Assembly: GCA_022775905.1 (NCBI GenBank) | Contig: JALFJX010000034.1 | Coordinates: 1 to 39,356 of the forward strand | DNA length: 39,356 bases | Reading direction: 5' to 3' | Source of the DNA: Methanobrevibacter sp. | GTDB taxonomy: Archaea; Methanobacteriota; Methanobacteria; Methanobacteriales; Methanobacteriaceae | Shown here: positions 1-39,356 of the stretch, one piece after another | How positions within the stretch are numbered: the stretch's first letter is position 1 | Layout of the letters: every line of letters begins with the position of its first letter | Notes under the pieces: generated by a model | What the model saw: the letters and a program-made list of their open reading frames with translations, nothing else | Databases searched by the model: none | Told to the model about the DNA's origin: nothing | Position numbers and translations under genes: made by a program

Positions 1-59
1 GTTTGTTCTATCCCAAGTCGATTCATATGAATAAGATACACAGTATCTTTAATTCTTAA

Positions 60-470
60 TCTAAAGAATGTTTTTTCAAGATTTTTTTTATTTGCATTCA
101 ATATTTCATCAATGGGAAAATCTGTTATGGTTATATTCATGATTCCAACGATTATGACTTGATATTGTCTAGTGAAATACTCATTCCTTTGTCGCTGATA
201 CTTTCAGAATTGACAATCAACTCAATTAAATATGCATTTGATGGTTTTGATGTGGATGAGAAGGTAATCAAGGTTTCTGTTGACAGATTTGGAAAAAAAC
301 TTATAATTCATTATTCTGATAATGGTAAAGGAATGCCTAAGGACTTTGATCCAAACAAAAGTAAAGGGCTTGGCTGGATGATTGTACAGTCCTTAACTAA
401 TCAATTGGATGGAAAATATGAGTTGTTTAACGATAATGGAATGCACTTCAAGTTGTCATTCTATATCTAA
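60..470 (+). pseudogene. Histidine kinase, C-terminal ATPase remnant
   Basis: This reading frame is open from a stop at 57-59 and encodes the end of a GHKL-type histidine kinase ATPase domain. The N-box (ELTINSIKYAF), the G1 box (DNGKGMP) and a G2-like KGLGW segment are visible. The frame runs upstream of any good start: the first candidate is a TTG at 159 without a ribosome binding site, and the residues before it still look like kinase sequence. Upstream of 57 the frame is interrupted, so the sensor and phosphoacceptor parts are missing or decayed. The arrangement resembles the HisKA_2/HWE-like PAS kinases common in Methanobrevibacter (family knowledge). A functional kinase is unlikely. The gene may continue in broken form to the left of the window. 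Confidence 0.7.
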
Positions 471-532
471 TTTTTTTTTAAAATAAAATTTATAATGTAA
501 GCTGCCAAATATAAAAACCAGAGGAAACAATT

Positions 533-925
533 ATGAAAACATTAAATGTCGTTGCAGCTATTATTAAAAAAGATAATAAAATTTTAGCTACTAAAAGAGG
601 CTATGGTGAATTTATTAACATGTGGGAGTTTCCAGGTGGAAAAATAGAAGATAATGAAACAAAAGAAGAAGCTCTCATAAGGGAAATCAAAGAGGAACTT
701 GATTGTATAATAGAACCTACAAAATTTGCTTTAGACTTGGAATATCAATATCCTACTTTTTATCTTAAAATGAGTTGTTTTGAAGCAGTAATTAAAGAAG
801 GAACTCCAAAACTTCTGGAACATAATGATGCAATGTGGCTCACTAAACAAGAATTGGACTCTGTTGATTGGATTGCAGCAGATATTCAAATCATTGATTA
901 TTTAAAAGAAACAATGGAGGATTAA
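533..925 (+). CDS. Nudix hydrolase, MutT/8-oxo-dGTPase-like
   Basis: A 130-residue Nudix-fold pyrophosphohydrolase. The Nudix box lies at about residues 36-58, with the GX5E spacing and the REIKEEL helix; Asp replaces the usual Gly just after it. Proteins of this size and start (VVAAII.. then WEFPGGK) are usually annotated as (deoxy)nucleoside triphosphate pyrophosphohydrolases that clean oxidised or non-canonical nucleotides. A GAGG ribosome binding site sits about 10 bases before the ATG, and a TATA-like TTTATAAT lies near 489. The next start codon follows the stop by one base, so it is probably the first gene of an operon with the coiled-coil peptide and the PLD-helicase. The exact substrate cannot be read from sequence. 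Confidence 0.9.
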   Translation: MKTLNVVAAIIKKDNKILATKRGYGEFINMWEFPGGKIEDNETKEEALIREIKEELDCIIEPTKFALDLEYQYPTFYLKMSCFEAVIKEGTPKLLEHNDAMWLTKQELDSVDWIAADIQIIDYLKETMED

Positions 926-926
926 C

Positions 927-1076
927 ATGATTGATAAAAGACTTGAACTTGCAAAGAATAAAAAAGTTGAACTCGAACATAAACTCAAAAAAGTTGAAGG
1001 AACTCCAAGAGAAGAAGACTTTAAACTTCAAATTGAAAAACTTGACCAATTAATTAAACATCTTCAAAAAGAGTAG
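927..1076 (+). CDS. 49-residue charged coiled-coil protein
   Basis: A short frame from ATG 927 to TAG 1076 encodes 49 residues, almost entirely Lys, Glu, Leu and Ile in a heptad-like pattern, with a central Gly-Thr-Pro break. This predicts a helical hairpin or coiled coil. The GGAGG overlapping the end of the Nudix gene is a well-placed ribosome binding site (ATGGAGGATTAACATG). It sits one base after the Nudix stop and six bases before the helicase start, so translation of all three is probably coupled. I do not recognise a family. It could be a small partner or regulator of the helicase, but that is inferred only from position. Confidence 0.75.
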   Translation: MIDKRLELAKNKKVELEHKLKKVEGTPREEDFKLQIEKLDQLIKHLQKE

Positions 1077-1082
1077 ATTCAA

Positions 1083-4040
1083 ATGAATATGGATGAAATC
1101 TTAAACGGGGCAAAAACTGCATTTATAGATGAAAAATTAGACTCTAGTTTGGATTTCAGACCCAAATTACTATGCAATAATAGTGAAACCAAGGTAAGTA
1201 ATTCTATCGTAGATGAACTCCACAACTGTGATGAATTTTTTATTTCTTCAGCATTCATCACTGAAGGAGGATTAACTTATTTTTTAGAAGAATTCAAACT
1301 ATTGGAATCAAAAAATATTAAAGGTAAAATATTAACAACTGATTATTTATCTTTTACCCAGCCAAAAGCATTAAAAAAGCTTCAAAAATTTAAAAATATT
1401 GAAGTTAAACTCTATTTATGTAAGGATAATGGTTTTCACACAAAAGGATATATTTTTAAGAAAAACGGTCTTTACAAGGGTATTGTTGGAAGTTCCAACT
1501 TGACCATGGATGCATTAACTAGAAATAAAGAGTGGAATGTGGAGTTTGCTGCTCTTGAAGAAGGTGAAATGGTAGTTGAACTCAAAAAAGAATTTTCAAC
1601 ATTATGGGAAGAAGCTGAAGAATTATGTGATGTTCTTCCAGCTTATGAAAAAATCTACAATGACAATAAACGTTTTGTTGAGTTAAGGCAAGTCAGTGAT
1701 GAACTAAAACAGAAAAATATAACTTTAACTCCAAATATTATGCAGGAGCAGTTCATTGAAAACATAAGAGAACTTATTAAAAAAGGTGAAGATAAAGCAA
1801 TATTAGTATCTGCGACAGGTACTGGTAAAACTTATGCATCTGCATTTGCAGTTAATGATTTCAAGCCTAAAAAATTCTTATTTTTAGTTCACAGGGAACA
1901 AATCGCAAAACAATCAATTAAAGCTTATAAAAACGTTTTTAAAGATCATGAAAACTTTGGACTGCTTTCTGGTAATTACAAAGAATATGACAAGAATTAT
2001 CTTTTCTCAACAATTCAGACAATGTCAAAAGATGATGTGTTTACAAAATATGATAAAGATCATTTTGACTACATTATTATCGATGAGGTTCACAAAGCGG
2101 GTGCTTTAAGTTATCAAAAGATTTTCCAATATTTCAAGCCTAAATTTTGGCTTGGAATGACTGCATCACCAGAACGTACTGATGGATTTAACATTTATGA
2201 TCTGTTTGACAATAATATTGCTCATGAAATCAGACTTCAGGAAGCTTTGGAAGAAGATTTGCTTTGCCCATTTCATTATTTTGGAATTACAGATATTGAA
2301 TTTGAGAATGGTGAAATTGATGATGACTTTGAAGATTTCAATCTTCTTGCATCTGAAAAACGTGTTGAATATCTAATTGAAAAATCAGAATTCTATGGAT
2401 ATTCTGGTGATAGGCGAAAAGCACTTGTATTCTGTTCTAGAAAAAGGGAAGCTGAACTGCTATCAGATGAATTCAATAAAAGAGGTTATAAGTCTGTTGT
2501 TTTAACTGGTGATGATTCACAAGAAAAAAGACTTGAAGCTATTGACAGATTAACTAATGATGAAAATCCTGATAAATTGGAATTTATTTTCACTGTAGAT
2601 ATTTTCAATGAGGGTGTTGATATTCCTGAGATTAATCAGGTATTGCTTGTCAGACCAACTGAATCTCCAATTATTTTTATCCAACAACTTGGAAGGGGTC
2701 TTAGGAAATATCAAAATAAAGAATATGTTGTTATAATTGATTTTATTGGTAATTATAAGAATAATTTCATGATTCCAATTGCTCTTTCAGGCGATAGGTC
2801 TTATGATAAAGATAAAATCCGTAAATACCTGATGGAAGGAAATAAAATTATTCCTGGAGCTTCTTCAATTAATTTTGATGAAATTTCCAGAAAACGTATA
2901 TATGAGTCAATTAATAATTCTTCATTTTCAAAAATAGGAGTATTTAAAGAAAAATACAACAATTTAAAATACAAATTGGGACGTATTCCTTTATTATATG
3001 ACTTCGCAATCAATGGAGAATTCAATCCTGAAATCATCTTAAATCACTCCAGATTTGATTCATATCATAATTTCCTGGATTATGTTGACAAGGATTATAA
3101 AAGTAATTTAAGTGATGAGGAAGTTGCATCTCTAAAATTCATATCAAAAAAATTGGTAAAGGGAATAAGGCCTCATGAACTGGTTATTTTAACTTGCCTT
3201 AAATATAATAATTATTTCACTGTTGCTCAAGTTGAAAAATGTCTTGAAGAGAGATATGGTCTTAAAAATCAATTCAAATCAATTAAGAATGCTATTAATT
3301 ATCTTAGCATGAACTTCTACAGAAAAGAAACAAGTGATGATTATCAAGCAAATACAGTAACTAGTTTTGTTTCAAAAGATGAAATAATAGATTATGAAAA
3401 TATCTTTTTCAAGTTTGATAAAGAAATTTATGATGATTTGAAGAACAATATGGATTATGAATTCGAGATTTCAAGCTATTTTAAGTCCTGTTTATGCAAT
3501 TCAGTTTATTTGTCTCATTTTGAAGATGCAATAAGATATGCATTCTTTAAATACGAGGATGTTTACTATGATGAAAAACCATTTAAGCTGTATGAAAAGT
3601 ACTCAAGGGAAGATGCTTTAAGGCTTTTAAATTGGGAAAGATTTATGAATGCTCAAAATGTTGGTGGATATAAAGTTAAATACAATACTTGTCCAATATT
3701 CGTAACTTACAATAAAAAAGAAGATATTTCAGAAACTATTAATTACGAAGATCAATTCATCTCAAAACAGATTTTCAGCTGGATGAGTAGAAATAACAGG
3801 AAAGTGTCAAGTTCTGAGTTGGAACCAATTGTAAACTACACAGATTTGGACATTGAGCTATTTATCCAAAAAAGTAATGATGAAGGAATTGAATTTTATT
3901 ATATTGGTAAATTAACTCCATTCGATCATAATCAACTTTACCGTGAGATTGAGGGTAAACAGCATCCAATTGTTAACTTTAAGTTTGAAATTGATAATGA
4001 AGTTAAAGATGAACTTTACAGTTATTTTGTAAATGATTAA
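1083..4040 (+). CDS. PLD-like nuclease / SF2 helicase / DUF3427 protein
   Basis: A 985-residue multidomain protein. Residues about 30-170 form a phospholipase-D-like domain: HTKGY begins at residue 119 and GSSN at 136-139, matching the HxK..GS.N nuclease signature. An SF2 helicase core follows, with Walker A GTGKT at 246-250, DEVH at 334-337, GMTASPERTDG after it, VDIFNEGVDIP, and motif VI QQLGRGLRK at 534-542. The last ~400 residues correspond to a DUF3427-type region. Such proteins are predicted to act on DNA or RNA with ATP-driven translocation, and several related architectures occur in defence islands (family knowledge). The start ATG is at 1083, six bases after the coiled-coil gene. The frame is intact throughout. 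A defence role is inference. Confidence 0.88.
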   Translation: MNMDEILNGAKTAFIDEKLDSSLDFRPKLLCNNSETKVSNSIVDELHNCDEFFISSAFITEGGLTYFLEEFKLLESKNIKGKILTTDYLSFTQPKALKKLQKFKNIEVKLYLCKDNGFHTKGYIFKKNGLYKGIVGSSNLTMDALTRNKEWNVEFAALEEGEMVVELKKEFSTLWEEAEELCDVLPAYEKIYNDNKRFVELRQVSDELKQKNITLTPNIMQEQFIENIRELIKKGEDKAILVSATGTGKTYASAFAVNDFKPKKFLFLVHREQIAKQSIKAYKNVFKDHENFGLLSGNYKEYDKNYLFSTIQTMSKDDVFTKYDKDHFDYIIIDEVHKAGALSYQKIFQYFKPKFWLGMTASPERTDGFNIYDLFDNNIAHEIRLQEALEEDLLCPFHYFGITDIEFENGEIDDDFEDFNLLASEKRVEYLIEKSEFYGYSGDRRKALVFCSRKREAELLSDEFNKRGYKSVVLTGDDSQEKRLEAIDRLTNDENPDKLEFIFTVDIFNEGVDIPEINQVLLVRPTESPIIFIQQLGRGLRKYQNKEYVVIIDFIGNYKNNFMIPIALSGDRSYDKDKIRKYLMEGNKIIPGASSINFDEISRKRIYESINNSSFSKIGVFKEKYNNLKYKLGRIPLLYDFAINGEFNPEIILNHSRFDSYHNFLDYVDKDYKSNLSDEEVASLKFISKKLVKGIRPHELVILTCLKYNNYFTVAQVEKCLEERYGLKNQFKSIKNAINYLSMNFYRKETSDDYQANTVTSFVSKDEIIDYENIFFKFDKEIYDDLKNNMDYEFEISSYFKSCLCNSVYLSHFEDAIRYAFFKYEDVYYDEKPFKLYEKYSREDALRLLNWERFMNAQNVGGYKVKYNTCPIFVTYNKKEDISETINYEDQFISKQIFSWMSRNNRKVSSSELEPIVNYTDLDIELFIQKSNDEGIEFYYIGKLTPFDHNQLYREIEGKQHPIVNFKFEIDNEVKDELYSYFVND

Positions 4041-4770
4041 ATGTTGTTATTTTATATCTAATTGACAAAGATGTTATTCATATGAACTTGTGGTTTTGAA
4101 CTGAAGGAAATTTCATCGATTTCTTAAGTTGCTCCAATTTCTCTAAATGCAGATTCTCCATGGATTGCAGAGAATCTTAAATTCAACTATTATTCTGATG
4201 GTGGTGGCTGTCAGTAAATTTCTATTTTTTTTAATTTTTTAAGTGATGTTATCATATATTGTCGTCAATCATTTAGTTTATGTTGAGTTTTTTTAATTCA
4301 AATGGAGAAATTAAATATTTTTTTTAATGTAATTGATTTTAACAAAATATTTCAAACATCACTTTTAAAGAATACAAACATGTGGAGAGTTAGATGATCT
4401 AATAAACCAGTCCGCATATTTTGAGGTTATGAATATGTTTTGGTTAATTCACCAGAATACATAATCTTCTAATAATGTTCATATTCAATAAATGTGAATT
4501 AATTTTAACATTTTAATAAATATTTTTTACTAATTTTATTCTATGCTATTTAGTATATAAATTTTTCATATTTTAAACATATATACTAGAGTATTTTAAA
4601 AAATGTTAAATTTTTTAATAATTATTATATTTTTTATCTAAATAATATATAATTTTTAAAATTAATATAAAATATATACTAAATAATATTTTTATTAAAT
4701 ATGTTCATAATAATTGGTAAAAGTTTCATCTTCCACAATTTTTATTAATTTTAAAGTAAAATGTATTATT
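4041..4770. other. AT-rich gene-poor spacer
   Basis: About 730 bases with no intact gene. The first part contains a short decayed coding stretch (entry at 4086). From about 4220 on the sequence is extremely AT-rich with runs of T and A. TATA-like boxes occur at about 4552-4562 (AGTATATAAATT) and about 4670-4680 (AAATATATACTA); the latter may serve the gene starting at 4771. No tRNA, repeat array or mobile-element end was recognised. Confidence 0.6.
4086..4217 (+). pseudogene. Decayed coding fragment, unknown family
   Basis: Reading one frame from 4086 to the TAA at 4215-4217 gives a peptide that looks like real protein: it contains PISLNADSPWIAENLKF and ends in YYSDGGGCQ. There is an in-frame stop after about 14 residues and another just upstream at 4083. 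Composition differs from the surrounding AT-rich spacer, which suggests the last ~45 residues of a lost gene. I cannot assign a family. Confidence 0.35.
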
Positions 4771-5709
4771 ATGGATAGGAAATATTTAAGAGAAAACAAA
4801 AACTCTTTCAATATTGTTAAAAACTCTAAAATCTATGCGAAGATAACTGCATATGATGATACTATTTTTATTCGCGATTTGCTCATTCAGTATCAGTGGG
4901 ATTTAAACAGAGTTCCTTCAGTAGTTAAAAATGATGGGGAATATATGGTTTTGGCAGTCATTGAAGATAAATTGCATCTGCTTGCAAAATACAAAACAGA
5001 ACCTGATGAATTGGCAATCGCAAATCTCATTAAAAAATTCAGGAGGAATCCGAATAACTCTGCATACGGACTAAACATCACAAGAGTATTAGATACATTT
5101 GTAATCAAAAAGCAGATTGCAGGCGATGAGTATATATTCGGATATTATGATGATTTGGAGGATGCACAGTTCGTTAGAAATCTCCTTTTAGACAACAATT
5201 GGAATGTTAATGTATTTAGGGAAATAGAATTCGATGATGAAACCTTGACATACAGAGTCACCAGTGTTATTGATGACAGGGTCTATGTATTGGGCAATTT
5301 CCAATTTAAAAACAAGATAAATCTGAAATGTGTCTATGAAGGATTCTTGGCAAAAATATCAAAGCACAAGTATGGCCTTGCAAACTATCCTCATTTGGAT
5401 TTGCTAAAGGACAGGATTCCTGAACTTGAAGAAAGGTTCCAGGTTAAGACAAAGGACACCACATGGTCATTTGACAATATCAATGAGGAAGAATCAATCT
5501 TGGATCAGGTCATTTTCAATTTGACTCCTTTCCAGCAGGCGGTTCTGGATACCATTGATGAAAATACGTCATGTGAACAAATCAAAAAATCATTGATTCG
5601 TTACAATTCAAGAAACTTCGATAAAAAAATACAGAAAAACCTGGATGAGCTATTGGATTTGAAACTAATTGAAAAAATGGGGGATAACTATTCAAAGACA
5701 AATTTATAA
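4771..5709 (+). CDS. Unknown protein, duplicated domain plus C-terminal winged-helix-like region
   Basis: A 312-residue protein of a family I do not recognise. The frame is open from 4714, but the ATG at 4771 is preferred because the upstream 19 codons are low-complexity AT-rich sequence. An internal duplication is visible: residues ~17-75 and ~117-180 both follow the plan (aromatic/Ile)-x-YDD, then an amphipathic helix ending ..LL..xxW(D/N)(L/V)N, then two strands ending in (I/V)(E/D)D(K/R)(L/V)(H/Y)(L/V)L. The last ~70 residues (FQQAVLDTIDEN.. to LDLKLIEK) look like a winged-helix DNA-binding domain. This suggests a two-sensor-domain regulator, but no function is established. It ends in a convergent arrangement with the tautomerase gene. 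Confidence 0.75.
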   Translation: MDRKYLRENKNSFNIVKNSKIYAKITAYDDTIFIRDLLIQYQWDLNRVPSVVKNDGEYMVLAVIEDKLHLLAKYKTEPDELAIANLIKKFRRNPNNSAYGLNITRVLDTFVIKKQIAGDEYIFGYYDDLEDAQFVRNLLLDNNWNVNVFREIEFDDETLTYRVTSVIDDRVYVLGNFQFKNKINLKCVYEGFLAKISKHKYGLANYPHLDLLKDRIPELEERFQVKTKDTTWSFDNINEEESILDQVIFNLTPFQQAVLDTIDENTSCEQIKKSLIRYNSRNFDKKIQKNLDELLDLKLIEKMGDNYSKTNL

Positions 5710-5755
5710 ATACAATGCAAAACTAATATTTTATTGTATTTAAGCAATTAAATAC

Positions 5756-5807
5756 AAAGTTCTTTTTTGGTTTGAACTTTTTAGGGGAGTTTCTGTTATG
5801 CTCCCCT
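5756..5807. terminator. Two tandem hairpins between convergent genes
   Basis: Two perfect 7-bp stems lie side by side: AAAGTTC (5756-5762) with GAACTTT (5774-5780), and AGGGGAG (5783-5789) with CTCCCCT (5801-5807). They separate the end of the plus-strand 312-residue gene from the end of the minus-strand tautomerase gene and could end transcription from both sides. The role is inferred from position and structure. Confidence 0.5.
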
Positions 5808-5820
5808 TGATTATAAATAC

Positions 5821-6012
5821 TTATTTTTGTTTGTCGCTTAACAATTTGCCAGCAACACCAATGTCATCAAAGTTATAGCCTTGAACTAAAACTGTGATTG
5901 CATCTACTGGTAAGCCGTATGCTTCAGCAACTACTTCTGATACTTTTTTGACCATTTCTCTTTTGTTTTCTAATGTTATTGTGCTATTTCCAGCAATTGT
6001 AATTACAGGCAT
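5821..6012 (-). CDS. 4-oxalocrotonate tautomerase family protein, DmpI type
   Basis: A 63-residue member of the 4-oxalocrotonate tautomerase superfamily. After removal of Met it begins with Pro, the catalytic N-terminal base of the family, in the segment PVITIAG. The C-terminal DIGVAGKLLSDK resembles the archaeal DmpI subgroup (NVGVGGKL-like). These proteins form hexamers and catalyse keto-enol tautomerisation; the physiological substrate in methanogens is not known. The length matches the family. It is divergent from the dUTPase gene, with 64 bases between the two start codons that must hold both promoters. Confidence 0.88.
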   Translation of the reverse strand: MPVITIAGNSTITLENKREMVKKVSEVVAEAYGLPVDAITVLVQGYNFDDIGVAGKLLSDKQK

Positions 6013-6076
6013 TTTATCACCATTTAAACTATATTAAGCATTGTGTATAAATAAATTATTAAATGGATTTGATATA

Positions 6077-6535
6077 ATGCTTGGTGAAAAAGAACTTGTA
6101 AAGCTATTTCCGGACTTTGCCGACTTGGTGCAGCCTTCCGGAATCGATTTGGAACTCGATAGAATATTTACACAGGAAAGTGAAGGTTCACTAATAGATA
6201 ATGAAAAGAAACTGCCTGAAATCAGGGAGATGGAAGGGGATGTATTTACCTTAAAACCACATACTGCATATCTTGCAAGCATCAAAAGGAAAGTTAAAAT
6301 CCCAAAAGGCTACACAATGCTTTACCTTCCAAGATCAACACTTTTAAGATCTTTCATTTCAGTTCAGACAGCAGTAGGGGACCCTGGATTTTACGGAACA
6401 CTCATGTTCATGATATACAATCACGGAGAATTTGAATACAAGATAAAATCAGGGGACAGAATCGCTCAGGCAGTGGTATTTCCTGTTGATGGGTCTGGTG
6501 AATACAATGGATCTTATCAGGAGGTGGAAGAGTGA
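6077..6535 (+). CDS. dut: dUTP diphosphatase (dUTPase/DCD superfamily)
   Basis: A 152-residue trimeric dUTPase-fold protein. Visible motifs are QPSGIDLEL (19-27), PRSTLLR (85-91), GDPGFYGTL (101-109), GDRIAQAVVFPV (126-137) and a Gly-rich tail (GSGEYNGSY) like dUTPase motif V. GDPGF carries the Asp expected for water activation in dUTP hydrolysis. The Glu-containing motif of dCTP deaminases is not obvious, so dUTPase is preferred over a pure dCTP deaminase or the bifunctional enzyme. The frame extends 36 bases upstream, but MLGEKELVKLF is the family-like start. The stop codon overlaps the GTG of the next gene, so the two are translationally coupled. Confidence 0.82.
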   Translation: MLGEKELVKLFPDFADLVQPSGIDLELDRIFTQESEGSLIDNEKKLPEIREMEGDVFTLKPHTAYLASIKRKVKIPKGYTMLYLPRSTLLRSFISVQTAVGDPGFYGTLMFMIYNHGEFEYKIKSGDRIAQAVVFPVDGSGEYNGSYQEVEE

Positions 6536-8067
6536 ATGTAGCAGACAAAATAGTTAAAATCCTTGAAGAGGAAGGAATAGAAAACGTCTTCGGAATCCCT
6601 GGAGACCAGATAATGCCGGTCTATAAAGCATTGTCAGAATCATCCATCAATCACGTATTGACAAGACATGAACAGGCAGCAGCACATGCAGCAGACGGAT
6701 ACTACAGGTCAAGCGGAAAGGTTGGAGTCTGCATTGGAACAGCATCACCCGGTGCATTGAATTTCACAATGGCAGTAGCTACTGCATTCAAGGACAACAT
6801 TCCTCTATTGGTATTGACAGGAGACAATGACTTGAAGTACAGGGGAACCGACCAGTTTCAAAGTACTCCTCAGGTTGAAATCTTCAAAAACATAACAAAA
6901 GCATCATACAATCCACTAAACGGAACAGAGGCAATGTATGTCTTAAGGGCTGCTATCTATGAGCTTAAGACCATGCCAAAAGGACCAATACACATTAACC
7001 TTTCAAAGGATGTGCTTTTGCAGGAGGACTTTGATGACTTTGAATTATGCTATCTTTGTGAAGATGACATGTCAAACATCTCCAAGGCTCAGGAACTGAT
7101 AGATTCATCACAGAGGCCTTTGATGATTCTTGGAGCAGGTGCAATCTCACAGAAGGAAAACATTCAGATGCTTGCAGAAATGTATCAAATCCCAATAACA
7201 ACAACATTCCATGGAAAAGGAATTATCTCAGAAGATGAGGATATTAATTTGGGTCTTGTGGGAATCCGTGCAACACCAAGAGCAAAATATGCAATTGAAA
7301 ATGCAGACTGTGTAATAGCTCTTGGAATAAAGGCATCCGAGAGAACTCTACCTGTAATTCCTGAAAATCTGATTCATGTTAACCTCAACAAGGACGTTCT
7401 GATTGGGGATTATCCGATTCATGGAAAAGTCGAAGACTTCCTTCTTGAAATAAGCTTTAGAAAAGTAGATTGGCTAAATGAAATATTAAAAATAGACAAT
7501 AGTATAGAAATCGAAGGTTTGGATGCAGACTTGAAACCTCAGGCTGCAATTAAAAGAATACTTGAGAAATTTCCAGAAAACATCATTGCATCAGATGCAG
7601 GATCACACACTACCTGGACAACACTTCTCAAGAAATCCAAAAAACCTGGTCAGCTATTGTTCTCAGGTGCAATGGCTCCGATGGGGTATGGTCTTCCAGC
7701 AGCTATTGGTGCAGCATTTGCAACATCTGAACGGATAGTGGTAATCAATGGGGATGGGGATTTCCAGATGAATCTCCAGGAATTGGCCACAATAAAAGAA
7801 AATGATCTTGATATTGTCATTTTCATATTAAACAACTCTGAGTTTGGCATCATCAGGCAATGGGAAGAGACAATGTATGGTATGGAGCCGTATCAGGTCA
7901 AGCTTAACAATCCTGACTTTACCAAATTGGCTTCAAGCTATGGAATTGATGCGATAAGAGCAGATAATCTTGAAGATTTGGAGTTAATTTTAGAAAAAGA
8001 ATTGACAGGGCCTCTTGTGGTTGAGGTTGTTGTGGAAAGTGAAGATATTCCACTTCCTAAACATTAA
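6532..8067 (+). CDS. Thiamine diphosphate enzyme, acetolactate synthase-like
   Basis: A 511-residue ThDP-dependent enzyme with the three-domain acetolactate synthase/pyruvate decarboxylase layout. The N-terminal PYR domain has the cofactor-activating Glu47 in TRHEQAA. The C-terminal PP domain has the GDGD..NN ThDP/Mg2+ motif spanning residues 407-435. At 511 residues it is shorter than typical biosynthetic IlvB (about 550-590), and no small regulatory subunit gene is adjacent, so it may be a stand-alone catabolic or 2-oxoacid-metabolising homologue. The GTG start overlaps the dut stop (GAGTGA) and has a GGAGG site upstream. The stop abuts the 3' end of the convergent ATPase pseudogene. Exact substrate unknown. 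Confidence 0.85.
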   Translation: MNVADKIVKILEEEGIENVFGIPGDQIMPVYKALSESSINHVLTRHEQAAAHAADGYYRSSGKVGVCIGTASPGALNFTMAVATAFKDNIPLLVLTGDNDLKYRGTDQFQSTPQVEIFKNITKASYNPLNGTEAMYVLRAAIYELKTMPKGPIHINLSKDVLLQEDFDDFELCYLCEDDMSNISKAQELIDSSQRPLMILGAGAISQKENIQMLAEMYQIPITTTFHGKGIISEDEDINLGLVGIRATPRAKYAIENADCVIALGIKASERTLPVIPENLIHVNLNKDVLIGDYPIHGKVEDFLLEISFRKVDWLNEILKIDNSIEIEGLDADLKPQAAIKRILEKFPENIIASDAGSHTTWTTLLKKSKKPGQLLFSGAMAPMGYGLPAAIGAAFATSERIVVINGDGDFQMNLQELATIKENDLDIVIFILNNSEFGIIRQWEETMYGMEPYQVKLNNPDFTKLASSYGIDAIRADNLEDLELILEKELTGPLVVEVVVESEDIPLPKH

Positions 8068-9505
8068 TTACATGAATGAAAATATTTGTGGGGGCAGATA
8101 AATGATATTGTCATCTTCCACAATATTTCTTGTTGTATTTGAGATGATTATTCCATAATCAGATTTGTATTTGTTCATTGCGGTTTTAATTTGACTTTTA
8201 TCTTTTTTTCCACAGCTTACTTCAATCGGTACTGGTGTATCCAATCCTCTTTGAACTAAAAAATCTACATTTTTCTTATTTGAATCATAATATGTGTTGT
8301 ACATTACATTGCTTCTATTTTTTAGATTGAAAAAGCTTGATGCAACGAAATTTTCAAATAATTTGCTCATATATGCCTCTTTTGCTTCAAGATTGGCATT
8401 TCCAAGGTTCATTGACAGGATGTGTTTTAGGCTTGATGTTGCAAAATAATATTTAAACGGTTTTGTTGTTCTTTTGCAGATGAAGTAAAAGGTTCAACAT
8501 GAAAAATCAGTTGTGTTTTCTCAAGTAATTCCAAGAGTTTGTTTATTGTCATCTTATTTGAATCAAGGTGGTTTGCCATTGATCCTTTGGAAATCTCACC
8601 TGGGTTTTGAAGAGCGAAAAAATATAATAACTGGGATGCAAGATAACTTGTTTGTCCGTTTATACCTTTAATATTGCCTATGTCTGTTGTTACTACTTTT
8701 TAAATCATATCTACATTTGTTTTGATGATTTCATGAGCATCCTGGTTGAATGATGTTGGAAATCCTCCGTATTTTATGAAGTTTTCCAATTCATTTGCTT
8801 TGTAATTGTTAAAACTTGAATAAATCTTTAGAATTTTACTTTCCAAATGTTCTTCTGGAAGTTTTCCCTCAAATATTAAATTTAGGATTGATTGTGAAAT
8901 ATCATTTTTAAAATAAGTATATTTTAATTTTAAATGTTCTGCATAAGTTAATGGGCAAACTGGAATTTTCAACAGTCTCCTTGCTGAGTCTGCATTGTAG
9001 GATAGTTCTAATGCTGATGAACCGCTAAACACCATCATAAATATGTCTTTGTTACTGTCAAAGATAATTTTTCCAATCATTGACCAATCGTTGTCGTATT
9101 GTACTTCATCAATCAACAGAAATATATGTTCTTCTACTGTATCTATTGTTGAATTGTGAAAAATATCAGATATGTATTTATTCCATCAATAATGGAGCTA
9201 TTTACCATTCGTTTCAGATTATCTCCATTTATGTACAGTATATTTGTTGGATTTACATGTTTTTCCTTTATGAGATATTCGTATACTTGAAGTAATATTG
9301 TTGACTTTCCAACACATCTTATTCCAGGTAAGAGGAAATATCTGTTGTTGTTTTTTCCTTCCAAGAAGTCATCAACATATTTAATTAATTCATAATAATT
9401 GGATCTGTGGCGAAATGGTTCATTATTGTAGTTCAAATCTTTGTTTAATTTGGTGGGTTTTATTAAAACTTAATTTTGAATGTGGGTTGTTAAAAAATCA
9501 TTCAT
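8068..9505 (-). pseudogene. AAA_14/DUF4143-type ATPase, multiply disrupted
   Basis: The remains of a ~479-codon ATPase of the archaeal/bacterial family with an N-terminal AAA_14 domain and a C-terminal DUF4143 (PD-(D/E)XK-like) domain. The start ATG (9505-9503) has an AGGTG ribosome binding site. An in-frame TAA replaces codon 12 (9472-9470). The frame then gives Walker A GIRCVGKST (Cys where Arg is common). A frameshift follows near 9170-9185, after which Walker B FLLIDEVQ appears. A second in-frame TAA lies at 8702-8700, and another frameshift near 8470-8485 precedes the C-terminal half (PIEVSCGKKDK). Reading through all four lesions gives a continuous family-like protein, so decay is recent. 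Confidence 0.88.
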
Positions 9506-9602
9506 ATTTTCACCTGTGGCATTTAGAATTATATTTTTATTAGTTATTTATAAATACTAATAAATATTTATTTATTAGTTAAAAATATATTACATCATTA
9601 TT

Positions 9603-9634
9603 TTAATTTTCCTGATTTTTTCAGGTTAAATTAA
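9603..9634 (-). terminator. Imperfect hairpin downstream of the 86-residue gene
   Basis: TTAATTTTCCTGA and TCAGGTTAAATTAA can pair as an imperfect stem of about 12 bp around a T-rich loop. It lies about 65 bases beyond the stop of the minus-strand operon 9699-10946 and is a plausible 3' end for it. Confidence 0.35.
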
Positions 9635-9698
9635 AAATAATCAGAATAATATTTAGTTTAATGTTATTTAAAGGATTATGGTTGGTTTTTAATCAATT

Positions 9699-9959
9699 TT
9701 ATAGGTTTAAATCAATTAAATAATTTTCAATAATTTCTTTAACATTCACATCTTCAGCAAATGGTGCGAAATAATATTCCTCATTTTCATCATAGATTAT
9801 TCCAACAGGTGCAATTGAAGCTGAGCTGATATCATCTCTAAATTGCAAAAATTCTCTTTTGAATACAAAAGTAAATCCGCAGAGGTCGTGAAATTCATAT
9901 TCACTTATCTCTTTTATGTCGGTCATTTCCAAAATTAAATCCTTAATTTCTTCTTTCAT
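9699..9959 (-). CDS. Unknown 86-residue acidic protein
   Basis: A small acidic protein (86 residues) of no family I can name. It has mixed helix/strand character: an N-terminal helix (EEIKDLILEM), then strands around CGFTFVFKREFLQF and APVGIIYDENEEYYFAPF, and a C-terminal helix. There is no signal peptide or membrane segment. Its start overlaps the end of the DUF2953 gene by 17 bases and is preceded by AGGTG, so it belongs to the same operon as that gene and the GerW homologue. A role linked to theirs is an inference from position. Confidence 0.75.
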   Translation of the reverse strand: MKEEIKDLILEMTDIKEISEYEFHDLCGFTFVFKREFLQFRDDISSASIAPVGIIYDENEEYYFAPFAEDVNVKEIIENYLIDLNL

Positions 9960-10536
9960 CTATAACACCTTTGATTAATGTTCTGACTTCTTTTTGTAAA
10001 ATCAATTTCAAAACTGGAGGAATTAATTTTAGAAGATTTATCTCAAATTCATTGCTACCTTTTACATCAAAAATGCTACCATTAAATGATGGTTTCGCAC
10101 TTAATCTTGCATTTTTATGAGATGAATTTACAATTATCATTAATGACCATATGTATCCGATATATTTTGCAGTATCAGTGTATGAGTCCATACCAAAAAC
10201 GAGATGATTTTCAAGGTTTTGAACTCTGATGCATTTCATGAATGATTTTAAAAATTCCTTGAAATGTCTAAAACAAGGCTTGAGCAGTTTGAATAGTGGT
10301 TGTCTGTCTTTTTCTTCATCATCTTCATCATTTTTGTTTTCGTCTTTTTCCTTTTTCTCTTTTGATGAAAAATGTGATGAATAAATCTTAATTTTCCTTA
10401 AAATATAGATTTGCAAACATCCTTCAAGTTTACTGCCTGTCTTACCATATTTGAGTGTTATTCCAACACCGAAGTAGAGCAAGACAATAATGAAAAGGAT
10501 GATTATTAAAATAATCATCAATAGGATGTTTGACAT
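9943..10536 (-). CDS. DUF2953 membrane-anchored protein
   Basis: A 197-residue protein with one strongly hydrophobic N-terminal segment (residues ~4-24), then a soluble region. Residues ~60-80 are a Lys/Glu/Asp-rich, probably disordered linker. The C-terminal half (FGMDSYTDTAKYIGYIWSLM.., then LSAKPSFNG) matches the DUF2953 pattern. In Bacillus and clostridia a DUF2953 protein (YtfI) is encoded beside GerW/YtfJ, and the same pairing is seen here: the GerW homologue ends two bases before this ATG. The protein is probably membrane-tethered with its C-terminus in the cytoplasm or outside; the function is unknown. Confidence 0.8.
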   Translation of the reverse strand: MSNILLMIILIIILFIIVLLYFGVGITLKYGKTGSKLEGCLQIYILRKIKIYSSHFSSKEKKEKDENKNDEDDEEKDRQPLFKLLKPCFRHFKEFLKSFMKCIRVQNLENHLVFGMDSYTDTAKYIGYIWSLMIIVNSSHKNARLSAKPSFNGSIFDVKGSNEFEINLLKLIPPVLKLILQKEVRTLIKGVIDERRN

Positions 10537-10538
10537 GT

Positions 10539-10946
10539 TTATTCTTCATCGGTTGTGGTGAATTCTGGTTCAATGTATTCGGATTCGTCAATTTCGTCGC
10601 TGTCTTTTTTAACATAATTTTTGACTAAATCAGTTACAAGTAAACTTAAGTCGGATAATGCTTTGTTTGTTTGGTTTCCTTTGCTTAAGTTGAGAACACG
10701 AACGCCTTCAGCATCATTTCCTCTTTTAGGGATAACTACCATTGAAATAGGTTCTACTCCGGCACCACCTGCTGCTGCATCACCCTGTTCAGCACCGATG
10801 ATATTTTCTCCAACACCAAATCCGACACCCATTCTCATTACTGGAATTAAGATCTTGTCGTCGGTTTCAATAGGTTTTCCAATAACATTTTCCACATTGA
10901 TAAGTTTACGTAATTCTTCTACGGTTGTTCTAATATTTTCAGACAT
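10539..10946 (-). CDS. GerW/YtfJ-family protein
   Basis: A 135-residue GerW-family protein. The hallmark central region is present: ILIPVMRMGVGFGVG, then a Gly/Ala-rich loop (GDAAAGGAG) and EPISMVVIPK. The N-terminus forms a helix (TTVEELRKLINVENVIGKPIE), and the tail is acidic. In Bacillus GerW is a spore germination protein; methanogens do not sporulate, so its role here is unknown. ATG 10946 is chosen over the in-frame GTG at 10955 because AGGATG lies at the right distance from the ATG but only two bases from the GTG. It is the first gene of a three-gene minus-strand operon, and three near-identical sequence repeats lie just upstream. Confidence 0.85.
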   Translation of the reverse strand: MSENIRTTVEELRKLINVENVIGKPIETDDKILIPVMRMGVGFGVGENIIGAEQGDAAAGGAGVEPISMVVIPKRGNDAEGVRVLNLSKGNQTNKALSDLSLLVTDLVKNYVKKDSDEIDESEYIEPEFTTTDEE

Positions 10947-11014
10947 ATTATTCACATCCTAATCTATTGTTAAAAGTTTTGTTTTTATTGTTTAAAATAT
11001 TTTTAGTATGTGCG

Positions 11015-11160
11015 TTCGAGAGGTGCATTTCAAGTGTAACTTTTCACTTATAACTTATATTTAAAGACTATTTAAAGAGGTGCATTTCAAGTGTAAAATG
11101 TTTTATATACTTTATAAAAGAAAATTCGAGAGGTGCATTTCAAGTGTAACTTTTAACTTA
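11015..11160. repeat. Three copies of a GAGGTGCATTTCAAGTGTAA repeat
   Basis: The 20-base core GAGGTGCATTTCAAGTGTAA occurs exactly three times, at 11020-11039, 11077-11096 and 11130-11149 (start-to-start 57 and 53 bases). Copies 1 and 3 extend to about 40 bases, from TTCGA before the core to ACTTATAAC after it, with about one mismatch. Copy 2 lies beside a TATA-like element (TTTATATACTTTATAAA, about 11101-11117). On the minus strand the copies precede the GerW operon; on the plus strand they lie beyond the start of that operon and the end of the aminotransferase gene. They may be regulatory sites or a dispersed element. Confidence 0.85.
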
Positions 11161-11221
11161 TAACAAATGTAAAAAATACATTACAAAAAATAAAATTCAA
11201 AAAAAATAGAAAAGAACAGAA

Positions 11222-12364
11222 TCATAAGTATGATTCTGCGATGGATGCTACTCCGGCACCTGCTTCGTCAATTACACCTAAACCTTTTAAGGTCATACCG
11301 ATTGCAGCAAATGTTTGAGTTAATTCTTTGTAGGAAATGTTTCCCATATGTCCAATTCTGAAGATGTTTCCTTTTAAGTGGTCTTGTCCACCAGCTAATT
11401 CAACTCCGTATTTGTCACGGACAGTTCCTCTGAATTGGTCGTCAGTAATTCCTTCAGGCATTTTTACTGCGGTTACGGTTGCAGATGATACTTTTTCATC
11501 AGCGAATAAGTCTAATCCTAATGCTTTAACAGCAGCTACGCTTGCTTCAGCAGCTTTGTGGTGACGTGCAACTCTGTTTTCAAGCCCTTCTTCCATAACA
11601 ACTTTTAAAGCTTCGTTCATTGCGTAAGTTAATGATACAGCAGGAGTGTATGGAGTTTGAGGTGGTACTTTTGCACCGCTTTTTCTTACTGCTTTCATGT
11701 CTAAGTAGAATGTAGGTGAGTCAATTTTGTCTGCAGCAGCCCATGCGTCATCACTGTAGGTGATAGCAGCCATTCCAGGTGGTGCAGCAATACATTTTTG
11801 GGAACCGGTTACACAGACATCGATTCCGAATTTGTCTACATCTACGTAGTCTCCTCCAAGGGAAGATACGGTATCTACGATGTATAAAGCATCGTAATTT
11901 TTCATTACTTTACCAATTTCCTCAATAGGTGCAGCTACACCGGTAGAAGTTTCATTGTGTATTACAGATACTGCTTTGATATCTTCGTCAGCATCTAAAG
12001 CTTCCTTAATTGCTTCAGGAGTTACAGCGGTTCCCCATTCTACTGCTAATTCTTGTGCATCAATTCCGTGGGTTTGTGCTATTTTCATGAAACGTTCACC
12101 GAATTTTCCTCCGACAACGTTTAACATTTTTTCTCCAGGAGCAACGGTATTACTAATACCTGCTTCCATAGCTGCAGTTCCAGATCCAGTTAATAAGTAT
12201 GCATCATTAGAGGTTTGGAAAACATCAGCCATTAATTTATGGGTTTCTGCTAAGATTTCTCCATATTTAGCTCCTCTATGGTTAACAACAGCTCTAGACA
12301 TTGCAGCGAGCACTCTAGGGTGTACTGTTGTTGGACCTGGAAGCATTAATAAAGTTTCGTTCAT
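11222..12364 (-). CDS. Class V aminotransferase (alanine-glyoxylate/serine-pyruvate type)
   Basis: A 380-residue PLP enzyme of aminotransferase class V. It opens with LMLPGPTTVHPRVL, typical of the alanine-glyoxylate/serine-pyruvate branch. D164 in YIVDTVSSLGG is the expected partner of the pyridine nitrogen, and K190 in TGSQKCIAAPPG is the expected Schiff-base lysine. The frame also has an ATG at 12379, but GGAGG lies inside that extension, 8 bases before the ATG at 12364, so the internal start is preferred. Archaeal homologues have been assigned various amino donors (alanine, serine, aspartate), so specificity is open. It is divergent from the YczE-like pair. Confidence 0.88.
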   Translation of the reverse strand: MNETLLMLPGPTTVHPRVLAAMSRAVVNHRGAKYGEILAETHKLMADVFQTSNDAYLLTGSGTAAMEAGISNTVAPGEKMLNVVGGKFGERFMKIAQTHGIDAQELAVEWGTAVTPEAIKEALDADEDIKAVSVIHNETSTGVAAPIEEIGKVMKNYDALYIVDTVSSLGGDYVDVDKFGIDVCVTGSQKCIAAPPGMAAITYSDDAWAAADKIDSPTFYLDMKAVRKSGAKVPPQTPYTPAVSLTYAMNEALKVVMEEGLENRVARHHKAAEASVAAVKALGLDLFADEKVSSATVTAVKMPEGITDDQFRGTVRDKYGVELAGGQDHLKGNIFRIGHMGNISYKELTQTFAAIGMTLKGLGVIDEAGAGVASIAESYL

Positions 12365-12469
12365 TAAATTTTCCTCCATTATAAAAATAATTTTAATAGC
12401 TTTACAAAGCTAATTAAATTTTTAAATCTTATAGTTTTTAAATATTGTGTAGTACATACATAATATAGT

Positions 12470-13147
12470 ATGAATTTTTTTAATAAAGATGAAATAGTTT
12501 ACAAAAGAATAATTCAATATGTTGTTGGACTGTTTATTATGAACATTGGAATTGCTTTTTCAATCAAATCCAATTTAGGTTCAACACCTGTTGTGACTGT
12601 GCCTTATGCGATTAGCCTAATAACCGGTTTTGATATCGGATATACTAATGCAGCATTCCAGGCATTTTTAGTATTGATAGAATTATTGCTTTTAAGAAGT
12701 GCATTTAAATCGAAACATTTCTTGCAAGTTTTCGTTGCAATACTGTTCAGCGCATTTACTTCCCTTTCATTGATTATATTGGGATTGTTCCTGCCTCCTG
12801 CTAACAGCATTATCCTTCAGATTCTCTTTTTGGTCTTGGGGATTGTCATTTTAGCATTTGGACTCTTCCTATATGTTCCTATGAATGTTGTGCCTGTATC
12901 AGTTGATGGTCTGACACAGACACTTGCTATTGTGGCTAACCAATCATTTGCAAAAACCAAAGTAGTATTTGATATATCTATGATAATTATTTCACTAATT
13001 ATATCATTTACATTTACAGGAACACTTGACGGAAGTGCGGGAATCGGAACAGTAATTGCAGCATTGTCAATTGGAACAACTGTAAAGATAATAAATATGA
13101 TTTATGCTAAAATAAGTGGTAAAGAAGCAGATATGAAGAAAATGTAG
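12470..13147 (+). CDS. YczE/DUF6198-like membrane protein, first copy
   Basis: A 225-residue integral membrane protein with about five to six hydrophobic segments. It begins with a basic cytoplasmic stretch and then a motif-like segment (GLFIMNIGIAFSIKSNLGSTPVVTVPYA). This Gly-Thr/Ser-Pro turn after the first helix is typical of YczE/YitT-like proteins (DUF6198). Their transport role is not established. A TATA-like TTTTTAAATATT lies about 30 bases before the ATG and no ribosome binding site is visible, so the mRNA is probably leaderless or nearly so. The stop overlaps the GTG of a paralogous gene by one base. Confidence 0.8.
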   Translation: MNFFNKDEIVYKRIIQYVVGLFIMNIGIAFSIKSNLGSTPVVTVPYAISLITGFDIGYTNAAFQAFLVLIELLLLRSAFKSKHFLQVFVAILFSAFTSLSLIILGLFLPPANSIILQILFLVLGIVILAFGLFLYVPMNVVPVSVDGLTQTLAIVANQSFAKTKVVFDISMIIISLIISFTFTGTLDGSAGIGTVIAALSIGTTVKIINMIYAKISGKEADMKKM

Positions 13148-13809
13148 TGAGAGTTATGTGGGTAAAAAGAATATTGTCATTTGTTATTGGATTGTTAATA
13201 ATGTCATTTGGTGTGGCATTCTCGATTGTATCCCTTCTTGGAACAACTCCTATCAGTTCCATATCCTATTCATTGGCGTTGATTACGAATATTGACATTG
13301 GAATTACAACATTCATATTCAATGCGGCTTTGATTGTCATTCAGTTTTTGATTCTAAGATCAAAGTTTCACAGAAAAAGATTGTTGCAGTTGATTAATTG
13401 TGTGTTGTTCGGATATTTCACTGATGTTGCACTTTATTTTGTTGCATTCATACCATTTGACTCATCCGTGATTATGTGCGTATTGTTTTTACTCATAAGC
13501 ATCTTTTTGACTGCATTTGGAATATTCATTTACATGCCTGCAAATATTGCACCCCTTCCTGGTGAAGGATGCGTTGAATCAATAGCTATTGTTACAGGCC
13601 GGAGATTTTCAACCATTAAGATAGGCTTTGATGCATCAATGGTTATCGTATCCCTTATAATGTGCGGATTGTGGTATTCAAACATATTCGGTGCAGTATA
13701 CATAGGAACAATCATATCAGCATTCATGGTTGGATTTACTTTAAGACAAATCAACAACTTGTACGCTCGCATTACCGGAGCTCATGTTAATGTTGTAAAT
13801 AAAGAATAA
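13147..13809 (+). CDS. YczE/DUF6198-like membrane protein, second copy
   Basis: A 220-residue paralogue of the preceding protein, aligning along its whole length: GLLIMSFGVAFSIVSLLGTTPISSISYS corresponds to the same segment of the first copy, and both end in a TM helix followed by (I/Q)INN/IINM(I/L)YA. Translation may begin at the GTG overlapping the upstream stop or at an ATG nine bases later (MWVKRILSF), which has GTGAG upstream. Tandem overlap suggests co-translation and possibly a heteromeric membrane complex; this is inference. No substrate can be assigned. Confidence 0.8.
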   Translation: MRVMWVKRILSFVIGLLIMSFGVAFSIVSLLGTTPISSISYSLALITNIDIGITTFIFNAALIVIQFLILRSKFHRKRLLQLINCVLFGYFTDVALYFVAFIPFDSSVIMCVLFLLISIFLTAFGIFIYMPANIAPLPGEGCVESIAIVTGRRFSTIKIGFDASMVIVSLIMCGLWYSNIFGAVYIGTIISAFMVGFTLRQINNLYARITGAHVNVVNKE

Positions 13810-13856
13810 ATTATTTAATTAATCAGAAGTTAAATTATTGTAATGAGGTTTTAAAT

Positions 13857-14576
13857 ATGGAATTTGGACTCTGGGAAAAATATTATAAAGAAATACTCGA
13901 TGATTTTGGATTTTCAAGAAGCGGAGATGAAGAATCAGCAAAACTTCTTGATGAAATCCTGTCAACAGAAGGATGCCTTACATTAAATGACCTGGCAGAA
14001 ATAGTTGGCTTTTCAGACAAGTTCATAGTATTCGGTGCAGGACCGTCTTTAAAAAATCATGTTTTGATGCTTAAGGAAAACTATGACCTTAAAGATTATG
14101 TATTGGTTGCAGCAGACGGTGCAACAACTGCTTTGATTGAAGAAAAGATATCTCCTGATGTTGTATGTACAGATCTTGATGGAAATATTGATGACATTTT
14201 GCTTGCAAACCTTAGGGGAGCAAACATTGCAATCCATGCACATGGTGACAATATAGATAAGGTGGCTTCTTTAAGTTCATTTTTCAATAATGTGATTGGA
14301 ACCACTCAGGCACAACCTATGGGAAATCTCTACAACTTTGGAGGATTCACCGATGGGGACAGGGCGTTATTCTTGGCAGTTGCACTTGGAGCATCTGAAA
14401 TTACTCTTGCGGGAATGGACTTTGGAGATAAGGTAACCAAATATTCAAGACCAAATATGGATGTTAAAGTTGGAGATGCTGATGAATTCAAACGCAAAAA
14501 ATTGATGTATGCTGAAAGATTCACCAATTGGATAATCGAAAACGAGTCTGTTGATGTAATAAATTTAATAGAATAA
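13857..14576 (+). CDS. mptE: 6-hydroxymethyl-7,8-dihydropterin pyrophosphokinase MptE
   Basis: A 239-residue DUF115-family protein matching archaeal MptE, which transfers pyrophosphate from ATP to 6-hydroxymethyl-7,8-dihydropterin in the tetrahydromethanopterin pathway. GAGPSL (residues 60-65) is the glycine-rich nucleotide-binding turn; VAADGATTALIEE, DVVCTDLDG and the C-terminal GMDFGDK follow in the family order. A GAGG ribosome binding site lies before the ATG at 13857. Its presence fits a methanogen, since this cofactor carries C1 units in methanogenesis. The cdc6 gene begins 33 bases after its stop and may be co-transcribed. Confidence 0.9.
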   Translation: MEFGLWEKYYKEILDDFGFSRSGDEESAKLLDEILSTEGCLTLNDLAEIVGFSDKFIVFGAGPSLKNHVLMLKENYDLKDYVLVAADGATTALIEEKISPDVVCTDLDGNIDDILLANLRGANIAIHAHGDNIDKVASLSSFFNNVIGTTQAQPMGNLYNFGGFTDGDRALFLAVALGASEITLAGMDFGDKVTKYSRPNMDVKVGDADEFKRKKLMYAERFTNWIIENESVDVINLIE

Positions 14577-14609
14577 TAATAAATAATACATAAAATATAA
14601 TAAGATAAC

Positions 14610-15719
14610 ATGGGAATTGAAGATATTTTAATGCATGATGAAAGTCTTTTTCAAAATATAAATGCTTTTGATCCGGATTACGTACCTCAAAACTATAATT
14701 TCAGAGATACACAAATGGAAGCAATGGCAATAGCAATAAGACCTGCAATGAGAGGTGGCCAACCATCCAATGCAAAAGTCATAGGATCACCGGCAACAGG
14801 TAAAACAACAGCTATAAGAAAAGTCTTTGAACTCGTTGAGAAAAATACTGAGAAAGTTGTTTGTGTTTATATTAACTGTCAGCTCCATACAACACGTTTC
14901 GGAATATTCTCACAGATATATAAAAAGATATTTGGACATATTCCACCTGAAACAGGAGTTCCATTCTCAAGAATATATGATCAAATCATGCAGAATCTTC
15001 AAAAAAACAACCAATCTCTTGTAATTGCATTGGATGATGTTAACTATTTGTTCCAATCAAAAACAGCTAATAAAATATTCTATGATATGCTTAGGGCATA
15101 TGAGGAATATTCTGGTGTTAGAACAGCTATTTTTGCAATATTATCAGATTTGGAATTCAAGTTTGCATTTGACAAGAATGTAAATTCCGTATTTATTCCA
15201 CAGGAAATCAATTTCCCACTCTATTCATATTCAGAAACCGAAGATATCTTGAGAAACAGGGCAAAGGCAGGATTTTATCCTGGAGTGTTGCCTGATGATA
15301 TTCTGGAGCAAATCGCAATGTATACCTATGAAAATGGTGACTTGAGAATAGGAATCAATCTTTTAAAATCTTGCGGTAATTTTGCAGAAGCAAACGCTAG
15401 CCGTGAAATAACTCAGGAACATTTTGACCAGGCTATCGATTCACTTGTTTCAATCAATGTGGCTGAAACATTGAATTCACTTAATGATGTGGAAAAAGAC
15501 CTTTTAAAAATAATTGTGGGTTGGGAAGGTGTTTGTAAAGCTGGTGATTTGGCTGAAATGTATAAGGAAAAAACAAATTCCAGTTATGCTTCTTTTAACC
15601 GTACATTGGATAAACTTGAATTTGTAAGATTAATTGATACCAAATTTACAGGAAAAGGGGTTAGAGGAAATTCTAGAGAAATTATATTGCGTTTCAACCC
15701 CGATGAATATATGATTTAA
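14610..15719 (+). CDS. cdc6: Orc1/Cdc6-type replication initiator
   Basis: A 369-residue AAA+ protein of the Orc1/Cdc6 family, which marks replication origins and helps load the MCM helicase. Walker A GSPATGKTT lies at residues 59-67. The Walker B region reads VIALDDVNYLF (138-148), with Asp where the acidic pair is usually Asp-Glu. Sensor 2-type sequence (DLRIGINLLKSCGN) and a C-terminal winged helix (LLKIIVGW.. to LEFVRLIDTKFTGKG) follow. Methanobacteriales normally carry two Cdc6 proteins, and the divergent Walker B suggests the Cdc6-2 type (inference). The short gap from mptE leaves no room for an origin upstream, and I saw no origin recognition boxes nearby. Confidence 0.88.
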   Translation: MGIEDILMHDESLFQNINAFDPDYVPQNYNFRDTQMEAMAIAIRPAMRGGQPSNAKVIGSPATGKTTAIRKVFELVEKNTEKVVCVYINCQLHTTRFGIFSQIYKKIFGHIPPETGVPFSRIYDQIMQNLQKNNQSLVIALDDVNYLFQSKTANKIFYDMLRAYEEYSGVRTAIFAILSDLEFKFAFDKNVNSVFIPQEINFPLYSYSETEDILRNRAKAGFYPGVLPDDILEQIAMYTYENGDLRIGINLLKSCGNFAEANASREITQEHFDQAIDSLVSINVAETLNSLNDVEKDLLKIIVGWEGVCKAGDLAEMYKEKTNSSYASFNRTLDKLEFVRLIDTKFTGKGVRGNSREIILRFNPDEYMI

Positions 15720-15749
15720 TTTTTCCTGTATGAAATTAGTTCTGTTAAC

Positions 15750-15785
15750 ATTAGATTTCTGCATGGTAAGCTTGTAGAATCTAAT
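15750..15785. terminator. Long hairpin after cdc6
   Basis: ATTAGATTTCTGCA (15750-15763) and TGTAGAATCTAAT (15773-15785) can form a 12-13-bp stem with one bulged T and one G-U pair around a 9-base loop. It lies 30 bases after the cdc6 stop and before the end of a convergent gene, so termination is the simplest role. The motif CATTAGATTAAG recurs at 15826-15837. Confidence 0.45.
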
Positions 15786-15827
15786 GCGCAACTAAGGGTT
15801 TGGTATTTATAAAATTCGAAAAATCCA

Positions 15828-16007
15828 TTAGATTAAGTATGGATTTTGTGCTGCTACAACAGAAATAACAGATAAAAGTAATGCTGTTATTACTACAAGC
15901 ATTACCATGCAAGATTGAATGTCTATGTTGCTGTACATGATCTCATCTTTTAAACTACTTTTTTTTCTTAAATCTACTTGAATTGTGGTGTCATTATTTT
16001 CGAACAT
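15828..16007 (-). CDS. Small single-pass membrane protein
   Basis: A 59-residue protein starting at ATG 16007. The frame continues upstream, but that extension overlaps the promoter area of the archease gene, and a GTGATT site precedes this ATG. A polar N-terminal part (FENNDTTIQVDLRKKS..) is followed by one hydrophobic helix of about 20 residues (MVMLVVITALLLSVISVVAA) and a short tail (QNPYLI). This is a membrane-anchored peptide, possibly tail-anchored or type-IV-pilin-like, although no class III signal cleavage site is clear. I do not recognise a family. Confidence 0.6.
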   Translation of the reverse strand: MFENNDTTIQVDLRKKSSLKDEIMYSNIDIQSCMVMLVVITALLLSVISVVAAQNPYLI

Positions 16008-16095
16008 GTTAATCACTATATTTAAAGTTGTTAAATGACTAATATAAAAAAAGAGTAAGAGAGCATTTGAAAAGTAATATTTTTGAGGAAAAATC

Positions 16096-16509
16096 ATGAA
16101 AAAATTTGAATATTTTGAAGTAACTGCCGATATTGGTTTTAAAGCTTATGGAAAAAATCTAAAAGAAGCTTTTGAAAATGCAGGTTTGGCTATTTTTAAT
16201 ATAATTTCCGATACAAATAATATTGAACCAGCAAAAGAGATATCATTTGAAGTAACTTCAGAAGATAATGTATCTATGTTGTATGACTATTTGGAAGAGC
16301 TTTTGTTCTATCATGAAGTGGAATTTATGTTGTTTTCTGAATTTGATGTTGAAATTTTAGATAACTACTCATTAAGGGCAACAATCAAAGGAGAAGAAAT
16401 TAATTGGGAAAAACACGAGAGAAAATCAGAAATAAAAGCAATAACATTCCATAAGATGGAATTAAAGCAAAGTAATCCTGTAGAGCTTAGAGCTATTGTT
16501 GATTTATAA
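16096..16509 (+). CDS. Archease (RtcB-activating protein)
   Basis: A 137-residue archease. Family features are VTADIGFKAYG near the N-terminus (usually HTADIG; His is replaced by Val), SMLYDYLEELLFYHEVE, and the C-terminal VELRAIVDL, with the terminal Asp residues used for metal binding. Archease helps RtcB ligase to be guanylylated and to turn over during tRNA splicing and RNA repair. The gene lies about 1.1 kb upstream of rtcB on the same strand, separated by a membrane protein gene and an ATPase remnant, so they may once have been closer. A GAGG site precedes the ATG. Confidence 0.92.
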   Translation: MKKFEYFEVTADIGFKAYGKNLKEAFENAGLAIFNIISDTNNIEPAKEISFEVTSEDNVSMLYDYLEELLFYHEVEFMLFSEFDVEILDNYSLRATIKGEEINWEKHERKSEIKAITFHKMELKQSNPVELRAIVDL

Positions 16510-16542
16510 CTATATATAATAGTTGAAAATATACTATTTATT

Positions 16543-16863
16543 ATGAAAAGAACTAGAACTGTATCAAGAAATGTTGAAATGGTGCTTGGTATTGTAGGAT
16601 CAGTTATTGGATTATTGTCTGGTTCTCTTTTATTGTTTTTACAGAACCTTGGAAACATCAATACTCCATTTTTAGGTCTTTTGGCTATTGCAGCATCATT
16701 TTTAGGTTTGGCCTCAAGTATCTATGTCAAAAAAAATACAGGGATGGCTGGTATCGGATTTGTAATTGCGACCATGTTCGTAATCCTTGGGTCTGATTAT
16801 ATCAATGTGATAAGCGCAATATTCTTGCTTGTTGCAGGTGTGTCTGCACTTTTTAGAAAATAA
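16543..16863 (+). CDS. DUF4064-like small membrane protein
   Basis: A 106-residue hydrophobic protein with about four transmembrane segments. It opens with a basic stretch (MKRTRTVSRN) and then VEMVLGIVGSVIGLLSG, which resembles DUF4064 proteins. TATATAAT begins about 31 bases before the ATG and there is no ribosome binding site, so transcription probably starts at or close to the start codon (leaderless). The gene stands alone between archease and a gene-poor stretch. The function is unknown. Confidence 0.7.
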   Translation: MKRTRTVSRNVEMVLGIVGSVIGLLSGSLLLFLQNLGNINTPFLGLLAIAASFLGLASSIYVKKNTGMAGIGFVIATMFVILGSDYINVISAIFLLVAGVSALFRK

Positions 16864-17249
16864 TTTATTTATTTTTTATAACTTTAACGAGTTTAATTTC
16901 GATTTTATTTTGTTTTAAAATTAAAATTTAGTTCATGGTTTAAATTAACTTCATTTACCGGTTAATAATATTTTTATATTTTTTTTGATTTTGTTCGATT
17001 ATATGAAACAATTATCTTTGATAAATTAGGTGGATATGGATTGAAATGTATTTGTGGAAGTATTACTATGAAAAATAATGTTTGGTTTCTATTTCACAAT
17101 ATTGATAAATTTTTTTTATATGGTGAATGGTAGTAATACATTATAATAGTTTTTATAAATCCTAAATGTGTTTTTTCATATAGTTGCAGTTGGGAAATAT
17201 TTTTTATATTTAAATTACATGCAATGTTATTAATTAAAAATTTTTCTTT
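16864..17249. other. AT-rich spacer
   Basis: About 390 bases of very AT-rich sequence with no intact gene. Several TATA-like stretches and T-runs are present, but none is tied to a clear start codon. The right end grades into remnants of the ATPase fragment that follows. Confidence 0.5.
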
Positions 17250-17528
17250 TATAGGAGGAATTTTTTTTATATCCGATGTGTGAATGTGGGAAGAAATCCT
17301 GATAATACTGAAGTAGATTTTGTTTGTGAAAAATCAGGTAAATACAAATATATTCAGGTGTCCTACAGATTATCCGGTGAAAAAACATTGAAACGTGAAA
17401 TCAATCCGTTACTGAGCATACCTGATAAATATGAATCTATGCTGATAACAACTGAAAATCATGACTTTTCCAAAGATGGAGTTAAGCATCTAAACATAAT
17501 TGATTTCTTATGTGGAAATGATGTATAA
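17250..17528 (+). pseudogene. C-terminal remnant of a DUF4143-type ATPase
   Basis: The readable part (from about 17280) gives VGRNPDNTEVDFVCEKSGK, then KYIQVSYRL.., LKREINPL and a hydrophobic end NIIDFL. This is the PD-(D/E)XK-like C-terminus of AAA_14/DUF4143 ATPases: EVDFV and the IQVS strand correspond to the active-site core. A full protein would be about 400 or more residues, so at least three quarters of the gene is missing. A few residues upstream (17250-17279) still look related, but no start codon or ATPase domain is present. It is a second, unrelated loss of the same family as 8068-9505. Confidence 0.75.
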
Positions 17529-17637
17529 AATTTACTATATGTCGAATTATTTTATATTTTTGAATATTTCTAATTTACACAAACTTTATTTATAATATCA
17601 CGAATAAATATTAAAACATAATAATTTTGTGATTTGT

Positions 17638-19086
17638 ATGAGTATTAAAGATGAAATTAAAAAAGTTAAAGATAATGTTTATGAGATTCCAGGATCTTTC
17701 AATAAAAAAATGAGGGCTTCTGGAAGATTTTATATCGCTGATGAATATTTCGATGAACTTGAAGAGGGAGCTATCGAGCAAATCGTCAACATAGCTTGCC
17801 TTCCAGGCGTTCAAAGATATTCTATCGGTCTTCCTGATATTCATTTCGGTTACGGATTCCCAATTGGAGGTGTTGCAGCATTTTCCTTAAGAAATGGTAT
17901 AGTATCTCCTGGGGGGGTAGGGTTTGACATTAACTGCGGAGTCAGATTAATCAAATCCAATTTGACTGTTGATGACATTGACGGAAAACTTGACGAACTT
18001 ACAGAAAAGCTATTCAAAAACATTCCTTCTGGTGTTGGAAGCAAAGGTAAAATAAGATTGGAAGAGGATGAAATCAATGATGTGCTTGACTATGGTGCTG
18101 AATGGGCTGTCAATAACGGTTATGGCTGGCAGGAAGATTTGGAAGTTTTAGAAGAAAACGGAAGAATGGAAGATGCAGATTCAAGCATAGTTTCTGAAAA
18201 AGCTAAAAAAAGAGGAATTCCACAATTAGGTTCTCTCGGTTCAGGCAATCACTTTTTAGAAGTTCAAGTAGTTGATGAAATCTACAACGAAGAAGTTGCA
18301 GAAGTATTCGGACTTGAAAAAGGAATGATTGTAATCATGATTCATTCAGGTTCCAGAGGATGCGGCCACCAAGTATGTTCAGACTACTTGAGAGTAATGG
18401 ATAAAGCTTATAAAAAATACAAAGTTAACATTGATGACAGACAATTAGCATGTGCTCCTCTTGACTCTAAAGAAGCACAAGATTATATTCAGGCTATGGC
18501 TGCAGCTGCTAATTATGCATGGGCAAATAGACAGATGATTACTCATTGGGTACGTGAAACCTTTGAAGACGTACTTGGAAAATCCGCAAAGGACATGGAA
18601 ATGGACATTATCTATGATGTAGCTCATAACATTGCAAAAATGGAAACTCACAAAGTTTACAACCGTCAGGAAGAAGTATTGGTTCACAGAAAAGGAGCAA
18701 CCCGTGCATTTGGACCTGGATGTGAAGAAGTACCTGAAAAATACAGGGCTGTAGGTCAACCTGTATTGATTCCTGGAACAATGGGAACTGCTTCATACGT
18801 ATTGCACGGAACCGATGTTGCAATGGAAGAAACTTTTGGTTCAACAGCTCACGGTGCTGGAAGAGTGCTTTCAAGATCAAAAGCTAAAAAAGATTACAAT
18901 CCTGATGAAATCACAGAAGATTTGGAATCAAAAGGTATCAAAATCAAAGCTACAAGTAAAACTGTAATTGCAGAAGAAGCACCTGGTGCTTACAAAGATG
19001 TCGATGCAGTAGTTAGGGTGTCTGACGAAACAGGCATTGCTAAATTAGTAGCTAAAGTCAAACCGCTCTCAGTTTGCAAAGGATGA
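17638..19086 (+). CDS. rtcB: RNA-splicing ligase RtcB
   Basis: A 482-residue RtcB ligase that joins 2',3'-cyclic phosphate and 5'-OH RNA ends in a GTP- and Mn2+-dependent reaction during tRNA splicing and repair. Metal-site motifs are GFDINCGVR (Asp97, Cys100), [11 protein letters not shown] and [12 protein letters not shown]405 in STAHGAGR corresponds to the expected guanylylated histidine. [11 protein letters not shown] and [11 protein letters not shown] are also present. There is no intein, unlike in Pyrococcus. ATG 17638 is preferred over the in-frame GTG at 17629 because GTGAT then serves as ribosome binding site. The phosphorylase gene begins four bases after its stop. Confidence 0.96.
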
Positions 19087-19090
19087 TTTT

Positions 19091-19846
19091 ATGATTGGAA
19101 TTATTGGTGGTAGTGGAGTATATGAAATCACTGAAAAGGCTGATTCATGCACTGAAAAAGTAGTGGAAACAGAATATGGAAGCGTAACAGTTTCTATTTT
19201 GGACATATGTTCTAAAAAAGTTGCTTTCATTCCACGTCATGCAGCAGGCCATTCCATCCCTCCACACAAAATTAACTACAGGGCAAATATCGATGCATTG
19301 AAAAATGTCGGTGTTACTCAGATAATTGCCACTAACTCTGTTGGATCAATGAATGAGGAAATGGGTCCTGGAACCTTCGTTATTCCAGATGACTTTTTGG
19401 ATTTCTCACAAAACAGGGCAAAAACATACTATGAAAACAAGGTAGTCCACGTTGACATGACTGAACCATACTGTCCAACTTTAAGGGATATATTAGACAA
19501 ATCCGGTGATGTGATTTTGGGTGGTACATACGTATGCACTGAAGGGCCACGTTTTGAAACTCCTGCTGAAATCAAAATGTTTAAGATGCTTGGAGGAGAC
19601 CTTGTCGGAATGACTGGAGTTCCTGAGGTTACTCTTGCACGTGAAAGAGGAATCTGCTACAATTCCATTTGCATAGTATCCAATTATGCTGCTGGAATTC
19701 ACGAACACACTCTCACAATAGATGAAGTATTTGAAATGGTCAGTGAAAGAAAATCTGATTTGCTTGAATTGATATATAACTTCATAAAAAATGCAGAAGA
19801 TGAAGACTGTTTCTGTCATCATGTTTTGGATGGTGCGGAGGTTTAA
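19091..19846 (+). CDS. S-methyl-5'-thioinosine / 6-oxopurine nucleoside phosphorylase
   Basis: A 251-residue member of the PNP/MTAP phosphorylase family. It starts with IGIIGGSGVY, contains FIPRHAAGHSIPPHKINYRANI, and has CTEGPRFETPAEI and MTGVPEVTLARE. The base-recognition segment reads SNYAAGI (Asn198) rather than the Asp-containing DYDCW of adenine-specific enzymes. This predicts 6-oxopurine bases, that is methylthioinosine or inosine/guanosine, as described for methanogen homologues (family knowledge). The tail (DCFCHHVLDG) carries a CxC motif. It follows rtcB by four bases with an AAAGGATG ribosome binding site and precedes the NifX-like gene by three bases, forming a three-gene operon. 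Confidence 0.88.
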   Translation: MIGIIGGSGVYEITEKADSCTEKVVETEYGSVTVSILDICSKKVAFIPRHAAGHSIPPHKINYRANIDALKNVGVTQIIATNSVGSMNEEMGPGTFVIPDDFLDFSQNRAKTYYENKVVHVDMTEPYCPTLRDILDKSGDVILGGTYVCTEGPRFETPAEIKMFKMLGGDLVGMTGVPEVTLARERGICYNSICIVSNYAAGIHEHTLTIDEVFEMVSERKSDLLELIYNFIKNAEDEDCFCHHVLDGAEV

Positions 19847-19849
19847 AAT

Positions 19850-20170
19850 ATGCGTTTGGCTGTTGTATCTTCTGATGGTGAAAATGTTGATTTGCACCTT
19901 GGAAAAGGACATTCTGTGTATGTTTATGATTATGAGGATGATTTGACTTTTGTTGAAAAGAGAGATGTCGAAATAGCTGAAGATTCAAAACATCAGGGTG
20001 GTAAAGTTATTAAAGCTTGTGAAGACTGTGATGTTTTAATTTCAATGCAGTATGGTTTCAAATCAAAAGTCAGAGCAGATAAAATAGGTATGAAACTTGT
20101 TATTGATGAAGGTCCAGTGGATGAAGTATTGCAAAGATACATTGACCATTACAACTTCATGCATAACTAA
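19850..20170 (+). CDS. NifX/NifB-associated domain protein
   Basis: A 106-residue protein of the dinitrogenase iron-molybdenum cofactor-binding (NifX/NafY-like) family. It begins RLAVVSSDGENVDLHLGKGHSVYVYD, the typical opening, and continues with VIKACEDCDVLISMQYGF and a C-terminal helix. Such stand-alone domains bind iron-sulfur or cofactor fragments, but many in methanogens have no nitrogenase partner; none is seen here. GAGG precedes the ATG, which lies three bases after the phosphorylase stop. A T-rich stretch after the stop (20171-20215) probably ends the operon. Confidence 0.85.
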   Translation: MRLAVVSSDGENVDLHLGKGHSVYVYDYEDDLTFVEKRDVEIAEDSKHQGGKVIKACEDCDVLISMQYGFKSKVRADKIGMKLVIDEGPVDEVLQRYIDHYNFMHN

Positions 20171-20342
20171 TTTTTTTCTTTTTTTTAAAACAATTTTTTT
20201 TAATTGTTACAATTCTTTTTAACTATTATAATTCTTTTATTTTAAAAACTATTTGGTATAAATATGTTTTAAACTAAATTAACTTCATGGAAATATTTTC
20301 AAATTTAAAATAGCTATTTTAATAAATTTTGGTAGGTACTTT

Positions 20343-21168
20343 ATGAAATTAAAACATGAGGATGCTATTTTAAAAGAGGTGGCTCGAAAAAATATTGAAG
20401 GTTTCGCTCAGCTACTGGGCATTGAAAGTAAAGTTAAAGAGATTTATCCAACAGACGGTTTGCATTTTGATCCAAAACAGTTTCAAGCAGATATGGTTTA
20501 TCTTTTTGAAGATGGTACTTTGCTGGATATTGAATTTCAAACTACTTTTCCTAAAAAGGATACGATGGACAGGATTAAATATTATGGTGCTGGTTTGCAG
20601 TTTCATACTCATAAAACAACAAAGTCAATTATTATTTATTCTGGATTTAACTGTGATTGGAGGAATATTGATAATTTAATGGAATTAGCGGATTTTTTTC
20701 CCAAGGTGGATTTTATCTAGACAAAAGGATGCTGATAAAATTTTAAGTAATATTAAAAATAAAATTGAGAATAATGAAAACTTAAATTCATTGGATTGCT
20801 GTAAGCTTTCGTTGATTTTATTGTTTGGGAGTAAAAGAACTTCTTATGATGTTGTTAAAGAGGCTTCGAATATTGTAATTAATGCAAAATCACTTTCAAT
20901 TGAACAAAAAAGGCATGTGGCAAATATTCAGTATATATTGTCGGATAAATTTTTACCATTAAACAAAAGGGATGAAATAAACGAGGTGTTTTCTGTGGAA
21001 TTGGATCTTTTTGATGAATTTATTGAACAGGGTATTGAACAGGGAATTGAAAGGGGTAAGCTTGAAGAAGCTCGTATAATTGCTAAAAATCTTTTAGATG
21101 ATGGATTTCCTATTGAGAATATATGCAAAACTACTGGTTTGACTAAGGAGGAAATTTTGAAGTTATGA
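20343..21168 (+). pseudogene. Rpn-family nuclease (transposase-like), split by a T7 frameshift
   Basis: An Rpn/PD-(D/E)XK transposase-family protein (about 274 residues if restored). The N-terminal half has the core FQADMVYLFEDGTLLDIEFQT, with Asp and the ExQ pair of the nuclease fold. The frame stops at 20718. Skipping one base of the T7 run at about 20692-20698 (GGATTTTTTTCCC) gives FFPRWILSRQKDADKIL, which joins smoothly to the second half. That half ends in the family's typical tail: EQGIEQGIERGKLEEA, then a small helix-turn-helix-like KTTGLTKEEIL. The lesion sits in a homopolymer, so real mutation, phase-variable slippage and sequencing error are all possible. Confidence 0.85.
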
Positions 21169-21261
21169 GTTGTCCTTTTTTCTTTTTAAATTAATGTTAA
21201 ACATGTCAAACAGTTCGTATTTACACTAACATTTAAGTACTTTATTTGCTTAAATTTAACT

Positions 21262-21813
21262 ATGTCTAAATATATTATTATTACTGGAAGCCCACGTGTG
21301 GGTGCAAATTCAGATTCTGTTGCTGAATTTATTAAAGCTGAATTAGGAAACAATGATGTTGAAATCTGGAATATTTATGAAAAAGATTTTACTTACTGTC
21401 ATGCTGACAATGCATGTAAAGAATTAGGCAAATGTGCAATTGATGACGATGCAACTGCATTAGTTGACCAATTAAAAGAAGCTGATGGAGCATTTGTTAT
21501 TGCACCTATTTACTTCGGACGTTTACCTGGTCCGGTATGTACTTTAATCGACAGATTCTATGGTGTTTTCAACCCTGCAAAAGGATTAGATGTTCCTTCA
21601 CCTAATAAAAAAGTAGGTTTCGTTCTTACTATGGGTGGGGATGAAGTAGAAAATGTTGAACCTGTTGCAGCTCAATCTGCAGGTGCATTTGCTGTTGTTG
21701 GCTTTGGAGCTTCTGACAGTGTTGTGTTAGGTGGAAACAACGATCCTGCAGCATTTATTGGTAGTGATGATGAAAAAGCTAAAGTAAAAGCTTTAGTTGA
21801 CTGGATGTTATAA
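21262..21813 (+). CDS. Flavodoxin-fold NAD(P)H-dependent FMN reductase-like protein
   Basis: A 183-residue flavodoxin-fold protein. The FMN phosphate loop is TGSPRVGANSDSV near the N-terminus, and IAPIYFGRLPGPVCTLIDRFY matches the P-Y-F/W-G segment of NADPH-dependent FMN reductases and iron-sulfur flavoproteins. Cysteines at 46, 52 and 58 resemble the iron-sulfur flavoprotein motif, but one of the four usual cysteines is absent, so a [4Fe-4S] cluster is unlikely. The C-terminal part is short. The protein probably reduces a small substrate or oxygen with flavin. It is monocistronic, with T-rich sequence on both sides. Confidence 0.85.
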   Translation: MSKYIIITGSPRVGANSDSVAEFIKAELGNNDVEIWNIYEKDFTYCHADNACKELGKCAIDDDATALVDQLKEADGAFVIAPIYFGRLPGPVCTLIDRFYGVFNPAKGLDVPSPNKKVGFVLTMGGDEVENVEPVAAQSAGAFAVVGFGASDSVVLGGNNDPAAFIGSDDEKAKVKALVDWML

Positions 21814-22146
21814 GTTTAACATCTTCTTTTTTTTATTTTTTTAAAATTTATAAAAATTTTTAGTTATTTTCCTAAGTTTGAAAATCTTTATATATCATGA
21901 ATTAAATAACTAATAACAACCTTTATGGGCGGATTTTATAAATTAAAACTTAATTAATTGTATTCTCTTTAAATGGATGGAGAATATTTCATAATAGTCG
22001 AATTAACGATTGTAAACTTATACTTAGTTAAAATCATTTTTACAATTTAATTTGGGTGCTATACTCAATTTAGGGACTATTTTATAAAATTTTAATGGCG
22101 TAACGCTAAATTACTATATAATATATAATTTTAAACGGTTGATATA
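21814..22146. promoter_or_regulatory. Intergenic region with rps3ae promoter
   Basis: A T-run just after the flavoprotein stop (21822-21842) is a likely terminator. CTTTATATATC at about 21888-21898 is a good archaeal TATA box with no gene within the next 200 bases, so a leader or small RNA could start near 21920. A second TATA-rich element (CTATATAATATATAATT, 22114-22130) and GGTTGAT before ATG 22147 fit the S3Ae promoter and ribosome binding site. No tRNA or box C/D element was seen. Confidence 0.45.
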
Positions 22147-22728
22147 ATGGCAAAAGCAAAAGCAAGACGTAGAGTACGTGATACCTGGAAAGAAAAATCC
22201 TGGTATACTATTAAAACCCCAGTGAACTTTGAAGATAAAGAAATCGGAGAAACTCCGGCTAAAGACGCAGAACTCTTAATCGGAAGAGGCGTAGAAGTTA
22301 CTATGAGAGAATTAACCGGAGACTTCTCAAAACAATACATCAAACTCAGATTTGAAATTGATAATGTTGCAGGTGAAGTTGCAAACACTAAATTCACCGG
22401 ACACAAAACCACTACTGATTACGTAAGAAGTATGATCAGAAGAGGAACTTCTAGAATCGACGCTTCTACTGTAGCAAAAACCAAAGACGGTCGTAAAATC
22501 AAACTTCAAGTTCTCGCTGTAACTATAAGAAGAGCGAAATCTTCCCAACAAAAATACATGAGAAAAGTAATTGAAGATTTACTCACCGAAGCAGCAGCTG
22601 AAAAATCCTTCGATGATTTAGTAAAAGTTGTTGTAAATGGTAAATTAGCATCTGAAATTTATCACAATGCTAAAAAAATCTACCCTCTCAAAAGAGTAGA
22701 AATTATCAAAAGTAAAGTAATCAAATAG
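22147..22728 (+). CDS. rps3ae: 30S ribosomal protein S3Ae (eS1)
   Basis: A 193-residue ribosomal protein eS1. It has the basic start MAKAKARRRVRDTWKEKSWY, then VNFEDKEIGETPAKD, GRGVEVTMRELTGDF and KFTGHKTTTDYVRSMIRRGTSRID, all in family order and length. It is a component of the small ribosomal subunit, present in archaea and eukaryotes but not bacteria. Codon use differs from its neighbours, with more AGA/CTC and other preferred codons, as expected of a highly expressed gene. T-rich sequence after the stop (22733-22760) probably ends transcription. Confidence 0.96.
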   Translation: MAKAKARRRVRDTWKEKSWYTIKTPVNFEDKEIGETPAKDAELLIGRGVEVTMRELTGDFSKQYIKLRFEIDNVAGEVANTKFTGHKTTTDYVRSMIRRGTSRIDASTVAKTKDGRKIKLQVLAVTIRRAKSSQQKYMRKVIEDLLTEAAAEKSFDDLVKVVVNGKLASEIYHNAKKIYPLKRVEIIKSKVIK

Positions 22729-23208
22729 GATTACTTTTTCACTTCTTTTTTTTATTTTAATTTATTGTTCTAATTTTTCATAGATTTTATTAAATCTCTA
22801 AGTATTAAAATAATGTTTATTTTATCTGATAGTTATTTGATTATTGTTTTTTTTATTTGATGTAATCTATTTTTCATATTTTTATTACAATTGTGATGTT
22901 AGTTTTGTTTAATAATTTATTATTTATTAATGATATTGTTCATATATATCATGTATCTTTTCATTGTTCATTTTGAATTTATATGTTTAAATAAAATAAT
23001 ATTAATTTATATATTAATAACATCAATATGACAAATGTATATTACATTTTTCTTGGAACATGTTTATCCCCAATATTAATTAAGTCATTGAGTATATTTC
23101 CTCAGTAATGTTATATGGGGATTTAATGAAATTAATTTAATCATATGATTGAAGCACATAATTAATTATCTGGCTGTAATGGTTGGATAATTTTAGTGAG
23201 ATGATTCT
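22729..23208. promoter_or_regulatory. Upstream region of the adhesin-like gene
   Basis: About 480 AT-rich bases. The first ~30 contain T-runs that probably terminate rps3ae. AATTTATATATTAATAAC (about 23003-23020) is the most promoter-like element; if used it would give a leader of over 150 bases before ATG 23209. GTGAG lies just before that ATG. No other feature was recognised. Confidence 0.4.
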
Positions 23209-26153
23209 ATGGGTAAATTTAACGCAAAACTCTTGTTTGCAATATTCATGGTACTCATTTTATGCTCTGTTCAAGCAATTGCAGCAGCAGATGATGCAGG
23301 AGATATTGTAGCAAGTGATAATGGTGATTTATCTGAAGAGATATCAAACGACAACGTAATTAACAATGATCAGTTGATGGCAAGCAATGATGATGCATTG
23401 GCTGCAGAACCTGGAACTTTCACTGATTTGAAGAATGAAATTTCCAAATTAGATTCTAATAATTCTACACTGGTATTGTCCAAGGATTATGTTCGTGCTG
23501 ATAATGAGAATACAATCTCTATTAGCAAGAAGGTGAATATTGCTATAATTGGTAATGGTCATAAGATTGATGCAAATCAATTAGGTACTATTTTCACTGT
23601 ATCCTCTCCGGTTGTATTGAAAGATATTGTATTTGTCAATTCAGTTAACAAATACTCTTCAGCAATTTCTTTACAGCCTAATTGTGCAGGTTCAATTATT
23701 GATTCATGTACCTTTGAAAACAATAATGGTGGTGCAATTACTGTAAATGCTGATGATGTTACAATAACTGATAGCACTTTCATTAACAACACCAACAAAG
23801 CAGCTATTTACATCTTGAACAATAATGCTGTTGTTTCAAAGTGTAATTTCCTCAACAACACTAATGGTGGATGAATATATACTCAAGGAGATAACACTGT
23901 AATTATGAATTCAACCTTTGAGTCCAATAATGGAATCTATGGTGGGGATATACATTTAGGTGCAATTAATGGTCCGGCTAAAGTTATTAACTCTAAATTT
24001 ACTAATAACACTGCTGATGCTCATATGGATGCAATAGCTTATGGTGGAGCAATATATGTGGATTCACTTGATGTATTATTAGATAATTTGGATTTCAATG
24101 ATAATATGCCAACCACTCAAGGTGGAGTAATATATGTTCACGAAAAGAGCACATACAATATGATTACTAATGTGACCATTAACAATTCCAGATTCAACAA
24201 CAACCGTGTTGGCGGTACTTATTCATATGGTGGAGCAATATTCACAATTGCACCTCATTTGAAGGTATATAATTCAGAATTCAATAACAATTCAGCACCA
24301 TATGGTGGTGGAGCTATATCAGTGATGTTCTTAAGAAACACTATTGAAATCGAAAACTGTACTTTTAAGAATAATGCTGCAAAAATTCAAGGTGGGGCTG
24401 TTGAAATACAATGCTCCAATTCAACAATTAAGAATTGTGAATTTGTAGGTAACAGAGTTTCCTCATATTATGGTGGAGCAGTATATTCTACTGCGGTTAA
24501 TTTAACTATTGAAAATGCAGTATTCAAGGACAATTCTGCTGCTTATGGTGGAGCATTATTTATGTCTGGTGCTAATTCCAATGTTGAAACTGTTGTATTT
24601 GATGGTAATACTGGTACTTATGGTGGTGCAGTATATTTATCTGGTGTTAATTCCAATATTGTAGATTCAATCTTTGAAAACAACAAAGCATCTGGTTGGG
24701 CTGGTGCTATATTCATTACAGCAAAAAATGCTACAGTGGACAATTCAGAGTTCAACTACAATCAGGCTATGTATGGTAGTGCAATTGCAGTTTATACTAA
24801 GGGATCAATGGATATTTCTAATTCCAAATTATTGAATAACTTAGCTAATTCCCAAAAGATCACTGTTTTGGCTGTTGTAAATTCCACAAAAGTTGACATT
24901 CATACAGTATTTTATGGATGGGATAATGTATTAAATGGAATTTTAGCTAATGGATACTATCAAGGAGATTCTGCAGTTACAGTTCAAAATGTCACCTACT
25001 TAAGTGAAAACGCAGCTGTACTTAACACTGGAAGTGAAAAAGTTACTCCATTAACTGCTTCCAGTCCTGATAAAGTATATTCAGACTTCCGTGAAGCTGG
25101 AATGCCTATTGATATTGTTATTACTGATTCAAATGGTAATGTAGTTGCAAGTGGATTATTAAGTTACAGTAATTCAGAAAAATATAATTAAAGAATACAA
25201 CAATCAATTAACTGACATCTATGGTGATGTCAATATTACTGGTATTTCTTTAAAACCAGGTAAATCTAACGTAACTGCTACTCACAAACTTGACAATTAC
25301 TATACTGAAATTGTTGCAAAATCTAGTTTCGAAGTTCCAAAAGTTAACACTAATGTTGGTGCAGACAATGTGACTAACAGAACTGGTGCTACTATGGACA
25401 TTCCTGTTGATGTAATTGACGAAAATGGTGAACCTGTTGCTAATGGTACTGTTAAATCAACTATCAATGGTGTAGAATATACTGCTGATGTTGTTGATGG
25501 AAAAGCTACCTTTAAAAATGTGGTTTTACCTGATGAAGTAGGTAACTACACATATCCTGTTGAATACTCTGGTAATGATTATTATATGAATTCAACCGGT
25601 AATGTGAACATTGAAACTATAGAAGTTAAACCTGCTATTATTATGTTGAATACTACAACAACTAGTGATGACATTGAAGGTCATGAAGGTGATGTTAAAA
25701 ATGTTACAGCTAACATCGTTGATAACAGAGGTAATTCGGTTCAGAATGGTACTGCTACTTTCGCTTTCGACGGTAATATTTTCACCGCAGAAGTTAAAGA
25801 TGGAAAAGCAGTATTTACTGATATTGAGTTACCTTCTGAAGATACTGAAGCTGTAATTAATTATAATGGAAATGAATACTACAATTCATCTTCAACAGCA
25901 ATTTTGATTACTATCATTGCTGATCCAGACCCAAGTCCGGAACCTATTCCAGACCCTGATCCAACTCCTGGACCTGGACCTAATCCTACTCTGGACCAAA
26001 TCCAAGTAACGGTGGTTCAAGTTCAGAAATGGTGGGGCTAATGGAAATGGTGCTGCAGGAAACAACATGCACAACACTGGTAACCCGATTTTTGCAATCT
26101 TATTGGTATTGTTTGTTTTAGTTTCAAATATCTCTTTAAGACGTAAGGAATAA
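23209..26153 (+). pseudogene. Adhesin-like surface protein, one stop and three frameshifts
   Basis: A large secreted adhesin-like protein (about 980 codons). The N-terminus is a signal peptide (MGKFNAKLLFAIFMVLILC.. ending AIAAADD). Then comes an Asn-rich right-handed beta-helix with many GGAIY/GGAVY repeats, as in polymorphic outer-membrane-like domains. Two Ig-like domains follow (TGATMDIPVDVIDENGEPV.., then EGDVKNVTANIVDNRGN), then a Pro-rich linker, and a C-terminal membrane helix ending in RRKE at 26150. Lesions are an in-frame TGA at 23872-23874 within a GGAIY-like site, and frameshifts near 25185-25195, near 25990 and near 26028. Everything else is well preserved. Confidence 0.88.
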
Positions 26154-26389
26154 ACATTATTTTGGAAGATATATTCTTCCTTTTTTCTTTTTTTTAATCT
26201 ACATTTCATGAATTATTTTAACTGATTTTAAAAACAACTTCTATAATTTAATCTGTTCTTTATTTTATTCTGTAGGCAATAGTGTCAATAATTATTTTAA
26301 TCGATTAACTTTTTAATTATTTTAGCTTAATTAATGCCATTTAAGTAACATATTTATAGAATCTAAACAAATATACTATTGTGATTGAA

Positions 26390-27085
26390 ATGGATGGATT
26401 AATGATTAACTGGTTATATGTTATACTATTATTTATTTTAGGATTTATTACCTATAGAAGACAGTCATTGGATTTATTTGGCTCAGCAGTAATGATTGTT
26501 ATGGGTATTGTGATAATCTTCTCAGCTGGGGCTAACTGGTTATTGTTGATTGTTTTATTCCTTATCATGTCTTTAATCGCTACTAAATTCTCAAGAAAAT
26601 ATAAAATGTCTTTAGGGGAATTTGAAGGAAGAAGGACTTCCAAAAATGTTATTTCCAATGGTGTTGTAGCTTGTTTTATGGCTGCATTCGGAGGGTACTA
26701 CTCCCCATTTGTTGGAGGTTTCATAGGTGCGATTGCAACTGCAACAGCAGATACATTGGCTTCTGAAATTGGTGTTTTGGATGCACATCCTCGTTTGATA
26801 ACCAATCTTCAGAAAGTGGATCCTGGAACAAATGGTGCGGTTTCAGTATTGGGAACCGTTTCTGGAATTGTTGGTGCTGCTATCATTGGTATTGCAGCAT
26901 ATTTCCTTGGAATCATGCCAAATCCATTTATGGCTATTTTAGTTTCAATTGTCTCTGGAACCATAGGATGTTTTGGTGACAGTATTTTAGGAGCTCTCTT
27001 TGAAAATCAAGGTTGGCTTACTAATGAACACGTTAATTTACTTGCAACAATCTTTGGTGCGATTGTTGGAATTTTATTAATTTAA
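26390..27085 (+). CDS. DUF92 integral membrane protein
   Basis: A 231-residue protein with about six transmembrane helices. It shows the DUF92/TMEM19 signature: LGEFEGRRTSKNVISNGVVACFMA, then TATADTLASEIGVL and CFGDSILGALFENQG. Plant VTE6 and related proteins of this family act as phytyl-phosphate kinases with CTP, so a prenyl-phosphate kinase role in archaeal lipid metabolism is possible but unproven. The frame opens at GTG 26381, but the ATG at 26390 is preferred because GTGAT then lies at ribosome binding site distance. Confidence 0.85.
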   Translation: MDGLMINWLYVILLFILGFITYRRQSLDLFGSAVMIVMGIVIIFSAGANWLLLIVLFLIMSLIATKFSRKYKMSLGEFEGRRTSKNVISNGVVACFMAAFGGYYSPFVGGFIGAIATATADTLASEIGVLDAHPRLITNLQKVDPGTNGAVSVLGTVSGIVGAAIIGIAAYFLGIMPNPFMAILVSIVSGTIGCFGDSILGALFENQGWLTNEHVNLLATIFGAIVGILLI

Positions 27086-27176
27086 CTTTTTTTACTATTT
27101 TTAACCCTTTTTTAAATAAATTATTTAACTAATTAAAAATAAACCTTATATTAGTATAATTTATTAGGTGATATTT

Positions 27177-28415
27177 ATGAAAGGACTTATTTTAATTATG
27201 GATGGTATGGGTGACCGTCCTATTAAAGAATTAGGTAATAAAACTCCTTTAGAAGCAGCTAATACTCCAAATATGGATAAAATGGCTGAAGAAGGAATTA
27301 CTGGTATTATGGACTCAATTGCTCCAGGTATTATTCCTGGAAGTGACACTGCACACCTTTCTATTTTAGGTTACAATCCATATGAAGTATACACTGGAAG
27401 AGGGCCGTTTGAAGCAAATGGTGTTGGAGTAGAAGTTCTTCCGGGAGATATTGCATTCAGATGTAACTTCTCAACTGCAGATGAGGATTTAATCGTAACT
27501 GACAGACGTGCAGGAAGAATCAAAGAAGGTACCAAAGACATAGTTGAAGAATTAAACAAAATGGTTTTGGAAGATTATCCTGACATCAAAATAATATTCA
27601 AGGAATCTACTGGCCACAGAGCAGTTTTAGTTTTAAGAGGTGAAGGACTTTCAGGTAAAGTAAGTGATGCTGACCCTAAAGTTGAAGGAAACAAACCTAA
27701 AGAAGTCAAAGCTTTAGATGATACTCCAGAAGCTAAAAAAACCGCTGATATTTTGAATAAAGTAGTAGTAAAAACTTATGAAATGGTTAAAGATCATCCA
27801 GTTAACTTAAAAAGAATCGAAGAAGGACTACCTCCAGCAAACATTGTCATCCCTCGTGGTGCAGGTGAAGTACCGTCCGTCGAATCAATAAATGAAAAAT
27901 ACGAAGTAAATGCAGCATGTATTGCAGAAACCGGGCTCATTATGGGTATAGGAAGATTCGCAGGTATGGATATCATTGAAATGGAAGATGTAACTGGTGG
28001 AATCGACACTAATTTGGACAATATTCGTGATACTATTGTAGATCAAGTAAACAACTCAGAACATGATTTCTTCTTGGTAAATATTGATGGTGCTGACGAA
28101 GCGGGTCACGACGGCCAAACTGAAGAAAAAGTTAAATTCATAGAAAAAGTCGATGAAGTTGTAATAAGTGAATTATTGAAACTTGAAGACGTATATATCT
28201 ACTTAACAGCAGATCACTCAACACCAATTTCAGTAATGAACCACTCTGGAGACCCAGTGCCTGTTGTCATCAGAGGTCCTGAAGTGAGAGTGGATGATGT
28301 TAAAGAATTCTCCGAGAGAGCATGCGCTAAAGGAGGACTCAACAGGATTAGAGGATCTGACGTAATGAACATTATGATGGATTTAATGAATTATGCTCAT
28401 AAATTCGGCGCATAG
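27177..28415 (+). CDS. apgM: 2,3-bisphosphoglycerate-independent phosphoglycerate mutase
   Basis: A 412-residue archaeal iPGM that interconverts 3- and 2-phosphoglycerate in gluconeogenesis/glycolysis. The N-terminus [13 protein letters not shown] carries the metal-binding Asp of the alkaline phosphatase superfamily. [15 protein letters not shown] holds the nucleophilic Ser, and [13 protein letters not shown] and TADHSTP supply the remaining metal ligands. ATG 27177 has GGTGAT upstream (TTAGGTGATATTTATG), so it is preferred over the GTG at 27168. The phosphohexomutase gene begins eight bases after the stop, so the two are probably co-transcribed. Confidence 0.95.
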
Positions 28416-28423
28416 GTGAAATC

Positions 28424-29761
28424 ATGGTAGCTAAAAAACTATTTGGAACATCTGGAATTAGAGGAAAAATCGGCTCAGAAGTAACCTGCGAGCTAGCATT
28501 GAATGTAGGTAAATCATTAGCTTACTATTTAGGTAATGAAGGATGTGTTGTTTTAGGTTATGATACAAGAACAACAAATCAAATGTTGGACCAAGCAATA
28601 TGTGCAGGTTTACTTGAAAGTGGTGTTGATGTTGTAAAAATAGGTATGGTTCCAACACCATTAGTTGGTTATGCTACTGAAAAACTCGATGCTGATGCAG
28701 GAATCATGTTGACTGCATCCCATAATCCTTCCCAATACAATGGAATCAAATTATGGAACAAAAACGGTATGGCATACACTTCAAAACAGGAATCTGAAAT
28801 TGAAGAAATCTATGCTTCTAAGGATTACATTTCAGTAACATGGGATAAAGTAGGTAAATTGAGTGTCAATGAAGAAATCAAAGGACAATACGTTGATGAC
28901 TTAGTTGGTATGGTTGATATTAAGGAAGGGCTCAAAGTAGTAATTGACTGTGCATCTGGTGCTGGAAGCGAAATATCACCTTTAGTATTTAGAAAAGCAG
29001 GATGTGAAGTTACAACCCTTAACTCTCAAGTGGATGGATTTTTCCCTGGAAGAAATCCTGAGCCTAATGAAGAGAACCTACAGACTTTAATGAAAACCGT
29101 TGTAGCTATTGGAGCAGATTTGGGAATTGCTCATGATGGTGATGCAGATAGGATGATTACTGTCGATGAAAATGGTAATGTGTCTCCATTCGATTCTCTT
29201 TTAGCATTAATATCAAAAGAATTTGACGGAGATATTGTAACAACAGTCGATGCAGGATTATGTATGGATGAATCTGTAAAAGGTAAAGTCATAAGAACTC
29301 CTGTTGGGGATGTTAATGTTGCAGAAGCAATCCTAGAAAAAGATGCAAGCTTTGGAGGGGAACCTTCAGGAACATGGTTGCACCCTGACTTCTGTATGTG
29401 TCCTGATGGAATTCTTTCAGGTTTAAGAATGGCAGAAATAGTCTCAAGGGATGGTAAATTGTCTGATCTTTTAGAAGCTATTCCATCTTATCCGAATATC
29501 CGTGAAAAAATAACCTGCTCTAAGGAAGCTAAAATCAAAGTAATGGAAAATATGGAAGAATTTCTCACAAATGCATTTGATGATATTGCAGATGTAAATC
29601 CTCTTGATGGTGTTAGATTAACATTTGAAGATGATAGTTGGGTGCTTGTAAGACCTTCCGGAACAGAAGATTACATTAGAATAACTCTAGAGTCAAGAAG
29701 CCAAGAAAGAGCTGAAGAGATTAGAGATATCTGTGCAAAAATAATTAATGAAAACTTATGA
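28424..29761 (+). CDS. Phosphohexomutase, GlmM/PMM type (first copy)
   Basis: A 445-residue alpha-D-phosphohexomutase. Catalytic Ser99 lies in TASHNPSQYNG, and the Mg2+ loop is DGDADRM. The sugar-specificity loop reads GGEPSGT (residues 311-317), and the phosphate site is RPSGTEDYIRI. Annotated members are called phosphoglucosamine mutase or phosphomannomutase. The GEPSGT loop differs from the GEENGG loop of the paralogue at 36663, so the two probably act on different hexose phosphates. The ATG has GGTGAAATC upstream. It follows apgM by eight bases and precedes a hairpin terminator. Confidence 0.9.
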   Translation: MVAKKLFGTSGIRGKIGSEVTCELALNVGKSLAYYLGNEGCVVLGYDTRTTNQMLDQAICAGLLESGVDVVKIGMVPTPLVGYATEKLDADAGIMLTASHNPSQYNGIKLWNKNGMAYTSKQESEIEEIYASKDYISVTWDKVGKLSVNEEIKGQYVDDLVGMVDIKEGLKVVIDCASGAGSEISPLVFRKAGCEVTTLNSQVDGFFPGRNPEPNEENLQTLMKTVVAIGADLGIAHDGDADRMITVDENGNVSPFDSLLALISKEFDGDIVTTVDAGLCMDESVKGKVIRTPVGDVNVAEAILEKDASFGGEPSGTWLHPDFCMCPDGILSGLRMAEIVSRDGKLSDLLEAIPSYPNIREKITCSKEAKIKVMENMEEFLTNAFDDIADVNPLDGVRLTFEDDSWVLVRPSGTEDYIRITLESRSQERAEEIRDICAKIINENL

Positions 29762-29803
29762 AGAGGATATATCTTCACAATTCTCTTTTTTTAATGTGTA
29801 TTG

Positions 29804-29827
29804 AACACTTTTTCAAGTGTTTTTTTC
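29804..29827 (+). terminator. Intrinsic-type terminator hairpin
   Basis: AACACTT (29804-29810), a four-base TTTC loop, and AAGTGTT (29815-29821) form a perfect 7-bp stem followed directly by a T-run to 29827. It sits 40 bases after the phosphohexomutase stop and 45 bases before the end of the convergent rubredoxin gene, so it probably terminates the plus-strand transcript. Confidence 0.65.
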
Positions 29828-29870
29828 TAAATAGCTAATTTTAAAAATAAAAAAGTTAAGAAAAAGAAAT

Positions 29871-30041
29871 TTATTCTTCTTCTTCAACGATAAATGCGTC
29901 AACACCTAATGCTGCACATTCTGGGCAAACCCAATCATCTGGCATGTCTGCAGGGGTTTTTCCAGCAGGAATATTGTAGGATGGATCTCCTTTTTCTGTA
30001 TCGAATCTGTATTCACAGTGTAAACAAACATATACTGTCAT
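29871..30041 (-). CDS. Rubredoxin
   Basis: A 56-residue rubredoxin on the minus strand. The four iron ligands are Cys6, Cys9, Cys39 and Cys42 in VCLHC and VCPEC. The conserved aromatic and GDP/IPAGKTPADMPDDW segment between them is present. AAGGAG precedes the ATG by eight bases. The tail is a short acidic run (VEEEE). Rubredoxins shuttle electrons, in methanogens mainly to oxygen- or peroxide-reducing flavoproteins. The gene is divergent from the nucleotidylyltransferase gene, with about 160 bases between starts. Confidence 0.93.
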   Translation of the reverse strand: MTVYVCLHCEYRFDTEKGDPSYNIPAGKTPADMPDDWVCPECAALGVDAFIVEEEE

Positions 30042-30200
30042 TTTTTCAATCTCCTTTATTATTTATGCAATTAGCATCGCTAATATAAATTGAGTTTATA
30101 CGAACTATTATTTAAAATTAATTATTCGACTAATAAAATTAATTAATAAGGAACTGGATAACTATATATCATTAATAAAAATTTTGTGGGGATAATAAAA

Positions 30201-31484
30201 GTGAAAGCAATTATTTTATGTGCTGGAGAAGGGTCAAGAATGAGACCTTTAACACTTACCAAGCCTAAAACTATGTTACCAGTCGCTGGAAAGCCAATCA
30301 TGCAATATAACATAGAATCATTAAGAGAAAACGATATTAAAGATATTTTGCTTATTGTTCGTTATAAAGAGGAAATGGTTAGAAATTACTTCGGTGACGG
30401 TAGTGAATTCGGAGTCAATATAACTTATAAAAGACAGGAAGATTTCCTTGGAACTGCGGATGCAATTTCATATGGAAAAGACTTCATTGAAGACAGTTTG
30501 ATAGTTTTAAATGGGGACATTATTTTAGACGATGAGATTATCAGTGATTTCATCAATAAATATGATGAACTAAAACCAGATACTTTAATGCTTTTAACTG
30601 AAGTAGAAGATCCTTCTGCATTTGGTGTTGTCGAAATCGAAGAGAGCCATATTAAAAGTATTGTAGAAAAGCCTAAAAGAGAAGAAGCACCAAGTAATCT
30701 AGTAAATGCAGGAATTTATATTTTTAATAAGGACATTTTTGATAAAATTGATAAAACTGAACTTTCCCAAAGAGGAGAATACGAAATTACAGATTCATTG
30801 ACTATGCAAATTGAAGATGGATTAAATGTAATGGGCCATAAAACCGATAAAGATTGGATTGATGTTGGCCGTCCATGGGAATTAATTGAAGTAAATGAAG
30901 AGTTAATCTCTAATCTCAAAACTGAAATCAAAGGTAAAGTTGAGGAGGGAGCCCATCTTCATGGAGAAGTATTCTTGGATGAAGGAAGTATAATTAGAGC
31001 TGGAGTTTATATTTCAGGTAATGTATACATAGGCAAAAACTGTGATATAGGCCCTAACTCTTATATTCGTGGTAATTCTTACTTCGGTGATAATGTTCAT
31101 GTTGGAAATGCTGTTGAAATTAAAAATTCAATTATTATGGAAAATACCAATGTCAGTCATTTAAGCTATGTTGGGGATTCCGTAATAGGTTCTAACTGTA
31201 ATATTGCAGCAGGAACCAACATTGCAAACTTACGTTTTGACAACAAATCAGTCAAAACTAAAATTAAAGATCAAATGATTGATAGTGGAAGACGTAAATT
31301 CGGTTCAATCATTGGTGATTCTGTAAAAACTGGAATCAACTCCAGTTTCTCTCCAGGTGTGAAGGTAGGACACAATGCTACCATAGGTTCTGGAGTTTTA
31401 TTATATGATGACGTACCTTCCGATACAAGAGTATTGGTAAAACAAGATTATATTATTCAAGAAAAAAATGTAAAAAAAGAATGA
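30201..31484 (+). CDS. Bifunctional sugar-1-phosphate nucleotidylyltransferase / acetyltransferase-like
   Basis: A 427-residue GlmU-like protein. Residues 1-~230 are a nucleotidyltransferase domain opening with AIILCAGEGSRMRPLTLTKP (the G-x-G-x-R nucleotide loop plus the conserved Lys), with the metal-binding NGDIIL. Residues ~240-425 form a left-handed beta-helix of hexapeptide repeats ending in VKTGINSSFSPGVKVG, as in archaeal GlmU (MJ1101-type). It probably makes UDP-GlcNAc with the phosphohexomutases. GTG 30201 is chosen because the GGGGATAA ribosome binding site precedes it; the upstream in-frame GTG (30186) would leave no such site. Confidence 0.88.
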   Translation: MKAIILCAGEGSRMRPLTLTKPKTMLPVAGKPIMQYNIESLRENDIKDILLIVRYKEEMVRNYFGDGSEFGVNITYKRQEDFLGTADAISYGKDFIEDSLIVLNGDIILDDEIISDFINKYDELKPDTLMLLTEVEDPSAFGVVEIEESHIKSIVEKPKREEAPSNLVNAGIYIFNKDIFDKIDKTELSQRGEYEITDSLTMQIEDGLNVMGHKTDKDWIDVGRPWELIEVNEELISNLKTEIKGKVEEGAHLHGEVFLDEGSIIRAGVYISGNVYIGKNCDIGPNSYIRGNSYFGDNVHVGNAVEIKNSIIMENTNVSHLSYVGDSVIGSNCNIAAGTNIANLRFDNKSVKTKIKDQMIDSGRRKFGSIIGDSVKTGINSSFSPGVKVGHNATIGSGVLLYDDVPSDTRVLVKQDYIIQEKNVKKE

Positions 31485-31493
31485 GGTGATATT

Positions 31494-31976
31494 ATGGAAA
31501 ATATTGAAGACTCTATTGTAATATGCCCTGGCGCACAAGTATTCGGTGATGTTGAATTAAATGAAAATGTATCTATCTGGCATGGTGCTATTTTAAGAGG
31601 AGATACAGACTCAATTACCATTGGAAAAAATTCTAATGTTCAAGATAACTGTGTTGTTCACTGTACTGAAGGATTCCCAGTTGAAATTGGGGAAAACGTA
31701 TCTGTAGGTCACGGTGCTGTTGTCCACGGCTGTAAACTTGATGATAATGTATTAATTGGAATGAATGCTACAGTTTTAAACGGAGCACATATTTCAAAAA
31801 ATTCCATTGTAGGGGCAGGGGCTGTTGTAAGTGAAGGTAAGGAATTCCCGGAAAACAGTTTGATTTTAGGTGTTCCTGCTAAGGCAGTTAAAGAATTATC
31901 TCCTGAACAAGTTAAAATGATTCAAAATAATGCAGATAATTATGTAAGACTTTCCAAACAATATAAGGAAGATTAA
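31494..31976 (+). CDS. Gamma-class carbonic anhydrase-like LbetaH protein
   Basis: A 160-residue left-handed beta-helix protein related to gamma-carbonic anhydrase (Cam). The zinc ligands are His56 (VVHCTEG), His73 (VGHGAVVH) and His78. The acidic loop and proton shuttle residues of Methanosarcina Cam are absent, so it belongs to the CamH/YrdA-like group, whose activity is often low or unproven. A GAGGTGAT site precedes the ATG, nine bases after the nucleotidylyltransferase stop. It is part of the run of closely spaced genes to 34932. Confidence 0.88.
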   Translation: MENIEDSIVICPGAQVFGDVELNENVSIWHGAILRGDTDSITIGKNSNVQDNCVVHCTEGFPVEIGENVSVGHGAVVHGCKLDDNVLIGMNATVLNGAHISKNSIVGAGAVVSEGKEFPENSLILGVPAKAVKELSPEQVKMIQNNADNYVRLSKQYKED

Positions 31977-31979
31977 ATC

Positions 31980-33080
31980 ATGAAAGCAAGAAAAATTGTA
32001 GATGAAATGGATTCTTATGTTCCTGGAAGATCTCAAGATGAGATTGCTCAGGACTTCAATTTAAAAAAAGAAGATATTATTAAATTAGGATCCAACGAAA
32101 ATCCATGGGGTCCATCTCCTAAAGCTATGGAAGCTATCAAACAGGAAATAGGTTCAATAAACAGATATCCTGAATCTCAATTAGGTGAACTCGTCTCTGA
32201 AATAGCTAAATATTCTGGAGTAGATGATTCCCAAGTGATTATTGGTGGAGATGGTGCTGATGAAATCATTGATGTTTTAGCAAAGACATTCATTGATAAT
32301 GGTGATGAATTCATTGTCCCATTGCCTTCTTACATGTACTATGAGTACTTATTAAAACAATATGGTGCAAATCCGGTCTATGCAAGATGGGATGTTGAAA
32401 AAAACGAATTGGATGTTGATTCAATTTATGAGGCAATAACTGAAAAAACCAAAATGATTTTCTTGTGCAGCCCTAACAATCCTAATGGTACTTTAATTGA
32501 TCAGGAAGTGTTCATTGACATCGCTTCTAAAAATCCTGATATATTGATTGTTATTGATGAAGCTTACTTTGAATACTCCGAAGTCACTAATAAGGATTTA
32601 ATCAATGAATTCAATAATATTTTTATCATCCGTACATTCTCAAAAGTATTGGGTCTTGCAGGAATGAGGGTTGGTTACGGTCTTGCATGCGCTGAAATTA
32701 TTGAATACATGCACAGAATAAAACCTGTTTTCTCATTAACAAGACTATCCTTTGCAGCTGCTTTAAATACTCTTAGAGATACTGAATATATTGAAAACTC
32801 AATTAAAAAAGGTATTGAATCAAGACAGTTCTTATATGATGAAATTTCAAAGATTGATGGACTTTTCGTATTCCCATCCAAATCTAATTTCATGTTGATT
32901 AACGTAAAGGAAACTGGTCTTACAGCAGCAGAGTTAGCTTTAGAACTTATGAAAAAAGGTATAATTGTAAGAGACTGTACATCATTTAAAGGATTGGATG
33001 AATATTGGATTAGAATCAGTATTTGTACTCTTGAAGAAGACAAAAAATTCATCAAAATCCTAAAAGAGGTTTTAGAATAA
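31980..33080 (+). CDS. hisC: Histidinol-phosphate aminotransferase
   Basis: A 366-residue fold-type I PLP aminotransferase of the HisC branch, which converts imidazole-acetol phosphate to histidinol phosphate with glutamate. The start KIVDEM..YVPGRSQ and the [12 protein letters not shown] segment are typical. Lys222 in [17 protein letters not shown] is the Schiff-base lysine, and the C-terminal WIRISICT matches the substrate-binding Arg region. No other his gene is adjacent, as is usual in methanogens with dispersed his genes. It starts three bases after the beta-helix gene and its stop overlaps the next ATG (TAATG). Confidence 0.92.
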
Positions 33081-33787
33081 TGTATATAGGTGGAACAGTT
33101 ATTTCTTCTGTTGAATTTCATGAAAATATTTCATTAGTTATTTTCATGTCTAAATGTCCTCTTGCGTGTAGATATTGTCATAATGTGGAACTTTTAGAAG
33201 ACAATACTGAATGGTCCTTTGATAAAGTAAAAGAGGAAATTGATTTTTCTGCTGACTTTTTGGATGCAGTTGTAATTTCCGGTGGAGAACCATTGGTACA
33301 AGTAGATGCAGTAATAGAAATATTAACTTATATCCGCCAAATTGGATTAAAAACAAAACTAGACACTAGCGGTATTTACCCAGACAATCTTAAAAAAATA
33401 TTGGATTTAGGTTTACTTGATTATGTTTCCCTTGATGTTAAAACAACCTTTTCTAAATATAAGAAAATCACAGGGGCGAATGTAGGTTTTCAAGTTAAAA
33501 AATCAATGGATCTAATAAATGATGCTGGAGTTCACTTAGAAGCAAGAACAACTTATGTTCCAACATTACATACTAAAAAAGACATTTATAATTTGGTAGA
33601 TGAAATAGACGCTGATATTTACACTATTCAACAGTTTAGAAATAAAAATGTATTAGACCCTGCTTTGGAAAAAGTAGATGTTCCAAATCCGCATGATTTG
33701 GAAAAATTAGCTCGTGAAATCAAACCATATTTTGATGGTATTGTTAAAGTTAAATCCGGAGAATTTGGAGAAAAAGTAATTGATTGA
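33080..33787 (+). CDS. Radical SAM protein, NrdG-like activase
   Basis: A 235-residue radical SAM enzyme. The [4Fe-4S] ligands are Cys26, Cys30 and Cys33 in CPLACRYC, followed by HN. VISGGEPLVQ is the SAM-binding GGE motif, and LDTSGIYPDNL and VSLDVKTTF follow. Methanogen homologues are usually annotated as anaerobic ribonucleotide reductase-activating proteins, but there is no nrdD nearby. The start overlaps hisC (TAATG), and its last bases overlap the region before the ASCH-TPR gene. The physiological target could be an unrelated glycyl radical enzyme, so NrdG is only the nearest label. Confidence 0.85.
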   Translation: MYIGGTVISSVEFHENISLVIFMSKCPLACRYCHNVELLEDNTEWSFDKVKEEIDFSADFLDAVVISGGEPLVQVDAVIEILTYIRQIGLKTKLDTSGIYPDNLKKILDLGLLDYVSLDVKTTFSKYKKITGANVGFQVKKSMDLINDAGVHLEARTTYVPTLHTKKDIYNLVDEIDADIYTIQQFRNKNVLDPALEKVDVPNPHDLEKLAREIKPYFDGIVKVKSGEFGEKVID

Positions 33788-33795
33788 GGTATATA

Positions 33796-34932
33796 ATGCC
33801 AATTTTGTCCTTTTCAAGTAATGATATTGATGTTATCACTGGTAAAAAAACTAGAACTATACGTAAAGCATGGAAAACTCCACTAAAAGTTGGAGATAGG
33901 CTTTATTGTTATTGGAACTTAGTATCAAAAGAAAAAATGAAAATTTTTGAAGCGTTTGTTACAAAGATAGAAGACATATCTTTTGATGAACTTGAAGGTA
34001 ATGATGAGTTGGCTCGCCAAGAAGGATTCAAAGATTCCAAAGACATGTTGAAGGAATTCAAGAAGATGTATGGTGGAAGAATTGACTCTTCTGAAAAATT
34101 CCAAATAATCTATTTTGAAAAAATTCATATTGATGATTGGAAAGGCGATAAAATCGATGAAAAGGCAATGATTTCCAAAAGGGCAGACATTTTGTTTGAC
34201 AGTGGAAAATTTGACAAGTCTGCCATGTGTTATGATGCTGCTTTAAGATTGGATCCTCATGATGTTTATTTGCTAAACAAACAGGGAGATAATTTATCCA
34301 GATTAGGTAGGTTTGAGGATGCTATTGAATGTTATGACAAGGCTTTAATGGTGGAGCCTGACAATATCTATATCTTAAATAACAAAGCTATTGCACTTTT
34401 AAACTCAGGAAACATTAATGAAGCATTAAAAGTAAGTAATATTGCTTATAATTATCGTCCAAGCAGTCCTGTTGTCCTTTATTGGAGAGGTTTTATTCTA
34501 GAGATGCTTGGAAGATATGATAATGCTTTAAGGGTGTATGATAAACTCATAGTTATTGATGGAGACAACCCTGAAGTATGGAACTCTCGTGGAAACCTGT
34601 TGACTGATATGGGAATGTTGGAAGAAGCAATTGAATCATTTGACAAAGCAGTTGAAGTCTGTTTGGATGATTCTGAAATGGATGCTGCTGCTATTAATAG
34701 AATGGGTAATGCTTACATTGATTTGGGAAAACTTGATGAAGCTTTGGATTGTTTCAATAAGGCTATCTCTTTAGAACCATACAATATTGATTTTTTACTC
34801 AATAAAGGAGTGGTTTTAATGGAACTTAGTAATTTTGAAGAAGCTATTGACAGTTTCAACAAAGTATTGCTTAGAAGTCCGGATAATGAAGATGCGTTTT
34901 TCCTAAAAGAAGAATGCTTGGAATATCTCTGA
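33796..34932 (+). CDS. ASCH domain fused to seven TPR repeats
   Basis: A 378-residue protein. Residues 1-~115 match the ASCH fold (MPILSFSSND.. with KKTRTIRKAW and KVGDRLYCYWN), predicted to bind RNA or act on modified nucleotides. From about residue 125 seven tetratricopeptide repeats follow: each is a 34-residue helix pair with (F)(D/E)..A(I/L)..(Y/F)(D/N)KA(L/V)....P.. endings, e.g. ..RFEDAIECYDKALMVEPDN. TPRs mediate protein binding. The ATG at 33796 is preferred over the upstream in-frame TTG because GAGGT then lies correctly. It follows the radical SAM gene by eight bases. Confidence 0.82.
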   Translation: MPILSFSSNDIDVITGKKTRTIRKAWKTPLKVGDRLYCYWNLVSKEKMKIFEAFVTKIEDISFDELEGNDELARQEGFKDSKDMLKEFKKMYGGRIDSSEKFQIIYFEKIHIDDWKGDKIDEKAMISKRADILFDSGKFDKSAMCYDAALRLDPHDVYLLNKQGDNLSRLGRFEDAIECYDKALMVEPDNIYILNNKAIALLNSGNINEALKVSNIAYNYRPSSPVVLYWRGFILEMLGRYDNALRVYDKLIVIDGDNPEVWNSRGNLLTDMGMLEEAIESFDKAVEVCLDDSEMDAAAINRMGNAYIDLGKLDEALDCFNKAISLEPYNIDFLLNKGVVLMELSNFEEAIDSFNKVLLRSPDNEDAFFLKEECLEYL

Positions 34933-34962
34933 CTTTGAATTTATTTTTTTTAAAATTTTGTT

Positions 34963-35009
34963 AACTAACAACCGTTAGTTTTATATTGTTTAACTAACAA
35001 TTGTTAGTT
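34963..35009 (+). promoter_or_regulatory. Two TetR operator palindromes flanking a TATA box
   Basis: AACTAACAACCGTTAGTT (34963-34980) and AACTAACAATTGTTAGTT (34992-35009) are 18-base palindromes sharing 16 of 18 positions; the second is perfect. TTTATATT (34980-34987) lies between them and 26 bases before ATG 35010, so transcription should start at the start codon. The second palindrome covers the start site. This layout fits autorepression by the TetR protein encoded next. Confidence 0.8.
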
Positions 35010-35627
35010 ATGGGAGAAAAAACTACTAAGGAAAAGATATTTGATGTATCATTGGAGTTGTTTTCACAAAAAGGATTTAACAACACTTCAGTCAGGGAAA
35101 TAGCTCGTGAAGTTGGAATCAAGGAAAGTTCTATTTATAATCATTATTCATCAAAACAGGCTATTATGAATGATATTCTAGGGACATTTTCTACTTATTT
35201 TGATAATGCTGGTGACGTTGGAAATCCTGGAATGGAAGCTCTCCTGGAATCAAATCCTACAATGTTTTATCAGATGGGTTCAAGGATCTTTAGGGAACAG
35301 TTGAGAAATGAAAAAATAATGAAGATTTTCAGATTCCTGTTTATTCAAATGTATCAGGATGAAAAAGTTGCCGAATTTTTCCATAAACATATATTGGAAG
35401 AACCATTGGAATTCTGGACTTCCATTTTTGTTAAATTCATTGAAATGGAGATTATTAAAGAAGACTGTGATCCGGTAATGTTGGCTAGGGAATATTATGC
35501 TTATCCGATATTTTTGTTGATGGAAATATTCATTGAGAATAACTCTTTTCCAGATGATGAATTGGATAAATTATTTAATGAAGCAGAAAAACATGTTGAA
35601 TTTATTTTTGATGCAGTGAGGGTTTGA
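35010..35627 (+). CDS. TetR/AcrR-family transcriptional regulator
   Basis: A 205-residue TetR-family regulator. Residues ~1-55 hold the helix-turn-helix: KEKIFDVSLELFSQKGFNNTSVREIAREVGIKESSIYNHYSSKQAI, with the Tyr-Asn/His-Tyr-Ser/Lys recognition end. The C-terminal part is a helical ligand-binding and dimerisation domain. Two palindromic operators and a TATA box lie just upstream. Translation is probably from a leaderless mRNA, as no ribosome binding site precedes the ATG; the in-frame TTG at 35001 lies inside the operator. The DUF116 gene starts one base after its stop, so its product is likely under the same control. Confidence 0.92.
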   Translation: MGEKTTKEKIFDVSLELFSQKGFNNTSVREIAREVGIKESSIYNHYSSKQAIMNDILGTFSTYFDNAGDVGNPGMEALLESNPTMFYQMGSRIFREQLRNEKIMKIFRFLFIQMYQDEKVAEFFHKHILEEPLEFWTSIFVKFIEMEIIKEDCDPVMLAREYYAYPIFLLMEIFIENNSFPDDELDKLFNEAEKHVEFIFDAVRV

Positions 35628-35628
35628 A

Positions 35629-36666
35629 ATGTCTGATTCATTATTTCCTTATCAAATTAAAGATAACTATTATGATGATGTTAATGATTTTGCAGAAGAA
35701 TTCATCAGTTTTGCAAGGGAATTAAATGTAGAAGATTTGTCTGAAATGTTGGAGGGATTGCTGATTGGCGTTTATTGGGAGATTTATAAGAATGATGCAA
35801 TGGTTCTATCTGAGAAGTCTCATAAAATTCTTGCAACATTGTCCAATAGAAGAAATGAGTCTAAAAAGAGCAAGGAACTAATTGATGATGTAAGGGGAAT
35901 GCTTCTTACAAAAGAATTTTCCAAAGAAAAGAATGGGGATGATTTAGAATTAAATAAATCTAATTTAAAAATATTGTTGGATTATTTGGAAGCTACTGGT
36001 GATTTCATATATCAATTGCCTTATTTAAAAAAGTATGAACATGAAATAACACCAGAAAAATTGGATTTGTTTCAGGAGTTGGCGACTTGGTTTTTACAAA
36101 ATTCATCAAAATACCTTGCTACATATACACTTGGATTTAAAGAATTTTTCAAAAATAATGAAATATCTCATAATTTAAAGGAAGATATAATATTTTTTAA
36201 TAGTCCTGAAGAGTTATATCATTTAAATATGCTTGGAGCTAATTTAATGAATAGAATTTTCAGACCAGATTTCCAATCAAGAAAAAGAAAAGTCTTGCTT
36301 TTACCATCATGTATGAAAATATCTAAAGATAAATGCAAAGCTGAAAATACACGATTGGGTCCTGTATGTAGATTATGCAATAAAAATTGCAATATATTTA
36401 AAATAGCTAAAGATTTCCCTCATGAATTATATTTGATAGAACATAATTCAGACTCTTTGAAGGGTGCAACAAAAAAAGATTTAGTAGAACTTGGAATAAT
36501 TGGAGTTACTTGCGTTTTAAATCTCATATCTGGTGGATATCAGGCAAGTAAAATTGGAATCCCTCCTCAATGTGTACTTCTAAATAGAGTTGCTTGCTCT
36601 AAACATTGGTTGAGTGAGGATTCACCATCAACAATTGATGTCCAAGAACTTTCAAAGAAAATTTAA
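35629..36666 (+). CDS. DUF116-domain protein
   Basis: A 345-residue protein. The N-terminal ~200 residues are helical with no recognised domain. The C-terminal ~140 residues match DUF116: VLLLPSCMKISKDKC, then GPVCRLCNKNCNIFKIAK, an SGGYQASKIGIPPQCVLLNRVACSKHW segment, all rich in conserved cysteines that could bind metal or a Fe-S cluster. DUF116 proteins are common in methanogens and of unknown function. It lies one base after the TetR gene. Its stop overlaps the stop of the convergent phosphohexomutase (TTAA shared at 36663-36666). Confidence 0.8.
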   Translation: MSDSLFPYQIKDNYYDDVNDFAEEFISFARELNVEDLSEMLEGLLIGVYWEIYKNDAMVLSEKSHKILATLSNRRNESKKSKELIDDVRGMLLTKEFSKEKNGDDLELNKSNLKILLDYLEATGDFIYQLPYLKKYEHEITPEKLDLFQELATWFLQNSSKYLATYTLGFKEFFKNNEISHNLKEDIIFFNSPEELYHLNMLGANLMNRIFRPDFQSRKRKVLLLPSCMKISKDKCKAENTRLGPVCRLCNKNCNIFKIAKDFPHELYLIEHNSDSLKGATKKDLVELGIIGVTCVLNLISGGYQASKIGIPPQCVLLNRVACSKHWLSEDSPSTIDVQELSKKI

Positions 36667-38027
36667 TCTCTATATTTTTTAATTAAGCTAATTCCCCATT
36701 CGGCCATTTCGTCAGCCTGCTCTTGAGAATTACCTTCTGAATAACTTCTGAAGATTGGTTCTGTTCCTGAAGGTCTGATAATGACCCAACCACCATCTTT
36801 GAAGATTTTAACACCATCAGTAGTATCAAGTTCGTAGTCTGTGGTTTCCTTAACTTCGGCAGCGATTTTGGACATGATTTCTTCTTTTAGATCATCAGCA
36901 CATTCAGTTTTCATTTTAGCAGAATAATAAACTGGTAATTCACTGACCAATTCTGATAATGTTTTCTTTTCTTTAGCGATGATTTCTAAGATTTTAGCAA
37001 CAGTTAAAGCAGCATCTCTTCCATAAACAAAGTTAGGGAAAATTAGCCCTCCATTTTCTTCTCCACCGAAAAGACCGTCAGTATCTTTCAATTTACGTGC
37101 TACAAGTAAGTCTCCAACAGAAGTAGCTATTACTTCACCATTGTATTCTTCTGCAATGTCATAAATTGCCTGGGAAGTTGCAACGGTTGTTACAATGGTT
37201 CCACCGCCATTTTCTTTAAGCATTTGTTTTTCAACTAATGTGAATGTCTTGTCTCCAAGAACAAATGCTCCGTTTTCATCAATACAGATGGTTCTGTCTG
37301 CATCACCGTCATGAGCAAGACCAATGTCAGCTCCCAATTCTTTTACAACAGAGATGAGTTCCTGCAAGTTTTCTTCAATTGGTTCAGGGTCACGACCTGG
37401 GAAAAATCCGTCTGCTTGACAATTTAAAGTAGTCAATTCACATCCAAGTTCTCTAACAAGGTATGGTGCGGTAAATGATCCTGCACCTGATCCGCAATCC
37501 AAAACTACTTTTAAATTAGCTTCCTTGATTGCATCTACATCAACATTTGACATTGCAGTGCGGATATATTCATCAATAATGTTGTCATTAGTGTACTTTT
37601 CACCAATTTCGTCCCAGTTTGCTCTTATTGGTTCGCTATCAAAATAAAGACTTTCAATTTCTAATTCAATATCGTCTGGAAGACCAATACCGAATTCATC
37701 TAAAAATTTAAGTCCATTGAATTTAGGAGGATTGTGACTAGCAGTAATCATGATTCCTCCATCGTAGTATTGTCTCACTGCATATTGGACTGCAGGTGTA
37801 GGTAATGTTCCCAAATCCACTGCATCACAGCCTGCTGAAAGTAATCCTGCTATTACTGCATCTTTTAACATTGGACTGGTTGTTCTGGTATCTGCACCAA
37901 CTGCAATCTTACCTTTGACAACACTCCCATAACATGCAGCTAATCTTGTTGCGAATTCTGGAGTCAACACGTCATTTGCGGTTCTTCTAACTCCAAAAGT
38001 CCCAAATAATCTTTTTTTATTAGACAT
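36663..38027 (-). CDS. glmM: Phosphohexomutase, GlmM type (second copy)
   Basis: A 454-residue alpha-D-phosphohexomutase with the same fold as the copy at 28424. Catalytic Ser97 is in MITASHNPPKFNG, the metal loop is DGDADRTICID, the sugar loop is FGGEENGGLIF, and the phosphate site RPSGTEPIFRSYSE. The GEENGG loop resembles methanogen proteins annotated phosphoglucosamine mutase. It therefore probably makes glucosamine-1-phosphate for UDP-GlcNAc, feeding the nucleotidylyltransferase at 30201. Residues in the opening FGTFGVRR take the place of the FGTSGIRG arginine-serine segment. Confidence 0.85.
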   Translation of the reverse strand: MSNKKRLFGTFGVRRTANDVLTPEFATRLAACYGSVVKGKIAVGADTRTTSPMLKDAVIAGLLSAGCDAVDLGTLPTPAVQYAVRQYYDGGIMITASHNPPKFNGLKFLDEFGIGLPDDIELEIESLYFDSEPIRANWDEIGEKYTNDNIIDEYIRTAMSNVDVDAIKEANLKVVLDCGSGAGSFTAPYLVRELGCELTTLNCQADGFFPGRDPEPIEENLQELISVVKELGADIGLAHDGDADRTICIDENGAFVLGDKTFTLVEKQMLKENGGGTIVTTVATSQAIYDIAEEYNGEVIATSVGDLLVARKLKDTDGLFGGEENGGLIFPNFVYGRDAALTVAKILEIIAKEKKTLSELVSELPVYYSAKMKTECADDLKEEIMSKIAAEVKETTDYELDTTDGVKIFKDGGWVIIRPSGTEPIFRSYSEGNSQEQADEMAEWGISLIKKYRD

Positions 38028-38095
38028 AATTATTATTCCTATAAATTTATTCTATGTTATTTTTGATTTTTTTTAAATAAATAGATATTTGTCAT

Positions 38096-38500
38096 TTAAA
38101 TTATACGCAGGCTGTCGCCGCTTGATAAAATTAATTCCAAATCCGATTTGTATTCTGTTATTGTTCCTACAACTTCAACTTTTTTATTCTTGAAATCTTC
38201 AATATTCAGATTCCTGGAGCTAATTTCTGCAACCTGTTTTTCAAATACAATTAGGGTAATTTGGCTTTCACCGTCACTTATTGTCAGAAAATAATTAGTT
38301 TTTGAACTGGATTGGACAATATCTGTAATTACTCCTTGAATCGATACCTTTTCATCAATCATTGATCTGGTTATATCATTTATGCTTACTTTTTTGACTT
38401 CAATTGATGGTGTAAATATGATTAATCCGATTATTCCAATTAAAGCAGTTATTAGGGCTATTCTTAATAATTTTTCATCAGTTATTTCCATGGTTTTCAT
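38096..38500 (-). CDS. Membrane-anchored OB-fold protein
   Basis: A 134-residue protein with one N-terminal transmembrane helix (residues ~13-29, IALITALIGIIGLIIFT) followed by an OB-fold-like domain: VSIQGVITDIVQSSSKTNYFLTISDGESQITLIVFEK, then VEVVGTITEYKSDLELILS. This is the tRNA_anti/nucleic-acid-binding OB pattern. It would place an OB domain on the outer or inner face of the membrane. The role is unknown. It lies next to a decayed SpoIIM-family gene on the same strand. No ribosome binding site is clear; an internal ATG (MEITDEKL) is also possible. Confidence 0.75.
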   Translation of the reverse strand: MKTMEITDEKLLRIALITALIGIIGLIIFTPSIEVKKVSINDITRSMIDEKVSIQGVITDIVQSSSKTNYFLTISDGESQITLIVFEKQVAEISSRNLNIEDFKNKKVEVVGTITEYKSDLELILSSGDSLRII

Positions 38501-38626
38501 TTAGTATTCAATGTAAAAATAGCTGATAGGATTTTAATTTGTAATAGTTATTTATTTTGGTTAAATTAGATGGAGTATAATAAATTTAATTTATTCTAAT
38601 TGTGGTGAAAAGGCGACGTAAATATT

Positions 38627-38669
38627 GTATTTGCTGAATGTTTGACTCAAGTTGTCTTTCAGCAAATAC
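38627..38669 (-). terminator. Perfect 12-bp hairpin between two minus-strand genes
   Basis: GTATTTGCTGAA (38627-38638) and TTCAGCAAATAC (38658-38669) are perfect inverted copies separated by 19 bases. The hairpin lies about five bases beyond the stop of the SpoIIM-family remnant. It could terminate that gene, or be a protein-binding inverted repeat upstream of the OB-fold gene. Confidence 0.5.
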
Positions 38670-38673
38670 GAAC

Positions 38674-39273
38674 CTAAAAGAAAATATTAAATATTATTGG
38701 TGTTATGTGGCCTTCAATAATCGCTGCAATAATTAATAAGACAAAAGTTATGCAGATAATTAGCAGAATATCTTTAACTAATAGCTCATTTTCATGCTAT
38801 ATTTCTTTAATATTATAATTTTTAGATAGTATTGATTTTATAATATTAATCTCCAATTTTGTTATGATGAATGCACCAGTTAAAGCAAATTGATGCAGTA
38901 TATTCAAAGATTCCATGTGGTAAAATTCCAAATATCCAAAGTGGAATGTCTATTCCAAATATATATCCTATTGACCCGGTTAATTGCAGTGATAACCAAT
39001 GACATTATGGATAACAAAAGGCCGAAAGCGATGGTGGTTAGGTCTGAGCTAAAGTTATGGATGAAAAGTTCAATACTTGAAAGAAATACCTCACCATCAG
39101 TATTGGTTTCTCCCAATCCACTACTGATCTGACCAGTATCTCCATCCACGGTTATATATCCAAATATTGCACCTCCAATGAATGCAATGATGAAAAAATA
39201 TCAAGGAAGCCAATAAAAGTTTTTTGTTTCTTTGAAAAAATTCTTTAATATATTTTTTTGTAAATATTTCCAT
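38674..39273 (-). pseudogene. SpoIIM-family membrane protein, multiply disrupted
   Basis: Reading the minus strand from ATG 39273 gives MEIFTKKYIKEFFQRNKK and a first membrane segment. One frameshift near 39195 then leads to FIGGAIFGYITVDGD, followed by a long clean stretch with FLSSIELFIHNFSSDL. A second frameshift near 38960 restores GYIFGIDIPLWIFGILPHGIFEYTAS, the SpoIIM-type PHG.FE motif. A third near 38893 restores FALTGAFIITK. An in-frame TAG lies at 38799-38797, and the last helix (ICITFVLLIIAAIIEGHITP) ends at the stop at 38674. The length (~200 codons) fits the family. At least four lesions make it non-functional. Confidence 0.82.
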
Positions 39274-39356
39274 GAGTTAACTCATTAAATGATTTCATAG
39301 AGTTATATTAATATTTTATCCAATTATAATAAATATTTTTTACTTTTTAAAGTTAA

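Follow-up and report, generated by a model that had tools for sequence, protein, structure and literature searches.

The window, a 39,356-nucleotide stretch of DNA from Methanobrevibacter sp., carries a gene for a TetR-family regulator followed by a gene for a DUF116 protein. Two palindromic operators and a TATA box precede the regulator gene. The features of the locus are:

34963..34980, + strand: operator 1 (op1), AACTAACAACCGTTAGTT, covering the BRE position and the first TATA base
34980..34987, + strand: TATA box, the TATA-like octamer TTTATATT, at the consensus position in relatives
34992..35009, + strand: operator 2 (op2), AACTAACAATTGTTAGTT, a perfect palindrome abutting the ATG
35008..35012, + strand: predicted transcription start (leaderless), from the TATA centre plus 27 nt; no SD
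35010..35627, + strand: TetR-family regulator, 205 aa; PF00440 (TetR_N), E 4e-15; recognition helix IKESSIYNHY
35629..36666, + strand: DUF116 protein, 345 aa, with a Cys-rich C-terminal domain, second gene of the operon; PF01976, E 4e-18

The amino terminus of the regulator is a helix-turn-helix domain that matches PF00440 with 55.7 bits in a profile search (cut-off 24), and tetR is the single TetR_N gene of the 1.83-Mb genome. Its carboxyl-terminal part is kept in the alignment of relatives and matched no Pfam family in the profile search; no named NCBIfam subfamily scored above cut-off for the protein, and a literature search found nothing on this TetR. A TTG at 35001 was considered as an alternative start, and the alignment of relatives favours M1 at 35010. 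Staphylococcus IcaR (PDB 2zcm; E 2e-13) is among its closest solved relatives by sequence.

The ATG of the DUF116 gene at 35629 is separated by one base from the end of the tetR coding sequence at 35627, as the sequence-only reading had stated. The gene that follows (GlmM-like) lies on the opposite strand, and the operon is therefore read as tetR-DUF116. The adjacency of the two genes is kept in L012, L013, L017, L020, L021, L028, L072 and L074 and recurs in several lineages. The DUF116 protein matches PF01976 with 65.7 bits (cut-off 25), has eight Cys invariant in 12 relatives and, judged by eye, lacks membrane segments. Its family corresponds to arCOG02078, predicted to bind metal and featuring a CxxCxxC ferredoxin-like motif (PMC5898192). 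Its AlphaFold model (mean pLDDT 74) gave no PDB match at E<=0.001. The genome has two DUF116 genes, the window copy being the more divergent. The gene upstream of the operators (33784-34932) encodes a single protein with an ASCH domain and a series of TPR repeats.

Direct reading of the sequence shows that op1 and op2 are each an 18-bp inverted repeat with the shared pattern AACTAACNNNNGTTAGTT. They are identical at 16 of 18 positions and their centres are 29 bp apart. Both values agree with the earlier description of two 18-base palindromes, as does the perfect symmetry of op2; op1 departs from it, being an imperfect palindrome with 7 matching pairs out of 9 in the dyad. Counting the adjacent T and the A of the start codon, the palindromy of op2 reaches 20 bp (34991-35010). 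The earlier reading also placed a TATA box between the palindromes about 26 bases before the ATG and had the second palindrome touching the start codon. The octamer is indeed found there, its centre 26.5 bp 5' of the TetR ATG, and op2 ends at 35009 with the ATG starting at 35010. The first T of the TATA box is the last base of op1, so that the two elements share a single base. The BRE position is occupied by the right half of op1 (GTTAGT), which in our own reading bears a partial likeness to the archaeal BRE. The operators are thus located at the regulator's own core promoter.

The exact pattern occurs twice in the 1.83-Mb genome, both times at this tetR promoter. The search of the genome for the same palindrome elsewhere, which the earlier reading had proposed as a way to reveal a regulon, yielded no other site, whether exact or with 1 mismatch, and the next best operator-like site within the window matches at 11 of 14 positions. 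A multi-gene regulon of this TetR was rejected, the genome having no further operator at other promoters. Among 67 Methanobrevibacter-type genomes, 58 exact sites are present in 36 genomes, against one for the reversed operator pattern counted over the same genomes as a control of chance. All exact sites checked by script over the fetched loci (62/62) lie upstream of a TetR gene of this family, no farther than 200 bp away, and face it. Relatives include Methanobrevibacter millerae, thaueri and olleyae. In the phylum sample only three genera, all of the same family, have the sites; the 13 genomes from outside that family have none. Genome G144 from another genus of the family (g41) has five exact operator copies distributed over at least four contigs (C8, C116, C119 and C144), reflecting either real duplication or assembly redundancy.

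The layout was compared across 55 TetR genes that share the recognition helix; a pair of op1 and op2 could be resolved in 49 of these. The order op1-TATA-op2 is maintained in these 49 promoters, and the TATA box begins with base 18 of op1 (offset 17) in 44. Recurrence of the same layout in dozens of related archaea argues that the sites are real. The distance between the operators falls into classes of 29 bp (7 genes), 40-45 bp (27) and 47-54 bp (15). Helical phasing was considered as a rule for operator placement and rejected: spacings of 29, 43-44, 49-50 and 54 bp form two phase groups, so no single phasing rule applies. Position 10 is almost always C in op1 and T in op2 of the relatives, so the two are not interchangeable copies. 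In the close ortholog L013 op2 is degenerate. In G010 (L041; G010:C1 about 622600-624500) the orthologs of tetR and DUF116, beside the same GlmM neighbour, are both pseudogenes; the two operators and the TATA box carry mutations as well.

A sister subgroup of 40 TetR genes forms one clade in the tree (support 100/99). Its members (L014-L040 and others) have a different, single operator, TACCTAACGAACGGTAGGTA, between TATA and ATG, and their neighbours code for a radical SAM protein and/or DUF116. Only two positions of the recognition helix split the groups: E39 is found in 55/55 window-type genes and K39 in 40/40 sister genes, N44 in 54/55 and S44 in 40/40. The change of helix and operator probably happened as a single event on the tree, and the 55-versus-40 count is thus not a statistical sample. 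IcaR serves as a semi-independent check of the link between residue and operator. Like the sister subgroup, it has a lysine at the equivalent of position 39 (alignment with PDB 2zcm), and its operator is of the type ACCTA..TAGGT (PMC8019970).

We privilege the hypothesis, with a probability of about 0.82, that tetR-DUF116 is an autorepressed operon relieved by a ligand, TetR acting on op1 and op2 and the mRNA starting on the ATG. A TetR dimer on op1 would lie over the BRE position and the border of the TATA box, a dimer on op2 over the DNA from TATA to the start site, and the bound protein would block TBP, TFB and RNA polymerase at the tetR-DUF116 promoter. Binding of a ligand in the carboxyl-terminal pocket would release the repressor, and TetR and DUF116 would be made together until repression returns. 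That the switch is autoregulated, TetR shutting off its own two-gene operon, is very probable, and relief by a ligand is probable. The sequence-only reading had likewise proposed two flanking operators autorepressing tetR-DUF116, a proposal now strongly supported by comparative evidence: the conserved sites and geometry, the match of helix and operator, the joint decay in the pseudogene locus and the exclusivity of the sites to tetR promoters. Binding, repression, ligand release and start site are what we infer from these comparisons. The ligand may be related to the function of DUF116, as suggested earlier; a redox, stress or detoxification signal would be our guess.

The messenger of tetR is most likely leaderless, with a start predicted no more than about 2 nt from the first base of the start codon. 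In the msvR gene of Methanosarcina acetivorans the TATA centre lies 27 nt before the mapped start (PMC3729527); counting 27 nt from the TATA centre places the start of the window gene at 35010-35011, on the ATG. Transcription from about the A of the TetR ATG would then give a leaderless mRNA. No Shine-Dalgarno (SD) motif precedes tetR in the window. Among relatives with a predicted leader of about 0, an SD of at least 4 nt is found in 0/6, the window gene counted, and in 36/43 of those with longer leaders (Fisher p 1e-4, computed over genes that are related). Absence of the SD is not independent evidence, because in the short class that region is taken up by op2. L060 combines the 29-bp spacing with a 13-nt leader and GAGGT. 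Spacing and SD pattern agree with a leaderless message and support it indirectly. In a leader survey of a sample of window genes, at least two besides tetR look leaderless. The genes starting at 12470 and 16543 (+ strand) may be so, given that they lack an SD and that a TATA-like box precedes the ATG by 32-33 nt.

Autorepression might also operate on a leadered mRNA started from the A/T-rich stretch TTTAAAATTTT that is present upstream of op1 (about 34949-34959), the TATA box between the operators being incidental. Such an arrangement would conform to the 5' leaders inferred as general in methanogens (PMC3600222), but the stretch matches TATA poorly (5/8), and more distant relatives do not share it, whereas they do share the TATA box in op1 register; a leader starting there would likewise be without SD. 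We consider this unlikely. That the palindromes are chance repeats, the remnant of a mobile element or RNA hairpins rather than protein sites is hardly credible: the 62 checked sites all precede genes of this TetR family, the operator type follows two residues of the recognition helix, the sites decay along with the gene in G010, and a start on the ATG, as we favour, would leave op1 and op2 outside the transcript.

TetR could instead activate the operon, or both activate and repress it, or op1 and op2 could serve different ligand states. The consistent C versus T at position 10 does leave room for a difference in affinity or role between the two. Both operators overlap core promoter positions, however, where a bound protein normally blocks, and the TetR-family proteins studied are mostly repressors (PMC3511530), which makes an activating role very improbable. 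Within the preferred autorepression the step that is blocked could differ from the one proposed, since FadR of Sulfolobus acidocaldarius represses its own gene after TBP/TFB recruitment, from a site just downstream of the start (PMC6449355).

Switches of this general type are familiar; this one has a conserved TATA-fused operator. At about 30 bp, the centre-to-centre spacing of the tet operators is near the 29 bp found here. In the Tn10-type TetR/tetO system, too, a TetR-family repressor uses a pair of palindromic operators to control its own promoter (PMC3511530). That system differs in driving a divergent efflux pump, whereas tetR here forms a co-directional operon with DUF116, in an archaeal TATA/BRE promoter with a TATA-fused operator and no SD. 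MsvR of Methanothermobacter and Methanosarcina is likewise an autoregulator of methanogens with boxes overlapping BRE/TATA or the start; it blocks TBP/TFB binding in Methanothermobacter and its transcript is short or leaderless (PMC3729527). MsvR belongs to another regulator family with other DNA boxes, and the window has sites on both sides of TATA. FadR is an archaeal TetR-family repressor with an autoregulatory site too, but it controls a 30-kb cluster by way of four sites whereas the window has only two, flanking TATA (PMC6449355). IcaR resembles the sister methanogen subgroup in its IKK helix residue and ACCTA..TAGGT operator, the window TetR having an IKE helix and an AACTA operator; sequence similarity to the window protein is limited to the DNA-binding domain and the gene regulated is of another kind.

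Judged from sequence comparison, this is an ordinary type of switch with unusually clean comparative support, modestly interesting because operator and TATA are fused at a constant offset and the residues that set specificity can be pointed out. Tentatively, at somewhat below even odds, we view these loci as plug-in repressor cassettes of the Methanobacteriaceae. Each cassette would join TATA to a TetR operator at a constant offset, place a second operator at one of a few set distances and drive exchangeable cargo (DUF116, radical SAM plus DUF116, GNAT, GNAT-TetR fusion or FMN reductase). Recognition-helix residues 39 and 44 would have changed operator specificity in one branch; genes of the 29-bp class would have lost the leader. 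To our knowledge, few regulators have been characterised in this group of gut methanogens, for which the locus would provide a defined module of repressor, operator and promoter with predicted sites, start and specificity residues. The cognate ligand, if found, would be a first lead on this DUF116 branch, and the tetR promoter could become an inducible tool for methanogen genetics.

Other TetR relatives adjoin genes for GNAT acetyltransferases or FMN reductases. In 12 of the relatives TetR and GNAT are fused in one ORF (L051, L075, L078, L166, L169, L174, L176, L177, L178, L183, L184 and L191), with AACTAAC-type operators upstream and an FMN-reductase-like gene next.
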